The notes under the pieces: generated by a model
Seen by the model: the letters and a program-made list of their open reading frames with translations, nothing else
Databases searched by the model: none
Told to the model about the DNA's origin: nothing
Made by a program: the position numbers and the translations under genes
Assembly: GCA_012522475.1 (NCBI GenBank)
Contig: JAAYKH010000031.1
Span: forward strand, 1-64,000
Length of the DNA stretch: 64,000 nucleotides
Reading direction: 5' to 3'
Origin: Chloroflexota bacterium
GTDB taxonomy: Bacteria; Chloroflexota; Anaerolineae; Anaerolineales; Anaerolineaceae
Shown here: positions 1-64,000 of the stretch, one piece after another
How the letters are laid out: each line of letters opens with the position of its first letter
Numbering within the stretch: the first letter of the stretch is position 1

Positions 1-1013
1 GTACACAACACCTTACTATTGCACAAAGCCAAAATCATCCTGAGTGCAATCAAGAAGGCAGAGCTACCTGTGATCGGGCTCAAAGGTCTTTACTTGCTTG
101 ACAATATCATCTCTAATATTGCTTTACGGGCATGGTTGATCTGGATTTCTTAATCAAAAGAAAAGATATTCCCGCAGTGCAGGACCATTTGCGCGCTTTA
201 GGGTTTCGGTCGAGCACGTACTTCAACCATGAAGATCACAATATAGACGTCAAACACGCCCCACCCATGATCGGCCTAAAAGGGTATTACGTAGAACTGC
301 ACTGGTCGATTGTTGAGGGCGATTGGCCCTTTAACGTCGATGAGCATGGTCTATGGCAGCGAGCGGTGCCAGCCAGCATGGCCAGTGTGGACGCACTGGC
401 GTTGAGCGTCGAAGACTTGCTGCTGCACCTATGTATCCATTTTACCTACCAGCGCCGCCTCAGAAACGGGCTGCGCGGTCTTTTTGATTTCATAGTGATC
501 CTCAATGCCCATCAATGGGACATCGATTGGGAAATGCTTTTCCAGTGGGCACAAGAATAGCGTGTTGAGCGCATCGTTGCCCTCACCTTTGCTTTACTGG
601 CTGATTTGTTTGGCGAAAACATCCCCCGCCACGGACTTGCACACCTCAAATCTGAGGTGATTTCGCCCGCTTTGCTGGCTGCTGCAAAAGCACAGATGTT
701 CCCGGCGGCACAGGAAACCCAAACAGCAATCACCCCGGACCTGGCCAGGCTCTCCTCGACCTCCGGAATTATCAACAAACTCAAACTGGTCTTGCAGCGC
801 ATATGCATCCCCAGGTCGGTCATGGCACGTTTGTACAATGTTCCCCCGACGTCCGTCAAAATTTATTGGTTTTATCCGGTACGTTTCACACACCTCTTTT
901 CAACTTATGCCCGCACCGCATGGCAAATCCTGTCCAATCGCCGGGCGATAAATCCCATCCTTGGCTATGAGAAAGTCAATCAAGAGCTTAGAAACTGGAT
1001 GGAAGGACGATAA
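1..1013 (+). pseudogene. Nucleotidyltransferase-family protein (NTP_transf_5-like), broken, 5' end outside window
   Basis: Three pieces join into one protein resembling the uncharacterised nucleotidyltransferase family common in exopolysaccharide loci. Frame 1 from base 1 encodes the approach to the motif (ELPVIGLKGLYLLDN), then runs off. The continuation, MVDLDFLI, lies in frame 3 from base 132, so about one base is missing near 130. That reading continues to WAQE and hits TAG at 558-560; in the same frame it resumes as RVERIVALTFALLADLFG and continues to 1013. The gene therefore carries one frameshift and one nonsense codon. The two Asp of the VDLDFL stretch are the expected metal-binding residues. 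It lies just upstream of a BY-kinase gene, which fits a capsule/EPS locus. Family assignment rests on motif recognition; the breakage is read directly from the sequence. Confidence 0.7.
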
Positions 1014-1125
1014 TCTATGCGAAGTATTCAGCGCGTCTCGTTTGCTATCACTTTCCTGCCATTGGCGATACCTCACCATCACTCGTCACCCGCTCCTTCT
1101 TGATCAGGTTGCAAAAAACCACTCA

Positions 1126-1154
1126 TTGGCAGGCACGAATTTCTGCGATATAAT
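1126..1154 (+). promoter_or_regulatory. Sigma-70-type promoter upstream of the Wzz/BY-kinase gene
   Basis: TTGGCA (1126-1131), a 17-base spacer and a perfect TATAAT (1149-1154). This would start a transcript near 1161, about 145 bases before the original ATG at 1307. The rest of 1014-1306 is AT-rich with no gene visible. Assignment is by consensus match only. Confidence 0.55.
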
Positions 1155-1306
1155 GATTCTTGGTTACAAAATAGTGTAATTAGTGCAACCTTGCAAATTA
1201 TAAAAGAAATAGAATTCAAAATCCTTTAATAAAACGACTTGGTGCAAAGAATATATTGGGTTTGCTAGTTAATCAACCACATAAACCTGCATCTGGAGCA
1301 TAACGC

Positions 1307-1392
1307 ATGGATTTTCGACAATTATTAATCATCGCAAAACGCTGATACTGGTTACTTGTCTTAGTGACCCTCATCGCAGCCGCGAGACGTCC
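1307..1392 (+). pseudogene. Displaced 5' end of the Wzz/BY-kinase gene
   Basis: ATG at 1307 opens MDFRQLLIIAKR, followed by TGA at 1343-1345 and then YWLLVLVTLIAA. This is the usual N-terminal cytoplasmic start and first membrane helix of chain-length-determinant proteins, where a Trp is common at the TGA position (TGG to TGA would explain it). The frame then has to shift again between about 1378 and 1393 to join MYQANTRFVI of the downstream open frame. So the ancestral start is separated from the kinase by one nonsense codon and one frameshift. Confidence 0.6.
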
Positions 1393-3189
1393 ATGTACCA
1401 GGCGAACACGCGTTTCGTGATCTTAAGGGCAGTCACCACAGCCTATGACTACTACGCTTATATCGATTATCAACAGCAAATTCAAACTTATACCAAGCTG
1501 CTTTCCACAGACGCGCTTTTGGGTCAGGCATCCGAGACACTGGGATATTCTGTCCGCGGTGTTTTAGCCAATGCGTCACAAATCGGCGACATGCAATTCG
1601 TACGCCTCTCGGTCACCCATTCCGACGCTGTAAAAGCAGCCGAGATTGCCAATGTCCTGGTCAAAGTGCTCATCGATCAAAACGAGCAGTTGCAGTCCGT
1701 GCGCTATGAAGCCACCGAACGCAATTTGCAGCAGCGCGTAGATCAAGCCCTGGAAGAAATTGAGCTTTTACAATCCAAAATTGATCAGTTGTCCTCAGTG
1801 TCCGTAAAAGAACAGCTCGAGCAGGTAGAAAGTGAGATCACTGAACTCCAGGATCAAATCATCAATTTAGAGACTCAGATCAACGATCTGGACACGCAGA
1901 TAAAAGCGTTCACCTCCTTACTTGCCACCGAAGAACAAATAGCACAGCATGAAACCAACCAAGCGCAATTAGCCGAACTGAAAGCCCAGTTAAATCAGCT
2001 CACTCCAGTACTGTCTTTATATCAACAAATCTATACCAACCTGACGGTATTGGGACGATCACCCGACAACTCACTAAGCAGTTCCATCGAGCTTTCACAA
2101 TTGCAAACTAACCTGAATTTATATCAGCAAATCTATGTGAACAGTATCAGCAGCCTCGAAGCCTTAAATCTGGCTCGTGCCCAAAATGCGCCCAATGTCA
2201 TTCAAGTTGAACCAACCCGAGTGCCACGCAGCCCAATTTCGCCTCGGCCTTTTCAAACAGCCGCCCTGTTTGGCGTCATTAGCTTGCTGGCTATAAGCAT
2301 GATTGTTTTTCTGGTTGAATACCTGGATGACACAATTAAAACCCTTGAAGATGTGAAGCAGGTGCTTGGTCTGCCTGTTATTGGTCTGGTGGCAGATATG
2401 GATTCAGGGCGCAGTACACATAAAAACCGAAATAAAGGGAGCTTCGTAGCCAAACAGCCACGCTCCCCCATTTCTAAAGCCTTTCGTTCCATGCGTACCA
2501 GCCTGGAATTTTTCAGCGTTGACCAAAAATTGCAAACGATTGTCGTCACCAGTTCTGGGCCGGAGGAGGGGAAAACCACCATCGCCTCAAATCTGGCTGT
2601 CATCCTGTCTGGGAGCAATAAAAGTGTGCTTTTGATGGACGCGGATCTGCGCCGCCCCAATGTTCATCAGCGCTTAAACATCTCCAATCGAGCGGGGCTT
2701 TCAGATCTGCTCCGCGGAAAGCTGAAACTGGAGGATGTCCTTCAAATAGCCACCGAAATTCCTTTTCTGAACGTGATTACCTCAGGCGGTCTGCCGCCCA
2801 ATCCATCTGAATTGCTGGGCAGCCAGAGGATGGAAAAGATCCTGACAGATTTACGGGCATGCTTTGATATGATTGTGATTGACACACCCCCTGCAATTGT
2901 TACTGATGCACAAATTCTCGCCTCTAAAACTGACGGTCTGATTTATGTAATCCGTCCCGGAAAAACTCGTGCATTGATCGCAAAAACACCCCTTGAAGAA
3001 TTTAATCGGGTGGGCGTCAATTTGCTTGGCGTCGTTATGAACCGTATCCCACACAACCGCGGTTATTATTACGGTGGCTTTGAATATTATTCACCGACGA
3101 TTTATGGCAGCGAAAAGTATTATATGGATGGGCAGAGTGAAGATTTGTTTATCCCCCTGCAAGAAATCGAAACAGACACTGATGAATAA
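1393..3189 (+). CDS. Polysaccharide co-polymerase / BY-kinase fusion (Wzz-CpsD type), N-terminally damaged
   Basis: The 598-residue open frame contains a periplasmic Wzz-like region rich in coiled coil (about residues 100-250), a proline-rich turn and second membrane helix (about 285-310), then a cytoplasmic bacterial tyrosine kinase. Kinase motifs are present: Walker A in GPEEGKTT, Walker A' in LLMDADLRRPN, and Walker B in MIVIDTPPA. The C-terminus has the Tyr cluster (GYYYGG, FEYYSP, SEKYYMDG) expected for autophosphorylation. Such proteins control chain length and export of exopolysaccharide and are reversed by low-molecular-weight phosphatases such as the one at 4561. The first membrane helix is out of frame upstream, so the protein as written starts inside the periplasmic domain and may not insert correctly. 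The true start is unclear. Confidence 0.8.
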   Translation: MYQANTRFVILRAVTTAYDYYAYIDYQQQIQTYTKLLSTDALLGQASETLGYSVRGVLANASQIGDMQFVRLSVTHSDAVKAAEIANVLVKVLIDQNEQLQSVRYEATERNLQQRVDQALEEIELLQSKIDQLSSVSVKEQLEQVESEITELQDQIINLETQINDLDTQIKAFTSLLATEEQIAQHETNQAQLAELKAQLNQLTPVLSLYQQIYTNLTVLGRSPDNSLSSSIELSQLQTNLNLYQQIYVNSISSLEALNLARAQNAPNVIQVEPTRVPRSPISPRPFQTAALFGVISLLAISMIVFLVEYLDDTIKTLEDVKQVLGLPVIGLVADMDSGRSTHKNRNKGSFVAKQPRSPISKAFRSMRTSLEFFSVDQKLQTIVVTSSGPEEGKTTIASNLAVILSGSNKSVLLMDADLRRPNVHQRLNISNRAGLSDLLRGKLKLEDVLQIATEIPFLNVITSGGLPPNPSELLGSQRMEKILTDLRACFDMIVIDTPPAIVTDAQILASKTDGLIYVIRPGKTRALIAKTPLEEFNRVGVNLLGVVMNRIPHNRGYYYGGFEYYSPTIYGSEKYYMDGQSEDLFIPLQEIETDTDE

Positions 3190-3249
3190 TTAGTTTGTCT
3201 GATGGTTAACAATTAATTTCCTTTGAAAAGAAAAAATACGGATTACTAT

Positions 3250-4146
3250 ATGCACGCCAGTTATCCAGATCAACTGAATGCCCACTGTCAGAATAGCTGC
3301 CCCAAATTAGGGCTCAAAGGCGGCCCCGCATCATTTTCTACCTTCCCCTCAAAGCTAAATGGTTGCACTCACGTGTATCCTATGGAGACTCCATCCTTCG
3401 AGCATCAATGGCGATATTGTTTGCAGAATGATTATCCCCAATGCCCGATCTACAAATCCGCGCCCGGGGATAAAATGCCCAAGGAGATTTTACTCAAATA
3501 CAAAGGTTCAGCCCCAAGAAAACGTTATCTGATCATCGGCGCCAGTATTTGCTTTGTAGTCATTACACTTCTCATATTTTTTCGATTCAGGGTGCCGGGT
3601 TTTATTGAAACGAATCTGGCATTCACGCCCACTTCAACAGAAATACTCCGTCCAACAATGACTCCAACGTCAGCAACTGAAAACCTTACAGGATTACCAA
3701 ACTTCCAAAGCCCAACAAAGCCAACTGCAACAGAAACACAAATTTCACCAACCCCAACCCAAACAAATGTCATTTTTGCTTTAGATACACCGATTGGTGA
3801 TGAACAATTTTTTGTCATTCATCGTGTGGCTGAAGGTGAAACCCTTCAATTATTTGCCAATAAATATCACACAAGCGTTGAAGCAATCACCGCCATTAAT
3901 TTTGACCTGATTGTTCCACTCTGGTCCAATTGGTTGGTAATCATCCCGGTAAATACGACCGACGTCAGCGAGCTGCCTTTATTCGAAGCTCACCAGGTCG
4001 AAGAGGGAAAGATCTCAATTCAGGATTTGGCAAACCAGCTTTCCGCCTCTCTTGAAGAGATGCTACGGTATAACAATTTAGACGTTGACTACATTTTAAA
4101 AAGAGGGGACTGGTTGTTGGTCCCCAGGAAAAGACCACAACCCTGA
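3250..4146 (+). CDS. Membrane-anchored LysM protein with Cys-rich N-terminal module
   Basis: The protein starts with a cytoplasmic Cys-rich module. Its cysteines are C13, C17, C34, C52 and C60 when counted from ATG 3250, in the pattern CPKLGL... GCTH... HQWRYCL... QCPIYK. One transmembrane helix follows at about residues 90-110, then a Thr/Pro/Ser-rich linker and two LysM-like repeats (about 185-235 and 245-295). The linker and LysM part would lie outside, binding peptidoglycan or other GlcNAc polymers. I recall the same Cys module in front of LysM domains in other Anaerolineae proteins; it resembles a small metal site but its role is unknown to me. An in-frame TTG at 3223 would add nine residues. 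It follows the BY-kinase gene by about 60 bases and probably shares its transcript. Confidence 0.7.
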   Translation: MHASYPDQLNAHCQNSCPKLGLKGGPASFSTFPSKLNGCTHVYPMETPSFEHQWRYCLQNDYPQCPIYKSAPGDKMPKEILLKYKGSAPRKRYLIIGASICFVVITLLIFFRFRVPGFIETNLAFTPTSTEILRPTMTPTSATENLTGLPNFQSPTKPTATETQISPTPTQTNVIFALDTPIGDEQFFVIHRVAEGETLQLFANKYHTSVEAITAINFDLIVPLWSNWLVIIPVNTTDVSELPLFEAHQVEEGKISIQDLANQLSASLEEMLRYNNLDVDYILKRGDWLLVPRKRPQP

Positions 4147-4218
4147 GACAGCAAGCGATTAGCTAACATAAATAATCATTGCCAACATTCTGGCTTAGAG
4201 GCGTGCTGTCTTTTTTTT
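4147..4218 (+). terminator. Rho-independent-type terminator after the LysM gene
   Basis: GACAGCAAGC at 4147-4156, next to the stop codon, pairs 9 of 10 with GCGTGCTGTC at 4201-4210 and is followed directly by eight T. The loop is long (about 44 bases), so it may fold with an internal helix. Confidence 0.55.
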
Positions 4219-4560
4219 AATTAAGTTGTTAACGGCTCATCAAACACAAATGCTGAAAATCACACTTCTCAATGCAATACCAGCACATAAAGTATCACGC
4301 ATCAGCCTTATTTAATGAGTCACAAATAATTGTTTGTTATTTACTGCAATTGATTCCTGTTGGCATTGTCAATGCGATCAACCTTCCAGTAAATTCAAAC
4401 AGATAAACTTCGTCAAAAAGTGCTGGCCGTGTAGCTCTAAGTTGAAGCTTTAGAAATCAGCCGGTACAATCAAATTCAACTCGAGCGCCTTCTCCTAAAG
4501 GGCGTGTAAGTTTTTGTTTCAAGACATTACATGATCTCATTTTTTTAGGTTTATTGCCCA
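4219..4560. other. Intergenic stretch, no gene seen
   Basis: AT-rich sequence between the LysM terminator and the phosphatase gene. No open frame with coding character on either strand, no tRNA-like fold and no clear promoter; an upstream promoter for the phosphatase gene is expected here but I could not pin it. Confidence 0.4.
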
Positions 4561-5058
4561 ATGCTATCAATTCTATTTATCTGTACAGCAAACCGTTTTC
4601 GTTCTCCCATTGCCGCGATTTATTTTGCGCGGTCTGTCGTCCGAAATGGCGACGACAGTCACATCAGTGTCTCCAGTGCTGGTACCTGGACGACATACGG
4701 TCAACCAGTCACCCCAGAAGCCTTAACTCAAGCTGAAAGGTATTCGCTAAACCTATCCTTGCATAAATCGAGGCCAATTACAAAGGAAATCCTCGCCCAG
4801 GCAGATCTGATTCTTGTTATGGAGAACAACCAGAAAGAAGCACTTCACCAGGAATTTCCAATCTTTGCAGATCGGATTTGTCTTCTGACAGAAGTTGTCA
4901 ATGGAAAGCCGGATGACGTCCCTGACCCTTATGTTACTGAGGAAGATCCAGCCATCATCGCCGCTGAAATCATCGCATTAATCGATCATGGCTATGAACG
5001 AATCGTTCAATTTGCACTGCGAAGCAAAAACAAAAATAAACCTGACGCTCAGTATTAA
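4561..5058 (+). CDS. Low-molecular-weight protein tyrosine phosphatase
   Basis: A 165-residue protein with the family's two signatures. The N-terminal P-loop is ICTANRFRSP, giving the Cys-x5-Arg-Ser active site. The general-acid loop DPY appears in VPDPYV at about residue 120. The length fits a single-domain enzyme (usually about 145-160). Known relatives dephosphorylate BY-kinases of exopolysaccharide systems, and the kinase gene at 1393 is two genes upstream, so that is the probable substrate. The final ten residues (SKNKNKPDAQY) are a basic tail beyond the usual fold. ATG at 4561 is followed immediately by the first beta strand (LSILFICTA), so the start is secure. Confidence 0.88.
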   Translation: MLSILFICTANRFRSPIAAIYFARSVVRNGDDSHISVSSAGTWTTYGQPVTPEALTQAERYSLNLSLHKSRPITKEILAQADLILVMENNQKEALHQEFPIFADRICLLTEVVNGKPDDVPDPYVTEEDPAIIAAEIIALIDHGYERIVQFALRSKNKNKPDAQY

Positions 5059-5374
5059 TACCTCTTATTGAATTTAAAATCGTTTCATCATGGTGGATTT
5101 CTCGTTGCAGATCACACAAGAAAAACACTTTATCATTTGATGAAGCATTTGAATTGTGTTGCAGTGAAGCATCCATTGAATAATTAATGTCCTCAGTTTG
5201 TGCATAAGAAGAAAAACAACCTTCTAGTAAGGCTGTTTCCACAGCAGAATAATTAAAAAATTACTTTGAAAAACCCGTTTCTCTGTTATCATAAAAGAGG
5301 ATAACAGTCACAGAAAAAGCACCCTGAAACTTGATCAGCAATCACATTGAGTAATGCGTTTGAAAGAGGTAAGC
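5059..5374. other. Intergenic stretch with an inverted repeat
   Basis: No convincing gene on either strand. A perfect 8-base inverted repeat at 5283-5307 (listed separately) lies about 70 bases before the small membrane protein gene. A weak TTGAAA (5266-5271) precedes it, but spacing to a -10 candidate is poor. Confidence 0.35.
5283..5307 (+). promoter_or_regulatory. Inverted repeat, possible operator or leader hairpin
   Basis: CTGTTATC at 5283-5290 and its exact reverse complement GATAACAG at 5300-5307, nine bases apart. It sits in the promoter/leader region of the gene at 5375, so it could bind a dimeric repressor or fold in the transcript. No T-run follows, which argues against a terminator. 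Confidence 0.35.
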
Positions 5375-5572
5375 ATGAATAAAAGATCCTTTGGTCTGGT
5401 TGCAGTTGTTGTTGGTTTTGTTATTGCCTTGCTGTCGTTGATGGCTGACTTTATAGGAATCGGTTCATATCCCGGAATTAATTCTTCACAGTTAACCGGT
5501 ATTGTAATTGGTCTATTGGTCGTCCTGATCGGCATCTTTTTATTGCGGGCAAGCAACAAAAAGGGTGATTAA
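5375..5572 (+). CDS. Small two-helix membrane protein, unknown function
   Basis: A 65-residue protein: short basic start (MNKRSFG), hydrophobic helix at about 7-27, loop with GIGSYPGINSSQ, second helix at about 39-58, basic end (RASNKKGD). ATG 5375 is preceded by GAGGT five bases upstream, better placed than the in-frame ATG at 5354. I do not recognise the family; similar small two-helix proteins are common. A hairpin at 5623-5647 may end the transcript. Confidence 0.6.
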   Translation: MNKRSFGLVAVVVGFVIALLSLMADFIGIGSYPGINSSQLTGIVIGLLVVLIGIFLLRASNKKGD

Positions 5573-5622
5573 CCATCCAGCTTCGGACGTTCGGTTGATT
5601 TGATATTGCATGTTGGTTTACG

Positions 5623-5647
5623 GCCATCTTTGCATATCTAAGATGGC
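5623..5647 (+). terminator. Hairpin downstream of the small membrane protein
   Basis: GCCATCTT (5623-5630) pairs exactly with AAGATGGC (5640-5647) around a nine-base loop. The following sequence is T-rich but interrupted, so termination would be weak. Confidence 0.35.
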
Positions 5648-5919
5648 TATTTACGATTCTTTATTGACAACTGAATCATGATAGCAAGGTTTTTTGATCC
5701 TTTAATTTTCAAACAGTTAACGAACTTCATGATCGAAAACATTTATTTCAAAGCAAAGATATAATTTTCCTCGCAGAAAAATACGTACCATCTTAAGCTC
5801 TCACTCTGTTTTAGTGGTAACCTGTTTAAACAGAATTTTATTAAAGGTCCGTTTCAAGAGTAATCAAGGCAATAGTGGCAACAATGCAATCCAACCACCC
5901 CCACACAAGCCAGGAGCCG
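5648..5919. other. Leader region of the NusG-like gene
   Basis: No gene seen. It contains a perfect 12-base palindrome, CTGTTTAAACAG (5822-5833), which could be an operator for the downstream regulator. AT-rich otherwise. Confidence 0.35.
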
Positions 5920-6435
5920 ATGAATTTGTCCTGGTATGTGTTACAAAGCAAACCGAATAGGGAAGATTTTCTTTTCTCTCAATTGCATCATCGCCAAATT
6001 GAGGTTTTTTATCCCCGCTTACGTGTGAATCCTGTAAACCCCCGTTCACGCAAGATCAAACCCTTTTTTCCAAGTTACTTGTTTGTGCATGTTGACCTGA
6101 ATTCAACCCCCCTTTCGAGTTTACACTATATTCCAGGTGTAAACCGTGTCGTCAGTTTCGATTTTATGCCAGCGGTGGTCTCAGATGAAGTGATTAATAC
6201 AATCAAGCAGAATGTTGAGCGTGTTAACAAAGAACCCAGCTTGAGCGGAGAGCAACTTGTAAAAGGAGATCCGGTGATCATCTCCGGGGGGCCATTCGAA
6301 GGTTATCAGGCAATCTTTGACGTCCGGCTAGAAGGCAGTGAACGCGTCCGATTGTTAATCAAGCTCCTGCACGATCAGCAAGTTCGAGCGCTAATTCCCT
6401 CCAAGTTGGTGAAACCGAAAACTAAAAGCTCTTGA
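5920..6435 (+). CDS. Specialised NusG paralogue (RfaH/LoaP-like transcription elongation factor)
   Basis: From ATG 5920 the protein opens MNLSWYVLQSKPNRE, the usual beginning of the NusG N-terminal domain, followed by the RNA-polymerase-binding fold (PFFPSYLFVHVDL, GVNRVVSFD). A linker leads to a C-terminal KOW motif (KGDPVIISGGPFEGYQAIF). Housekeeping NusG would sit with secE/rplK; this copy sits in a polysaccharide locus, where RfaH-like paralogues allow polymerase through long operons. AGGAG lies three bases before ATG 5920; in-frame GTG 5875 and ATG 5884 would add 15 or 12 residues not usual in the family. A strong hairpin overlaps its stop codon. Confidence 0.82.
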   Translation: MNLSWYVLQSKPNREDFLFSQLHHRQIEVFYPRLRVNPVNPRSRKIKPFFPSYLFVHVDLNSTPLSSLHYIPGVNRVVSFDFMPAVVSDEVINTIKQNVERVNKEPSLSGEQLVKGDPVIISGGPFEGYQAIFDVRLEGSERVRLLIKLLHDQQVRALIPSKLVKPKTKSS

Positions 6436-6452
6436 ATGTATTCAAGAGCTTT
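6425..6452. terminator. Bidirectional terminator between NusG-like and DUF4230 genes
   Basis: A 12-13 bp perfect stem (AAAGCTCTTGAAT at 6425-6437 with ATTCAAGAGCTTT at 6440-6452) that includes the TGA stop of the plus-strand gene. It lies between two convergent genes, so it may serve both; flanking A- and T-runs are short. Confidence 0.6.
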
Positions 6453-6553
6453 CTTGCTCCAAATAGAGAATTTCAAACCAGAAATGGACAAATGCTTTCC
6501 TGAATAACAGACTCACTTAAATCAGTATTTCAAAATTCGCATTAATGAGTTGG

Positions 6554-7225
6554 CTATTCAAAGTGCACTCGCGCATACCCCAGCGTGTTAAAAAACCTTT
6601 CCAAAAAGATTTCTGCATTGGTTTGCGCCTGTTCCAGTATGCCATCTTCAATCGCACCATCATAGATTTCTTGCTCGGCCACGCGTCGAGCCGCAGTTTC
6701 TAAATCAGGGTCGCTTTTCCGAAAGACCCCCGTTGTACGATCATAAATATATGATTTCTCATTATTGAGTGTGGCAATAAATACTTCAGCTTCCGGCAGG
6801 CTGACAACGAGCACATCATCTTTTAACCGCAGGGCATCTGCTGACAGGCGCGATAAATCTACACCCGCGATGACATAGCCATGCGCCACCAACAATAATT
6901 TATCACCGAAAAGAGGCCCCAGCACACCCTGGTTGACCTCTGCTGTAATAACTTTCTGAATTGAATACTGAATCGTTTCTAAGCGTGCGAGAGATTGGAC
7001 CTCCCGAATGATGGTAACCGGGTCGGGGATCACCGTTGGTGTGGGGTGTAACAATTGTGAAACCTGTGTACTCAACGTGTTGTTAACATTTTGAAGTGGG
7101 GATATTGCCGAATCAATCGTGCGTGTGACGGTATTTACCAAAATAATCGCTGCCCCGATGATGGCAATCAATACAACGATTAACAATATTATAAATAATT
7201 TAGGCTCCGCTTTTCTTTCTTGCAT
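6554..7225 (-). CDS. DUF4230 family membrane-anchored protein
   Basis: A 223-residue protein with one N-terminal membrane helix (about residues 9-31), a Ser/Thr/Pro linker (LLHPTPTVIPDP), and a globular domain. The domain carries VTIIREVQSLARLETI followed by the strand pattern LLLVAHGYVIAGVDLS, which I recognise as DUF4230. The function of this family is not established. The C-terminal part (VAEQEIYDGAIEDGILEQA) forms the usual long helices. It is convergent with the NusG-like gene and monocistronic as far as I can see. Confidence 0.78.
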   Translation of the reverse strand: MQERKAEPKLFIILLIVVLIAIIGAAIILVNTVTRTIDSAISPLQNVNNTLSTQVSQLLHPTPTVIPDPVTIIREVQSLARLETIQYSIQKVITAEVNQGVLGPLFGDKLLLVAHGYVIAGVDLSRLSADALRLKDDVLVVSLPEAEVFIATLNNEKSYIYDRTTGVFRKSDPDLETAARRVAEQEIYDGAIEDGILEQAQTNAEIFLERFFNTLGYARVHFE

Positions 7226-7407
7226 TATCCTACTTAACCTTTTTGTTTATCATGGATTTTTAACACACTTAGTCTACTACATCGAGGTGAATAATTCACC
7301 TTAAAGCACGGATACCGGGAAAACACACATACCCTCCAACACTTATTTACTGAGCGTTACAACAATTATCAATAATTAACTGCGGAATATTGGCTTGGAA
7401 CAATGGT
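7226..7407. other. Intergenic stretch, no gene seen
   Basis: AT-rich sequence upstream of the DUF4230 gene and downstream of the secreted-protein remnant. No coding signal or clear structured element; any promoter for the DUF4230 gene should lie near 7230-7290. Confidence 0.3.
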
Positions 7408-7546
7408 TTAATTCCCCTGTATTACCAGTTCAAAACTCTCATCTTCAATTGGTGCCGGCTTATCAAATAACGCCGTTGTTGTAGGTATTACCCCCAGTGA
7501 CATCAACAGCAGTAAAAGCACAGGTTTTCTTTGAACTGTGGTTCAT
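7408..7546 (-). pseudogene. Frameshifted remnant of a secreted protein (CotH-like by position)
   Basis: ATG at 7544-7546 directly follows the VTC stop codon and starts MNHSSKK; that frame soon ends. Shifting by one base near 7525 gives PVLLLLLMSLGVIPTTTALF, a clear signal-peptide hydrophobic core, then DKPAPIEDESFELVIQGN and a stop at 7408. So the start of an exported protein survives with a frameshift and the remainder is gone. In related genomes a CotH-family gene often follows DUF4956 and VTC genes; calling this a CotH remnant is inference from position only. Confidence 0.4.
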
Positions 7547-8290
7547 TTAAAAATTACTCCAACCAGGAAAAGTCAGATCTGGCTGACTGGCTTGAATACC
7601 TAAGGAGAATTTACTATTCGCGATCAAACGTAAACCGTGGACCTTAGCAATTTGAGAAAACCACACAGGAATAGGGGTCGTGTGTTTGACTTCCAGAACG
7701 ATCATTTGTTCATGATGTATGTGCCAAAATTTATTTTCAGGAAATAACACTCGCGAGTGGGCGCTTTTCACGCGATGATCAAAGGTGATGCGCGTCCCAC
7801 TAGCATCTTTAGCCTGAAAGCCTTCACGATAATACTCTACCAGCGTTTTCGGAAGTAAGTTTAATAAGTGGGCTTGGCGTTCAAATTCTTGCAATACCAA
7901 GTCATCCTGATTTTCCCAATGACGGTGCTGAAGGAAGTGTTGGCATTCTTCAACAGTCACATAAGCGCCAAATTTCTTGATTAAGTTTGCTTCACGAATT
8001 TTCATTTCAACCCGTATATCCGGATTCTCACGGGCTGATTGGCCATAGGTCCGGATACGGTACTTAATTCGATCAGAATCACCGCCAGCTTTCTGAACAA
8101 ACATCTGATAATGGCTTGTATCAAAATACAAACTTCGCACAAGATACCGGTGTTTCGGTGCTTTTTGAGTGTAATAGTCTCTCGAAAGGTACGGATAAAG
8201 TGCGTTCTTTACCGCATGATACTGAGCACCATTGCAACGATACTTTCGTTCAAATCTTGTTGCAGCTGATGGGATGTCTCTTTCAATCAT
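7547..8290 (-). CDS. VTC-domain (polyphosphate polymerase-like) protein
   Basis: A 247-residue protein of the triphosphate-tunnel VTC type. It opens with RFERKYRC, a basic strand of the tunnel, followed by YLVRSLYFDT, KYRIRTYG, VEMKIREANLIKKFGA and, near the C-terminus, the acidic/basic strand MIVLEVKHTTPIPVWF. These alternating Arg/Lys/Glu strands are the phosphate-binding wall in known VTC proteins. In eukaryotes VTC4 makes polyphosphate; in bacteria these proteins stand beside DUF4956 and often CotH genes and their substrate is not settled. It is 15 bases downstream of the DUF4956 gene, so they form an operon. Confidence 0.85.
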   Translation of the reverse strand: MIERDIPSAATRFERKYRCNGAQYHAVKNALYPYLSRDYYTQKAPKHRYLVRSLYFDTSHYQMFVQKAGGDSDRIKYRIRTYGQSARENPDIRVEMKIREANLIKKFGAYVTVEECQHFLQHRHWENQDDLVLQEFERQAHLLNLLPKTLVEYYREGFQAKDASGTRITFDHRVKSAHSRVLFPENKFWHIHHEQMIVLEVKHTTPIPVWFSQIAKVHGLRLIANSKFSLGIQASQPDLTFPGWSNF

Positions 8291-8305
8291 TAAGTTTCCG
8301 AAATC

Positions 8306-9004
8306 CTAAACAGGCAAGGCAAGCTGTGGCGCTAATAGAGACACATTTGAGATTGCGTCAATCTCTTTTAGCGCTTTCAACAAGTTTTCAATTGGCTCAC
8401 TTGTCTCGCTCAAACTCAGTTCGTAGACTGTTTCCCACAATTCATCATCGAGAGTCTGCGAACGCATTTTAGCATCTTTGGTAAAACCATTGATTATTCT
8501 TTTTATCTCTGCCTGATCAAATTCAGACGTACCAGAAACAACCAGAATATAATCATGGTTCTGTGATCGTCCATATTTAATCAGGTACATAATGAAAATC
8601 ACCACCAGGATAAATGCAGATGCCAGCGCGACCATTGCCCAATTAAACGTACCTGCTCCTAAACCTATAGCAATCGCCCAAAAAAGATAGACCATATCGC
8701 GTGTGTCTTTAATCGGCGTTCGAAATCGGATGATCGATAATGACCCCACCAAGCCCAAAGACAATACCAGGTTGCTTCTGATAAAGAGCATAACCAAGGC
8801 AACAACTGTCGGAAGTAAAACGAGCGATGACATAAAAGTCAGCTCATAATTTACGCCCCGATGAGTGAGTTTATACACCTGAGAGACAATCACACCGATA
8901 GCAGCAGCCACAAACAAAGAAAAAAGGATGTTAAAAACATCATCACTGGTCAATGCAATACTTGCGAACGATTTTTTAGCAATAATTATCTGTTCATCCA
9001 ACAT
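8306..9004 (-). CDS. DUF4956 membrane protein
   Basis: A 232-residue protein with about four membrane helices (roughly residues 24-45, 55-75, 80-90 and 107-140). The conserved core LSLGLVGSLSIIRFRTPIKD, whose RFRTPIKD end is diagnostic, is followed by a soluble C-terminal half. This is the standard partner of VTC-domain proteins. The pairing suggests that the soluble VTC protein works at this membrane component, but the activity is unknown. Confidence 0.85.
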   Translation of the reverse strand: MLDEQIIIAKKSFASIALTSDDVFNILFSLFVAAAIGVIVSQVYKLTHRGVNYELTFMSSLVLLPTVVALVMLFIRSNLVLSLGLVGSLSIIRFRTPIKDTRDMVYLFWAIAIGLGAGTFNWAMVALASAFILVVIFIMYLIKYGRSQNHDYILVVSGTSEFDQAEIKRIINGFTKDAKMRSQTLDDELWETVYELSLSETSEPIENLLKALKEIDAISNVSLLAPQLALPV

Positions 9005-9102
9005 AAAATTCCCTCACGCTTCAAATAATTAATCTCTTTCCATGAGCAGCAACAAAGATAAACCCCATTGATGATTGACAAAACAAGGTTCATGATGCCT
9101 TT

Positions 9103-9130
9103 TTATTAATGGCTTTTACGAAAAAGTCAA
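9103..9130 (-). promoter_or_regulatory. Candidate promoter of the DUF4956-VTC operon
   Basis: Read on the minus strand: TTGACT (9125-9130), 16-base spacer, TAATAA (9103-9108), about 95 bases before the DUF4956 start. The remaining intergenic sequence to 9355 is AT-rich and shows only an A/T hairpin near 9184-9206 with no gene. Confidence 0.4.
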
Positions 9131-9355
9131 TGGCTAAAGGCTAGTTTAGCATAAGAATGAATAAGGGGCAAGCTGGGCATACTTAAGAATTTTTTTAAAA
9201 ATCTTAATCTTTTCTCCGTTTGTTGGCATGAATTTTTAAATAATTCATGGCCAAAATCACCTCATCAAATGAAAGGGGTGGGTTCCGTATCAACATAATG
9301 CCATCAGCTGAAGCAGCACTGATTTTAAATATTCAACGAATTGCGGATCAGTCAG

Positions 9356-10486
9356 TCAAATTTCCCGTTGATAAACACGATGATTTTTATAAAACTTCAC
9401 ACCGAGGTTTTTCAAATCATTACGCATCTGTTTAGCGGTTTCTGCCACCTGGGTAAGCTCAGCATTGATAAATTGCACATTTTGATGCATTGATTTTTCC
9501 AGTTCCGCATACATGACCGCATTGCCGCCTAAACCATGGTACTCGGGAAGAATGCCTACACCATTAAAAGCAATCCAATTTGTGCGTTTTATTTCCATCA
9601 ACAAACGAATAATTTCAATTGGGCCTAATTTGCCTTTATTTTTTTGCATCGCTGCTGAAACGTCTGGAAAAGGAAATACAAAACCCACCACATTACCATC
9701 TTTCACAATTATTTTAATCAGGTCTGGGTCAACAATGGTCATTACGTTGTTCACAACAAAATCAATTTCTCTCTGGGTTAAAGGGTAATATTCCCAGTTA
9801 TTCACAAACGCCTGATTATATGCTTGACCAATTTTTCCAGCCCAGCTTTTAAGCTCGCGTTTGTTCTTAAAATTCAAAACTTCAAAAGTACCACGTTTTT
9901 TAGCGATATCAGCAGCTTTTCTCACTTTTGGAGGTAGCTGAAACTGCTGAGGGTTAACATAACTGGACACAAAATCTACCACCTTTGTAAATCCTATAGT
10001 TTCTACCAGGTCTCGATAATAGGGATAGTTGTAATTCATCATATTCATCATTTGGCGATGTTCAAAGCCTTCTATCTGGATACCATATCCATCCAGGGGA
10101 CCAAAACCTTTCGGCCCAACCATTTTGTTCAACCCCCGCTTTCGGGCCCAGTCAAAAACCGTTTCAAAAAGCAGGTTAGCAACTTCCTGATCATTAATGC
10201 AGTCAAAGAGATAAAACTCAGCATCCTTCGCAGCATGGTAGCGATTAAAGGGTTTGTTTTCCAGTGCGGCAATCCTCCCAACAACCTCGCCATTTCTCTT
10301 GGCAACAAAGAATTCAGCCTCTGAATGCCCGTAAAAAGGGTGTTTTTCAGGGTTGAGCATTGTTTTCACGTCAACAATAAAAGGAGGCGTCCATTGAGGA
10401 TGATCAGCATACAGGTTAAAGGGGAGGTTGACGAAACGCATCACATCTGCATTGTCTTCTAGGTCAATCTTATGAATTGAAAGCAC
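9356..10486 (-). CDS. GNAT-like N-acetyltransferase-fold protein, function unknown
   Basis: A 376-residue protein. The first half has the acyl-CoA-binding-like pattern EFFVAKRNGEVVGRIAAL and VGPKGFGPLDGYGI; the second half repeats the theme with LIKIIVKDGNVVGFVFPFPD and GVGILPEYHGLGGNAVMY, where the last stretch resembles the pyrophosphate-binding turn of GNAT enzymes. Two tandem GNAT-like folds are therefore likely. Proteins of this build are widespread and usually annotated only as acetyltransferases; the substrate cannot be read from sequence. It stands alone on the minus strand. Confidence 0.68.
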   Translation of the reverse strand: MLSIHKIDLEDNADVMRFVNLPFNLYADHPQWTPPFIVDVKTMLNPEKHPFYGHSEAEFFVAKRNGEVVGRIAALENKPFNRYHAAKDAEFYLFDCINDQEVANLLFETVFDWARKRGLNKMVGPKGFGPLDGYGIQIEGFEHRQMMNMMNYNYPYYRDLVETIGFTKVVDFVSSYVNPQQFQLPPKVRKAADIAKKRGTFEVLNFKNKRELKSWAGKIGQAYNQAFVNNWEYYPLTQREIDFVVNNVMTIVDPDLIKIIVKDGNVVGFVFPFPDVSAAMQKNKGKLGPIEIIRLLMEIKRTNWIAFNGVGILPEYHGLGGNAVMYAELEKSMHQNVQFINAELTQVAETAKQMRNDLKNLGVKFYKNHRVYQREI

Positions 10487-10850
10487 TTTTTCCTCTTTTC
10501 GGTCAGGCAGTTGATAATTTCAATGAGTAAAACAGCTTAAATACACTTAGGTTACGCTTTTCGTTTATTCTTTAGCACTCTTAAAGTAGCTTGAAAGCAA
10601 TCGATCAATCGTTTATGTTTACTCATTCACATTATAAACCGAAAAGCGCCTCGAATACTTGTAAACATAACAGATAATGAATGCACTCACACGCGATTGG
10701 GTTATTAATTAAATAAAAACAGGCCTTATCTTATCGTTTCAAGGATAGGCTATCATCTTTGTCTCTTAAAAGCTGAATCTGTCAATGAATGATTGATTTT
10801 TTACAAAAAAGAGAATCAACAAATCTTGCTCAGCGCTTAAAGTCACTGAC
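10487..10850. other. Intergenic stretch, no gene seen
   Basis: AT-rich divergent region between the GNAT-like gene and efp. Apart from the efp promoter at its right end I find no open frame, terminator or structured RNA with support. Confidence 0.35.
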
Positions 10851-10879
10851 TTGTAAACCAACACTGTCTGGACTATAAT
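10851..10879 (+). promoter_or_regulatory. Promoter of efp
   Basis: TTGTAA (10851-10856), 17-base spacer, TATAAT (10874-10879). This would start transcription near 10886, giving a short leader with GGAAGGAAAGGAA just before ATG 10915. Confidence 0.65.
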
Positions 10880-10914
10880 CTTGATGGTGTTTTACAGGAA
10901 GGAAAGGAAAATTT

Positions 10915-11472
10915 ATGATCAATGTCAATGAATTACGCAAGGGCGTAACTTTTGAGCAGGATGGCAATCTGTATAAAGTTTTGGAATATGCTCACAACAA
11001 GCCCGGTCGTGGTGCAGCTACTATTCGCATTAAAACTCGCGATCTTCGCAAGGGTACCATCTTAGAAATGACCTTTAACTCAGGTAACAGGGTGCAGGAT
11101 ATCCGCCTTGATTATCACAACGCCCAGTTTTTATATGTTGATGGCAACTTGTATTACTTTATGGACAACCAGTCCTACGAGCAATATCCGGTCAATGCTG
11201 ACATCCTTGGTGATCAGGTGCAATACCTAAAGCCCAACATGGATGTCAAACTGATGTTTTTTGAAAGCGAAGCCCTTGATGTTGAATTACCTACCTCTGT
11301 GGATATGCTGGTAACCAAGGCTGAACCCGCTGTCCGTGGCGATACGGCAACAGGCGTGACCAAAAAGGTGATTACAGAAACCGGCCTCGAAGTCCAGGTC
11401 CCTTCTTTTATTAACCTCGGTGATACCATCCGCGTGGACACTCGCAACAGTAATTATATTACACGTGTGTAA
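10915..11472 (+). CDS. efp: Translation elongation factor P
   Basis: A 185-residue three-domain EF-P, full length. It begins INVNELRKG and carries the domain I loop HNKPGRGAA with Arg32 at the tip that reaches the ribosomal peptidyl-transfer centre. It ends with the OB domain signature (ETGLEVQVPSFINLGDTIRVDT). EF-P rescues ribosomes stalled at polyproline. The tip residue is Arg in a PGRG turn rather than Lys, so E. coli-type lysylation at this position is not possible; no EpmA/EarP-like gene is seen in the window. Strong purine-rich ribosome site and promoter upstream. Confidence 0.95.
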   Translation: MINVNELRKGVTFEQDGNLYKVLEYAHNKPGRGAATIRIKTRDLRKGTILEMTFNSGNRVQDIRLDYHNAQFLYVDGNLYYFMDNQSYEQYPVNADILGDQVQYLKPNMDVKLMFFESEALDVELPTSVDMLVTKAEPAVRGDTATGVTKKVITETGLEVQVPSFINLGDTIRVDTRNSNYITRV

Positions 11473-11539
11473 GTGCTATTTGCCATCATTAATCTTTTTT
11501 CATATCCTCTGTACGGGGATTATTCTTGGCGAATAAGCA

Positions 11540-11860
11540 ATGAAAATTCCCACGATCGGGAAAGAATGCCCGTATTTCTATGGTGATTATTTTCGCGGCA
11601 AGCATCATGAAGAGTGCCGCTTAGTTGGACGTAGCACCCCCCCTTGGGAATTAAAATATTGTAAAACATGCCCGGTACCTGACATTACCCACGCCAATGC
11701 CTGCCCGCACATGATTTTAACAGGTGAGATAAAATCAAATCTTTTTGGGCTTATGAAACGCGTTGAAGTCAGCGCATATTGCACAAAGTCCCATCAAGAT
11801 GTTGAGAACCCCTATGTTGGTTGCGGGGAATGCCATCCAATCTTTGAGCTTTTCAAGTAA
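11540..11860 (+). CDS. Small Cys-rich protein, probable metal or Fe-S site
   Basis: A 106-residue protein with eight cysteines: C10, C26, C41, C44, C54, C80, C94 and C97, with CKTCPVPD and CGECHP pairs. The spacing suggests one or two zinc or Fe-S sites. No membrane segment or signal peptide. I do not recognise a named family; the layout (ECPYFYGDYFRGKHHEECRL near the start) looks conserved rather than random. The gene sits six bases before the HAD-DinB gene and 70 bases after efp, so it is probably cotranscribed. Confidence 0.62.
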   Translation: MKIPTIGKECPYFYGDYFRGKHHEECRLVGRSTPPWELKYCKTCPVPDITHANACPHMILTGEIKSNLFGLMKRVEVSAYCTKSHQDVENPYVGCGECHPIFELFK

Positions 11861-11865
11861 ACACA

Positions 11866-13023
11866 ATGTCTCTTACAGTTTTGTTAGACCTTGATGACAC
11901 CCTGCTATCGGCCCATATGGATCGATTTCTACCCCTCTACTTTGATTTGCTAAGCCAAGCCCTCAGCCATCTCGGTCCGAAAGAAAAAATTACATCTCAG
12001 GTTGATACTGCGGTAGGGATGATGCTGACCAATCAGAATCCCACCAGAACACTACGCGAAGTTTTTAACGAGAATTTCTATCCTCAACTGGGAACAACTG
12101 AAGACGTCTGTCAACCAATCCTTGCTACCTTCTACCAACAAGAATATCCACATGTCCAATCCGTTACCCAGGTCAGACCCGAAGCTTCAAATTTGGTGAA
12201 ATGGTGCCAGTCTCAGGGTTTGCAGATAGCCATCGCGACCAACCCGCTTTTCCCTCATTCAGCCACTTTTCAAAGGATTCAATGGGCAGGGCTCGAACCA
12301 AACGACTTCGCGTTATTCACCGTGTACGATGATTTTCATTTCACAAAGCCGCATTTAGCATATTATGCTGAAATCTTGGGGCGCATGGGTTGGCCTGAAA
12401 AGCCTGCCGTAATGATTGGCGACAACCTCAGCGATGACCTGTTTCCCACGGACACCTTCGGGTTTGCCACCTTTTGGATTAAGAACGGGAATCAGGAAAA
12501 CCTATGGACAGGCGGTAACCTGGGTGACGTTAAAGCATGGCTGCAGCAGGAACTTGGCACAAACGGTCAACCGCTGGCCGTTAATCCACTGGTTGACATA
12601 GCCACACTGCGCGCCACACCAGCAGTGATTGATACTTGGCTCAGGGCAGAGCCCAATTGGGGACCCAATGTGAGAAAAAATCCACCGGCTGCAAACGTCG
12701 TCGAAACGCTGCACAGACTGATGCATTTCGAAGAACAGGTTTATCCGCACCTTTGGCAAAAAGCCCAATTAGGAAAATTTGCCGACGTTTCGTTAACCCA
12801 TCCCTCTGCATTGGAAAAAATTCCAATCGAGGACAATCAAAGCATAGAGCAAGCTTTTGCTCGTTTTTTCAAAAAGCGGGAATCGGCTTTGAGTAAACTC
12901 GATAATTTTCACAAAGAAGCCTCCCAGCACAGGGATGAAAATATCACCCGCTCTGTCAATGAGTTTGCCAGCTGGGCTGCTGATAACGACCGGGAATTGC
13001 TCCGGCGAGCAATTAATTTATAA
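11866..13023 (+). CDS. HAD-family hydrolase fused to a DinB-like helical domain
   Basis: Residues 1-230 are a HAD phosphatase. The nucleophile motif is LLDLDDTLLSA, with Thr in motif II near AIATNP and the acidic motif IGDNLSDDLFP. Residues about 240-385 match the DinB/YfiT four-helix pattern: LRATPAVIDTWL, WGPNVRKNPPAANVVETLHR, LMHFEEQVYPHLW, FFKKRESALSKLDNF and a final helix. DinB domains usually bind a metal through three His; His residues are present at the helix positions but the triad is not complete by eye, so catalytic metal binding is uncertain. The substrate is unknown; the fusion suggests coupled removal of a phosphate and a small-molecule transfer or detoxification. Confidence 0.7.
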   Translation: MSLTVLLDLDDTLLSAHMDRFLPLYFDLLSQALSHLGPKEKITSQVDTAVGMMLTNQNPTRTLREVFNENFYPQLGTTEDVCQPILATFYQQEYPHVQSVTQVRPEASNLVKWCQSQGLQIAIATNPLFPHSATFQRIQWAGLEPNDFALFTVYDDFHFTKPHLAYYAEILGRMGWPEKPAVMIGDNLSDDLFPTDTFGFATFWIKNGNQENLWTGGNLGDVKAWLQQELGTNGQPLAVNPLVDIATLRATPAVIDTWLRAEPNWGPNVRKNPPAANVVETLHRLMHFEEQVYPHLWQKAQLGKFADVSLTHPSALEKIPIEDNQSIEQAFARFFKKRESALSKLDNFHKEASQHRDENITRSVNEFASWAADNDRELLRRAINL

Positions 13024-13081
13024 GATATTCATAAGATTTATTGAACATTTTATAAGTTCACTAGTAAACCACATTTGGGGT

Positions 13082-13090
13082 TGGTATAAT
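13082..13090 (+). promoter_or_regulatory. Extended -10 promoter of ftsH
   Basis: TGGTATAAT (13082-13090), a perfect extended -10 element, lies about 50 bases before the GTG start of ftsH. No good -35 box is seen at the expected distance, as is usual for extended -10 promoters. Confidence 0.55.
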
Positions 13091-13139
13091 ACGTGAACAA
13101 AATTAACAAAAATGATGCATTGATCATCTGGAGGAATCA

Positions 13140-14996
13140 GTGAAGCCAAGAAACCAATCGTTTATCATCTATTTAATGCTGTTTATAGCAATAATAACGA
13201 TGGTATTCTTCACCGTTAATAAACAAAACGAACGCAGCGTGGAAATCCCTATCAATCAACTCGCGACGGACATTCGCGAAGGTAAGGTGAAATCAATCAT
13301 TGAAGACGATAGCCGTCTTCAGATAACCTACAAAGATAACAGTCTGAAGACATCCACAAAAGACCCAAGCACACCGTTAATCGCCCAATTGGTTGACCTG
13401 GGAGTCAAGCCAGAAGATCTGGCAGCCGAAGAAATTATTGTTGATATCAAACTTCCCAGTTCGTTCCTTGGGATTGTTTCCGTTCTCAGTTACATCCTGC
13501 CTTTCATCATATTGATTGCGATGTTCTGGTTCATCTTCCGTCAGGCCCAGGGCAGCAACACGGCTGCCATGTCTTTTGGAAAATCCAGAGCCCGTATGTT
13601 CTCAGGAGACCACCCCACGGTTACGTTTGAAGACGTTGCCGGCGTTGAAGAAGCCAAAGAAGAACTCCAGGAAGTTGTTGAATTCTTGCGTGAACCGCAA
13701 AAATTTATTTCCCTCGGCGCTCGTATCCCGAAAGGCGTTTTGTTGGTTGGCGCCCCCGGGACTGGAAAAACGCTCATGGCCAAAGCTGTCTCGGGTGAGG
13801 CAGGCGTGCCCTTTTTCTCAATTTCAGGCTCAGAATTTGTTGAGATGTTTGTTGGTGTCGGCGCCAGTCGGGTAAGAGACTTGTTTGAGCAGGCTAAAAA
13901 ACATTCACCAGCCATTGTATTTGTAGATGAGATCGATGCCGTTGGACGGCATCGCGGTGCTGGTTTGGGCGGTAGTCACGATGAACGCGAGCAAACCCTG
14001 AATCAACTCCTCGTGGAAATGGCTGGTTTTGATACCGATACTAATGTGATCATTATTGCAGCCACAAACCGCCCCGATATCCTCGATCCTGCGCTTTTGC
14101 GGCCGGGGCGTTTTGACCGTCGGGTTGTGTTGGATCGTCCAGACATCAAAGGGCGCGAGGAAATCCTCGAAGTACACGTCAAAGGCAAGCCGATCTCGCC
14201 AGATGTAGACCTGAATGATATTGCCCGCTCAACACCTGGTTTCGTCGGTGCAGATATCGAAAATCTGGTTAACGAAGCCGCAATTCTGGCAGCTCGTCGC
14301 AATAAACGTATCATTGAACATCTCGAATTTATGGAAGCCATCGAGCGGGTTATCGCAGGCCCAGAAAGAAAGAGCCGTTTAATCAATGAAAACGAAAAGA
14401 AAATCATTGCCTATCACGAAGCCGGCCACGCGGTGGTAATTAACGCCTTACCTGAAGCAGATACGGTTCAAAAAGTTTCCATTATTCCACGCGGCGAAGC
14501 TGGCGGCTATACCATTGCATTCCCCGAAGAAGATCGGATGCTCAAATCCCGCAAACAGATCATGAGTGACATGGTCAGTTTACTGGGCGGGCGTGCAGCT
14601 GAAGAACTTGTCTTCAATGACATCACGTCAGGCGCCTCCAACGATCTAGAGCGGGTCACAAAACTCGCCCGCACAATGGTTATGCGTCTGGGCATGAGCG
14701 ATGCCTTGGGCCCAATGGTCTACGGAAAGAAAGAAGAATTGGTCTTCCTTGGACGTGAGATCTCTGAGCAACGTGATTATTCTGAACATGTCGCAGAGAA
14801 GATCGACACGGCAATCCAAAACCTGGTTCAGGAAGCTTACGACAAGGCCAAGGAGATTTTAAATCAATACCGGGGTGAACTGGACAAAATTGCCGAGAAG
14901 CTTTTGGAAGTTGAATCCATTACAGCCTCGGAATTCTACGACATCTTCCCCACACCTGTAGAAAAAACAGGGGGTATCCCACAAAAAGCTGTATGA
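13140..14996 (+). CDS. ftsH: ATP-dependent zinc metalloprotease FtsH
   Basis: A 618-residue membrane AAA protease. Helix 1 at about 8-27, extracytoplasmic segment, helix 2 at about 109-134. AAA domain with Walker A GAPGTGKT (204-211), Walker [13 protein letters not shown], and the second-region [20 protein letters not shown]. Zinc protease motif HEAGH at 426-430 and the third ligand region in LLGGRAAEE. FtsH forms a hexamer that extracts and degrades damaged membrane proteins and some regulators. GTG start at 13140 with GGAGGA upstream. It ends 20 bases before a strong terminator. All catalytic elements are intact. Confidence 0.97.
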
Positions 14997-15016
14997 CCAG
15001 CAGGTTACATAAATAT

Positions 15017-15050
15017 AAAAAGGCTGTGAAAAGTATTTCACAGCCTTTTT
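15017..15050. terminator. Strong bidirectional terminator
   Basis: A perfect 15 bp stem (AAAAAGGCTGTGAAA with TTTCACAGCCTTTTT) around loop AGTA. It ends the ftsH transcript on the plus strand, and the A-rich left arm gives a T-run for the convergent acyl-CoA ligase operon. Confidence 0.85.
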
Positions 15051-15063
15051 AGTAGTTTTCAAT

Positions 15064-16674
15064 TCACACCTCTGACGATAAAACTCGTCTCAAGACCTTA
15101 CCCACAATGGTTCGAGGCAGCCCCGCTCTGAATTCAATATATCTGGGGATTTTATACCGTGTCAGGTATTGATCGCAAAACCTTTGAATTTCCTCAGCTG
15201 AGCTTTCTTCACCCGTTTCCAGTACCACCCAGGCTTTTACCGCTTCATTCCCATCTTCATCAATTAACCCCGCTACAGCCACCTCTCGAACCTTGGGGTG
15301 TCTGATAATCACAGCCTCAACCTCATTCGGCCACACTTGAAATCCACCCACTTTGACAACATCTTTTTTTCGGTCAACCATATAGAAGTATCCGTCATGG
15401 TCCATCCGTACCACATCCCCGGTAAACAACCAGCCATTTCGCAAGGTCAGGGTAGTTTCGTCGGGCCGTTGATGATAGCCGGCCATCACCTGGGGTCCTT
15501 TGATGATGAGCTCGCCAATCTCGCCAATTTCAACTTCATTTTCGCCGGTCTCTAGGTCGACTACTTTGCACGCCACATTGGGAAGCGGCAAGCCGATGGA
15601 ACCTTCACGATTCTCGCCAAGTATCGGGTTGCAATGGGTGGCTGTCGGCGCTTCAGAAAGGCCATATCCTTCAACCAAATGCCCTTTCGTCAATGCTTCG
15701 AATTCCTGTTTGACCTTGATTGGCAGCGTCGCAGAGCCGGAAATGCAAGCCTTAATGGACGAAAGATCATATCTTCCTGCCAGAACAGCTGGATAACGAT
15801 TGAGGGTGGCGTACAAGCTGGGAACACCTGGAAAGAACGTTGGCTTATGGGTGTGGATAGCTTCCAGTAAGACCTCAATTTGCTTTGGGTCAGGGATCAA
15901 CACCATTCTGGCTCGCATCTTTATCGCCAGGTTCAAGCCTAAAACCATGCCATACACATGGTAAACGGGAATGGCGACCAGAATCGTTTCTTTGTCCGGC
16001 TCAGTGTTTAACAACCAATGGTTAAACTGATAAACATTGGCAACCAGGTTGCGATGCAAGCCAATGGCGCATTTGGGTGCACCGGTGGTTCCGCCAGAGT
16101 ATTGGAATACCGCCGGGTCATTGGGGCTGACAATCACAGGAATCGGGTTGTCACTGGCAAAGGTCTTCATGAGTTCATTCCAGGCAATAGCGCTTTCCGA
16201 AAGTGTTGAGCCCAACGCCGTCCCCACAACAATGGTTTTTAATGTTTTAGCAAAAGGCAGGGGTTTGACGATTGGGTAAAATGTCTCACCCAAAATCAGC
16301 ACTCGAATACCCGCTTCAATCGCTTGTATTTCAATTTCAGCCGGTTTGTAGGCCGGGTTCAGCGCCATTACCACCCCACCAGCCTTGAGTATTCCGTAAT
16401 AACTGACTACAAAGGCCGGTGAGTTTGGCAACAATATGCCCACCCGGTCACCTTTTTGAAGACCGACGTCAATCAAAAACCGGGCAATTCGATCAGAAAG
16501 ATCATCAACCTGGAGATAGGTAAGCGTTTCATGCTCATAAATCGTACAGGTGGCGTCACCTGCATCCTGAACCGCGTCTCTAAACAAATCAACCAGCGAG
16601 AGGTTCGGAAGTTCTATTTCAGCAGGAACGCCATGATCATAATGCTCCAACCAGGGTTTTGTATCATACATCAA
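15064..16674 (-). CDS. AMP-binding acyl-CoA synthetase (long-chain fatty acid-CoA ligase type)
   Basis: A 536-residue adenylate-forming enzyme. The ATP-binding P-loop is FQYSGGTTGAPKCAIG, followed by the acyl-pocket motif EGYGLSEAPTATHCN, the hinge GWLFTGDVVRMDHDGYFYMV, DRKKDVVKVGGFQVWPNEVE, and the catalytic Lys region PRTIVGKVLRRVL. It activates a carboxylic acid via an acyl-AMP; overall resemblance is to FadD-type ligases, but chain length preference cannot be read. The start overlaps the end of miaA by 11 bases, so the two are translated from one transcript that runs from yraN. Confidence 0.86.
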   Translation of the reverse strand: MMYDTKPWLEHYDHGVPAEIELPNLSLVDLFRDAVQDAGDATCTIYEHETLTYLQVDDLSDRIARFLIDVGLQKGDRVGILLPNSPAFVVSYYGILKAGGVVMALNPAYKPAEIEIQAIEAGIRVLILGETFYPIVKPLPFAKTLKTIVVGTALGSTLSESAIAWNELMKTFASDNPIPVIVSPNDPAVFQYSGGTTGAPKCAIGLHRNLVANVYQFNHWLLNTEPDKETILVAIPVYHVYGMVLGLNLAIKMRARMVLIPDPKQIEVLLEAIHTHKPTFFPGVPSLYATLNRYPAVLAGRYDLSSIKACISGSATLPIKVKQEFEALTKGHLVEGYGLSEAPTATHCNPILGENREGSIGLPLPNVACKVVDLETGENEVEIGEIGELIIKGPQVMAGYHQRPDETTLTLRNGWLFTGDVVRMDHDGYFYMVDRKKDVVKVGGFQVWPNEVEAVIIRHPKVREVAVAGLIDEDGNEAVKAWVVLETGEESSAEEIQRFCDQYLTRYKIPRYIEFRAGLPRTIVGKVLRRVLSSEV

Positions 16675-17614
16675 TTATTTCTTTCCTTATATAGTCTTCC
16701 ATAGCATTGACAAGCTGGTCATCTTCTTCATCATCATGCAGATAAAACCACCTGATCCGCTCATCATCGGATTTAAACCAGTTGGCTTGCCGGCGGACAT
16801 AGATCCGGGTATTACGTTTGATCAATGCAATGGCTTCGTCCAAACTGATTTGGCCTTGAAGGTGTTGGATAATTTCGGCATACCCAATGGCAGATAACGT
16901 CGGCACGTCAGGTGAATAGCCTGCATTAAGCAAATTTTGTACTTCCTGAACCAGGCCTTGATCCAGCATCATATCAATCCGCTGATCAATCCTTTGATAC
17001 AGAACTTCACGCGGCCGATTAATTCCCAAAACCAACGGCCTGTATCGGCAGGTTTGTTTCTGGCGCAGATCTGAAAAGCGCCGCCCCGTTTTAAAAATGA
17101 CTTCAAGTGCACGCACCGTTCGACGAACGTTTCTATAATCAATTTTTTTACCGGCAGCCGGATCAATTCGCACCAGACGCTTATACAGGGCTTCTGGGCC
17201 GATTATCTCTGCCCATTGAGTAATTACCTCCCTTAACGCAGAATCTGGGCTCTGAGGTGGGATGAGCCAGCCTTCAAGGATCGCTCGAATATATTGACCC
17301 GTACCGCCCACAAGAAAAGGCAGCTTACCGCGCTTGTGAATATGGTCAATGGCCCGGTAGGCTTCGCGTTGAAAGATCGCCAGGCTCCACGCCTGGTCGG
17401 GGGTGGCTACATCAATTAAGTGATGGGGGATGGCCTGTATTTCTTCCGTGCTGGGTTTTGCTGTGCCGATATCCATTCCCCGGTACAGCTGTCTTGAATC
17501 TGCCGAAACAATCTCTCCCTTAAAGCGTTGCGCAAGGTCAATCGAAACCGCCGTCTTACCAACGGCTGTCGGCCCCAGAATGATAATCAGTACTTCTTTT
17601 GATACTGTAGACAT
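16664..17614 (-). CDS. miaA: tRNA dimethylallyltransferase
   Basis: A 316-residue protein that adds a dimethylallyl group to A37 of UNN-reading tRNAs. P-loop LGPTAVGKTAVSIDLA near the N-terminus, the substrate region VSADSRQLYRGMDIGTAKPS, then HHLIDVATPD and FLVGGTGQYIRAILEGW, and the C-terminal RNTRIYVRRQANWFK. All are hallmarks of MiaA and the length is normal. The ATG shares its first A with the last base of the yraN TAA stop (TAATG), so the genes are translationally coupled. Confidence 0.96.
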   Translation of the reverse strand: MSTVSKEVLIIILGPTAVGKTAVSIDLAQRFKGEIVSADSRQLYRGMDIGTAKPSTEEIQAIPHHLIDVATPDQAWSLAIFQREAYRAIDHIHKRGKLPFLVGGTGQYIRAILEGWLIPPQSPDSALREVITQWAEIIGPEALYKRLVRIDPAAGKKIDYRNVRRTVRALEVIFKTGRRFSDLRQKQTCRYRPLVLGINRPREVLYQRIDQRIDMMLDQGLVQEVQNLLNAGYSPDVPTLSAIGYAEIIQHLQGQISLDEAIALIKRNTRIYVRRQANWFKSDDERIRWFYLHDDEEDDQLVNAMEDYIRKEIIDV

Positions 17615-17991
17615 TAGCTCGTATTAATAAAATGTTGAAGGTTTTTAACACCTTTTTGGTGATCTAAAAGAATTGCAATTACATCTATTCGCCAATCGTC
17701 CGGAGATACAGGGTGCGCTTCCAACCACAATAAAGCTGCATTTTCCAATTTCTCCAGCTTCAAAGGTGTAATGCTGTCCTCTGGGTGACCAAAGCCAGTC
17801 GTTGTACGGGTTTTAACTTCAACAAAAACAACACAGTTTTCATCAAGCATTACCAGGTCTATTTCACCAAAACGGGTATTGAAATTCCGTTCCAGTAAGT
17901 GATAGCCTTCGCCTTCCAAATATTTTTCGGCAATCGTTTCGCCGATTTTACCAAGCTTTTTTTGATAGGTCATAACAGCATTTTTAGCCAA
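17614..17991 (-). CDS. YraN/UPF0102 family protein
   Basis: A 125-residue restriction-endonuclease-fold protein of the UPF0102 family. Core: KLGKIGETIAEKYLEGEGY, then LLERNFNTRFGEIDLVMLDE and VVFVEVKTRT. The Glu-Asp/Glu-x-Lys residues (EIDL, VEVKTR) match the nuclease active-site pattern. Its role is unknown, though it usually lies near housekeeping genes. The TTG start at 17991 has AGGA eight bases upstream; an in-frame ATG at 17973 (MTYQKKLG) is an alternative six codons in. It leads the yraN-miaA-ligase operon. Confidence 0.85.
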   Translation of the reverse strand: MAKNAVMTYQKKLGKIGETIAEKYLEGEGYHLLERNFNTRFGEIDLVMLDENCVVFVEVKTRTTTGFGHPEDSITPLKLEKLENAALLWLEAHPVSPDDWRIDVIAILLDHQKGVKNLQHFINTS

Positions 17992-18040
17992 TTGATTAAT
18001 CCTATTCTACCAAGAATGCCCTGTTAAGGAAATTTTCAGT

Positions 18041-18070
18041 TGATGTGAATTAGTTTGATGTGAATTAGTT
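18041..18070 (+). repeat. Tandem 15-base duplication upstream of the cinA-like gene
   Basis: TGATGTGAATTAGTT occurs twice in direct succession (18041-18055 and 18056-18070). It lies in the promoter region of the cinA-like gene: a possible -10, TAAAAT, follows at 18083-18088. It could be a duplicated regulator site or a simple slippage event. Confidence 0.6.
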
Positions 18071-18103
18071 CTAATTATGGGTTAAAATCAATGCAGAGGA
18101 ATT

Positions 18104-19270
18104 ATGCCAAGCTTAGAAATCTTAACCATTGGTACCGAGCTTCTTCTCGGGGAAATCACAGATACTAATTCAACGTATATCGCCAGAACAATGCGCGATC
18201 ATGGCATCGATATCTATCGGATCACAACCATCGGTGACAACCCGGTCCGCATTGCCAATACCATCAAAGAAGGTTTGCAACGGGCTGATATCATTATCAC
18301 CACCGGTGGCTTAGGCCCAACCATCGATGACCCTACCCGCCAGGCGGTGGCCGATGCCGTAGGTCGACGGCTGGTGTTCCGGGATGAACTTTGGGATCAA
18401 ATTGAGAAAAGGTATCAGGTTTACGGAAGAATTCCAACAGAAAACAACCGCCGTCAGGCTTATATTCCTGAGAATGCCATCCCTGTTCACAACCCAGTTG
18501 GTACAGCACCCTGTTTCATTGTTGAACAGAATTCCAAATACATCGTCTCATTGCCCGGCGTCCCCCAAGAGATGAAGCACCTCCTCCATCATCAAATTAT
18601 TCCCTTTTTAAAAGAGCGCTTCGATTTACAATCTCAGACGATCAAAGCTGCTGTTTTGCATGTCGCTTCTATGGGCGAATCTGTGATTGATGAGATCATC
18701 GCAGACCTGGAGGGAAAGTCCAACCCGACTGTTGGCCTCCTGGCACATCCCGGACAGGTTGATATCCGCATCACAGCGAAAGCCGGTTCAGAGCAGGAGG
18801 CCGACCAGCTCATCATCCCAATCATTGAGGAACTTTATCAACGCCTTGGTGATAATATCTACGGTCGTGATGATGAAACACTGGAAGGGGTAGTCACCGC
18901 TCTGCTGCAAGAAAAAGGTTTAAAATTACGTACCATAATTGCGGGGTTTGAACCCGGGTTCAAACTGGTAAACGATCCTTATCAATCGATGATCGAAAAC
19001 GTTAAACACGAAGAAACACAGTTAATCGATCTGGCAACGTTAACAAAAATCGTCAAAACCGAGCACCAGGCTTCACCCGGAAGCTTGGTGTTTGGTATGG
19101 CACTCAATGTATCCGATCATCTCACGCTCCATCTTGCCTTCCAGGGCATTGGAAGAACGGACAGTCTGACAAGGTATTATGGCGGACCGACTCAACATGC
19201 CCATCTTTGGAGCAAGCATGCTGGCCTGGAATGCCTGCGACGAAAGTTGATCAACTATACAGGTCATTAA
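18104..19270 (+). CDS. CinA-like protein with degenerate amidase domain
   Basis: Residues 1-270 are a typical CinA N-terminal domain of the MoaB/MogA fold: EILTIGTELLLGEITDTNS, DIIITTGGLGPTIDD, and SLPGVPQEMKHLL, followed by the KH-like segment. In CinA this part is an ADP-ribose/NMN-related pyrophosphatase. The C-terminal domain should be nicotinamide-nucleotide amidase (PncC) with an ESCTGG nucleophile loop; here that place reads RTIIAGFEPGFKLVND, without Ser, Cys or GG. The end (VFGMALN, LECLRRKLI) still aligns with the last strand and helix. The protein (388 residues) is shorter than the usual 410-430. So I expect the pyrophosphatase to be active and the amidase to be lost. Confidence 0.8.
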   Translation: MPSLEILTIGTELLLGEITDTNSTYIARTMRDHGIDIYRITTIGDNPVRIANTIKEGLQRADIIITTGGLGPTIDDPTRQAVADAVGRRLVFRDELWDQIEKRYQVYGRIPTENNRRQAYIPENAIPVHNPVGTAPCFIVEQNSKYIVSLPGVPQEMKHLLHHQIIPFLKERFDLQSQTIKAAVLHVASMGESVIDEIIADLEGKSNPTVGLLAHPGQVDIRITAKAGSEQEADQLIIPIIEELYQRLGDNIYGRDDETLEGVVTALLQEKGLKLRTIIAGFEPGFKLVNDPYQSMIENVKHEETQLIDLATLTKIVKTEHQASPGSLVFGMALNVSDHLTLHLAFQGIGRTDSLTRYYGGPTQHAHLWSKHAGLECLRRKLINYTGH

Positions 19271-19284
19271 GGAAGGAAATCAAA

Positions 19285-21273
19285 ATGAAACAAGCGAAAT
19301 GGATCTTAAAAAACGCTGTCGTCCTGACGATGGATGAGGACTTTAACCTTTACAAGCCTGGTGCAGTCGCTATTGCCGGGGACAGTATCCTTGCGGTTGG
19401 AAGTCAGGATGAAATCCTTCAAGCTTATCAGGCGGAGAATACCCTGGATTGCCAGGGGAAGATTCTCATGCCCGGTTTAATCAACGCCCATACACATGCT
19501 CCTATGACCTTGCTGCGCGGTCTGGCGGATGACCTCAGGTTAGATGTATGGTTAATGGGGTATATGATGCCCGTAGAAAGGGAGTTTGTTTCACCAGAGT
19601 TTGTGCGTCTGGGAACCCAGCTTGCCTGCGCAGAAAGTATTCGCAGTGGGGTGACCACCTTTGTAGACATGTATTATTTTGAACAAGATATTGCCGAGGC
19701 CACTGCCGAAGCAGGTTTGAGAGCAATTTGTGCACAAACAGTTTTGAAATTTCCAACGCCCGACGCATATTCATACGAGGAATCACTCGCAGCTGCTGAG
19801 GAGTTTATAAAAGCCTGGAAAGACCATCCGCTCATCATCCCCTCCGTTGCTCCGCATGCACCCTATACCTGTACGGATGAAATTTATTTTGCATGCACGC
19901 AACTGGCTCAGAAATATGACGTCCCCTTACATACTCACATTGCAGAGACCGCAATTGAGGTTGAAAACATCCGAAAAGAATATGGCATGCCGGTGGTGCC
20001 CTTTGTTCGCAAGCGGGGCCTGTTTGATGCCAAAGTGATCGCCGCACATTGTGTTCACATCGATGAGGGCGAGATGCGCACCCTCAAAAATGCTGGTGCT
20101 GGCGTAGCTCACAACCCTTCCTCCAACCTTAAGCTTGCCTCCGGATTTGCCAATGTCACCCGCATGCTTGAGCTGGGTTTGAACGTAGGCATTGGTACCG
20201 ATGGACCCGCCTCCAACAATGACCTCGATATGATTGAAGAAATCCGCCTGGCATCGATGATTGCGAAATGTGCTTCCGGGGACCCCACGGCCCTACCCGC
20301 CCGGCAAACCCTGGCCATGGCCACCAGCCTGGGTGCAAAAGCAATTCACATGGATCACTTGACCGGTTCGCTGGTGCCCGGAAAACGAGCCGACCTGATC
20401 TTGATCGGAATTGATGAGCTGCACAATTCACCCAGTTTTACTCACAACAGTGACGGCGTCTATGCCCAAATTATCTATGCTGCAAAATCAACGGATATCA
20501 GTCATGTGATGGTCAATGGTCAGTGGTTGATGCGCGACCGCAACCTGCTCACCCTGGACGAGCGCCAATTGATCCAGGATGCACAAGCCTACGCAAAGAA
20601 AATTGACGCCTTTCTTATTAAACGTGAACGCTCAGTATTGTCAAAGCTCATCGCAATTGGCGAAACCACGGAAGAAGAAAGCTTTGAAGTTCAGTCAAAG
20701 ATTCGTATCAACGATCCAGAGACCATCATCAACGCCCTCGCAAAAGAAGCGATCAAAATTGAATATACTCGCCATTACCATGAGTATGACACTTATTTCT
20801 TCTTCGAAGATGAAAGCGAAGGCCGTTTGCGCTATCGTGAGGACGAATTTATCAACGAAAAGGGTGAGGTCACCAACGTAAGAGGCCGTCTCACGGTGGT
20901 TGGCGCCACTTCTGAAGACACTTTTGAGCATGATGTCATGTTGTCGCGCAGTCGCTTCTTAGCTTCAGCCACACATTCGCTGAGATTCTACCGAGAATAC
21001 TTTGCCCCTTCCCGGGAAATCGATATTGAAAAAAATCGGCGGCGGTTTAAAATCCAATTTAAAGGGATCGATTTCTACATCAATATCGACACGCTGATTA
21101 ATCCCAATTTAGGCCATTTCCTTGAGGTTAAAAGTCGCACCTGGAGCAGAGAAGATGCTGTGCGGAAATCCAAAGCGATCAGGGAATTGATCGAATACTT
21201 GGGCGCCTCTTCTGAAATAGTTGAAGCACAAGACTATATCGAAATTGTCCTTGCACATGTATCGCCAGATTAA
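19285..21273 (+). CDS. Amidohydrolase (SAH/MTA deaminase-like) fused to a CYTH domain
   Basis: ATG 19285 follows GGAAGGAAA. Residues about 1-445 are a metal-dependent deaminase of the MtaD/SsnA/TrzN group: MPGLINAHTHAPMTLLRG, SVAPHAPYTCTDE, HTHIAETAIEVE, AAHCVHIDEGE and GIGTDGPASNNDLDM. These supply the His, Glu and Asp of the metal site. Residues about 475-655 form a CYTH (triphosphate tunnel) domain: an ExQxK variant of the ExExK motif (EVQSK), YDTYFFFEDESEGRLRYRE, EKNRRRFKIQFKG, INIDTL, and LGHFLEVKSR. CYTH domains bind triphosphates such as ATP or thiamine triphosphate. The combination suggests deamination of a nucleoside-like compound controlled by, or coupled to, a triphosphate. Followed 18 bases later by glgA. 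Confidence 0.82.
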   Translation: MKQAKWILKNAVVLTMDEDFNLYKPGAVAIAGDSILAVGSQDEILQAYQAENTLDCQGKILMPGLINAHTHAPMTLLRGLADDLRLDVWLMGYMMPVEREFVSPEFVRLGTQLACAESIRSGVTTFVDMYYFEQDIAEATAEAGLRAICAQTVLKFPTPDAYSYEESLAAAEEFIKAWKDHPLIIPSVAPHAPYTCTDEIYFACTQLAQKYDVPLHTHIAETAIEVENIRKEYGMPVVPFVRKRGLFDAKVIAAHCVHIDEGEMRTLKNAGAGVAHNPSSNLKLASGFANVTRMLELGLNVGIGTDGPASNNDLDMIEEIRLASMIAKCASGDPTALPARQTLAMATSLGAKAIHMDHLTGSLVPGKRADLILIGIDELHNSPSFTHNSDGVYAQIIYAAKSTDISHVMVNGQWLMRDRNLLTLDERQLIQDAQAYAKKIDAFLIKRERSVLSKLIAIGETTEEESFEVQSKIRINDPETIINALAKEAIKIEYTRHYHEYDTYFFFEDESEGRLRYREDEFINEKGEVTNVRGRLTVVGATSEDTFEHDVMLSRSRFLASATHSLRFYREYFAPSREIDIEKNRRRFKIQFKGIDFYINIDTLINPNLGHFLEVKSRTWSREDAVRKSKAIRELIEYLGASSEIVEAQDYIEIVLAHVSPD

Positions 21274-21291
21274 AATGAAAGTAAACAGCTT

Positions 21292-22770
21292 ATGACGGTT
21301 AATGTTCTTTTTATTGCCGCAGAATCTGAACCTTTTATCAAAATTGGTGGGTTGGGCGATGTCGCCGGGGCATTGCCTGCTGCCATTCACCGCATCGCAG
21401 AAAAACAACCTGCTGCTTACCCTATCGACATCCGCGTTGCCCTACCTTATTATCGCGCGATCAAAGAAAAAGGTTTTCCTGTTAAATTCCTTGGCGAATT
21501 TAATGTCCCCAAAAAAGAAACAGCCATCCCCTGCCAGGTTTATCTTTTTGCCGATGGTGAATTTCCGGTCTATTTTTTAGATGGCGCTCCCATTGCAGAA
21601 TCGGCCCAGGTTTATTCGCTAAATACAAGCGACGATGGTGACAAATTTGTCTTTTTTTCCTCGGCAGCTCTAAGATTGGCCGACTTCCTGAACTGGAAGA
21701 TAGATATCTTGCATGCAAACGATTGGCACACTGCCACGGCGATCTACGCCCTGAAGAATTCCCTCATTTCTTCACCGCAACTTTCCAGGACAAAAACCGT
21801 CCATTCTTTGCACAACTTACCTTTTATGGGCTACGGCATTCAGCAATCCTTAAGCGATTATGGCCTGCCCCCCTCTCAAAACCCAACCCTCCCTGAATGG
21901 GCCCGCCATGTGCCGCTGCCCCTGGGTTTATTGCACGCGGATAAAATCATCGCTGTCTCTCCGCATTATGCCAAAGAGATCCTCACGCCACAATTTGGTT
22001 GTGGGCTTGAAGATTTCCTTGCAACGCGCACACAAGCGCTGACTGGTATCATCAACGGGCTGGACATCGACCTGTGGAACCCGGAGACTAACCCCCATAT
22101 CCAGCAAAATTTTACGGCAGACTCCTTATCCCGACGATTGGTGAACAAACGCCATCTGCAAACAAAATTCCAGCTTCCGAAAAATGATCGTGTCCCTGTG
22201 ATGACGCTCATCAGCCGTATGGACCCACAAAAAGGGATCGATATCGCCTTGAAGGGCCTGGAGTATTGTCAAGACCTTGACTGGCAGGCTGTCATCCTGG
22301 GGACGGGTACACCCGAAGTTGAAGCGCAGGCCCGAGAACTGGAAACCAGGTTTCCTGATCGTGTGCGGGCTATCATTGATTTTGATAACAAACTGGCGCA
22401 TCAGCTTTACGCAGGCGCAGATCTCTTCCTGATGCCGTCCAGGTATGAACCCTGTGGTTTATCGCAAATGATCTCCATGCGTTATGGCTGCATACCGGTG
22501 GCAAGAAAAACCGGCGGGTTAGCAGATACCATTCACTCTGTTTCTGGAAGTGTGAATGGAGGCACCGGGTTCCTGTTCGTTGAGCCCTATCCTTCTGCTT
22601 TTGCAGGTGCGGTCAAACGCGCCATCCGCTACTATCACAAACCGGAGTTATGGGAGATAATCCAACGCAACGGCATGAAAATCGATTTTTCATGGGAAAG
22701 CTCGGCTAAAAAATATATTGAAATTTATCTTGCCCTGGCAAAAACACCCCGGGCAGCTGATGAGGCTTAG
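21292..22770 (+). CDS. glgA: Glycogen synthase
   Basis: A 492-residue GT5 enzyme that extends alpha-1,4-glucan from ADP-glucose. The ADP-glucose-binding motif near the N-terminus is FIKIGGLGDVAGALP (KxGGL). HANDWHTATAIYALK, TVHSLHNLPFMG and GIINGLDIDLWNP follow. The C-terminal lobe contains ISRMDPQKGIDIAL and PSRYEPCGLSQMISMRYG, with the catalytic Glu, and TGGLADT. The length and motif order are normal. The neighbour malQ starts four bases after its stop, giving a small glucan metabolism pair. Confidence 0.93.
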   Translation: MTVNVLFIAAESEPFIKIGGLGDVAGALPAAIHRIAEKQPAAYPIDIRVALPYYRAIKEKGFPVKFLGEFNVPKKETAIPCQVYLFADGEFPVYFLDGAPIAESAQVYSLNTSDDGDKFVFFSSAALRLADFLNWKIDILHANDWHTATAIYALKNSLISSPQLSRTKTVHSLHNLPFMGYGIQQSLSDYGLPPSQNPTLPEWARHVPLPLGLLHADKIIAVSPHYAKEILTPQFGCGLEDFLATRTQALTGIINGLDIDLWNPETNPHIQQNFTADSLSRRLVNKRHLQTKFQLPKNDRVPVMTLISRMDPQKGIDIALKGLEYCQDLDWQAVILGTGTPEVEAQARELETRFPDRVRAIIDFDNKLAHQLYAGADLFLMPSRYEPCGLSQMISMRYGCIPVARKTGGLADTIHSVSGSVNGGTGFLFVEPYPSAFAGAVKRAIRYYHKPELWEIIQRNGMKIDFSWESSAKKYIEIYLALAKTPRAADEA

Positions 22771-22773
22771 CTA

Positions 22774-24273
22774 ATGGAACAAAATCGTGCTTCTGGAGTC
22801 ATCCTCCACCCCACCAGTCTGCCAAGCCCAGACGGTATCGGAGATCTGGGCCCTGAAGCCTATCGCTGGATTGATTTCTTGTACCGGTCAGGTAGTCAGT
22901 TATGGCAGGTTTTACCCTTAGGTCCAACTGGATATGCCGATTCTCCCTACCAGTGCTTTTCTGCTTTTGCGGGCAACCCTTATTTGATCAGCGCAACCAT
23001 CCTGCTTGATCAGGGACTGCTAACCAATGCAGATCTTGAAGATCGTCCAAACTTTCCTCTCGAAAGGGTTGATTATGGCCCCGTAATCGAATGGAAAATA
23101 AAATTGCTTCACAGGAGTTTTGAAAACTTCACGCAATCAGCCAACCCGATATTAAAAGCAGAATTTGAGGACTTTAAAAACGCCCATAAAGATTGGTTGG
23201 CACCCTATTCAATATTTATGGCGATCAAACAAGCCCAGGGCGGTGTTTCCTGGAGTGAATGGCCCGAACCTCTCAGAAAGCGAGACGGCAAAGCATTAAC
23301 CAAATTCATCAAAGGGTCACACAACGCGATCGAATTTCAATCCTACCAGCAATTTATTTTCCACCGTCAATGGAAAGCGTTGCGGGATTACGCCCATGAA
23401 AAGGGCATCCGCATTATCGGTGACATTCCAATCTTCGTCGCTTACGACAGCGCTGACGTATGGATGAACAAAGATTTATTTTATCTGGATGAAAACGACC
23501 TTCCCGAGGTGGTGGCTGGCGTTCCCCCGGATTACTTCTCCGAAACCGGGCAACTGTGGGGCAATCCATTGTATAAATGGGATGTTCACCAAGCCGAGGG
23601 CTATCGGTGGTGGCTTTCCCGCCTGAAAGCGGTATTAACCCAGGTTGATATTGTGCGACTTGATCACTTTCGAGGCTTTGAAGCCTACTGGGAGGTACCC
23701 TTCGGCAATGAAACCGCTATTGAAGGCCAATGGGTTAAAGGGCCGGGTGAGGATTTCTTCCGCGTAATCAAGGAAGAATTAGGGGAATTGCCCATCATCG
23801 CCGAAGACTTGGGGGTGATCACCGAACCAGTTTTACAGATGCGCGATAACTACAACCTGCCCGGCATGAAAATCCTCCGGTTCGCTTTTGCATCCGACCC
23901 TGAAGACATTTTTCTGCCGCACAATTACCCAGAGAAATGTGTCGCTTACACCGGCACACACGATAATAACACCACCCGGGGCTGGTATGAATCGGCGCCC
24001 GAACGAGAACAGGATTTCTGTCGCCGCTATCTGGCCCGTCCCGGGCATGATATCGCCTGGTCGATGATCAGGGTTTTATGGCGGTCGGTCGCTGCTTGGG
24101 TTCTGGCGCCCATGCAGGATATTCTCAGTCTGAGTTACTGGGCCAGGATGAATTTTCCAGGAACTGCCTCTGGCAATTGGTGCTGGCGTATGCACCCCGA
24201 TGCCATCAACGATAGTTTAATTGATAGGCTACACGAAGCTAACTTTTTGTATGGCCGCTTGACGCAAGCGTAA
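22774..24273 (+). CDS. malQ: 4-alpha-glucanotransferase (amylomaltase)
   Basis: A 499-residue GH77 enzyme. It begins SGVILHPTSLPSPDGIGDLG and carries LPLGPTGYADSPYQC. The catalytic nucleophile is the Asp in IVRLDHFRGFEAYWEVP, the acid/base the Glu in IIAEDLGVIT, and the stabilising Asp lies in YTGTHDNNTTRGWY. It transfers glucan segments between alpha-1,4 chains; with glgA it would remodel glycogen. It ends seven bases from the convergent transporter gene, with no room for a separate terminator. Confidence 0.95.
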   Translation: MEQNRASGVILHPTSLPSPDGIGDLGPEAYRWIDFLYRSGSQLWQVLPLGPTGYADSPYQCFSAFAGNPYLISATILLDQGLLTNADLEDRPNFPLERVDYGPVIEWKIKLLHRSFENFTQSANPILKAEFEDFKNAHKDWLAPYSIFMAIKQAQGGVSWSEWPEPLRKRDGKALTKFIKGSHNAIEFQSYQQFIFHRQWKALRDYAHEKGIRIIGDIPIFVAYDSADVWMNKDLFYLDENDLPEVVAGVPPDYFSETGQLWGNPLYKWDVHQAEGYRWWLSRLKAVLTQVDIVRLDHFRGFEAYWEVPFGNETAIEGQWVKGPGEDFFRVIKEELGELPIIAEDLGVITEPVLQMRDNYNLPGMKILRFAFASDPEDIFLPHNYPEKCVAYTGTHDNNTTRGWYESAPEREQDFCRRYLARPGHDIAWSMIRVLWRSVAAWVLAPMQDILSLSYWARMNFPGTASGNWCWRMHPDAINDSLIDRLHEANFLYGRLTQA

Positions 24274-24280
24274 AAAGATG

Positions 24281-25309
24281 TCATCCACCAGGCTTATTTA
24301 AATGAAACTCGCAGTCAAAATATGCCCCATTAACCCGCTTTGCCCGCCCAATTGAACCGATGACGATCCCAATCATGATCAACATCGCCCCTGCGCCTTC
24401 GAGAAGCGTGGGGCTTTCTTTAAGAAATATCAGCGCCAGAATGATTGTCCCAATCGGTTCGCCCAACAGGGTCAGGGCGACATAGGCGGCTGAGATGTGT
24501 TTCAAAGCCCAATTTAACAGCGAATGTCCCAACAACTGGGGAAAGAGGCCCAAAGCCAACAACCATACGTAGGTTTTGGGCGCATAAGAGTGGATCGGTT
24601 CTGCACGGATAATTGTTACGATCACCAAAAGGAGCGCTGCAACGCCATACACCAGGGCCGTATACGCGATCGTGTTCAATTTCTTTCTCAATTGACGGCC
24701 GATGATCATATACCCGGCTGCCATCCAGGCGCCAAACAGAGCCAGGAAGTTACCCCACATGGCCCGTTTGTTGACGATCAATGCCTGGCAGACAAATTCA
24801 CCTTGTACAAGTTGGCATGTATGCCCGATTCCAACGATGACCCCGCCTGTAATTGAGACGAGCAAGCCAATCAACACCGATCGCCGAATCGGTTCTTTTA
24901 AGATAAAAGGGGAAAGCAAAGCTACCCACAAAGGTGTCGTGGTGACCAGCACTACTGAACTGGCCACCGAGGTAAGCTCCAGCGAGTTAATCCACGTCGC
25001 AAAATGCAGGGCTAAAAACACACCTGAAAGGCAGCCTTTGAGCAAGTCAGCTCGAGTCAGGCTTTGCCACTGCTGGCGATACCGTACCCATGCAATCGGT
25101 AAAAGAACGGCACTGGCAATTACCAATCTTGCTGCTGCAATCACAATCGAAGGCGCTTCCTGTTGCGCAAACCGTGTGAAGATTGACGCCGTCGAGACGA
25201 AAAGTATCCCCGCGGTGGTCGCCAAAACAGGCTGGAATCGTTTAGAGCGTTGCCCTGAGGTGTGCATCAGGGGTAATTGTAATGCAATCCACGAGCTTGA
25301 CAAAGTCAA
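24281..25309 (-). CDS. EamA/DMT superfamily transporter
   Basis: Ten predicted membrane helices in two EamA repeats of about 140 residues, e.g. VLATTAGILFVSTASIFTRF and ALHFATWINSLELTSVASSV in the first repeat and YVALTLLGEPIGTIILALIF in the second, where the conserved E-P pair lies. The family exports metabolites or amino acids; the substrate is unknown. The open frame begins with TTG 25309; an ATG at 25267 (MHTSGQRSKRF) is a more likely start and would make a 328-residue protein. Divergent from the ferredoxin gene. Confidence 0.83.
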   Translation of the reverse strand: MTLSSSWIALQLPLMHTSGQRSKRFQPVLATTAGILFVSTASIFTRFAQQEAPSIVIAAARLVIASAVLLPIAWVRYRQQWQSLTRADLLKGCLSGVFLALHFATWINSLELTSVASSVVLVTTTPLWVALLSPFILKEPIRRSVLIGLLVSITGGVIVGIGHTCQLVQGEFVCQALIVNKRAMWGNFLALFGAWMAAGYMIIGRQLRKKLNTIAYTALVYGVAALLLVIVTIIRAEPIHSYAPKTYVWLLALGLFPQLLGHSLLNWALKHISAAYVALTLLGEPIGTIILALIFLKESPTLLEGAGAMLIMIGIVIGSIGRAKRVNGAYFDCEFHLNKPGG

Positions 25310-25353
25310 TCAGCAATACTAAAATGCCCTAAACTTTTAGCAGTGGAGGAAAA

Positions 25354-25770
25354 ATGACCCATATTATAACCAGCCTGTGTGTGCGTGAAGGTAGTTGTGT
25401 GACCGTTTGTCCCGTTGAATGCATTATCCCCGGCAAACCACAGGAAGCATGGCCCTGGTTCTATATTGATCCATCAACCTGCATTGACTGCGGTGCTTGT
25501 GTGCCCGAATGCCCCTTTAATGCTATCTTCCCGGAAGCAGATGTTCCAGAAGGTTTCATCGCCCAGGGTGGCGAAGTTCAATCCATGCCGCAAGGAACAC
25601 CCGGGTTTGACGAACCCTTTGATGGTTATGATTACGAAGGGAATCCAATTCACATTGATTTCACTCGCGAACTTGAAGAAGGCAAAATCGTTGACCTTAC
25701 CAGAGATATTCAAGCAAATTATGATTATTTCAAGGAAGGTCCGGGGTATGAAGCGCTGGATATGCCTTAA
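25354..25770 (+). CDS. Seven-iron-type ferredoxin with acidic C-terminal extension
   Basis: A 138-residue protein. First cluster motif: C9, C15 and C19-Pro, plus C23. Second cluster: C47-x2-C50-x2-C53-x3-C57-Pro (CIDCGACVPECP). This resembles 7Fe/8Fe ferredoxins of the FdxA kind, although spacing in the first motif (x5 rather than x2) favours a [3Fe-4S] or altered site. The roughly 75-residue C-terminal tail (PEADVPEGF onward) is acidic and has no cysteines; similar tails occur in FdxA-like proteins. GTGGAGGAAAA precedes the ATG. The partner redox enzyme is not evident nearby. Confidence 0.85.
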   Translation: MTHIITSLCVREGSCVTVCPVECIIPGKPQEAWPWFYIDPSTCIDCGACVPECPFNAIFPEADVPEGFIAQGGEVQSMPQGTPGFDEPFDGYDYEGNPIHIDFTRELEEGKIVDLTRDIQANYDYFKEGPGYEALDMP

Positions 25771-25858
25771 ACCAGTGCCTGCTTAATCAACCAGAATCTA
25801 TCGACAAGAAAAGGCTATGGTTGCAGGTTACATCCCGTATCCCCCCTTCAAAAATCAT

Positions 25859-26998
25859 TCAGTCACAACTGTTGTTTAGATGTTCCTCAAATGTGACCGC
25901 AAAATTGTGCCGGCCAGACTCGTCACAGGCAGCCCTGAAATAATAATAGGGGGTGTTTGCCGGAAAGGCAACAGCTCTGAGCGATTCTAAATCGGGGTTG
26001 CAAATCGGGGTTGGCGGCAGTGCATCATACAGATAAGTATTAAAGGGTGAATTAATCGTCAGGTCGTTCAAAGATAACGGGGATTTCCACCAGGATTTCG
26101 TTGCCTCATCAAAACCAAGCGCGTACTGGACCGTCGGATCGGTCTCCAGGCGCATGCCAATCTCAAGGCGGTTAAAAAATACAGAGGCAATCAGCGGCTT
26201 TTCTTCATCTAACACGGCTTCTCTTTCAACAATTGAAGCCAATTTAACAGCATCGGTAAGCGTGAGCCCCTGGCGCGCAAACCCTTCTACCAGCGTTGGA
26301 TCAACTTGTGTATTAAATTCCGACAAAGTCATCACCAGCAAAACATCCAAACTGGATTCCCTTGGCAAGCTATAGGTGCCAGGAAATAAAAAGCCTTCCA
26401 ATGAAGTTAAATCCGTTAACGAAACCAGGGCAAAATAACCTTGCGGCGGGTGATATGCGGCTTCAATAAAGGCCTCAGCAGGTATCGTCAGCCCACTCCC
26501 GGCCACATTTGCAGCCACCTCCTCAATACGCCATCCCGGTAAAATCGTAATGATAGCATCTTTTGGCGTCGCGTCCAAAAGCGATGTAACAATTTCCACC
26601 GGCGACGTTTGCGGGCCCAAGCTAAACTGCCCCGCTTTTAATTCCCTGTCCAACCCGGTATACAACAAATACATGCGCAGCAACTCTGCGTCGGGGATTA
26701 ATCCAGCCCCTTCTAAACGGATACAGATCATTGCCACAGATTCACCCTCACTGATGGCAAAGCTTTGCTCTTCCCCAAAAAGAGAGGTTGGTTCGGTCAG
26801 CGCTCGGCGATGTATAAACAATTCAGCTGGAATAACCATCCGCTGCACAGTGGACAAATTCTTAGAAGGTTGACCAAACTCAACTCGAACCGCGCGCATC
26901 ATCAGTAAATAAGTCGCCACAGCAGTCAGGCCAGCAATCAACAAGAACAGAATAAGCACTCCAATTACGCGCCGACCTTTCTTACGATTGCTCATCAT
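25859..26998 (-). CDS. mltG: Endolytic murein transglycosylase (MltG/YceG-like)
   Basis: One N-terminal membrane helix (about residues 10-30 from ATG 26998), then a LysM-like subdomain with AISEGESVAMICIRLEGAGL, and the YceG catalytic core. The core contains SLEGFLFPGTYSL with the catalytic Glu, VKLASIVEREAV, VFFNRLEIGMRLETDPTVQY, and SPFNTYLYDALPPTPICNP. MltG cleaves nascent glycan strands at the membrane and ends their synthesis. An upstream in-frame codon at 27028 is possible, but GGTGG sits directly before the ATG pair at 26998/26995. The start lies inside the end of ruvX (translational coupling). Confidence 0.92.
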   Translation of the reverse strand: MMSNRKKGRRVIGVLILFLLIAGLTAVATYLLMMRAVRVEFGQPSKNLSTVQRMVIPAELFIHRRALTEPTSLFGEEQSFAISEGESVAMICIRLEGAGLIPDAELLRMYLLYTGLDRELKAGQFSLGPQTSPVEIVTSLLDATPKDAIITILPGWRIEEVAANVAGSGLTIPAEAFIEAAYHPPQGYFALVSLTDLTSLEGFLFPGTYSLPRESSLDVLLVMTLSEFNTQVDPTLVEGFARQGLTLTDAVKLASIVEREAVLDEEKPLIASVFFNRLEIGMRLETDPTVQYALGFDEATKSWWKSPLSLNDLTINSPFNTYLYDALPPTPICNPDLESLRAVAFPANTPYYYFRAACDESGRHNFAVTFEEHLNNSCD

Positions 26999-27431
26999 CC
27001 ACCTTTGCCTCTTTGACACTATTTTCATTCACAATTAAATAATCCTGCAGTAAGATACTGGCAGCCAGGTCATCTAAATGGCCCCGGCGCTTTTTTCTGG
27101 AAACCCCCAACTCAATCCGACTCTGGAGGGCCGCTCGTGTGGTTCCACTTTCATCCCACAAAACAACGGTTAGCCCCGTTTTAGAACGCAAACAATCTGC
27201 TAATCGCTGCGACTTTCGAGCTTGATGCCCAACATCGCCATTAGCATCCAGGGCTTGCCCAACCACAATCAAAGCAACGCCTTCGTTTTTAGCAATTTCA
27301 ACGATTCTTTCAGCGTCCAATTTACGCGCCTGGTGTTTAATGATGCACAGTGGTCGGGCAATGGTTCCTGTTGGGTCACTGATCGCGACGCCAATTCTTT
27401 TATCACCGGGGTCAATAGCCAAAATCTTCAT
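26982..27431 (-). CDS. ruvX: Putative Holliday junction resolvase RuvX/YqgF
   Basis: From ATG 27431 the protein begins MKILAIDPGDKRIGVAISDP, the exact start of the RuvX family. It continues with GVALIVVGQALDANG and VVLWDESGTTRAALQ, and DDLAASILLQDYL carries the C-terminal acidic residues. In other bacteria this nuclease acts in rRNA processing and recombination. Upstream in-frame codons to 27488 would add 19 residues not found in the family. The spacing sequence before the ATG is weak (ACTTAAAG). It is co-directional and overlapping with mltG, a common pairing. Confidence 0.9.
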   Translation of the reverse strand: MKILAIDPGDKRIGVAISDPTGTIARPLCIIKHQARKLDAERIVEIAKNEGVALIVVGQALDANGDVGHQARKSQRLADCLRSKTGLTVVLWDESGTTRAALQSRIELGVSRKKRRGHLDDLAASILLQDYLIVNENSVKEAKVDDEQS

Positions 27432-27528
27432 CTTTAAGTAGTGAATAGCTCTAAAAAATTTCCAGTATGAAATAGATGCAATCGCCAAGCATCTAAAAAT
27501 TATACATGATTGTTGGGTTAAAACACAA

Positions 27529-27561
27529 AAGTTCCCGGTTAAAAAGCTGATGCGGGAACTT
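27529..27561 (-). terminator. Terminator of the tkt-rpiB-pgi operon
   Basis: AAGTTCCCG (27529-27537) and CGGGAACTT (27553-27561) form a 9 bp stem with a 15-base loop. On the minus strand it is followed by a T-rich tract (TTGTGTTTT), about 20 bases after the pgi stop. Confidence 0.65.
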
Positions 27562-27582
27562 GATTATAAAGATGGCTGCGAA

Positions 27583-29238
27583 TCACACAAATTCCAGGGC
27601 GTGTTCAGAAGGTAAATGTATCCGAATGACTCGCCGGTTTCGCGCCTGAAGTGCTTCCAGATCGCCGAGTGCCTGGGCACGAGCCAGGGTACCGAAGGAA
27701 TACATTTCACCTGGGATTTCAAGGTCGGCGGCATCGTCCTGAGTGATCTGAATGAACAGTCCATGCTTAGTGCCACCCTTGTGCAGTTGGCCCGTTGAGT
27801 GCAAAAAACGGGGACCAAATCCGAGGGTGGTCGCGCACCCGGTCCGCGCCAAAAGGGCTTTCCTCAGTGCCGTCAAACGGGTTTCGTTGTCAGTGTTTCG
27901 CGGTAAATAGGCATTAATGGCAATGTAATCGCCTGATTCAGCCTGTTCAGTAAAGGCAACAATCACCGCCAGTAAGGATTCACAAGTATCAAGCCCAGCA
28001 AAAGGCTGCCCAAATATTTTTACACCTTTTTCTTCCCAAAGTGGGTCGGGTTCTTCTAACACGTGTTTGTTCTTAACAGCGGTCAGCTTTTGTTTTGTGC
28101 GCTCTTTGCTATCCTGAACATCGGGCTGGTCAAACGCGTTCACTTTCATGAGGCTGCAGGCGATAGCAGTCGCGAATTCCCAGCAATACATTTGGGCCGC
28201 CAGGTCATAAAGACCATCCCATTGCAAAACCAGAACGGGTTGCTCGACTTCTTCTAAAGCGGTAATGAAATCATCTTGCGAGCCAGAAGATCTCAGGTAA
28301 ACAAACAAACGATCCTGGGCATAGTCAGCGGCACCAATTTTTGGTTCGTCTACGACAGGCAGAATACCCCACCCTTCTTTTCCGCTGCTCTCTGCAATCA
28401 ACTGCTCCAACCAGGCACCGATCGGTGCAATGTTTTCATCTGTCAGGAGGGTCAATTTATCTTTACCCTGTATTGCCCCAACACCCATGATGACCCCCAG
28501 CAATGCACCAGGATTATTCCTGATGGACGTCGTTGGCAAACATCGTTCGGCCATTTTTTGTGCTCGTATTAAGAATTCATGGATATCAATACCAATTAAT
28601 GCTGCTGGCACAAGACCAAAATGGGTCAAAGCAGAATATCGTCCCCCAACGTTCGGGTCGGCTGTAAATACCGCCCTGAAACCCAGGCGCTTACCCAATT
28701 TTGCCAGGTAGCTGCCAGGGTCGGTGATGGCAATGAAATGTGCTGCCCACGTTTTCCCGAGTACTTTTTCAGCCATCTCACAAAAATAGGCGAAAAGTGC
28801 CAACGGCTCACTGGTGGTTCCCGATTTACTGGACAGGATGAATAAGGTTTTCGAATAATCGATCCATTTTTCTACCTCGCTGATTTGCGCAGGGACAGTT
28901 GAATCGATAATTTTTAATTCCAATCCTTCGCTCTGGTCTCCCAATATCAGGCTCATGGTCTCGGGTGCAAGTGAAGAACCACCCATGCCCAATACCAGAG
29001 CTTTGGTGAACCTTTCGTTTTTGCAAGCTTCAACAAATGCTTGAATCTCGGGGATAGCTATCTGACTTAAGATAGGTAAATCGCGCCAACCCAAACGAGT
29101 TTGAATTTCAGTCTGGTGTTCAGGCTCGCTTTTCCACAGTGTGGGATCGTTTCGGAAAATCCTTTCCAAGACGCGATCTTTTTCAAGCCGCTGAAGGTGT
29201 TCCTGAACTGGGTCCGCCAGTGAGCCTAGCTTTTCCAA
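27583..29238 (-). CDS. pgi: Glucose-6-phosphate isomerase (long Chloroflexi-type)
   Basis: A 551-residue protein with the two SIS-like sugar isomerase subdomains. LVLGMGGSSLAPETMSLILG and FILSSKSGTTSEPLALFAYF bind the phosphate; AVFTADPNVGGRYSALTHFG follows, and TLGFGPRFLHSTGQLHKGG gives the C-terminal signature with catalytic His and Lys region. It interconverts glucose-6-P and fructose-6-P. This type is often the C-terminal half of transaldolase-Pgi fusions; here no transaldolase part is attached. The start is TTG 29238, immediately after the rpiB stop TAG, with GGAG eight bases upstream. Confidence 0.88.
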   Translation of the reverse strand: MEKLGSLADPVQEHLQRLEKDRVLERIFRNDPTLWKSEPEHQTEIQTRLGWRDLPILSQIAIPEIQAFVEACKNERFTKALVLGMGGSSLAPETMSLILGDQSEGLELKIIDSTVPAQISEVEKWIDYSKTLFILSSKSGTTSEPLALFAYFCEMAEKVLGKTWAAHFIAITDPGSYLAKLGKRLGFRAVFTADPNVGGRYSALTHFGLVPAALIGIDIHEFLIRAQKMAERCLPTTSIRNNPGALLGVIMGVGAIQGKDKLTLLTDENIAPIGAWLEQLIAESSGKEGWGILPVVDEPKIGAADYAQDRLFVYLRSSGSQDDFITALEEVEQPVLVLQWDGLYDLAAQMYCWEFATAIACSLMKVNAFDQPDVQDSKERTKQKLTAVKNKHVLEEPDPLWEEKGVKIFGQPFAGLDTCESLLAVIVAFTEQAESGDYIAINAYLPRNTDNETRLTALRKALLARTGCATTLGFGPRFLHSTGQLHKGGTKHGLFIQITQDDAADLEIPGEMYSFGTLARAQALGDLEALQARNRRVIRIHLPSEHALEFV

Positions 29239-29700
29239 CTATGCTTCTCCGGACAATTGACTCTTTTCAATAAGCTTAATTTTCCCAACCCGGCGCAGAT
29301 GACGGGCATCATCGGACGGGGTCGCAGCCAGGAAAGCGGCGACAATATGTTTAGCGAGCTCAGGGCCAACAACCCTGCCACCCAGACATAACATGTTCAT
29401 CTGGTCGTGCTCAACGCCCTGAGCAGCAGAATAAGTATCATGGCACACACAGGCATAAACACCAACAATTTTATTCCCTGCAATACAGGCACCCACGCCA
29501 GATCCACAAATCACAATTGCACGGTCAGCAGTTCCATCTACAATTGCTTTTCCAGCTTTTTCTGCAAAATCGGGATAGTCAACGCTTTCCATTGAATTAG
29601 TTCCCAAATTAATCGGTATATGACCGTAGGCTTCAACCGCCTCCAAAACGGTTTCCTTAAGTGGGAACCCACCATGGTCAGATGCGACAGCAATTTTCAT
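29239..29700 (-). CDS. rpiB: Ribose-5-phosphate isomerase B
   Basis: A 153-residue protein of the RpiB/LacAB family that interconverts ribose-5-P and ribulose-5-P. IAVASDHGGFPLKE at the start, DYPDFAEKAG, and VICGSGVGACIAGNKI with the catalytic Cys, then GVYACVCHDTYSA and HDQMNMLCLGGRVVG. Length and motif order are normal. It lies between tkt and pgi, so the three enzymes interconnect the pentose phosphate pathway and glycolysis from one transcript. Confidence 0.96.
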   Translation of the reverse strand: MKIAVASDHGGFPLKETVLEAVEAYGHIPINLGTNSMESVDYPDFAEKAGKAIVDGTADRAIVICGSGVGACIAGNKIVGVYACVCHDTYSAAQGVEHDQMNMLCLGGRVVGPELAKHIVAAFLAATPSDDARHLRRVGKIKLIEKSQLSGEA

Positions 29701-29745
29701 TTTTACCTTCCTTTAACAAACAAATCAAACACAGTCTTGATCTTG

Positions 29746-31755
29746 CTACTGTGTTCCTTTTACTAATGCCAGGGCTTTTTCAGTCACATTTGCAACACTG
29801 AAGCCGTATTTTTCCATGACCACAGCTATTGGTGCCGAGGCGCCAAAGGTGTCGATACCGATCACCAGGCCTTCTTCGCCGACCCAGCGCTCCCAGCCCA
29901 GGGTTCTACCAGCCTCAACCGCCAAACGTTTTTTAATCGCCGGTGGCAAAACACTGTCCCGATAAGCTTGATCCTGTGTGGAGAAAAGTTCCCATGATGG
30001 GAAGGAAACCACCCGGGAAGGAATTCCTTTTTCAGCCAATGCTTCAGCCGACTTGAGCACCAAATCAACTTCTGAACCAGAAGCCATCAAAATCAGCTCA
30101 GGCTTTTTATCGCCAAAGTCACCTAAAACATACGCACCTTTAAAGAGTTCCCCAGCGTTGGTGTAACGTTGGCGATCAATAATTTCAGTATTTTGGCGGG
30201 TCAATGCCAATGCACCCGGGCCCTTGTGCTGAATGGCATATCGCCAGGCCTGTGCGGTTTCGTTCGCATCTGAAGGCCTTATCGTAATCAAATCCGGTAT
30301 CAAGCGCAAGCTGGTCAGATGCTCAACAGGTTGATGCGTGGGACCATCTTCACCCACACCAATGGAATCGTGGGTAAAAATCCAGATAGAATGGTATTTT
30401 GATAGCGCAGAAACGCGGATCGCGCCGCGCATATAATCGGAAAAGACCAAAAAGGTGCCACCATAAGCCAGCAAACCGCCATGAACCGCCATACCATTGA
30501 CAATTGCACCCATTCCATGCTCGCGCACGCCAAAATGTATGTTCCGCCCTTCGGGATGGTCTGCCTGAAAATCTTGCTGACTCTCAATCCAGGTCATATT
30601 TGAGGGCGCCAGGTCCGCTGAACCGCCCATTAATTCCGGAAGAACATCCGCCAAGGCGTTGATCACTTTACCTGAAGCAGAGCGTGTTGCCAGTCCTTTT
30701 TCACTTGGTTCAAAGACGGGGATTGACGCTTCCCAATTATCAGGTAACTCGCCCTTAATCCGCCGTTCTAACTCAGCCGCAAGCTGCGGGTAGGCTTCCC
30801 GGTACGCAGTGAATTGGTCTTCCCATGCCGATTCCAGTTTTTTCCCATCGGCGACCTTCGCCTTAAAGTGCTCTCGCACATCTTCGGGAACATAAAACAG
30901 CGGCTCAGTTGGCCATCCAGCATTCTGCTTCGCCTGGTTAATTTCGTCCCACCCAGGAGGGCTGCCGTGGGCGCCAGACGTGTCCTCCACAGTCGGCAAG
31001 CCATGCCCAATTTTCGTGCGTACAACAATCAGCGAGGGTCTGGGGTCAGCTTTGGCTGCCTCGACCGCCTTCACCATGGCATCAATATCAAAAGGATCAT
31101 CAACGCGGGAGACATGCCAGCCATAAGCTTCAAACCGGGCGGCACGGTCTTCGGTAAACGCTATATCTGTAGAGCCATCAATTGAAATTTTATTGTCATC
31201 ATAAAAATAGATCAACTTACCCAGTTTAAGGTGCCCCGCCAAAGAAGCTGCCTCAGCGGCAACCCCTTCCATCAAATCACCATCGGTGACCAGAGCATAA
31301 ACATAATGATCAATAATTTTGTGCCCCGGCTGGTTGAATTCAGCAGCCAGGTGTGCTTCTGCAATCGCCATGCCAACGCCATTAGCAAAACCCTGCCCCA
31401 ATGGGCCAGTAGTCACTTCAATACCCGGTGTCAGGTCATATTCTGGGTGTCCGGGTGTAATACTGCCCCACTGCCGAAAGTCTTTCAATGCCTCCAGCGG
31501 CAGATCATACCCTGTCAGGTGAAGCAGACTATACGTAAGCATCGAACCATGTCCACCGGAAAGAATAAAACGATCACGATTGAACCAATTTGGATTCTTA
31601 GGATTGAAATTCAAACAACGCATGTAAATCGCGTATCCAATACCAGCCGTCCCCATTGGTAATCCAGGGTGGCCTGATTTAGCAGTTTGAATACCGTCAA
31701 CCGATAAAAATTTTATCGTATTGATCGCTTTATCAACAATTGATTTGTGACTCAT
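29746..31755 (-). CDS. tkt: Transketolase
   Basis: A 669-residue thiamine-diphosphate enzyme. The N-terminal TPP motif reads [20 protein letters not shown] and [20 protein letters not shown], with catalytic His near GHPGLPMG. The pyrimidine-binding domain has [20 protein letters not shown], and a C-terminal domain follows. It moves two-carbon units between sugar phosphates. First gene of the tkt-rpiB-pgi set, with an extended -10 promoter at 31789. Confidence 0.96.
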
Positions 31756-31788
31756 TTAAAATATTCCTTTCTTTGATTAATCTGGGTC

Positions 31789-31797
31789 ATTATACCA
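31789..31797 (-). promoter_or_regulatory. Extended -10 promoter of tkt
   Basis: TGGTATAAT read on the minus strand, about 35 bases before the tkt start. No strong -35. Confidence 0.5.
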
Positions 31798-31975
31798 TGT
31801 TCACATCAGATATCCTATTTAATAGCAATTAGAACTTGTACTTTCAAACAGATTGGGGGAAAATTCAGGTGCCCGCTCCGTAAGGCTTTAAAGAAACAGG
31901 TGAATGAAGAATAACGCTAAGTCTGAAGTTGCCTGCAAAAGTCAAATGAAAACAAGTCAGTAACAAAGGAAACAG

Positions 31976-32533
31976 GTGAACAAAAAAAGTTTTATCAGCG
32001 TTGCTATCACCTTGGCCCTCATTTGCCTGGTATGGATCATCCTCACACCGATCTTTTTCCCCAACACACAGGCTGATGCAGTTGGTACAGCGCCTCACCG
32101 GGGTTTTTACGCACCTGTTTTCAGCCTGAACACACCTCAAGGTGAAGCACATTCTTTATCGAGTTACCAGGACAGGCCGGTTTTGATATTCTTTTGGGCT
32201 TCACATTGCTCCATTTGCAAGTCCGTTATGCCAGGTTTAGAAGCCGTTTACCAGGATTATGCCCAGCAAGGTTTTGAGATACTGGCGATTAACACCACCA
32301 ATCAAGACCACCTTTCCGCAGCTGAAGCTTATTTTCAATCTCAGGGTTATACCTTCACCATGTTGGTAGATCAGGATGGCTCGGTTTCAGATCAATACCA
32401 AATCCATGCCGTACCGACTTCTGTCATCGTTAATCCTGATGGGAAAATTTCAGACTTAATCATTGGATCAGGGATCAGCGAGGGGTTTTTACGCGCTCAT
32501 CTCGACACATTGTTTACGAAAGGTGGTCAATAA
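31976..32533 (+). CDS. Membrane-anchored thioredoxin-like protein (TlpA/ResA type)
   Basis: A 185-residue protein with an N-terminal signal anchor (about residues 6-27) and a TlpA/ResA redoxin domain: FYAPVFSLNTPQGE, then VLIFFWASHCSICKSVMPGL with the CSIC active site, and the cis-Pro loop HAVPTSVIVNPDGK. It would act outside the membrane in disulfide reduction or cytochrome maturation. It starts at GTG 31976 after AAAGGAAACAG. The next gene, an Lgt-like-FolK fusion, begins four bases after its stop. Confidence 0.84.
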   Translation: MNKKSFISVAITLALICLVWIILTPIFFPNTQADAVGTAPHRGFYAPVFSLNTPQGEAHSLSSYQDRPVLIFFWASHCSICKSVMPGLEAVYQDYAQQGFEILAINTTNQDHLSAAEAYFQSQGYTFTMLVDQDGSVSDQYQIHAVPTSVIVNPDGKISDLIIGSGISEGFLRAHLDTLFTKGGQ

Positions 32534-32537
32534 CGTC

Positions 32538-33779
32538 ATGTTCCCGATGATCAATATTGGCCCCCTTGCCATCCAGGCAGCTGGGTTTATTCTCTTGCTG
32601 AGTCTTTTTCTCGGCTTTTATTTAACAGGAAAGTTTTCCACAAATCTTGGTACACATGCCGAGGCTATAGAAAATGGGGTTCTGATCGGGGTAATTGCCG
32701 GTATTCTGGGTGCTCGACTTGGGTTTATGCTCAAAAACCCATCTTTACTGCTAAACAATCCTCTCAACCTGCTCTCTTTGACGCCATCCATGTTAGATCG
32801 CAGTTTTGGCCCCCTGATCGGTATTCTGGCAATTATCATTTTAGCTCAAAAAAAGCATTTGCCGCTCTGGCCAACTTTAGATACCATGACGCCGCTGTTC
32901 CTGTTACTCTATATGGGTGTTCATTTGGCAAACTATGCCAATGGCAATGCCTACGGTACCCCAACCGGGCTGCCTTGGGGCATCTCATTATGGAATGCCA
33001 CCAGGCACCCTGTCCAGGTCTACGCCTTTTTGCTCGGAGCGGCATTATTGCTCGGGTTATTGATTCACACCAAAATGTTGAAAACCACCGGTTTTATGCG
33101 CAGCGGCGTCCTGTTCAATGCCGCGATGGCGGGTATCGCGATGATCACCCTCTTCACCCGGGCCTTTACCGCAGAAAAACGCCTGCTCGGTCGTTTTGAT
33201 GTCTACCAGTTAAGCGCATTTGCCCTTCTACTTGGTGCATTAACTTTGTTATACAAACGTGCCTACCCGGACAAACAGAGAATCAGTGCTATTATTAGCA
33301 TGGGCTCAAATGTAGAGCCACAAGTTAAGTTTTCGCAGGCTGAGAAAATACTTTCAGAACAGTTCCGTATTCGCCGAAGATCAAGTATTTATCAAACAGA
33401 GGATGTTAATCAGCGCCCTGGTGTCCAACCATTCCTCAACAGAGTCCTTGAAATAGAAACGGCTCTGAGCTTTCCAGAGCTGGTCACCCAATTAAAAGCC
33501 ATCGAAAAACAGCTCGGCAGGATACAGGGCGAAAAAACAAGGGTTGCGTTAGATCTCGACATATTAACCTATGGCGATGATGTGTTTTTTAGGGCTGATC
33601 ACCATATTCCCAGCCCAGATCTGTTAAAATATCGTTATCTCGTGATGCCTTTGGCCGAGATGTCTCCAGATTTTCGACATCCAGCCAACGGCATTTCAAT
33701 CCAGGAAATTCTGTATAAAATTACCGATCAGGCTCAAATTATTCGAATTAATGAGGTGGAAAATGGAATTAAAGGGTAA
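32538..33779 (+). CDS. folK: Lgt-like membrane domain fused to HPPK (FolK)
   Basis: Residues 1-245 resemble prolipoprotein diacylglyceryl transferase: GARLGFMLKNP and TPTGLPWGISLWNATRHPVQ match the family's GxRLGY and PTxLPW...RHPxQLYE stretches. The catalytic HGG motif is replaced (DRSFGPLIG), and the Arg of the GRxGNFxN loop is gone (HLANYANGNAYG), so lipoprotein modification is unlikely. Residues about 252-413 are 6-hydroxymethyl-7,8-dihydropterin pyrophosphokinase: SMGSNVEP, FLNRVLEIET, LGRIQGEKTRVALDLDILTY and LPLAEMSPDF equivalents. That part makes the pyrophosphorylated pterin for folate. The fusion would tether FolK to the membrane. SDR (pteridine reductase type) follows with overlap. 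Confidence 0.82.
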   Translation: MFPMINIGPLAIQAAGFILLLSLFLGFYLTGKFSTNLGTHAEAIENGVLIGVIAGILGARLGFMLKNPSLLLNNPLNLLSLTPSMLDRSFGPLIGILAIIILAQKKHLPLWPTLDTMTPLFLLLYMGVHLANYANGNAYGTPTGLPWGISLWNATRHPVQVYAFLLGAALLLGLLIHTKMLKTTGFMRSGVLFNAAMAGIAMITLFTRAFTAEKRLLGRFDVYQLSAFALLLGALTLLYKRAYPDKQRISAIISMGSNVEPQVKFSQAEKILSEQFRIRRRSSIYQTEDVNQRPGVQPFLNRVLEIETALSFPELVTQLKAIEKQLGRIQGEKTRVALDLDILTYGDDVFFRADHHIPSPDLLKYRYLVMPLAEMSPDFRHPANGISIQEILYKITDQAQIIRINEVENGIKG

Positions 33780-34494
33780 AACAGCACTGGTTACAGGCGG
33801 CGGGGTTAGGTTAGGACGGGCGTTTGCCCTGGCACTCGCGCGTGAAGGTGTCAACCTGGTTGTACATTACAATCGGTCGGCAGCACCTGCCGAGGAGACC
33901 GTCCAGCTTGCCCTGGCACACGGGGTGCGGGCGATTGCTCTGGGGGCAGATTTTACTGACCTTTCAGCCGCCCAATCTTTATTTCCTCGCGCCCTCGAGC
34001 ATTTCAATTGCGTGGATATCCTTATCAACCATGCCGCCATCTACCTGAAAAGCACAGGGCTTGAGACGGATATTCGAACCTGGGAATCTCAATTCCGAAT
34101 TAATTTGCATACGCCATTTTTACTCATCCAGGCCTTTGCTAAGCAGCTTCCCAAAAATCAGCCGGGCAGGGTTTTGAACATTGCCGATGCCCAAATTCGA
34201 CAACCACTCCCCTCACATTTTGCCTACCGTCTGACAAAAATTGCCTTGGTTAAAATGACACGCATATTTGCTTGCGAACTTGCACCTGATATCACCGTTA
34301 ATGCGCTGGGCTTGGGCATCATGCTGCCGTTAGCAGGGAAAGAACATGTCGACCTGAGCGCCTATGCTGAACAAAATATCCCTCTCAAAGAAACTGGCAG
34401 TCCGGAAATTGCAGCCGAGAACGCGCTGCACCTGATTAAAAGCGATTTCACCACCGGTGCATTGCTGACTGTTGATGGCGGACAGTATCTGTAA
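33763..34494 (+). CDS. Pteridine-reductase-type short-chain dehydrogenase (FolM/PTR1-like)
   Basis: A 244-residue SDR whose cofactor loop is TGGGVRLG. The TGxxxRxG form, with Arg, is the hallmark of PTR1 and FolM pteridine reductases rather than ordinary SDRs (TGxxxGxG). NHAAIY is the NNAS equivalent; the catalytic Tyr-x3-Lys appears in FAYRLTKIA. It overlaps the end of the folK fusion and stands close to folB and folE, so dihydromonapterin or dihydrofolate reduction is probable; no folA is seen. ATG 33763 has GAGGTGG just upstream; ATG 33751 is a four-codon longer alternative. Confidence 0.82.
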   Translation: MELKGKTALVTGGGVRLGRAFALALAREGVNLVVHYNRSAAPAEETVQLALAHGVRAIALGADFTDLSAAQSLFPRALEHFNCVDILINHAAIYLKSTGLETDIRTWESQFRINLHTPFLLIQAFAKQLPKNQPGRVLNIADAQIRQPLPSHFAYRLTKIALVKMTRIFACELAPDITVNALGLGIMLPLAGKEHVDLSAYAEQNIPLKETGSPEIAAENALHLIKSDFTTGALLTVDGGQYL

Positions 34495-34499
34495 GCCTT

Positions 34500-35207
34500 T
34501 TAGCCACCCGTTGCAGGAATTGCTGCACCGGTGACGGCATCTGAAGCTGGCGACGATAAGTACAGAATTACCTTCGCAATCTGCTCAGGTTTAACCCATT
34601 GATCAAAATTGGCCTCAGGCATGGCCTGGCGGTTTTCAGGTGTATCAATTGTTCCAGGCAAAACACAGTTAACCCGAATGTGGCTGGGTTTCAATTCAGC
34701 TGCCATGCTTTCCGTCAGCCGCAACACAGCGCTTTTCACCGCTGAATAAGCGCCCATCCTTGCACCGCCTTTCATTGAAGCCCCGGCGCCAATCGTCACG
34801 ATCTTGCCCTGCCCCGCTGATAGCATCCCGGGCACAAACGCTGCTGCAGCATTTAATAAGGGGGTCACATTGAGAGCTATCATGTGAGCCCAGGTATCCG
34901 TAGTGATCTCATCCACCCGTTGCCCCATAGAGAAACCACCTACCGTATTCACCAACACGTCCACGGGCTCCAGTCTGGAAATAATTTCCCCAGCCACCTG
35001 GAACATTGCCTCGCGATCCGTGGAATCTATGCCTTCAAAAAAGTGCACACCTTTAGAGTCGTGGCCAAAAATACTTTCCAATCGCCCCTGGCGATGATCC
35101 AGAGCACATACGGTACCGTCCTTTTCTAAAAACGCGTTTACGACCGCCCGCCCCAAATTCCCTGCGGCGCCAGTGACCACGATGATTCGATTTTCAAAAT
35201 CCGACAT
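34500..35207 (-). CDS. Short-chain dehydrogenase/reductase
   Basis: A 235-residue SDR with TGAAGNLG (TGxxGxLG cofactor loop), VDVLVNTVGGF and the active-site Tyr-x3-Lys in GAYSAVKSA, followed by IRVNCVLPGTIDTP. It is a classical NAD(P)-dependent oxidoreductase; the substrate cannot be deduced. It is convergent with the pteridine reductase gene, five bases apart, and transcribed with the glycosyltransferase upstream. It lacks the PTR-type Arg in the cofactor loop, so it is a different branch. Confidence 0.85.
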   Translation of the reverse strand: MSDFENRIIVVTGAAGNLGRAVVNAFLEKDGTVCALDHRQGRLESIFGHDSKGVHFFEGIDSTDREAMFQVAGEIISRLEPVDVLVNTVGGFSMGQRVDEITTDTWAHMIALNVTPLLNAAAAFVPGMLSAGQGKIVTIGAGASMKGGARMGAYSAVKSAVLRLTESMAAELKPSHIRVNCVLPGTIDTPENRQAMPEANFDQWVKPEQIAKVILYLSSPASDAVTGAAIPATGG

Positions 35208-35237
35208 TTCATTTTCCTTTCAACAGTCCCTTTAGGC

Positions 35238-36638
35238 TCATTCGATTGGCGCAATCAGGGTATCCGCCAACCAGGCCTCCCATTCCTGAGCAGAAATATG
35301 CTGTTGAGAAGCCTCCTGCTGGGTAAAGCTTTGTGACTCACGCGCCAAGGCGACCAACGCCTGATCGTGAAAATACTCGCCACGAAAATCATGATAGATG
35401 CGCTCACCGGTCAAGAAGCACCAGGGTGCCAGGCTATACAATTGATCTGGCGCTGGTTGGGGAGGTATAAATTGGAGCGACTGACGCTTTTGAGACCGGG
35501 TAATAATTTCACCATAGGTTGAAACCTGGCGATGATAATTGAGATGTTCCTGTAAATAAGGCAGTACGTCCGAATGGTTTTCTCTGCGCCCGGCTAAAAT
35601 AGCCAGTACACGGTTAACCGCGCCCTCGGTGTCGCCAAAATCAACCTTGTCGATCAGGTGGTCTGGCAACAAAGTGCGATGAACGCCGACCTGTGCAACG
35701 ATACTGGGCGTTCCACACGCCAGGGATTCATAGGCCACATTGCCAAAAGTCTCCACAAAGCTCCCCAGGCACAGAGTCGCACGACCCAGGCTATAAAGTG
35801 CCGCCATCTGCTCCTGGGCCAGCCAAGGAATAAAAACAAAGTGTTCGCGTACGCCCAGTTCGTCCATCAGCGTCATCATCTGCTGATAAAAATCGGCCTC
35901 GCCACCGGAGACCATTGATTGAATCCACTCGGGGATCAATACCTTCACCCGTTGCAGCCCATGTTGATGCACTAATCGGTCGACCACTTTGATCGTTTCA
36001 GGCAGCCCCTTGCCTGGCTCTGGGCGATGGGGGTGCAGAAGGATGAGATCATCTTGCGGATTTACTTTCAGGCGTGCAGCCAGAGCAGAATAATCAACCA
36101 GTTTAAACACCTCGAGATCGATTCCATTGTTTACCAGATGCATGCGCTCTTGCAAGCCGGGATAAAAGCGGCCCGCAGTTGAGCGAATAACATCGTAAGA
36201 AAACTGCGAGATGCAGATTACATCATCAGCCTTGCCAACAAACGTCCCCAGAACGGATTCCGGGTAGATATTGTCGCGAAACGATGTCACGGTTGGAATG
36301 TGCGCATACACATCCGAAATCAGGAATTCGCCATCATGAATATAAAACCGATCAGCGGTTTGTAAATGATATGAAATGCGTTCAACAATCAACCCCAAAT
36401 CCGCACCACTGATGGCATAGGGCTGCGGAAAAGGCAGATGAAAAGGTAAAATTGGCAGCACATGAACATTTTTAGCCCATTCAAAGCCCGTGGAATGCGG
36501 CTGGCTTTGAGCGCACAAAATTTTTACAGCATGTCCCTCCTGCCCCAATAAACGGGTAATGTGATAAAGATGCTTCGAAGCGCCACCGGTGATTACATCC
36601 GGGAAAATCGGGTTAATAGAAAAAGCGACGATTTTCAT
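35238..36638 (-). CDS. GT4-family glycosyltransferase
   Basis: A 466-residue retaining glycosyltransferase with two Rossmann lobes. The N-terminal lobe has AFSINPIFPDVITGGASKHL; the C-terminal lobe has LHPHRPEPGKGL and the E-x7-E motif ETFGNVAYESLACGTPSI. It transfers an NDP-sugar (usually) onto an acceptor glycan or lipid; neither partner is evident. The last roughly 100 residues after the GT-B fold form an extra helical region. It shares a transcript with the SDR at 34500. Confidence 0.85.
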   Translation of the reverse strand: MKIVAFSINPIFPDVITGGASKHLYHITRLLGQEGHAVKILCAQSQPHSTGFEWAKNVHVLPILPFHLPFPQPYAISGADLGLIVERISYHLQTADRFYIHDGEFLISDVYAHIPTVTSFRDNIYPESVLGTFVGKADDVICISQFSYDVIRSTAGRFYPGLQERMHLVNNGIDLEVFKLVDYSALAARLKVNPQDDLILLHPHRPEPGKGLPETIKVVDRLVHQHGLQRVKVLIPEWIQSMVSGGEADFYQQMMTLMDELGVREHFVFIPWLAQEQMAALYSLGRATLCLGSFVETFGNVAYESLACGTPSIVAQVGVHRTLLPDHLIDKVDFGDTEGAVNRVLAILAGRRENHSDVLPYLQEHLNYHRQVSTYGEIITRSQKRQSLQFIPPQPAPDQLYSLAPWCFLTGERIYHDFRGEYFHDQALVALARESQSFTQQEASQQHISAQEWEAWLADTLIAPIE

Positions 36639-36658
36639 CTCACCTCTGAACTTGTTTT

Positions 36659-36667
36659 TGGTACAAT
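36659..36667 (+). promoter_or_regulatory. Extended -10 promoter of folB
   Basis: TGGTACAAT (36659-36667), an extended -10 with one mismatch, 25 bases before ATG 36692, in the 53-base divergent gap between the glycosyltransferase gene and folB. Confidence 0.45.
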
Positions 36668-36691
36668 TATATCCACAGGAATAAACGATTT

Positions 36692-37042
36692 ATGGACAAA
36701 ATTTTCATCACAAACCTCTCGGTAAACGGTCTGCTTGGTATTCATGCGCATGAACAAAAATTTCCACAAGAAATTCGCATCAGCGCAATTATCTCTACAG
36801 ATATTCGGTCAGCTGCACTTAACGACGATATCCGGCAAACGGTCAATTATTCAACACTGGCCAATAAGATAACCCAATTTATCCAGGCTAAGCCTCACCT
36901 GACCATCGAGGCGTTAATTGAAGCCCTGGCGGCTGAAATCCTGCAAGACGAGCGCATCAGCGCCCTCTGGCTGCGGGTAGAAAAACCAAACGCTGTCCCT
37001 GCAGCCGAGTCTGTAGGAATTGAAATTACCCGTTCTCGCTAG
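36692..37042 (+). CDS. folB: Dihydroneopterin aldolase
   Basis: A 116-residue protein. It begins [20 protein letters not shown], the FolB start; [19 protein letters not shown] follows, then [10 protein letters not shown] ([10 protein letters not shown] here), and the C-terminal [19 protein letters not shown] with the conserved Lys-Pro and the last strand EITRSR. It cleaves dihydroneopterin to hydroxymethyl-dihydropterin, the substrate of FolK at 32538. The stop codon lies in a CTAG palindrome shared with the stop of folE on the other strand. Confidence 0.93.
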
Positions 37043-37677
37043 ATATTCAGGCGTTCAGCGCCGCGAGAAATATTATCCAAAAACTCCATCCGTGTTGATA
37101 TATCTCTGCGAAAGGCGCCCAGCATTGCCGAGGTGGTCATCCGGGCGTCGTGTTTTTTCACGCCGCGCAGCATCATGCACATGTGCAAACCCTCCACCAC
37201 AACAGCCACACCCTTGGGTTTAAGCACCACATCCAGGTACTCCGCAATTTGAGTTGTCATTCGCTCCTGCACCTGCAGACGCCTTGAAAATAGATCAACA
37301 ATCCGGGGAATTTTTGAAAGGCCAATCACTTTATCCGAAGGGATATACGCCACATGCGCGCGTCCCATAAAAGGCAGCATGTGATGCTCGCACAAACTAT
37401 AAAATTCAATATCGCGCACAATCACCATCTGGTCATAAGCCACATCAAATACTGCGTCGTTAATCAAAGCGCGCGGATCCATTCGGTATCCCGCCAGCAA
37501 TTCTTTATAGCTATTGGCCACGCGCTGGGGCGTTTTTATCAGGCCTTCCCGTTCAGAGTCCTCACCAATTGCATTCAGAATTTCCTTAACTGCTGCTGCG
37601 ATCGAATCAGTATCCATTGGTTGTTCACAAAATAAGTCCGCTGCTAATGCCAGGGGGTCATCACAATTGATATTCAT
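37039..37677 (-). CDS. folE: GTP cyclohydrolase I
   Basis: From ATG 37677 (GGAGG six bases upstream) a 212-residue type I enzyme. [20 protein letters not shown], then the zinc ligands in [15 protein letters not shown] and [11 protein letters not shown]; the last part, [12 protein letters not shown], is also typical. It converts GTP to dihydroneopterin triphosphate, the first step of pterin and folate synthesis. An in-frame codon at 37707 would add ten residues. Convergent overlap of four bases with folB. Confidence 0.95.
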
Positions 37678-37737
37678 TCGAAACCTCCAAGTTTTTAAAG
37701 TGTTCACGCATAATTGTATTCAATTAATCAGAAAAAT

Positions 37738-37777
37738 AAAAACGGCTTGTGCCATTTTCACCGCACAAGCCGTTTTT
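37738..37777. terminator. Bidirectional terminator between folE and hpf
   Basis: A 15 bp perfect stem (AAAAACGGCTTGTGC at 37738-37752 with GCACAAGCCGTTTTT at 37763-37777) and a ten-base loop. On the minus strand it ends the hpf transcript 16 bases after the stop codon. Confidence 0.85.
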
Positions 37778-37792
37778 TAAAGACCGCCAGAC

Positions 37793-38359
37793 TTATCCGA
37801 TTTCAGGGATGATGATCCCATAACTGCCATCACGGCGTTGGTAAAGCACATTAAACTCGTTTGTATTAGCATTAAAAAAGACGAAGAAACTTTCATGCCC
37901 TAAAAGTTTCATTTGTTCGATGGCCTCAAGCTCGTCCATGGGGATCAGCATAAAGCGTTTTCGACGGGCAATGATAGGTGCTTCTTCGATCTCGTGGGCT
38001 TCTTCCAGAGGTGTTTCAATGACTTCGGCAATCGTTTGTCCGTCGCCTCGGCCGCGGGTGCGTTTGCCTTTAAAGCGCGTGATCTGACGGCGCATTTTAT
38101 CCAGGGCTGCATCCACCGCAGAAAATATGCTGTCCGAGCGTTCCTCCGAACGCAGAATGAAGCCCTTTCCACGCAATGTAAGCTGGGCAACGTAGCGATC
38201 ATTGGCGTTTCTGGCTGTCTTGACGTGTGAAAGGTCTACCCGGCTTTCGTCAACTTCCTCCAGGAATTTTTCGAGCTTTTCAACTTTCATTACAACGTAG
38301 TCATTAAGCCGATCGGTCAATTCTAAATTCTTGGTAAAGATTTCGATTTTGACAGTCAT
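37793..38359 (-). CDS. hpf: Long-form ribosome hibernation promoting factor
   Basis: From ATG 38359 (GGAGG seven bases upstream) a 188-residue protein. The N-terminal RaiA-like domain is about residues 1-105 (VKIEIFTKNLELTDRLNDYV, RSEERSDSIFSAVDAALDKM). After an acidic linker the C-terminal dimerisation domain follows (ARRKRFMLIPMDELEAIEQM, GHESFFVFFNANTNEFNVLY). Long HPF dimerises 70S ribosomes into inactive 100S particles in stationary phase. An in-frame codon at 38371 is less likely. It is the last gene of the Flp-like-comF-hpf set. Confidence 0.94.
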   Translation of the reverse strand: MTVKIEIFTKNLELTDRLNDYVVMKVEKLEKFLEEVDESRVDLSHVKTARNANDRYVAQLTLRGKGFILRSEERSDSIFSAVDAALDKMRRQITRFKGKRTRGRGDGQTIAEVIETPLEEAHEIEEAPIIARRKRFMLIPMDELEAIEQMKLLGHESFFVFFNANTNEFNVLYQRRDGSYGIIIPEIG

Positions 38360-38371
38360 GTTTGCCTCCAT

Positions 38372-39073
38372 TCATATTTGGGTTGATTTATTATACTTGA
38401 TGCTGGGTTGGTTAAGCGCAAAGGTACGGTCGTCAAATCGACCCAGGGTCAAGCCGTAGACCGCACCCGAGCCGGCTTCACGCAAAGCACTTGCACAGGC
38501 CGCCAATGTAGCCCCGGTCGTCATCACGTCGTCGACAACCAGGACGCGTCGATTGGCAACAACGTCATTCAGGGCTGCAAACGCGCCGTGCACATTCTGC
38601 CGCCGTACCTCACCCGAAAGCCCCACCTGGCTGAGTGTATCTCGAACTCGTTTAATTCCAAAAGGATGATAGCGAATCCCCAAGTGGGCCGCTAAAGGCT
38701 TTGCAATACAGGCCGCCTGGTTATACCCGCGCTCAGTCAGGCGCTGTGGACTCAGGGGCACTGGCATCAGTAAATCGATCGACCAGCCCGTTTCAGCGAC
38801 CAATGCTCCCAACAGTCCTGAAAAGAACTCGCCTAGCCCCGGGTTGTTCTCATACTTCAAACTGTGGATACAATCCCGGATAACGCCTTCGTAAACTGCC
38901 AGATTGCGCACCGCAGTGTAAGCTGGCGGATGCATCTGGCAGGCAACACATGTAGATTTGTGATTGGAAACAGGTGCACCGCAGATGGCACAGCGTTTCC
39001 CCCTGATGAACTTGATCTTCGATTGACAGCTTTCACACAGGCGATAACCGGGCTCACCACAGCTTGCACACAC
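38372..39073 (-). CDS. comF: ComF-family phosphoribosyltransferase-like protein, 5' end interrupted
   Basis: The 233-residue open frame starts at GTG 39073. It has a zinc finger (CASCG, CESC, CAICG, CVAC), and a PRTase domain ending in the PRPP loop VLVVDDVMTTGAT. ComF/GntX proteins serve DNA uptake in competent bacteria. Upstream in the same frame, GTG 39142 begins MKGRLNALIQRNFWRSLDWI, then TAG (39080-39082), then PPVCASCG. Related proteins read ...DLLFPPRCAGCG there, so these 20 codons look like the true N-terminus cut off by a nonsense codon. The protein may still fold from GTG 39073, although no good ribosome site precedes it. Confidence 0.8.
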   Translation of the reverse strand: MCASCGEPGYRLCESCQSKIKFIRGKRCAICGAPVSNHKSTCVACQMHPPAYTAVRNLAVYEGVIRDCIHSLKYENNPGLGEFFSGLLGALVAETGWSIDLLMPVPLSPQRLTERGYNQAACIAKPLAAHLGIRYHPFGIKRVRDTLSQVGLSGEVRRQNVHGAFAALNDVVANRRVLVVDDVMTTGATLAACASALREAGSGAVYGLTLGRFDDRTFALNQPSIKYNKSTQI

Positions 39074-39142
39074 AGGCGGCTAGATCCAATCCAATGATCG
39101 CCAGAAATTTCTTTGGATCAATGCGTTCAATCGACCTTTCAC
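39074..39142 (-). pseudogene. Probable original 5' end of comF, separated by TAG
   Basis: Twenty codons from GTG 39142 in frame with comF, followed by TAG at 39080-39082 and two further codons (PP) before GTG 39073. The sequence fits the hydrophobic helix that precedes the ComF zinc finger in related proteins. Confidence 0.5.
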
Positions 39143-39183
39143 TGCAGGTTTTCGCATCTTTTCCTTGGACGGGTGTTATTCGG

Positions 39184-39333
39184 TTATTGCAATGATAAGA
39201 TAAAATCCTGCCAAAGATTGGATATTGCTGGTCGCAACAATAAAAAAATCGTAACAAGTATCAAGATCGCTAATATCGCGATTAAGATCCACTCAACCCA
39301 CCCCTCTCCCCGCTCAAAAGGTAGTTTCGACAT
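39184..39333 (-). CDS. Flp-like short membrane peptide
   Basis: A 49-residue protein that starts at ATG 39333, with GTGGAGG four bases upstream. It opens MSKLPFERGEGWVEWILIAI and continues with a hydrophobic helix and RPAISNLWQDFILS. The E-x-G-x-G-W-V-E-W entry into the helix and the xPAISNxxxxI end parallel Flp/Fap-type pilin peptides (…GQGLVEYALIL…, …GPAISNVFSNI). It stands in front of comF, a competence gene, and hpf. No pilin assembly genes are present, so secretion and processing are unproven. Confidence 0.72.
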   Translation of the reverse strand: MSKLPFERGEGWVEWILIAILAILILVTIFLLLRPAISNLWQDFILSLQ

Positions 39334-39359
39334 AGGGCCTCCACAAATTGATTTCACTA

Positions 39360-39365
39360 ATTATA
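39360..39365 (-). promoter_or_regulatory. Candidate -10 box for the Flp-like/comF/hpf operon
   Basis: TATAAT on the minus strand, preceded by GTGGTA, 27 bases before the ATG at 39333. The -35 is not clear. Confidence 0.35.
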
Positions 39366-39516
39366 TACCACGGTTTGTATGAATTTGTAAAGCAATTCTT
39401 CAAAGGTTAGCTTCGGAATCAAGGATTCGGGGCATAGCATTTGTTAACCCTCCTTTATCATTCGTCTTTTTCTTCCCTCATCTTTATTCGCCCAGCCGTC
39501 CCCGCCCTGCCCGGCG

Positions 39517-39525
39517 TGGTATACT
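39517..39525 (+). promoter_or_regulatory. Extended -10 promoter of the MATE-like gene
   Basis: TGGTATACT (39517-39525), about 45 bases before the TTG start at 39571. Confidence 0.4.
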
Positions 39526-39570
39526 TCTCTTTCAGATTCAATAATTATCTAATCACCGAGGATACCCCTA

Positions 39571-40908
39571 TTGAACCCGCCGAACAACAGCCACCCCAGG
39601 CAACTTACGTTGAAACAGACTCTAACCACCTGGCTGCCCCTCGTCGCCAGCTGGATGTTGATGGCTGCCGAGCTGCCCGGCATCAACGCCATTATTGCCC
39701 GCCTACCCCAGGCTGAAGTACACCTGGCAGCCTACGGTGGCGTGGTGTTCCCCATTGCCTTGGTGATCGAATCCCCCATCATCATGCTCCTGGCCGCGTC
39801 CACCGCCTTCAGTCGCGATTGGGCCTCTTATCAACGCCTTAAAAAGATCACCCTGTGGATGGGGATCAGCCTGTCGGCGTTGCACCTGCTGGTAGCCATC
39901 ACCCCTTTATATGATTTCATTGTCCTTACCCTTTTGCGGGCGCCAGAAGCCGTAATTGAACCGGGGCGTGCCAGCTTGCTCTTCCTCACCCCCTGGACCT
40001 TCGCAATTGCCTACAGGCGCTTCCAGCAGGGAGCCATGATCCGCTTCGACAATTCCCGCATGGTCAGCGAAACCACGGCAGTTCGGCTGACCACGGATGT
40101 GGTCGTGCTGGCCATTGGTTATTCAATCGGGTCCATCCCCGGGGCAACCCTGGCGGCTATCGCCCAGGGTGTCAGCGTCTCCGTTGAAGCGCTCTACGCT
40201 GAACTGCGCATCCGGAAGATCCGCCACCTGATCAAAACCGCAACCCCGATCGAGACCCCACTGACACTGAAACGCTTCATTGTTTTTTACAGCCCCCTGG
40301 CCCTCACCTCCATCCTGTGGTACCTGTGGCAGCCCCTGGTTTCTGGAACGATCTCCCGCATGCCGTTCCCCCTCGAGTCACTGGCCGTTTGGGCGGTGAC
40401 TTCCGGGTTAATTTCCATCATCCGGACGCCCGGGGTGGCCTTCAATGAAACCACCGTCGCGCTGCTGGAAAGGCCTTGTGCTTTCACGATGCTGCGCAAA
40501 TTTACCCGCATAGTTGCCCTGATCATCGCTGCAATGGCGAGTCTCTTCGTCTTCACACCCCTCTCTCGATTTTGGTTCAGCACTGTTGCCAATCTTCCCG
40601 CCGACCTGACAGAGACCGCTCGTACCACCCTGGCGATCGCGCTTGCAGTTTCGATCTTCAGCGTGTACAACCATTTTTTCCAGGGGATCATCCTGCAGCA
40701 AGAGCACACGCGCCCGGTGGCAGAGTCCACAATAGTGTTTTTGCTAACCCTGGCCCTCACGTTGATCATCGGCGTGGTCACCTCGGTTTTCAAGGGCGTC
40801 TTCGTGGTTGCAGCGGGGTACACCCTGGCACACCTTACCCAGGGTCTGTGGTTGATGATCCGCAGCCACAAACAGCGTAAACTGCTATCACATTGTGAAA
40901 CCAATTAA
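39571..40908 (+). CDS. MATE/ANKH-like multidrug or metabolite flippase
   Basis: A 445-residue protein with about twelve membrane helices in two halves. It begins with TWLPLVASWMLMAAELPGIN and HLAAYGGVVFPIALVIESPI, a pattern I associate with MOP-superfamily exporters of the ANKH/MATE kind; the second half repeats (FIVFYSPLALTSILWYLWQP). The substrate is unknown; proteins of this family move drugs, lipids or pyrophosphate-like anions. Base composition here is higher in GC than upstream. The start is TTG 39571, supported by GAGGAT about 9 bases upstream. Confidence 0.72.
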   Translation: MNPPNNSHPRQLTLKQTLTTWLPLVASWMLMAAELPGINAIIARLPQAEVHLAAYGGVVFPIALVIESPIIMLLAASTAFSRDWASYQRLKKITLWMGISLSALHLLVAITPLYDFIVLTLLRAPEAVIEPGRASLLFLTPWTFAIAYRRFQQGAMIRFDNSRMVSETTAVRLTTDVVVLAIGYSIGSIPGATLAAIAQGVSVSVEALYAELRIRKIRHLIKTATPIETPLTLKRFIVFYSPLALTSILWYLWQPLVSGTISRMPFPLESLAVWAVTSGLISIIRTPGVAFNETTVALLERPCAFTMLRKFTRIVALIIAAMASLFVFTPLSRFWFSTVANLPADLTETARTTLAIALAVSIFSVYNHFFQGIILQQEHTRPVAESTIVFLLTLALTLIIGVVTSVFKGVFVVAAGYTLAHLTQGLWLMIRSHKQRKLLSHCETN

Positions 40909-40937
40909 GAACTTGTGCTAACTTCTGGATGCGCAGA

Positions 40938-41942
40938 TTACAGCTCACGGTGGAGCAGCATGCCTATCAATGCCATCAGAACCCTGGCATCTGCGTTCGG
41001 CCTCGGGAAAAGCCCAACCAGGCCTTCATGTGCCTGGTGGATGTATTTTCCGGCAAGCGCTTTGACATAAGCACCCGCCCCACACGCTTCCAAAAGGTCT
41101 GCCATCGCTCTGATTTGTCCCAGAGCAGGGTTTTCAACGTGCCAGAGCGCGCGAAATTCGCTGCTTTCTCGCAAGCCAAACAGCACTGGCAGGGTCTTTT
41201 TTCGTGCCAACAGATCAACCGAGGCCGATTTGCCTGTCACCGCCGGATCTCCCCAAATGCCCAGATAATCATCCTGAATTTGAAAGGCCATCCCTAACGC
41301 TTCTCCCAACGTGCGCAGGCGGGTGAGTGTAACTTTGCTGGCGCCCGCAGCCAGACCGCCCATCGCCGTACTGTAGGCGATCAGCGCAGCCGTCTTGCCC
41401 CCAATCATGGCCAGGTAAGCCTCCAGGTCAACCGCATCCTCGGTCTCGAAGGCGATGTCCAGGTATTGACCGCGGGTGAGGTGCAAGCAAACCTGGTTCA
41501 TCTCCCGTACCGCGCGCAGAGCCACGGCTTCGCCGCAGGTTTCAGTCAAACCCAGAAGCGCCAGTTGAGCAATACTAAAAAGCGCATCCCCGGCATTCAC
41601 CGCCTGGGCCAGCCCCCAGCGCGTCCACAGCGTCGCACGCCCATGACGCGTGGGCGACTGGTCTTCAATATCATCATGGATCAACGTGAAATTATGCAAA
41701 AACTCAATCCCCAGCGCCGCCGGCATGGCTGCTGCAGCGTCGCCTCCGCAGGCTTCGGCACATAGCAGCGTGATGACCGGACGCAGACGCTTGCCGCCGG
41801 CCAGTTCATCCTCCCAGCCCAGGTGATAGCGCAGCATGGTCCGCAGTTCTGCGCTCGCGCCAAAATCCAGGTCGTTCAGAAAGGACTGCAACCGCCCTTC
41901 GATAACTTCAACGAGCTGGGGCAATCTTTCTTTCAGGGGCAT
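40938..41942 (-). CDS. Polyprenyl diphosphate synthase (GGPP-type)
   Basis: A 334-residue trans-prenyl synthase. First Asp-rich motif DDIEDQSPTRHGRATLW (DDxxD) and second AFQIQDDYLGIWGDP. Both motifs, GGKRLRPVI near the N-terminus and GNAGD-like (VNAGDALFSIA) are present. It condenses IPP with allylic diphosphates to make C15-C20 or longer chains. It lies four bases after the IPP isomerase gene, giving an isoprenoid operon. Chain length cannot be assigned. Confidence 0.9.
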   Translation of the reverse strand: MPLKERLPQLVEVIEGRLQSFLNDLDFGASAELRTMLRYHLGWEDELAGGKRLRPVITLLCAEACGGDAAAAMPAALGIEFLHNFTLIHDDIEDQSPTRHGRATLWTRWGLAQAVNAGDALFSIAQLALLGLTETCGEAVALRAVREMNQVCLHLTRGQYLDIAFETEDAVDLEAYLAMIGGKTAALIAYSTAMGGLAAGASKVTLTRLRTLGEALGMAFQIQDDYLGIWGDPAVTGKSASVDLLARKKTLPVLFGLRESSEFRALWHVENPALGQIRAMADLLEACGAGAYVKALAGKYIHQAHEGLVGLFPRPNADARVLMALIGMLLHREL

Positions 41943-41945
41943 CGC

Positions 41946-42986
41946 TTATCCTTCCTGTGGGGTGGGGTTTAGCTTTTCCGGCGACAGATCTGCCAGGCGG
42001 CGCGCGCCACAGGCAAACATAGCAATACGCACCTGCTCCACGATCATCTGCATCGTCTTTACCGTCGCCTCCAGCGATTCATCCGCCGCTTTCAAAAAAG
42101 GGCCGGCCATCCCGCCCATTGAGGCGCCCAGTACCAAACACTTAACAATCTCCACGCCCGAGCGCAGACCGCCCGAAGCAAAGACCGGTCGGTCATGGAA
42201 GACGGGCTTCACCGCCAGCAGGGAATCCGCCGTCGGAAGGCCCCAATCCACGAAGGCGGCCGCCGTCTGTGCCCGGTAAGGGTCGGACTGGCGGTGCATC
42301 TCCACCTGCGACCATGAAGTGCCCCCTGCGCCAGCCACATCCAGCGCGTCGACGCCAGCCTCATACAGCAAACGGGCTGCCGCCGCGCTCAACCCCCAGC
42401 CAACCTCTTTGACGATGATCGGCACGCCCAGCTTCACCCGCAAAGCGGCTATTTTGTCCACCAGCCCTCGGAAATCTGTCTGCCCTTCGGGCTGCAGCAC
42501 TTCTTGCAGCGGGTTCAGGTGCAAAATTAAGGCGTCAGCTTCGATCATCTCCACAGCCCGACGGTATGCATCCACACCATAACCCGCGTTCAACTGCACC
42601 GCGCCCAGGTTGGCCAGCAGCAGGATGTTGGGTGCATAACGCCGCACCTGGAAGCTTTCTGCCAGCGCCGGGTTCTCGATCGCCGCGCGCTGCGATCCCA
42701 GGCCCAGCGCCAAGCCCAGCGTTTCGGCAGCCTGCGCCAGGTGACGATTGATGCGCGCCGCGCGCTCGGTGCCCCCCGTCATCGACGAGACCAGCACCGG
42801 CACCCGCTGCTGCACGCCAAACAGCGTTTGCCCCAGTTCCACCTCTTCCAGCGCCAGCTCGGGCAGCGCTTGGTGCACCAACCGGTAGCGTTCCAGGCCC
42901 GTCGTCAGGCCCGAGGCCACATCTTCTTCCAGGTTGATGCGGATATGATCGTCTTTTCTTGCGGCAATCTGCGTGTCTTTTTTCAT
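41946..42986 (-). CDS. fni: Type 2 isopentenyl-diphosphate delta-isomerase
   Basis: A 346-residue FMN-dependent TIM-barrel enzyme. [14 protein letters not shown] near the start, then [56 protein letters not shown] and [14 protein letters not shown], and the phosphate loop [20 protein letters not shown]. It interconverts IPP and DMAPP using reduced FMN. The type 2 enzyme (not Idi1) suits an anaerobe. It feeds the prenyl synthase downstream. Confidence 0.94.
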
Positions 42987-43024
42987 GGTTGGCTGTTAAT
43001 TAAGGGTAAAGCCGGGGCGCAGCC

Positions 43025-43052
43025 TTGACAGAACCCCAGAGCTTGTTAGAAT
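43025..43052 (+). promoter_or_regulatory. Promoter of the acyl carrier protein gene
   Basis: A consensus TTGACA (43025-43030), 16-base spacer and TAGAAT (43047-43052). AGGAGG (43074-43079) and ATG 43086 follow. Confidence 0.65.
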
Positions 43053-43085
43053 TTTAATCATTATAAACCACATAGGAGGCACGGT

Positions 43086-43319
43086 ATGTCCGATTATCTG
43101 CAAATGGTCAAAGAAGTTATCGCCGATGTTTTAAAGGTCGATATCGATAATATTACCCCCGAAACCCGCTTCATTGAAGATTTAAAAGCCGATTCAATGG
43201 ACCAGTTCTTCCTGATCGACGGGTTTTGTGAAAAATTTGATGTCACCATCTCGGATGACGATGCTCGCGAGATTCGCACGGTTCAGGACATCCTCGATTA
43301 TATCGACAGCAAATTGTAA
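43086..43319 (+). CDS. acpP: Acyl carrier protein
   Basis: A 77-residue four-helix protein. The phosphopantetheine Ser is in DLKADSMDQFFLIDG; DLGADSLD is the usual form, so the Gly and Leu are changed to Lys and Met. Acidic composition and length are normal. The gene stands alone, without fab genes, which is less common for the main fatty-acid ACP, so it may be a specialised ACP. Own strong promoter and AGGAGG site. Confidence 0.92.
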   Translation: MSDYLQMVKEVIADVLKVDIDNITPETRFIEDLKADSMDQFFLIDGFCEKFDVTISDDDAREIRTVQDILDYIDSKL

Positions 43320-43456
43320 ATGAAAAAGGGTGAATGGTGCCTGACGTCAGGGGGAATTTGGAGCCAGGGCCCAGAAATGCGGTAGCAGGAACCTGGGGGC
43401 AGGTCGCCTATACCTGCCCTACTTTTGCATTAATACCTCAATGCGTGCGCCGCCCC

Positions 43457-43521
43457 GTCATTGCGAGGCACGAAGCAATCTCAACAACGTCATCCTGTCA
43501 TGCGGGGCACGAAGCAATTTC
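43457..43521. repeat. REP-like tandem repeat
   Basis: Two copies of a 25-26 base sequence, 40 bases apart: GTCATTGCGAGGCACGAAGC (43457 onward) and GTCATGCGGGGCACGAAGC (43497 onward), each followed by AAT[C/T]TC. The first contains an inverted pair ATTGC...GCAAT. This type of sequence occurs as dispersed repetitive palindromes in many genomes. It borders the decayed restriction island. Confidence 0.65.
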
Positions 43522-43531
43522 AACAAAGTAA

Positions 43532-43975
43532 TTACAATTTTCTTAACCTGAATTGGATCATCGTCCTTGCTCTTCCTTCAGTGTCCTCACCTGCCAGCAA
43601 CGTGTGGGATTCACACGCAAATTGCCCCAGGTACGCATACACCCCTGAAGATACTTTCTTAAATAAATGCAATTCACGGCTATCTTTGGCGTGGTCAGCG
43701 ATAGCGCGATTACCCCGTTTCATTTCCATATCGCCATACTGACTCTCACCGGAGAATAAAAACACGTCATCGGCGAGCCATCCATCAGCGTACCCATGTG
43801 TTCTGCCAATCGTGGATGAAAACAAGAACACAAACGGGTAATTCGCACAGGGAGCAATGCCCGATTGACGGTTTCCACCAAAACGATCATGCAAATCGCG
43901 TTGACGGTGAAGATGTTGACCTTCTTGAAAAGGAAATTCTATCCTATTCACCAGAGGTATATTTTTTCCAGTCAT
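43532..43975 (-). pseudogene. Truncated SRA-like domain of a modification-dependent restriction protein
   Basis: The open frame encodes about 148 residues from ATG 43975 (GAAAGGATCTACT before it). LHDRFGGNRQSGIAPCANYP, a GYADGWLADDVFLFSGESQY stretch, GDMEMKRGNRAIADHAKDS and LHLFKKVSSGVYAYLGQFAC match the SRA-like reader that senses modified DNA in McrA-like endonucleases (GGNRQxGI, YxGEGQxGDM, GNRAIxxH patterns). The protein ends after the reader; the HNH nuclease part expected C-terminally is not attached, and repeats follow. It may be a gene fragment rather than a working protein. An in-frame ATG at 43990 is an alternative start. Confidence 0.55.
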
Positions 43976-43990
43976 AGTAGATCCTTTCAA

Positions 43991-44155
43991 TTATGAAAGT
44001 CCTTCTTTAGCTTGTAAAACCAAAGCACGCCCCACTTTCGTAATCTCCCACACGCCACGCGCTGAATCCGACATCAGGTAACCCTCCTGCACCAATTTAA
44101 ATCGTGCCCAGGCAGAATTATTCCGCCTTCCGATTACCCTATGGTCCGAAGGCAT
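43991..44155 (-). pseudogene. Mrr-N winged-helix fragment
   Basis: A 54-codon frame from ATG 44155: MPSDHRVIGRRNNSAWARFK, then LVQEGYLMSDSARGVWEITK and VGRALVL, ending at TAA 43991. The WARFxLVxxGYL...RGVWEITKxGR pattern is the Mrr N-terminal winged helix found in restriction enzymes (typical: …WARFYLVKAGLL…RGVWALTE…). It is only the C-terminal half of such a domain. It ends 15 bases before the SRA-like frame, so both may derive from one decayed gene. Confidence 0.55.
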
Positions 44156-44239
44156 GGGTTGATAACCCTATTCATTTAGCGGATTGTTCATCTTCTGCAG
44201 AGTATTGATTCCCTTTTTGTGGTGCCATAATTAAATTAA

Positions 44240-44560
44240 TTGTAACACATCCAACTAAGAGAAATATTATTTTATTACCTGGAATGAACTTATAAGTGCA
44301 CGCCTTGCTCCGTAATCTCTGTGCAGCATCAAGTCAATTTTACAAATAATTTACAACTTTCATTAATAAACCTAATTTATTTATATTGTTACTAATCTAA
44401 GATTTATATATGATGTTGTTATGATAATCAATAAACTTATTATTCACGCTATGCCCATCAACAAAATACAAATTTGACATAGTAAGTTTTATGGAACCAT
44501 AATCTAATAGCACATGGTGATTAGGACAGACTCAAATCACATTTTCTATGATATCTCGCC
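44240..44560. other. AT-rich block within the restriction island
   Basis: The base composition falls well below the rest of the window. The minus strand encodes the C-terminal part of an HNH protein (44397-44531); I find no other feature. A foreign origin is likely. Confidence 0.55.
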
Positions 44561-44603
44561 CCTTGTGCTCATCACCTAAAGGTTGAACATGATGCACATG
44601 CCC
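44397..44603 (-). pseudogene. HNH endonuclease C-terminal fragment with an in-frame TGA
   Basis: On the minus strand one frame reads HVHHVQPLGDEHKGRDIIEN, then VI, TGA (44532-44534), VCPNHHVLLDYGSIKLTMSN, LYFVDGHSVNNKFIDYHNNI, IYKS and TAG. This matches the end of HNH nucleases with SRA/EVE readers: HHIxPLGxxHNGPDxxENxICVCPNHHVxxDYG, down to YHN near the C-terminus. The TGA takes the place where a Cys is common. The 5' part is absent beyond about 44603, where a short CTACCGA-type repeat begins. The HNH His, Asn and Cys-Pro-Asn-His-His are intact, so the decay is recent. Confidence 0.62.
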
Positions 44604-44858
44604 AACATGTTTACTACCGACTACCAACTGCCGACTACCGCCCACCAGCGCCGTGTGCAGGTGCGTGAACTCTCTTTTTCGGGCGGACCAACCGGTATAT
44701 TCCTTGGAACCAACGAGACGACCGGCGAGCAAATCGTTGGACATCTTGAGTGGGAAGACAATAAATATCAGATTGGCACCGTGCACGTGATCTTCACCGA
44801 TGGCATCCGGCAGGATTACATTGTCTTGGGTGAGAAAGTGTTTTACGACTGGCCGTAA
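44583..44858 (+). CDS. Hypothetical protein, partly overlapping the HNH fragment
   Basis: A 91-codon frame. The first 20 residues are encoded by the antisense of the HNH remnant and the short repeat, so they are probably not original. From residue 23 (RRVQVRELSFSGGPTGIFLG) to the end (RQDYIVLGEKVFYDWP) the composition looks like a real small beta-rich domain. I recognise no family. It may be the surviving 3' part of an older gene joined to new sequence. Confidence 0.35.
   Translation: MNMMHMPNMFTTDYQLPTTAHQRRVQVRELSFSGGPTGIFLGTNETTGEQIVGHLEWEDNKYQIGTVHVIFTDGIRQDYIVLGEKVFYDWP
44611..44640. repeat. Short imperfect CTACCGA-type tandem repeat
   Basis: ACTACCGACTACCAACTGCC and GACTACCG at 44612-44639: three to four imperfect units of ACTACCG/ACTGCCG. 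It lies at the junction where the HNH homology ends. Confidence 0.45.
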
Positions 44859-44921
44859 TGCCAGATGAATGACCGATGATCGCAGGGTATCCACCGGATT
44901 TGAAAGTCCCTGGCGCCTTCC

Positions 44922-45791
44922 CTACCTCCCCCGCACCAACGCGGGCACTTCCTCCGGAACGCGGGCCACGCGCACACCGGCCGCTTCCAGTGCGGCCACC
45001 TTATCGACGGCGCGCCCCACTCCCCCGGCGACAATCGCCCCGGCGTGCCCCATGCGCGTCTCTGCTGGTGCGGCCAGCCCGGCAATAAAGCCCACCACCG
45101 GCTTGGTCATCACCTCGGCAATGTACTCAGCCGCCAACTCCTCGTCTCGTCCGCCAATTTCACCAATCAGCACCACGCTGTCGGTGCCCGAATCACCCTC
45201 AAAATGTGAAAGGATATCCACGAAATTTGCCCCGACAATCGGGTCGCCCCCGATGCCTACGCAACTGCTGGTGCCCAGCCCCGCCAGCATCAGCTCGTGC
45301 ATCACCTCGTAGGTCAGCGTGCCCGAGCGCGACACCACGCCCACCTTTCCCGCTGAGGTAATCTCACCGGGGATGATACCCACGCGAGTGTGCGGCGGCG
45401 AGATGATCCCGGGCGTGTTGGGCCCCAGCAGGCACACATTCCGGCGCCCCAGCACGGTGCGCACGGTCAGCATCTCCTTAACCGGGATGCCTTCGGTAAT
45501 ACACACAATCAGTTCAATGCCGGCATCCGCCGCTTCCAGGATGGCATCCGCGGCAAAGCGCGCCGGCACAAAGATTACACTGGCGTTGGCGCCGGTCATC
45601 TCCACCGCGGTCATCACCGAATCAAACACGGGCACTTTGCCGTTCAGCACCCATTCGCCGCCTTTGCCGGGCGTCACCCCGGCGACGATGTTGGTTCCAT
45701 AATCCAGCATGGCCTGGGCATGAAAAACCCCCTCGTGCCCGGTAATACCCTGCACCACCAAGCGGGTGCTGTCGTTGACCAAAATACTCAT
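44922..45791 (-). CDS. sucD: Succinyl-CoA synthetase alpha subunit
   Basis: A 289-residue protein: [18 protein letters not shown] at the CoA-binding N-terminus, [19 protein letters not shown] (CP-loop region), [16 protein letters not shown] and the active-site His loop in [14 protein letters not shown]. It phosphorylates on His and makes succinyl-CoA or succinate plus NTP. Its ATG overlaps the end of sucC (ATGA), so the pair is translationally coupled. All active-site parts are intact although the partner gene is interrupted. Confidence 0.95.
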
Positions 45792-46930
45792 ACCTTCACC
45801 GCCAGTGAACGCGCCACTGCCATCTCGGCCGCCTCAGAAAGGGCGTGCGCCGTCTCCAGGTTTGCGTCCGCCAAAATGCGCTGCCCTTCGGCCGCGTTGG
45901 TGCCCGCCAGCCGGATCACTAAGGGCACCGTCGGTTCAATCTCTTCCAAAGCCGTCCGGATGCCCTGAGCCACTTCGTCACAGCGGGTGATGCCGCCAAA
46001 GATGTTGATCAACACCGTGCGCACCTGGCGGTCTGCCAGCAGGATGCGCAGCGCGGCAGTCACTTTTTCAGCACTGGCGCCGCCGCCGATATCCAGGAAG
46101 TTGGCCGGCCGGCCGCCCTTATGTTGAATGATGTCCATGGTGGCCATCGCCAGCCCGGCGCCATTCACCATGCAACCGATGTCGCCGTCCATCTTGATAT
46201 AAGCCAGGGCGAATTTGCGCGCTTCGGTCTCCTCGGGCGCCTCGGCAGAGATGTCCCACAGGTCAAACAAAGCCGGGTGCCGAAAGAGCGCGTTGTCGTC
46301 GATGACAATCTTTCCATCCAGCGCCGTCAAACGCCCCTCGGTGGTAATCACCAGGGGGTTAATCTCGGCCAGGGTGGCGTCCAGGTTTTGATAAACCCTG
46401 TACAGGTTCAGGGTCAGCGGGACAAAAGCTCGCCACAGGGAGCGCGGCAGCTCGATCTCGGCAGCCAGGTTGCGTACCTGGAAATCGCGCAACCCCAAAA
46501 GAGGGTCAACGCTCGCCCGAGCGATTTTCTCCGGTGCGGCCTGGGCCACCTGTTCAATATTAATGCCCCCCTCCGCGCTGACAATCAGCAAAGTTTCGCC
46601 ACGTTCGCGGTCGACCGTCATACCCACGTACAGCTCCTGCCGAATGTTGATCGCCTCCTCAACCAGCAAGCGACGCACCGGGTAGTCCTTGATGCGCCGT
46701 TCAAAGATTCTGGAAGCTTCCTCTTCAGCCTCTTACGGCGAGTGTACCAGGCGGATGCCGCCAGCCTTGCCGCGGCCGCCCGCCAGCACCTGCGCCTTGA
46801 TGACAGCAGGCCCGTGCAGCTCTTCAGCGATGAGCCTGGCCTCCTCGGGGGTGGCAGCTAACCGCCCCTGGGGAATGGGAATGGTATGTTCAGTAAAAAT
46901 TTCTTTGGATTGGTACTCGTGAAGTCGCAT
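45788..46930 (-). pseudogene. sucC: Succinyl-CoA synthetase beta subunit, interrupted by an in-frame TAA
   Basis: ATG 46930 starts MRLHEYQSKEIFTEHTIPIP, the ATP-grasp N-terminus, up to GGRGKAGGIRLVHSP, and then TAA (46733-46735, codon 66). The same frame continues EAEEEASRIFERRIKDYPVR and on to the end at 45788 without further damage: LLVEEAINIRQELYVGM, ALDGKIVIDDNALFR, and [20 protein letters not shown]-to-TAA change restores a normal 380-residue SucC. As written, the gene gives a 65-residue N-terminal peptide and possibly an N-terminally truncated 296-residue product from ATG 46678, which would lack part of the ATP-grasp domain. Promoter at 46965. Confidence 0.85.
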
Positions 46931-46964
46931 GCGAATTTGTGAAATTTAACGAGTTATCGACCCC

Positions 46965-46973
46965 ATTATACCA
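46965..46973 (-). promoter_or_regulatory. Extended -10 promoter of sucCD
   Basis: TGGTATAAT on the minus strand, about 35 bases before the sucC start. The intergenic sequence to 47168 holds no convincing gene. Confidence 0.5.
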
Positions 46974-47168
46974 TGCAACACCCAAGGATTATTGCCATTT
47001 TTCAAAAATGTTTGGGAATTTTAAATCGAGCATTTGGCATGAGGCTGCCCTTGTATTACACCCGCGTTTCGTTCGCAGCCTTACCCCTTCCATCCTCCGC
47101 ACTCTATCCCCGCCCTTCCTTTTGCTTTCAACTTAAAACTTTGGCACTCTTCCAAATTTAAACAACAC

Positions 47169-47206
47169 AAGGATACCCGGCTGCGCGCCAGGTATCCTTA
47201 GTTTTT
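47169..47206. terminator. Hairpin terminator at the 3' end of the SPFH gene
   Basis: AAGGATACC (47169-47177) pairs with GGTATCCTT (47191-47199), followed on the plus strand by AGTTTTTT. It lies 15 bases beyond the stop of the minus-strand SPFH gene, where the T-run in that direction is weaker (GTGTTGTTTAAA). Confidence 0.5.
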
Positions 47207-47221
47207 TAGCAAATATTAAAT

Positions 47222-48262
47222 TTATCCTTTGAGGAAGTCCTGCAGGGCTTCTTTGCTAATACGGTATGCCGTGCCGATTTTGCGGGCTTGCAAATCGCCA
47301 GCTTCAATGGCTGCCACCACATCTTCTGCAGAAACTTTCAGGAATTCAGCCGCTTCAGTAGGGGTCATAATATCAGGCATCACGCCAGGTGCTGCCCCGC
47401 CTGCCGCAGCCTGGGGCTTGCTGGCACTGCTGAGGGCATCCGTCAACACATTGCCAATGCCCATACCAGCGCCGATCCCCGCGGTCAGGCCCGCGCCGCC
47501 AGACGGGTTCTGGGCTGCATCGCGCATAGCGTCCGCCGCCTGCAGCTGGGTATAGGTTTGCATATCAAGCATACCCATTGCCCGCAGTTCCTCGGCCGAT
47601 TTTTCCGAAGGCTTCAAGTTGCCAATGTAAAAAGATTTCAGCTCAAGCCCAATCGCCAGGAAGTCATCCTGGGCTTTGGCGCGCACACCGGCTGAAAGCT
47701 CATTGGTCAACCCAATCAGCTCAAGCACATTGCTCGTGGCTGTGGTTTCTCCCAACAGATCGGTCAACTTCGCCAGCAACATCACCCGCAAGCGGTTCTC
47801 AATATCGCTGGTGCGGTACATTCCCTGTGCGCCAACAATCTGGGTTACAAACTGCTGCGGATCCGCTACCTGGAAGCTATAGGTGCCAAAACCCTGCAAC
47901 AAAGCAACGCCCAGGCCCACACCGGGGTTGCGCACGATAATCGGTTGCGGCGTACCCCATTTCAGGTCGGCAAATTCACGCATCGAAATATAAAATACTT
48001 CAGCAGTAAAGGGCGTTCGATCGCCAAAGGCTTTGCCAATCAGGCCAACAAGCCCGGGGATGTTCGCCGTGGCAATCGTGTGACGACCCGGACCGAATAC
48101 ATCCAGGGCGCGCCCATCACGCATGAAAACCACATTTTGCGATTCGCGCACAATGACCTGTGAACCAATCCGCAGGTCAGCAACGCCGGTCTCCGGGAAG
48201 CGGTGCACAATCTCATCCGTCATTTCCTTGGGATATTCAACTACATCAAAAATTCTAGCCAT
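47222..48262 (-). CDS. SPFH-domain protein with C-terminal excisionase-type HTH
   Basis: Residues about 30-235 form an SPFH/band-7 domain (VIVRESQNVVFMRDGRALDV, FGPGRHTIATANIPG, GTYSFQVADPQQFVTQIV, ENRLRVMLLAKLTDL). A Gly/Ala-rich segment follows. Residues about 298-346 are a helix-turn-helix of the excisionase/MerR-17 kind: IMTPTEAAEFLKVSAEDVVA, then AIEAGDLQARKIGTAYRISK. No membrane helix precedes the SPFH domain. SPFH proteins form large ring or cage assemblies at membranes; an HTH would let the assembly contact DNA or act as a self-association module. A coiled-coil partner is encoded just upstream (48316). Confidence 0.82.
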   Translation of the reverse strand: MARIFDVVEYPKEMTDEIVHRFPETGVADLRIGSQVIVRESQNVVFMRDGRALDVFGPGRHTIATANIPGLVGLIGKAFGDRTPFTAEVFYISMREFADLKWGTPQPIIVRNPGVGLGVALLQGFGTYSFQVADPQQFVTQIVGAQGMYRTSDIENRLRVMLLAKLTDLLGETTATSNVLELIGLTNELSAGVRAKAQDDFLAIGLELKSFYIGNLKPSEKSAEELRAMGMLDMQTYTQLQAADAMRDAAQNPSGGAGLTAGIGAGMGIGNVLTDALSSASKPQAAAGGAAPGVMPDIMTPTEAAEFLKVSAEDVVAAIEAGDLQARKIGTAYRISKEALQDFLKG

Positions 48263-48315
48263 ATTCGTTCACTCCAATTTCTAATCTCAACAAATTTCAA
48301 ACAAAGCAGTTGCGG

Positions 48316-48837
48316 CTAATCGGCGATGCCCTGCATCACTTCTGTACGCTTGTTGAAAGCATCTACACATTGCTGGCTGACAGTGGTCAAATGGCGAATG
48401 GCTGCGTCCAGGCCCTCTTCGCCAATTGAGGTTTCCACGTTGTCAATCGCAGAACGCACGCCATCAGCAAGTTCCAGCAGCTCATAATCGTACTGGTACA
48501 CCTGGCCCAACTGCTCTTCGTTGATCTTGATCGCGTCAAAAACGCCAGAATAACCATACGACGCCGTGCGAACCCGGTCGGAGAATTGGCGCAGTTTAAT
48601 TGAGGCGTTTTCCAGGCTGCCCACTGCTGAAAGTATACCCTGGTCAACCAGTTCACGCTGCAAACTCGAGACTCGCTGGTTCAGGGCATCAAATTCATTG
48701 GCGATTTTCTCACGCAACAGCTTGTCCGACATCCGTCGGTCGTTGCGTTCGATATAGCCTTTGAAGCCCGGGATCTTGGCCAGGATCTTTGTCAGGAAAT
48801 CCTGTTGCCCGGTTACTTGGTCTAAAATATCACTCAT
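48316..48837 (-). CDS. Coiled-coil protein partner of the SPFH-HTH gene
   Basis: From ATG 48837 (GGAGGAACT directly upstream) a 173-residue, mostly alpha-helical protein without membrane helices: FLTKILAKIPGFKGYIERND, RRMSDKLLREKIANEFDALN, then long heptad-like stretches to the C-terminus. The RRxxDKxLRExI start resembles a helical region that I associate with genes beside SPFH proteins in Chloroflexota, but I know no function. It lies 53 bases upstream of the SPFH gene and probably in the same operon. Confidence 0.65.
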   Translation of the reverse strand: MSDILDQVTGQQDFLTKILAKIPGFKGYIERNDRRMSDKLLREKIANEFDALNQRVSSLQRELVDQGILSAVGSLENASIKLRQFSDRVRTASYGYSGVFDAIKINEEQLGQVYQYDYELLELADGVRSAIDNVETSIGEEGLDAAIRHLTTVSQQCVDAFNKRTEVMQGIAD

Positions 48838-49085
48838 AGTTCCTCCATTTTCTACATTGTAGATCAATCATGTTCGTCAATATGTTCGTCCGTTAAAAGT
48901 ATACAAAGAAAGCAGCCAATCAACAATAGATGCAAAATAGATTCGCTCAGGTGTATACCCTGTTAATTATATTGCATTTAATAAAAATCGGGGCAAACAA
49001 CTATAAATAATACGTTCCTCTCGCCTTTAATCGATTAGAAAAGCAAGCCTTAGAAACTGCCTTCTTAAGGCATACCCGTATTCAC

Positions 49086-49110
49086 TATAAAAACACGCGC
49101 CAGGTGGCGT
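49086..49110 (-). terminator. Terminator of the M20 peptidase operon
   Basis: On the minus strand ACGCCACCTGGCGCGT forms a short GC-rich stem and is followed by GTTTTTAT. It is just past the stop codon at 49117. The stretch from 48841 to 49085 is otherwise without visible genes. Confidence 0.5.
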
Positions 49111-49116
49111 ACAGGC

Positions 49117-50298
49117 TTATTTTGGGCGCTGCTCCAAAACTCGCAACGCGCTCTGGGCCATGACCGCCACGGCATAGGGCAGACAAGCCTCATCCACATC
49201 AAATTTCGGGTGATGATGCCCGTAATCTAAGTCACGCGCAGGATTGGCCGACCCCACCATCATGAAGCAACCCGGCGCCTTTTGCATCATCAGCGAAAAA
49301 TCTTCACCTCCCATAGTTTGCAAATCCGTCTTAATTTTTGCATCCGGCTGAAGCTCTAAAACAACTTCCGTCATCAGTTCGGCCAACACAGGGTCATTAA
49401 TCACGGGTTCCGTCACCTTGATCAGTTCAATCTCAGCCTGGCAGCCCATGGTTCCGGCAATCTCGGTGATGATGGTTTTAAACCGTTCAATCACAGTTGT
49501 CATCACTTCGGGCTTGAAGGCGCGCAGCGTCCCGGTGAGGAGGGCCTCCTGTGGGATGATGTTATTGGCGGTTCCTGCCTCAACCTGGCAGACCGAGACC
49601 ACAGCAGTATCTAACGGGTTAATATTGCGAGAGACAATCGATTGCAACGCAGTGATAATATGCGCCGCCGCCAGGATCGGGTCTCGCGTCACGTGGGGCT
49701 GGGCGCCGTGCCCGCCCTTACCACTTAATTTCACATTAAAAATCTCAGAAGCGGCCATCGTAGGCCCGGGCGTGAGCCCATACCAGCCTAATTGCAATTC
49801 GTTCCATACATGAAGGCCCAAAATATAATCAAGTGACGGGTTTTCCAGCGCCCCCTCTGCGATCATGCGCGCTGCGCCGCCGTCCATCTCCTCGGCTGGT
49901 TGAAAAATAAACTTGATCGTTCCTTGTAGTTCATCTTTCTTCTCTGCCAACAGCTTGGCCACGCTCAGCCCCACCGCGGTGTGACAATCATGCCCGCAGG
50001 CGTGCATCTTCCCCGGCACCAGAGATGCATACGAGGCGCCAGTCTCCTCCTGGATTGGCAGCGCATCCATATCAAAGCGCAAACCCAATACCGGAGTCTT
50101 TGCTGCGCCGTGCAATAAACCAATCACGCCGGTTTCAGCAATGCCGGTGGTCACCTCCAACCCCAGGTTCCGCAGTTCATCCGCCACAATTTGGGCGGTG
50201 CGTACCTCGTTAAAAGCCAGCTCCGGGTGTTGGTGAAAATCACGCCGCCTGGCAATCGTTTCATCGCGTAGGGCAAAGGCACGTTCGAGTAATGTCAT
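49117..50298 (-). CDS. M20-family amidohydrolase (N-acyl amino acid/hippurate hydrolase type)
   Basis: A 393-residue metallopeptidase. Metal site: HPELAFNEVRTAQIV, GKMHACGHDCHTAVGLSVAK, and the catalytic Glu in FIFQPAEEMDGGA, then GLHVWNEL. Members remove acyl groups from amino acids or peptides; the exact substrate (N-acetyl-, aminobenzoyl- or hippurate) is not visible. Its start overlaps the end of the PIG-L gene by four bases, so the two are cotranslated and may act in succession on acylated compounds. Confidence 0.87.
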   Translation of the reverse strand: MTLLERAFALRDETIARRRDFHQHPELAFNEVRTAQIVADELRNLGLEVTTGIAETGVIGLLHGAAKTPVLGLRFDMDALPIQEETGASYASLVPGKMHACGHDCHTAVGLSVAKLLAEKKDELQGTIKFIFQPAEEMDGGAARMIAEGALENPSLDYILGLHVWNELQLGWYGLTPGPTMAASEIFNVKLSGKGGHGAQPHVTRDPILAAAHIITALQSIVSRNINPLDTAVVSVCQVEAGTANNIIPQEALLTGTLRAFKPEVMTTVIERFKTIITEIAGTMGCQAEIELIKVTEPVINDPVLAELMTEVVLELQPDAKIKTDLQTMGGEDFSLMMQKAPGCFMMVGSANPARDLDYGHHHPKFDVDEACLPYAVAVMAQSALRVLEQRPK

Positions 50299-51023
50299 TC
50301 TGAAGTCCTCCTGAAAATAATTCGCCGAAATTGTTCTTTGACGATAAAGTCTTCACCGGTATTATTATGCACCCGTTCAAGCATCCGTTGCTCAAAGGCG
50401 CGCGGATCTCCAATTTGAGAAGCGTGCAATTTCAACGCCTGCAGCTTTTTATCCCAATGTTCCGTCACATCCAAACAGACGTCCGGTTCATTGGTCAAGC
50501 TCATCCACACCTCTTCCACCTCGTGGGGCTCAAAGCCCTCTGCAATCAGTTCGGGAAAGAAAAATCGGTTTCCCGCCGCTGGAAAGACCGCGTCAATCAC
50601 CACCTGTCCGGCAGCCCGGTGGTCAGGGTGGTTAATATACTGCTGGCTGGGAAACAGGTTCTCCGGATCACAGGTGACCAGAATGTGCGGACGGTACTGA
50701 CGGATAAAACGCACGACATGCTTGCGCAGTTCAAGATCCGGGGTCACATACCCGTCCTCATAATCCAGATAATCAACCGAGGTCACCCCCAGGAATCTGG
50801 CTGCTTTGTTTTGTTCTTCAACACGGATTTTGGCGATCGCGCAGGCTGTTAATTGCGGGTCTTTAGCACCCTTATCGCCTTTGGTCAATAACACATAGCG
50901 CACTCGGTGCCCTGCTTTAATCCACCGGGCAAGCGTGCCGCCCAGAAAAAATTCCGGGTCATCGGGGTGTGCCAGAATTACGAGAATTTCTTTGGTCGTT
51001 CCCCAGTTTTCAATCGTTTTCAT
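50295..51023 (-). CDS. PIG-L/LmbE-type deacetylase
   Basis: A 242-residue zinc deacetylase: VILAHPDDPEFFLGGTLARW near the N-terminus (AHPDD motif), and INHPDHRAAGQVVIDAV with the second His. Relatives deacetylate GlcNAc-derived lipids or conjugates (PIG-L, MshB, BshB). The substrate is unknown; coupling to an M20 amidohydrolase hints at a small acylated metabolite. Overlaps the M20 gene. Confidence 0.87.
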   Translation of the reverse strand: MKTIENWGTTKEILVILAHPDDPEFFLGGTLARWIKAGHRVRYVLLTKGDKGAKDPQLTACAIAKIRVEEQNKAARFLGVTSVDYLDYEDGYVTPDLELRKHVVRFIRQYRPHILVTCDPENLFPSQQYINHPDHRAAGQVVIDAVFPAAGNRFFFPELIAEGFEPHEVEEVWMSLTNEPDVCLDVTEHWDKKLQALKLHASQIGDPRAFEQRMLERVHNNTGEDFIVKEQFRRIIFRRTSE

Positions 51024-51056
51024 GGCACAATGATCCTTTGATGCTAAACGATCGTA

Positions 51057-52064
51057 TTATTTTTTCTGGCCCCCAGAGCGGCGAGGTCTCTGGCCACGCC
51101 TGGGTCTTGAGGTGCGCTTTTTCTTTTCGCGTTTAGCCTCTTGCGTTTCAGGCGCAACAACCTGGTCTTCGGGTCGGCTGACAGGCGGTTCAACTTCTAA
51201 TGGTTCCTCGGGCAGCGCTTCAACCTGTTCGCCTTCGGCAATGCGTTTAGCCCAATCAAGCTGCTCTTTTGTGAATTCACGGGGGCCGATTGTAGGGATA
51301 TCCACAATCACCGACTGACGCATGGGCAAAATCTGCACTACCTTGCCCTCGCCCGCGGGTGTGAATACTTTCTTTTTTCGTTTAGGCAGAGTCTTGATCG
51401 CTTCCACATACTGGTCATATTCATAAATCAAACAACACCGCAATCGACCACACATACCCGTGATCTCGGAAGGCGTTAACGAAATATCCTGGGCTTTAGA
51501 CATACGAATAGAGATCGAAGAGAACTCTGTCAGAAATCTCGAACAGCAGCGTAATTCCAGTCCGCAAGCCCCAATGCCCCTGATCAGTTTTGCTGCATCT
51601 CGCGGTCCAACCTGGCGTAAATCACCATCAGCATCCTTAACCATCTGCTTAATCGCTTGCTGCAGCCGTTTTGCGTTCAAGTTCACCGGCGGTTCAGCGT
51701 TGATGAGCACAAACAGGCGATCACCGCCCAGGGAAAATTCTGCCGACAGGACCTTAACCCCACCCAAATCCTGCTCTACTAAATGTGCGCGAATTTCTTC
51801 AACGATTTCCTTTTCCCTGATGACCAATGCTTTCCGCTGCAATAAGTCTTGGGGGGTAGCGGGGCGCTCACCCGCTTTAAAGCCGTTCAACTCCAGCGCA
51901 TCTACGGTCAAATTCACCTGGGTGATGTTTGCCAGCTGAAGACCACGGCTGGTTCGAACGACAACCGGGTCACCAGGCTTTAAATTGGGGTGACGGGACG
52001 CGTCAAAATAATAATTTTTCCCCACTTGCTCGAATTGAACACCGATGATAAAAGGTTCGCTCAT
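51057..52064 (-). CDS. ricT: PSP1/RicT-family protein
   Basis: A 335-residue PSP1-domain protein. It starts with a typical SEPFIIGVQFEQVGKNYYFD. The central part carries the cysteines CGLELRCCSRFL and GMCGRLRCCLIYEYDQYVE, which in RicT/YaaT bind Fe-S clusters with RicA and RicF in the complex that regulates RNase Y and RNA maturation. The C-terminus is a long charged tail (EPPVSRPEDQ to a Lys/Arg-rich end, RPRRGQRPRRSG). RicA and RicF are not in the window. Confidence 0.9.
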   Translation of the reverse strand: MSEPFIIGVQFEQVGKNYYFDASRHPNLKPGDPVVVRTSRGLQLANITQVNLTVDALELNGFKAGERPATPQDLLQRKALVIREKEIVEEIRAHLVEQDLGGVKVLSAEFSLGGDRLFVLINAEPPVNLNAKRLQQAIKQMVKDADGDLRQVGPRDAAKLIRGIGACGLELRCCSRFLTEFSSISIRMSKAQDISLTPSEITGMCGRLRCCLIYEYDQYVEAIKTLPKRKKKVFTPAGEGKVVQILPMRQSVIVDIPTIGPREFTKEQLDWAKRIAEGEQVEALPEEPLEVEPPVSRPEDQVVAPETQEAKREKKKRTSRPRRGQRPRRSGGQKK

Positions 52065-52108
52065 ATCTAAAAATTATATCACAGTAGCTTTTGCAATTAA
52101 AGCAGGCT

Positions 52109-53146
52109 CTATCCAAGCACAATCATGCTCATGCGTGCAGCAACCGACATCGCCAAGCCCAAAAGCGTCTTTGCACTGGGCGAATTGGGGTCTCCAACGA
52201 CCACAGGTGAACCCTGGTCACCGCCCTCCCGGATACTTTCTTCGATGGGAATATTTGCCAGCAAAGGTGCGCCAGCCATGCCAGCCAGTTGTTCACCGCC
52301 GCCTTCGCCAAATAAACGTCGTAAAGAGCCGTCTTCAAGTTGCAAGTAGCTCATATTCTCAACAATTCCTAAAATCGGCACGTCCATCTTTTTAAACATC
52401 GAGACGGCCCGGGCAGCATCATCAAAGGAGACCTGTTGCGGTGTGGTGACAATCACGCCACCGCTAATCGGCACGGTCTGCACTAACGAAAGCTGCACAT
52501 CGCCCGTTCCCGGTGGCAGGTCAACAATCAGGTAATCCAGTTCACCCCAATCCACATCCTGCAAAAACTGTTTGATCGCAGAGTGCAACAGTGGGCCGCG
52601 CCAGATCAGGGGCTGCCCTTCACCAACCATAAAGCCAATCGACATCACCTTCACTCCAAAGGCCTCTGCGGGCTGAATTTTCATGTCCTGCGGCGTAGGA
52701 GGCAGGGTATGCACGCCCATCATCATGGGCACATTCGGCCCATAAATGTCAGCATCCAGCAGGCCAACCTTTGCGCCACATTGCACCAGGGCCACAGCCA
52801 GGTTTACCGCCACGGTGGACTTGCCAACGCCGCCCTTGCCCGACCCCACAGCAATGATGTTCTTAATCGCCATGTCCGTGATCTTCTTATCTTCGGGCAC
52901 CCTGGCGCCCATGGTGATATCCACCGCATCCACACCCGCCACCGCCAGAACGGCCTGCTCGACATCTCGTTGAATTTGCTGCTTCAGCGGGCAGGCCGGC
53001 GTGGTTAGTTCAACAGTCAGCGCCACCTTGCTGCCGTCAATTTTGATATTCTTAATCATGTTTAAAGAAACCAGGTCTCGTTGCAATTCCGGGTCCTGCA
53101 CCTGGCTGAGTGCTTTTAAAATAGCACCTTCTGTTACTTGTGTCAT
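52109..53146 (-). CDS. Mrp/ApbC-family P-loop Fe-S carrier protein
   Basis: A 345-residue protein with an N-terminal MIP18-like domain (AILKALSQVQDPELQRDLVS), Walker A VGSGKGGVGKSTVAVNLAVA, VDLPPGTGDVQLSLVQTVPI, then ENMSYLQLEDGSLRRLFGEG. It is the expected length. In ApbC the last motif carries CPHCG, two Cys that bridge an Fe-S cluster between monomers; both Cys are replaced here, so a carrier role with this bridging site is doubtful. Cys-less Mrp homologues are known. Single gene. Confidence 0.9.
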   Translation of the reverse strand: MTQVTEGAILKALSQVQDPELQRDLVSLNMIKNIKIDGSKVALTVELTTPACPLKQQIQRDVEQAVLAVAGVDAVDITMGARVPEDKKITDMAIKNIIAVGSGKGGVGKSTVAVNLAVALVQCGAKVGLLDADIYGPNVPMMMGVHTLPPTPQDMKIQPAEAFGVKVMSIGFMVGEGQPLIWRGPLLHSAIKQFLQDVDWGELDYLIVDLPPGTGDVQLSLVQTVPISGGVIVTTPQQVSFDDAARAVSMFKKMDVPILGIVENMSYLQLEDGSLRRLFGEGGGEQLAGMAGAPLLANIPIEESIREGGDQGSPVVVGDPNSPSAKTLLGLAMSVAARMSMIVLG

Positions 53147-53392
53147 GGGTATTCATCCTCTCAAACGTTATAAAATTTCTCGTTGAATCAAGCTTGTTTT
53201 GTCAATATGATCCGGGTGAAACCCACATCATCCGGGGAATTCATATCCAAACAACTTAAACCAGAACAATTTTACCCAGTTGTGGTCATTAATACCAATC
53301 AAGAGGGCAGACTCTTAATATCGGCCAATACGACAAGTTGTTTTTGTAAAAATTTTTAAGAGCTTTGCTTTAAGGCGCGCGTAAGCAGTTAA

Positions 53393-54739
53393 TTAATCGA
53401 CCTCGTCAACAAAAAAATACTCGGTCAGGTTTTTCAGGTCACTTTCCCGATCAACATCCAGCAAGGCACGCTCATCAACCCACGGAAGGTAATCCACTTT
53501 AAAGGCGTTAAATACGGCTCTCCCGCCCTGGTCACCACGAACCTTTTCTAACGCGCCAAAGGTTTCTCTTGCAAACAGCACCGGGTTTCCCCTGCGCTCC
53601 CGGGTCATCGGGGCAGTGATTGGCCCGCGCACAGTATTGTGACGTTCGATCAATTGCCGTACCATAGGTACCGTTATTTGTGGCTGATCGCTGAGTAAAA
53701 ACAGCGCCCGGTCGCAATCATCGGGCAAGGTTTCCAAGCCGGCTTTTAACGATGAAGCCTGCCCCGATGCCCAATCGGGATTAAACACACACTGCACCGG
53801 CAGGTTCACAAGAGCGGTTTCAACCTCAGGTTGGTAAGCACCGGTGACCACAATCACCGGGTCTAACCCAGCCACAAGTGCAGTTTCAGCCACCTGAGCT
53901 ACAAATGGCCTACCGCGCCATGCTAAAAGCTGTTTGGGTTCGCCCAAACGTTCACTTCCCCCAGCCGCGAGGATAATCCCAGCCGTTCGGCTATGTGCGC
54001 TGAAGATTGGCCCTTCCGGCTCGGGCTGCATTAACGAGCCGATCAACACCCTGTGGTACACACCTTCCAGCGCATGCGCTAATCTGGCTCCCTGGGCTTG
54101 CCTAATTGCATCTTCTGCCTGGTTTAAAAACAGTGTTCGGCGCGCGCCATTGGGGATCCCTTTAAGCCCCCCAATTGTCGATGATAATAACTGCTCCACA
54201 TGTTCAACTCGGATGGCCTCACCTAAACCCAGGCCAGTGATTTGAGAAAACACCGCTGGCCTGTGGACAGAATCATCGTTCAAAGGTTTGCCCAATCCGC
54301 CCAACCCAGCCAGGACAACCACATGCGCAACCCAATCGGGAATGACGGGCTCATAGTCTGCTGGTGCCTTAATCAGGCGCTGGCGAGCGCCATCCGCTTC
54401 GATCAACAAAAACGCTTCACACTCGCGGCAAACCTGTGCCAGGGTTTCAAGCGTTTCCGGGCTCAAGCTCCCCCAACGGTCATGCTCATCAAGCACACCG
54501 GTGACTAAAAGCGTGTTTGTGTTTGCAATCTCGCTTTTGTTCACCTTATCTCGCGATGAAAGGATAAGATGTTTCTGAGCGATTCCCGTCTGCCAGCGCC
54601 CCAGGTGCGTGGTCGTGGTCATCACCACAGGGGCAGACAGTTCTTTGGCAAGGGCAGCCATGGCACTGGTTTTCCCACCGGCGCCCACAAAGGCAATCGT
54701 GTCTGCATCTTTCAGCCCAAGTGCCTGTGCAAATTGCAT
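53393..54739 (-). CDS. YqeC-MocA fusion: selenium-dependent hydroxylase accessory plus Moco nucleotidyltransferase
   Basis: Residues 1-235 match YqeC, a marker of selenium-dependent molybdenum hydroxylase systems: ADTIAFVGAGGKTSAMAALA, VVMTTTTHLGRWQTG, FLLIEADGARQRLIKAP and HRPAVFSQITGL. Residues about 255-448 are a MocA/MobA-type nucleotidyltransferase: GIILAAGGSERLGEPKQLLA, DRALFLLSDQPQIT and GPITAPMTRERRGNPVLFAR. That half would attach CMP to molybdopterin, the form used by xanthine dehydrogenase enzymes. The fusion couples the two steps physically. First of the maturation genes downstream of the enzyme genes on this strand. Confidence 0.88.
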   Translation of the reverse strand: MQFAQALGLKDADTIAFVGAGGKTSAMAALAKELSAPVVMTTTTHLGRWQTGIAQKHLILSSRDKVNKSEIANTNTLLVTGVLDEHDRWGSLSPETLETLAQVCRECEAFLLIEADGARQRLIKAPADYEPVIPDWVAHVVVLAGLGGLGKPLNDDSVHRPAVFSQITGLGLGEAIRVEHVEQLLSSTIGGLKGIPNGARRTLFLNQAEDAIRQAQGARLAHALEGVYHRVLIGSLMQPEPEGPIFSAHSRTAGIILAAGGSERLGEPKQLLAWRGRPFVAQVAETALVAGLDPVIVVTGAYQPEVETALVNLPVQCVFNPDWASGQASSLKAGLETLPDDCDRALFLLSDQPQITVPMVRQLIERHNTVRGPITAPMTRERRGNPVLFARETFGALEKVRGDQGGRAVFNAFKVDYLPWVDERALLDVDRESDLKNLTEYFFVDEVD

Positions 54740-54745
54740 GCGCTG

Positions 54746-55558
54746 CTATGTTCCCCACAAGGCGGCCCGGATCTCTGGCCGGGTTAATAGCGCTTCTAAC
54801 ACCCCGCCGCCAATCGCCAGGGTTTTATCTGAAACCGTCCAACAACGAAAATCTTCCAGCCTCGGGTCGATGTCGCCCACCTTTGTTCCTTGCTCCACCC
54901 AAATTCCCGGGTGAAGCAGGCCGCGCACAAGGCCCTCAAAAGGCGCGCTAACCTCCTGATCGGCCACCTTCAGCACCGGTTCGCCAGCCTTAACCCTGTC
55001 GCCAAAGTTAGTCAAGGTTTGTACACGCCCCTCCACGGGGGCATACAAGACCCGTTCCCGGTCATAGTTCCCCACCTTCATCGGGATGCCAGTGCTCGGC
55101 TCCGGGCTCCCCTGCCAGTAAGCCCGGCCAAGAAAATGCCCGCGATTGGTCTCAATGGCGACATGGCAATTTTCACCAGCGATGAAGCCTGGGCCCAATC
55201 CAACCACAAGGTCAGCAATCGTCAACGACAGGGGGGTAAACCGTTTTCGCATTCGGCAATCAACAATCACCAAAGGTTTACTTTCTGAAAGCAACCTCAA
55301 TTCGGGGTCAACGATTACCGGGACGATGCCTTCATTCCAGCATGAGGGCATCGCCGCCGGGGAGGAGATTAAGCGCCCGGTGATGCTCTCGATTGTAGTT
55401 TCACCATCGTAAACTGCCTGAGCGAACGCAACTGAACGCCGTACTGCCATGGGATGCGCGGTTTCAATCACTAAAAGAGGGATACCGACCCGATGCAAGC
55501 GTAAAACAACCCCGCTGGCAAGGTCACCGCCACCCCAAATAAGCGCAAAGGGTTTCAT
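54746..55558 (-). CDS. yqeB: YqeB/EF2563-type selenium-dependent molybdenum hydroxylase protein
   Basis: A 270-residue protein. It begins FALIWGGGDLASGVVLRLHR, followed by VIETAHPMAVRRSVAFAQAV and the conserved LVVGLGPGFIAGENCHVAIE. The end (HPGIWVEQGTKVGDIDPRLE and LAIGGGVLEALL) is typical of YqeB. YqeB occurs with SelD in organisms whose molybdenum hydroxylases carry a labile selenium; its chemistry is not proven. It overlaps the Mo-subunit gene by four bases and is followed by the YqeC-MocA gene. Confidence 0.9.
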   Translation of the reverse strand: MKPFALIWGGGDLASGVVLRLHRVGIPLLVIETAHPMAVRRSVAFAQAVYDGETTIESITGRLISSPAAMPSCWNEGIVPVIVDPELRLLSESKPLVIVDCRMRKRFTPLSLTIADLVVGLGPGFIAGENCHVAIETNRGHFLGRAYWQGSPEPSTGIPMKVGNYDRERVLYAPVEGRVQTLTNFGDRVKAGEPVLKVADQEVSAPFEGLVRGLLHPGIWVEQGTKVGDIDPRLEDFRCWTVSDKTLAIGGGVLEALLTRPEIRAALWGT

Positions 55559-57765
55559 TTAATTTTCCCTAATCCCCGCAGCACCCTTTCCGGCGTAAGC
55601 GGGAATTCGTTGAACCAAACCCCGGTCGCATCGTAGAGCGCGTGCATCACTGCTGGTGCCAGGGGTAAAAGAGGCATCTCAGCCATACCTCGTGCCCCGT
55701 ATGGCCCATTGGGTTCTGCATATTCAAGGACTATTGAGTCAATTTCATCCGGGATGTCCAAAACGGTTGGGATTAAGTAATTTGAGAGCAAACTGGTCTG
55801 AACATATCCATCTTTTTGGATGAAGTTTTCCAAAATCACGTATCCTGTAGCCTGTACCAACGCACCTTCAATCTGACCCACAACCTGAACTGGGTTAATT
55901 GCCTTCCCGACGTCATCCGCACAATAGATTTTCAACAAGTGCACTTCGCCGGTTTCTGTGTCAACTTCCAGCTCAACTACATCTGACACATACCCATAAG
56001 AAATATTCGGGTCACCTTCACCAGTGATCGGCGCCAAAGGCGTCGTGGCTGGCGCTCGATAAACATATTCACCGATTGCTGGTCGTTCTCCTGCAACCCA
56101 TTTTTCCTTAGCCAGCTTAGCTGCACCAATAACAGCATTACCTGCCATAAAGGTCATGCGAGAAGCTGAAACGCTGCCCGCATCGCCAGTTAACGCCGTA
56201 TCTGAGAAAACATTTTCAATCATCTCGTAGGGCACCCTCAGGGTTTCTGCAGCAAACTGGTTTACAACTGTATGCGTACCCTGGCCGACCTCGGCGGCAG
56301 CGTGGTACAACACAACCCGCTCGATTTCAGTTTCACCGTGTAGTTCAATCTTTGCATGGCAGGTTTCTTTCGCCCCAAAAGAAAAGCCTATATTTTTAAA
56401 AGCACAGGCCATGCCCCGGCCGCGCTTAATATGTTTGACGGATGCCATTTTCGGGGGTGTTTGCCAGCCTTCACCGGTTTTTTCCCATCCAGCCTTCACC
56501 GCGCAGGCTTCAACGACCGGTTTGATCGTCACGCCCTTGGGCGGTTTAATATTGGTACATAAAATCGAATCGTCTTCAATAAGGTTTCGCATGCGCAGTT
56601 CAACCGGATCCATTCTCAATGCTTCAGCCAGGCGATTAACTTGCATTTCTGCTTCGAACGCGCCTTGTGGTCCTCCAAAGCCGCGGAAAGCACCTGCTGG
56701 TACGTTATTGGTATAAACGGCTCGTGAATTTACGAGTACATTTGGAATCTCATAAGGGCCAACGCTCATCAAAGTCGCATTGCCGAGCACCTTGTTAGAA
56801 GTGTACACATATGCACCACCATCCGCAGTCACATCGACCTGCGCGGCTATAATTCTTCCATCGCTGGTGGCGCCCCATTTTGCCACCAATTTATAAGCGT
56901 GACGTTTATGATGCCCGATGATGGATTCTTCCCGGCTCCAGACAATCTTCACCGGCCGACTGATCTCACGATCCTGAAGGTGTTTGGCAGCCAAAGCCAG
57001 CACAATCTGTACTGACATATCTTCGCGACCGCCAAATGCACCGCCAATAGCCGGGTAGATCACCCGTACCTGCTCTATGGGAAGATCCAGGGCATGTGCA
57101 ATCTGTTTGCGGTCTTCATGAGTCCACTGACCGGCCACCACAACCGTCACCCGTCCTTCTTCATCAATATAGCTGATCCCGGCCTCTGGTTGAAGGTAAG
57201 CATGTTCCTGCATCGGGGTGCGATATTCGCCTTCAACAATGACATCACAATCACGAAAAGCAGATTCCACATCGCCGTGCTGGATCTGGTACTGGAGGAA
57301 GATGTTCGAATCACGATCGGGATGCAACAAAACTGGATCATCTTTTAAAGCAGATTCTATTGAATCAACCAGTGGCAGGTCTTCATAATCGACAGTGATT
57401 TTCTGACATGCCTCAGCCGCAATTTGCTCTGTTTCAGCCACAACCAGAGCCACATTATCACCGACATATCGCACGCGGTCTGCAAAGGGTTTGGATGAGC
57501 CCGGCCCGCATAAAACCGGCTGGTCATTCGTGCCCAGACCGTATTCATTCACGGGTACATCTTTCGCGGTTAATACAGCCAAAACACCGGGGACCGCCTC
57601 CGCTGCAGTTGTATCAATCGCTCTGATCACTGCATGAGGGCGCCCAGAAAATAAGATCTTCATATAGGTCTGGTCTGGCAGATTAATATCGGCGGGGTAA
57701 AGCGCCTTGCCCTTTACCTTATCTTTGACGTCAACACGGATTACAGATTTACCAATTGTTACCAT
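55555..57765 (-). CDS. Xanthine dehydrogenase-family molybdenum-binding subunit (separate chain)
   Basis: A 736-residue Mo-hydroxylase large subunit: N-terminal a/b-hammerhead (VNEYGLGTNDQPVLC), IGGAFGGREDMSVQI, AFRGFGGPQGAFEAEMQVN (Mo-pterin and Phe/Arg substrate positions), GQGTHTVVNQFAAETL, and GARGMAEMPLLPLAP, whose Glu is the catalytic base. All active-site elements are present. No [2Fe-2S] domain on this chain; it is provided by the 476-residue neighbour. With YqeB, YqeC and XdhC it fits purine or N-heterocycle hydroxylation. Confidence 0.92.
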   Translation of the reverse strand: MVTIGKSVIRVDVKDKVKGKALYPADINLPDQTYMKILFSGRPHAVIRAIDTTAAEAVPGVLAVLTAKDVPVNEYGLGTNDQPVLCGPGSSKPFADRVRYVGDNVALVVAETEQIAAEACQKITVDYEDLPLVDSIESALKDDPVLLHPDRDSNIFLQYQIQHGDVESAFRDCDVIVEGEYRTPMQEHAYLQPEAGISYIDEEGRVTVVVAGQWTHEDRKQIAHALDLPIEQVRVIYPAIGGAFGGREDMSVQIVLALAAKHLQDREISRPVKIVWSREESIIGHHKRHAYKLVAKWGATSDGRIIAAQVDVTADGGAYVYTSNKVLGNATLMSVGPYEIPNVLVNSRAVYTNNVPAGAFRGFGGPQGAFEAEMQVNRLAEALRMDPVELRMRNLIEDDSILCTNIKPPKGVTIKPVVEACAVKAGWEKTGEGWQTPPKMASVKHIKRGRGMACAFKNIGFSFGAKETCHAKIELHGETEIERVVLYHAAAEVGQGTHTVVNQFAAETLRVPYEMIENVFSDTALTGDAGSVSASRMTFMAGNAVIGAAKLAKEKWVAGERPAIGEYVYRAPATTPLAPITGEGDPNISYGYVSDVVELEVDTETGEVHLLKIYCADDVGKAINPVQVVGQIEGALVQATGYVILENFIQKDGYVQTSLLSNYLIPTVLDIPDEIDSIVLEYAEPNGPYGARGMAEMPLLPLAPAVMHALYDATGVWFNEFPLTPERVLRGLGKIK

Positions 57766-57783
57766 GATTGCTCCTATTCGCCT

Positions 57784-59205
57784 TTAAGCCCCATCGTTAC
57801 CGTGCTTCAGATGGCTGGCACTTTCAATCGCTTCGACGATCTTATAATAACCGGTACAGCGGCACAGGTTTCCAGTGATCGCCTGTCGAATCTCCGCTTG
57901 TGTCGGTGTCTCTCGCTCTTCAAGAAGTTTGGCCGCGGCCATCACAAACCCCGGCGTACAAAATCCGCATTGGACTGCACCGTGTTCAATAAAGGCCTCC
58001 TGAACCGGGTGTAAAGTTTCACCATCGCTCATGCCTTCAATGGTCACAATCTCAGCGCCGTGCGCTCGGGGTGCCGGCACCAGACAACTCATCACCGCCC
58101 TGCCATCCAGATAAACGGTGCAGGCGCCGCATTCACCTTCGGCACACCCCTCTTTTGTGCCGGTTAATCCGGCTTCGTCGCGAATTAAATTCAGCAATGT
58201 TTTTTCAAAACCAGTTGTAAAACGGAATTCCTTACCATTGATCCAGGTATGAATCTCCTCACCCGTCCAGGGCAGTTTCGGCTTTTGGGTGTTTGTCCCC
58301 ATTCCCATGAGCAAGATTGGCTCACTTGGGATTAGTGTTTTATCAACGCCATCTTTTACGGCGGTCAATGCTCGTTTTGCGATCACACCCATCATATAAG
58401 CTCTGTAATCAGCTGAGCCGCGCACATCCGAAATAGGATGTGCTGCCCTGGTCACCAATTTAACTGCATCTTTGATAACTGCTTCGGTAAGCTCTTTGCC
58501 AACAAGGAAAGTCTCTGCCTCCTCGGCATGGATAATTGTTGGTGCGGCTGCCCCCAGTGTAATTTGGGCGCTTTCGATCAATTCCTCTTGAAATGAAAGC
58601 AAAACACTGATATTAATCACAGAGATTGCCTGGGCTTTGCGCAACGCTGTTTTAATAAAAAACGATTCCTGGTGAGCGTCAAGCGCCGGGAAAAATACAT
58701 CAATAATAATTTCATCGTTATTCATCACGGTTTTGCGCACACCGGTATAAAAATCAGCCAGAGGTACAAATCGTTCGCCACGCGTTGAAACCAGCTTGAG
58801 CGTCGCCCCCAACGCCATCAGGGGACTGATGGCATCGTTCGCAGGTGATGCTGTTACCAAATTACCAACCACCGTACCGCGATTACGGATTTGGGGCGAA
58901 CCAATTTCCCAACTGGCCTGCAAAAGAGCAAAGGCTTTTTCCCGTATGAGCGGTGAGGCCAAGATATGGTTATGCGTTACCAGCGGGCCAATGTGGATCA
59001 AACCCGCTTCATCTTCGACAATTTCATCTAATAAACCAGGGATTTTTGTAATATCGATAATGGTATTAACACCCTGACGAACACCGCGTTCCAATTCGAG
59101 GATCAAATCGGTGCCACCGGCGATAATTCGTGCCGAATTTCCTTCCTCTGCTAACTTCCTAACGGCATCCTCAATTGAATCTGCTAAAATGTATTTTTTC
59201 CACAT
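57784..59205 (-). CDS. FAD-binding subunit fused to [2Fe-2S] subunit of a molybdenum hydroxylase
   Basis: Residues about 1-285 form a CoxM-type FAD domain (ARIIAGGTDLILELERGV, GNLVTASPANDAISPLMALG), and residues about 310-470 the two [2Fe-2S] clusters: GCAEGECGACTVYLDG with downstream C, and HGAVQCGFCTPGFVMAA, then GNLCRCTGYYKIVEAI. Usually these are separate chains (XdhB and XdhC/CoxS) or arranged with the [2Fe-2S] part first; here FAD comes first. This protein would feed electrons between FAD, clusters and the Mo subunit at 55555. The start is taken at ATG 59205; an in-frame TTG at 59214 is possible. XdhC ends just before. Confidence 0.88.
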   Translation of the reverse strand: MWKKYILADSIEDAVRKLAEEGNSARIIAGGTDLILELERGVRQGVNTIIDITKIPGLLDEIVEDEAGLIHIGPLVTHNHILASPLIREKAFALLQASWEIGSPQIRNRGTVVGNLVTASPANDAISPLMALGATLKLVSTRGERFVPLADFYTGVRKTVMNNDEIIIDVFFPALDAHQESFFIKTALRKAQAISVINISVLLSFQEELIESAQITLGAAAPTIIHAEEAETFLVGKELTEAVIKDAVKLVTRAAHPISDVRGSADYRAYMMGVIAKRALTAVKDGVDKTLIPSEPILLMGMGTNTQKPKLPWTGEEIHTWINGKEFRFTTGFEKTLLNLIRDEAGLTGTKEGCAEGECGACTVYLDGRAVMSCLVPAPRAHGAEIVTIEGMSDGETLHPVQEAFIEHGAVQCGFCTPGFVMAAAKLLEERETPTQAEIRQAITGNLCRCTGYYKIVEAIESASHLKHGNDGA

Positions 59206-59210
59206 ACGCT

Positions 59211-60011
59211 TCAATCTCCAAATTCTGCCCTTTGAAAATGTTTTTTCATCTGGTTGTAATGAGCGATGATTTCAGCCAGAACGCTTATCGCAATTTCATT
59301 GGGTGTTTCTGCATGTATAAACAGCCCAATTGGCGATTTAATCCTCGCCAAGGCTTCACTTGTAACCCCTTTTTCAATTAATTTTTCCTGGGTGTGCGCC
59401 CAGCGCCGTTTTGAACCGATCAGGCCGATATAAGGTACATCTGTCTCTAAAAGCGCGGGCAATCCCTCGACATCGACCTCCGAACCCCGGGTGACCAACA
59501 CCAGGTAAGTGCGATTGTTCAGCGACAGTTGCTCCGGGATCTGGTGCATAGGGATTGGCAAGTAAAGGTCGGCCCCTGGTGTCCTCTCCGGGGTGCAGAG
59601 TTCAACTCGATCGTCACTTAACACGACGCGAAACCCAAGCCACTTTGCAAGATGGACAATAGGCTGGCCAACATGCCCGGCTCCGACAACCACAACGGTT
59701 GGCAATTCGAGAAACGGCTCAATGAAGACCGTTACAACCCCACCGCATAGACCTGCATCACCTTTTTCCGGGTCGACCAGATCATAGGTTAAAAACCGCG
59801 TTTTCCCATCCTTAAACGATGTCATTGCTTCAGTATGAACCCGGTTTTCAACCTCGCCGCCACCAATCGTGCCCTCAAAACGACCATCGCTGTAAACCAG
59901 CATTTTCGCACCAGCTTGCCGCGGTGTGGACCCCTTGGTGTTCACGATCGTACACAAAACAACAGCTTCCCCCCCATCCAATGCCTCGTTTAACAGGTTA
60001 AAAATTTTCAT
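59211..60011 (-). CDS. XdhC/CoxI-family molybdenum hydroxylase maturation protein
   Basis: A 266-residue protein: GEAVVLCTIVNTKGSTPRQ and KMLVYSDGRFEGTIGGGEVE near the start, and a Rossmann segment VVVVGAGHVGQPIVHLAKWL. XdhC proteins bind sulfurated Moco and insert it into the large subunit. This is the first gene of the downstream five-gene set (xdhC, FAD-2Fe2S, Mo, yqeB, yqeC-mocA). A structured leader lies before it. Confidence 0.9.
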   Translation of the reverse strand: MKIFNLLNEALDGGEAVVLCTIVNTKGSTPRQAGAKMLVYSDGRFEGTIGGGEVENRVHTEAMTSFKDGKTRFLTYDLVDPEKGDAGLCGGVVTVFIEPFLELPTVVVVGAGHVGQPIVHLAKWLGFRVVLSDDRVELCTPERTPGADLYLPIPMHQIPEQLSLNNRTYLVLVTRGSEVDVEGLPALLETDVPYIGLIGSKRRWAHTQEKLIEKGVTSEALARIKSPIGLFIHAETPNEIAISVLAEIIAHYNQMKKHFQRAEFGD

Positions 60012-60029
60012 TGTGAATCCTCAAACAAA

Positions 60030-60160
60030 CCTAAAGCAATTGGTGTCAATTAATTTTTCTTCGCGCCCAGATCTTGCGCTAAGCATCCACCGCTAGGCAA
60101 CCAGCGGTAAGGCAGGTGAGTTAAATCTCCAGAGGACACCATTGTCCACAAACACCTAGA
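60030..60160 (-). ncRNA. Candidate structured leader RNA before xdhC
   Basis: Within the 205-base gap, the minus strand forms several short paired segments: AGGTG...CACCT enclosing GGAC-aatggt-GTCC, then CCGCT-ggttgcct-AGCGG, and GCGC-aagatctgg-GCGC. The loop/stem element GGTGTC can instead pair with GACACC nearer the start codon, so two alternative folds are possible. It matches no riboswitch class that I recognise. This is a weak, manual call. Confidence 0.25.
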
Positions 60161-60216
60161 TATTTTACAACAGGTCACATTTATTTGGAATTATTGGTCT
60201 GTAAACCTCAATCTTT

Positions 60217-63200
60217 TTATTTTTCATTGGATGTTGTTAATACTTTCCAAATTTTCTCCGGTAAAGCCGGTATCTCGTGCAATGAAACACCACAGGCGTC
60301 TAAAATCGCATTGCCAACAGCCGGCGCTACCCCATCCAAAGGGATTTCTGCAACCGCTTTGGCGCCAAAGGGGTGAGAATGTTCGTAAGTCTCTACGAAG
60401 ATGGTCGTTAGCTCAGGCATTTCATCCGCCCGAAAAATATGATAGTCCACAAGGTCACGTTCTCTAGCGTGACCAAGCTCATCGTACACCATTTCTTCAC
60501 TGACCGCATAGCCCAACGCCTGGGCCATCCCGCCCTCAACCTGACCGGAGGCTGTAATCGGGTTGATGATCACACCACCATCAACAGCCATGACCAGTTT
60601 ATCAACCGTAACCATACCGCTTACAGTATCGACGGTTACCTCGGCAAACTGGGCAGCAAACGGCGGCGGTGCCACGGGCGAAACGTGCGAGGCAACAGCC
60701 ATAATTTGTACTTGATCGGTTTCATGCAGTGCATGCAGCCCAATTTCTTCAAAACTGAAAGCATCTCCCGATGGGGCAATTGCTTTTCGATCCTCAAGGA
60801 TGATCTCATCTGGGTCTACCTGATAATCTTTTTCGGCAAACATTAAGGCAGCCCGTTCGCGCACTTGTTCGGCAACTTTGTCGGCAGCCTTGCAAACAGC
60901 CGCGCCAGAAATATAGGTTGTACTCGAAGCGTAGGCGCCTTTATCAAAAGGCGTAAAATCTGTGTCCGATGAATATACCAGGATGTCTTCTAATGGTACA
61001 CCCAGGGTTTCAGCAGCCATTTGGCCCAGCACCGTATCTGAACCGGTGCCCAAATCTGTGGCGCCCACCAGCAAGTTAAATGAACCGTCGTCATTCATCT
61101 TGATACTGGCACCGCCCATATCCAAATAGGGGATTGCGGTTCCCTGCATCACCATGGCAACGCCAATGCCCTTGCGCAGATGCTCACTGCCAGGAACCTT
61201 ACGCCATTCCGGGTTACCAAACTTATGGTCCCACGCAATCGCCATTCTTCCCTGGTTAACGCATTCTTCCAGGCCCATGGTGTAGACAATCTCAGGTTTT
61301 GGTTCACGTCCTTCACTCCAGGCGGTACTGAAGGGGTGCAATTCTCCAGGTCTGAGCGCATTCTTCAATCGGAAGGCAATGGGGTCCATGTCCAAAGCCC
61401 TGGAAATTGTCTCCATATGGCGCTCGACCGGCCAAAACCCCTGGGGCACGCCGTAACCGCGAAATGCACCCGAGGGTGGCGTATTGGTATACACAACATC
61501 GCTATAAAACCGGATATTGGGTTGCTGGCGATAGGCGCCGTCGCCAACATAAAGCGCCATAGCTTTATGCCCGGTATTACCTGCCACAGTCAGGGCGTGG
61601 CATCCATAGGCGCCCGTGTCACTCAGGGCGTACATTTCATTTGCTGTAATCGTGCCGTCGTGCTTCACACCTGTCTTCAGCCGAATGCGCATGGGATGTC
61701 GCGCCCTTGAAGCGATAAATTCTTCTTCACGCGTCATCTCGTAAATGACTGGGCGCCCGGTGGCAATGGTCAGATGAGCAGCTACATCTTCAATCTGAAC
61801 TTCCTGCTTACCGCCAAAACCGCCCCCAATGCGCGGTTTAATGACCCGAATGCGTTTGACCGGCAGGTCAAGCACGGGGGCAAGCTGTCGTCGCACGTGG
61901 AAGGGAACTTGTGTGCTGGTTTGGATCACCAGGCGGTCATCTTCATCCCAGTATGTAATCACCACATGCGGTTCAATATGCGCTTGCTGAACTTTGGGCA
62001 CAATATATTCCGCCTCAAAGATACGGTCTGCCTCAGCAAAACCCTGCTCAACGTCGCCGATATCCACACGGATTTCCGCAGCCAGGTTGCGTGATGGATC
62101 TGAATCGACAAAGTTCACATATTCGTCTTCATCGTGGATAATGGGTGCACCTTCATCCATCGATTGGGTTGGGTAGATAAGCGCGGGCAGTATTTCATAG
62201 TCTACATGGATTAATTTAAGCGCCGCCTCGGCGATTTCTATCGTTTCAGCAGCAACAAAAGCCACCCGGTCCCCCACAAAGCGGACTTTTTTATCCAACG
62301 AAAACATGTCTAAGGGGCCAGGAATCGGGTGCGACTGTCCAGCGGTTGAATAAGCCACCCGAGGCAAATCCTTCCAGGTTAATACAGCGGCCACACCGGG
62401 CAAAGCTTCCGCAGCAGAAGTGTCAATCTGTTTAATCAGCGCGTGGGCATGCGGGCTATGCAAAACCTTAGCCACCAGCATTCCACGCCTTTCAAAGTCT
62501 GCTGTAAAGGCAGGCTTCCCTTGGACCAGTTTAACTGCATCCACCTTTGGTTCTGCGTGGCCAACCGTCTTCATTGGTGAACGACCTTCAACCACCTTCA
62601 GCCATGGAAAGAATTTCGTTTCGTTCATGGTTCCACCCCTCGGTTCGGCAGGGGTCCCATCATCATCAGATTTGGCGTCAAAAACCAAGAAGTCGCCAAT
62701 ATCAAAGGGCTCATCAATGGGAGGCACATGTTCACCGCGTATAATCGCTGCAGCGCGCATCACAGCTTGAACGGGCTTTAAATAGCCTGTACAGCGACAC
62801 AAGACGCCTGATAGTGCATCACGGACCTCTTCTTCAGAAGGAGAAGGGGTCTTATCCAACAACGCTTTGGCAACCAACACCATGGCTGGTGTGCAGTAAC
62901 CGCACTGGATTGCGCCGGTATCTACAAAAGCCTGCTGGATAATGTGCAAACCTTCTGTATGCTTCCAGCCTTGTTTCGGGTGTTCACCCAGGCTTTCTAC
63001 GGTCTGGATCATGTGACCTTCTGCCTGAGCAGTCAACATCGTACAGCTATTCACCGGTTTTTCGTCAAAAAGCACGGCACATGCGCCGCATTCTCCTTTT
63101 TCACAGCCGCCATATTTAACGCTGAAAAAGCCAAGCCGGCGCAGCGTCTCAAGTAAGCGCTCGCCTGCAGGTACGTTCAGGGGGTACTCTTGATGATTAA

Positions 63201-63219
63201 TATTCAATATCACTTTCAT
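60217..63219 (-). CDS. [2Fe-2S]-molybdenum subunit fusion of a xanthine dehydrogenase-family enzyme
   Basis: A 1000-residue protein from ATG 63219 (GAGG upstream). The N-terminal 160 residues are the two-cluster [2Fe-2S] domain: YGGCEKGECGACAVLF, then GAIQCGYCTPAMVLVAKALL, and LCRCTGYLKPVQAVM. The Mo domain follows from about 215: RIGGGFGGKQEVQI, AFRGYGVPQGFWPVERHME, GTGSDTVLGQMAAETL, and GAKAVAEIPLDGVAP with the base Glu. Electrons reach the FAD protein encoded directly upstream at 63221. It is thus a second enzyme, with its [2Fe-2S] module on the Mo chain rather than on the FAD chain. Confidence 0.92.
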   Translation of the reverse strand: MKVILNINHQEYPLNVPAGERLLETLRRLGFFSVKYGGCEKGECGACAVLFDEKPVNSCTMLTAQAEGHMIQTVESLGEHPKQGWKHTEGLHIIQQAFVDTGAIQCGYCTPAMVLVAKALLDKTPSPSEEEVRDALSGVLCRCTGYLKPVQAVMRAAAIIRGEHVPPIDEPFDIGDFLVFDAKSDDDGTPAEPRGGTMNETKFFPWLKVVEGRSPMKTVGHAEPKVDAVKLVQGKPAFTADFERRGMLVAKVLHSPHAHALIKQIDTSAAEALPGVAAVLTWKDLPRVAYSTAGQSHPIPGPLDMFSLDKKVRFVGDRVAFVAAETIEIAEAALKLIHVDYEILPALIYPTQSMDEGAPIIHDEDEYVNFVDSDPSRNLAAEIRVDIGDVEQGFAEADRIFEAEYIVPKVQQAHIEPHVVITYWDEDDRLVIQTSTQVPFHVRRQLAPVLDLPVKRIRVIKPRIGGGFGGKQEVQIEDVAAHLTIATGRPVIYEMTREEEFIASRARHPMRIRLKTGVKHDGTITANEMYALSDTGAYGCHALTVAGNTGHKAMALYVGDGAYRQQPNIRFYSDVVYTNTPPSGAFRGYGVPQGFWPVERHMETISRALDMDPIAFRLKNALRPGELHPFSTAWSEGREPKPEIVYTMGLEECVNQGRMAIAWDHKFGNPEWRKVPGSEHLRKGIGVAMVMQGTAIPYLDMGGASIKMNDDGSFNLLVGATDLGTGSDTVLGQMAAETLGVPLEDILVYSSDTDFTPFDKGAYASSTTYISGAAVCKAADKVAEQVRERAALMFAEKDYQVDPDEIILEDRKAIAPSGDAFSFEEIGLHALHETDQVQIMAVASHVSPVAPPPFAAQFAEVTVDTVSGMVTVDKLVMAVDGGVIINPITASGQVEGGMAQALGYAVSEEMVYDELGHARERDLVDYHIFRADEMPELTTIFVETYEHSHPFGAKAVAEIPLDGVAPAVGNAILDACGVSLHEIPALPEKIWKVLTTSNEK

Positions 63220-63220
63220 C

Positions 63221-63994
63221 TCAGGCCTCACTTTCTTTGATCGCGTTCAAGCGTACTGCACAGCGTAAGGCGAGTTTTGCGGCCACCTCACGTCGGTATT
63301 CAGCCGATGCCCATTGGTCTTCGGCTTCAAAATAAGCATCCCGGCTGGCAATATCCACACCGTCGGCGCTCATACCATCCATGGCAACAATCGGCACAGA
63401 ACCAAACCCGCCCAATGCCACCCGTGTTCTTCCAGAACCCCATTGCGCTAAAGCAACAATTAAAATCGGGCGGTCTTTTGGCGAACGCGCCACATATTCA
63501 AAAACAAGCTTTGTACCTGTGTGCCAGGCAATTTCAGTTAACAACACACCAGGCTGGTTTTGCGCTCGTAGAGGCAGCCAATCGCCTAAACGGATTTTTT
63601 CTGTACCTGGCGCCCAAGATAAATTCGCATCCAAAGCCAACAATGTCGTCGTCAGCAGTGAACGTCCATCGCCACTCATCAGCCACCCGCCTACGGTTGC
63701 TATATTTCGAGTGTTTTCTGAAGCATCAATCCGAATGGCATGTTTAATTTCGGAGTCAGCCCCGGGATGCGCCAGTAACGTATCCAGGCGAACCATTGCC
63801 CCTACAATAAGGTTTTGATGATCCTCTCCAATTCGGTCCAGGCCAACCGTCTGCAGGTCGACCACATCAAAGTCACCATCCCTTTGACGGCTCAGGCTGG
63901 TACCGCCGCCCAATGGCTTTCGAATTTTGCCAGTCTCGGTTAATAATTGCAATGCTTCTTCAATTGATTTTGGTCTGAAATATTCACCAATCAT
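63221..63994 (-). CDS. FAD-binding subunit of molybdenum hydroxylase
   Basis: A 257-residue CoxM-type FAD domain: MIGEYFRPKSIEEALQLLTE, GKIRKPLGGGTSLS, NTRNIATVGGWLMSGDGRS. It is shorter than usual (about 280-290), and the C-terminal subdomain is compact. It pairs with the [2Fe-2S]-Mo protein downstream, whose start is one base after its stop. The ATG is at 63994, six bases from the window edge, so upstream regulation lies outside. Confidence 0.9.
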   Translation of the reverse strand: MIGEYFRPKSIEEALQLLTETGKIRKPLGGGTSLSRQRDGDFDVVDLQTVGLDRIGEDHQNLIVGAMVRLDTLLAHPGADSEIKHAIRIDASENTRNIATVGGWLMSGDGRSLLTTTLLALDANLSWAPGTEKIRLGDWLPLRAQNQPGVLLTEIAWHTGTKLVFEYVARSPKDRPILIVALAQWGSGRTRVALGGFGSVPIVAMDGMSADGVDIASRDAYFEAEDQWASAEYRREVAAKLALRCAVRLNAIKESEA

Positions 63995-64000
63995 TCTGCC

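Follow-up and report, generated by a model that had tools for sequence, protein, structure and literature searches.

A deaminase joined to a CYTH tunnel with conserved changes at both metal sites in Chloroflexota: a candidate phosphate sensor

The window, a stretch of 64,000 nucleotides from an Anaerolineaceae genome, carries on its forward strand an unbroken open reading frame at 19285-21273, which encodes 662 aa and runs from an ATG at 19285 to a TAA at 21271-21273. The frame is flanked by a cinA-like gene, whose end lies 14 bp upstream, and by glgA, which begins 18 bp downstream. The features of the locus are as follows:

18104-19270, forward strand: cinA-like gene (MoCF_biosynth and CinA_KH, Pfam), upstream neighbour lying outside the fusion
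19270-19277, forward strand: Shine-Dalgarno-like AGGAAGG seen in the sequence before the ATG, overlapping the 3' end of the cinA-like gene
19285-20610, forward strand: residues 1-442, MTA/SAH-type zinc deaminase domain (amidohydrolase superfamily, TRZ/ATZ/COG0402 group; Pfam, NCBIfam, model)
20611-20679, forward strand: residues 443-465, mostly helical linker (alignment; model helices 426-447 and 451-458)
20680-21249, forward strand: residues ~466-655, CYTH/TTM domain with an altered tunnel (homologue profiles, model, profile-profile comparison)
20686-20700, forward strand: ExQxK (E468, Q470, K472) in place of ExExK, 109/109 sequences, with Q470 at a metal-1 ligand position
20788-20796, forward strand: DxY (D502, Y504), retained, 109/109; counterpart of SaTTM D38/Y40 (residue role from PMC8233210), matched by motif since the profile alignment is gapped there
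20830-20844, forward strand: RxRxD (R516, R518, D520), phosphate-binding arginines, retained, 109/109; aligns with LRLR of ordinary CYTH proteins
21031-21045, forward strand: KxRxR (K583, R585, R587), phosphate-binding, retained, 109/109; aligns with EKYR of ordinary CYTH proteins
21124-21132, forward strand: ExK (E614, K616; EVK in the window) replacing the metal motif ExE, 109/109, with K616 at a metal-2 ligand position

The N-terminal half had been read as a complete metal-dependent deaminase with HTH, HTHIAE and TDGPASNN motifs, and this was borne out: the motifs are present, and the metal and catalytic residues H69, H71, H218, E221, H255, H276 and D306 were invariant in 78 homologues. The amidohydrolase barrel set (HxH, His, His and Asp) is complete. 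Pfam search of the 662-residue product showed an Amidohydro_1 match at residues 60-414 (250 bits, E 4.5e-74), and the closest models to this half were those of TRZ/ATZ and MTA/SAH deaminases. PRK09045 matched with E 2.7e-138, scoring 461 bits against an equivalog cut-off of 540. The AlphaFold model of the full-length fusion (pLDDT 90.7, pTM 0.89) was compared with solved structures, and it superimposed on 4dzh, 4dyk, 4f0r and 4gbd with Z 57-58 and rmsd 1.3-1.7 A. Ranked by structure, the MTA deaminases (Z 57-58) came before AtzA (Z 48) and guanine deaminase (Z 44). The ligands among the nearest solved structures were a 5'-methylthio compound, methylthio-coformycin (these two in 4f0r and 4gbd) or inosine. 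The substrate class first proposed, SAH, MTA or guanine-like compounds, was thus narrowed to the MTA/SAH type, guanine deaminases being more distant. Judged from the model, the N-domain is probably an MTA-type deaminase acting on a by-product of SAM; the substrate would most likely be 5'-methylthioadenosine, and 5'-deoxyadenosine, SAH or adenosine are possible.

The second half is harder to recognize, and profile searches detect only the front half in the window copy. The original prediction had tied its CYTH assignment to a profile hit in this region. For the C-terminal half of the window copy, Pfam returned nothing even at E<=10, so that criterion, read literally, would count against the CYTH assignment of this copy. 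Searches of PDB sequences with the C-domain, singly or as a profile, found no CYTH match, and the assignment was therefore tested through the relatives. As a result, PF01928 (CYTH) matched 16 of 33 diverse aligned homologues (best E 1.9e-7), and in four relatives, which surfaced independently in a family search, the same fused ORF scored above the Pfam curated cut-off (28.0, 26.8, 25.7 and 23.6 bits against 23.2). Profile-profile comparison of the C-domain with 27 ordinary CYTH proteins from related genomes gave E 1.1e-5 with residue-by-residue correspondence. The structure prediction pointed the same way. For the AlphaFold2 model of the C-domain, built from 81 sequences (pLDDT 85, pTM 0.81), the best matches among solved structures were PH1819 (Z 18.0, 2.4 A over 170 residues) and the triphosphate complex of SaTTM (Z 17.3, 2.1 A over 169 residues). 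On the case built from the homologues, the profile-profile comparison and the predicted fold, the C-domain is a CYTH/TTM tunnel, which upholds the proposal that the deaminase continues into a CYTH domain in a single frame.

The two halves are joined by a linker whose mean column identity (0.83) was higher than that of the deaminase (0.78) and of the CYTH domain (0.69). Such high conservation of the linker is expected if both halves communicate.

Protein searches found the fusion in 89 of 101 genomes of the family and 150 of 249 of the class, as well as in 62 of 301 genomes sampled across the phylum and in 14 of 37 sampled from the phylum to which a Riflebacteria-group genome belongs. It spans most Anaerolineae and several other Chloroflexota, and the intact frame is also present in cultured Ornatilinea, Leptolinea and Anaerolinea. 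The copy number is nearly always one, and the open frame is about 655-750 aa where the contig permits. An annotation artefact or chance fusion was rejected, as the frame is intact, at about 655-700 aa, in nearly all genomes. A candidate stand-alone C-domain (L080, 6194-6887) was also rejected because of a frameshift near the domain junction with the N-domain upstream in another frame; this frameshift is either an assembly error or real. A short copy (L081) is cut by the contig end. No relative was found in viral contigs.

In the tree of N-domains, 41 fused and 31 stand-alone copies were split by a branch with 100/100 support, which is consistent with one fusion event. Four copies of the Riflebacteria/Ozemobacter group formed one clade nested among Chloroflexota sequences and carried the whole fusion, so the gene appears to have passed from one phylum to another, into Riflebacteria, in one piece. 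Genomes that lack the fusion had no close N-domain either (best 43% identity, most <39%), and no split form was found there. In one genus (g17) the fusion was absent from all 7 of the 7 genomes sampled, which suggests a clean loss in that lineage.

The neighbouring genes were also examined. At 110 loci, cinA was near the fusion in 70 and glgA/malQ in 28-29; cinA lies upstream in most Anaerolineales, and glgA-malQ lies downstream mainly in Anaerolineaceae. No common neighbours were found beyond Anaerolineales, where the more distant loci examined differ in their flanking genes. Because no shared neighbour was found there, no function was drawn from the gene context, and the neighbourhood was dropped as a functional clue. 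In the window, the cinA-like gene contains MoCF_biosynth and KH domains and its last ~115 residues gave no Pfam CinA C-terminal match; its deamidase part may be degenerate.

We compared the tunnel residues by mapping the fusion to ordinary CYTH proteins through the profile-profile alignment and from these to SaTTM. In this mapping, E468/Q470/K472 correspond to SaTTM E5/E7/K9, R516/R518 to R56/R58, K583/R585 to K110/R112, and E614/K616 to E135/E137. EVQSK in place of ExExK, noted in the original prediction, is indeed present and is invariant as ExQxK; a second change, EVK in place of ExE, had gone unmentioned. The strand-5 lysine of the tunnel (SaTTM K69) is also lost, residue 539 being mostly I/L/V and also T/M, and R555 and R557 occupy positions that are acidic in ordinary CYTH proteins. 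Across 109 distinct sequences, E468, Q470, K472, D502, Y504, R516, R518, D520, K583, R585, R587, N600, D602, E614 and K616 were all invariant; three carboxylates, E468, D602 and E614, thus remain. The genome itself supplies a natural control, a separate ordinary CYTH protein (L201, contig C80, 6103-6540) that keeps E5, E7, E134 and E136 and against which the altered tunnel can be compared. Both ExExK and ExE are intact in L201, as in all 27 ordinary CYTH proteins aligned.

Among the 109 sequences, mean identity was 0.965 at 22 tunnel-facing positions, 0.717 at 27 outward neighbours and 0.654 over the whole CYTH domain, with the two sets of positions assigned by strand alternation and homology rather than from coordinates. 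Tunnel conservation so far above that of the outward neighbours indicates that the domain is not a decayed scaffold. The alignment argues that the tunnel change is specific, old and under selection rather than the result of decay. This bears on the idea that the C-domain is a structural or oligomerisation module, that is, a degenerate CYTH barrel retained only for stability or assembly. The changed metal ligands and the divergence outside the tunnel, to about 36% overall identity among homologues, fit such a module, and the nearest deaminase relatives function without a CYTH barrel; since selection is focused on charged residues facing the tunnel and not on the general fold, we regard it as very unlikely.

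In SaTTM, E7 and E135 are the ligands of metal 1, whereas metal 2, which is required for water activation, sits between E5 and E137 (PMC8233210). With Q at the E7 position and K at the E137 position, each metal site of the fusion has lost one ligand. By these published residue roles, ordinary two-metal triphosphate hydrolysis is disfavoured. This argues against the two-step breakdown that had been suggested, as both sites lack a ligand in every homologue; control triggered by a nucleotide or phosphate, the other function suggested at the time, fits better. The main rival explanation is a bifunctional enzyme, in which the CYTH half would still cleave a phosphoanhydride bond, be it in PPPi, PPi, polyP or a nucleotide, by a one-metal or Lys-assisted reaction, metabolically coupled to the deaminase. 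The invariance of the tunnel is of catalytic grade, E468, D602 and E614 are retained, and the plant TTM1/TTM2 group (cluster 7) is without ExExK (PMC8233210) and yet hydrolyses pyrophosphate (PMC8615392). We consider such an enzyme unlikely because both published metal sites are short of a ligand, a Lys stands in 109/109 sequences where TTMs and ThTPases have the metal-2 Glu that they need to activate water, and the strand-5 Lys is gone as well.

The altered tunnel is also more basic than that of ordinary CYTH proteins, with Q for E, K for E, and R555/R557. A tunnel of this kind might serve for delivery or tethering, holding the polyphosphate end of the substrate or polyP and so bringing the nucleotide or the enzyme to the place where the deaminase acts. 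The covalent linkage of the two domains, which every full-length homologue examined has kept, would agree with such a role. The deaminase substrate would then not be plain MTA, whereas the enzymes that the N-domain resembles were solved with small nucleosides as ligands, and we know of no triphosphorylated substrate for deaminases of this group. Tethering is quite unlikely in our judgement.

Taken as a whole, the tunnel looks like a phosphate sensor and not like a second working enzyme. We put at about an even chance the reading in which the protein is a deaminase with a built-in sensor for a phosphate ligand, whose tunnel binds (poly)phosphate without two-metal hydrolysis and modulates the deaminase; ligand binding, the lack of hydrolysis and allostery are what we infer here. 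In this mechanism, the N-domain would hydrolyse the amino group of an adenosine-type SAM by-product. The TTM barrel of the C-domain, with most of its basic side chains, would grip a tri- or polyphosphate, and K616 could pair with E468 to form a salt bridge at the usual metal-2 site. A triphosphate, polyphosphate or nucleoside polyphosphate might thereby be bound without the usual two-metal hydrolysis, and its binding would alter deaminase activity via the conserved linker helix. Several observations weigh against a sensor. Comparable invariance is typical of catalytic sites too, and with E468, D602 and E614 remaining, catalysis might proceed with one metal or with none. Plant TTM1/2 are active despite a changed motif, so an altered motif is no proof of inactivity. 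The loss of the strand-5 Lys together with R555/R557 means that the ligand preference may differ entirely, and the gene context outside Anaerolineales lends no support. A further proposal, possible although we hold it with some doubt, is that the ExQxK/ExK tunnel represents a new functional class of TTM, a metal-poor site, the same throughout Chloroflexota, which senses a tri- or polyphosphate signal or carries out a phosphate reaction of a new kind and couples it directly to the disposal of SAM by-products.

Besides the fusion, the genome encodes AdoHcyase, four proteins of the PNP family and other paralogues of the deaminase, so the idea of the fusion as the sole route for SAM by-products was rejected. 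In the region 14112-17157 of contig C49 (L002), a stand-alone deaminase paralogue with 36% identity has a PNP-family gene ~1.1 kb away on its own strand, and the two are possibly a nucleoside salvage pair.

The fusion is a conserved and horizontally portable two-domain enzyme of most Anaerolineae and other Chloroflexota, for which no described role was found. With the phosphate-gripping residues mostly kept and one ligand exchanged per metal site, it could offer a clean test for a TTM enzyme turned sensor. If the deaminase does answer to polyphosphate or nucleotides, there would be a direct link between the phosphate or energy state and the clearance of MTA-type SAM by-products; if the tunnel is a new TTM class, a single polypeptide would tie phosphate or energy status to the salvage of methionine and nucleosides. 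The architecture had been thought undescribed, and we likewise found no description of a CYTH-amidohydrolase fusion in the open literature, subscription literature not being searchable.

Compared with known systems, the N-domain is closest to the MTA/SAH deaminases of P. aeruginosa (4gbd/4dyk), C. violaceum (4f0r), Xanthomonas (4dzh) and T. maritima (TM0936), which fold alike (Z 51-58), share 33-38% identity over 402-437 residues and have the same metal and catalytic residues. These deaminases consist of one domain and measure about 410-470 aa, whereas the fusion always bears the C-terminal CYTH domain and its deaminase half scores below each curated NCBIfam equivalog cut-off shown. With SaTTM and the stand-alone CYTH triphosphatases, the C-domain shares the eight-stranded tunnel, RxR, KxR, DxY and one Glu per metal motif. 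Unlike them, it invariantly has ExQxK for ExExK and ExK for ExE, and it sits behind a deaminase. Of the features of a catalytic TTM triphosphatase, RxR and KxR are thus present (R516, R518, K583, R585), and ExExK, ExE and the strand-5 Lys are absent. The fold is also shared with the class IV adenylyl cyclases CyaB and Y. pestis AC-IV (Z about 16), in which the second Glu of ExE is lost too, being Ala (PMC8233210). AC-IV keeps ExExK, carries an HF motif and has a small amino acid where RxR has its first Arg, whereas the fusion has ExQxK, both Arg and, in the window copy, no HF; by these motif criteria (PMC8233210) an adenylyl cyclase was rejected, as Q470 and R516 are invariant. Thiamine triphosphatase was rejected for want of W/YxRxR, residue 514 being R in the window (RLRYR) and the column non-aromatic in most homologues. 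In YgiF (CYTH-CHAD) and plant TTM1/2 (kinase-TTM, the latter type likewise without ExExK), CYTH is also joined to a functional partner. The partners named for CYTH are HD hydrolase, exopolyphosphatase, nucleotidyl kinase and CHAD, with no amidohydrolase among them (PMC8233210), whereas the partner in the fusion is an amidohydrolase deaminase. Both domains are of already known kinds; their pairing and the ExQxK/ExK tunnel are new.
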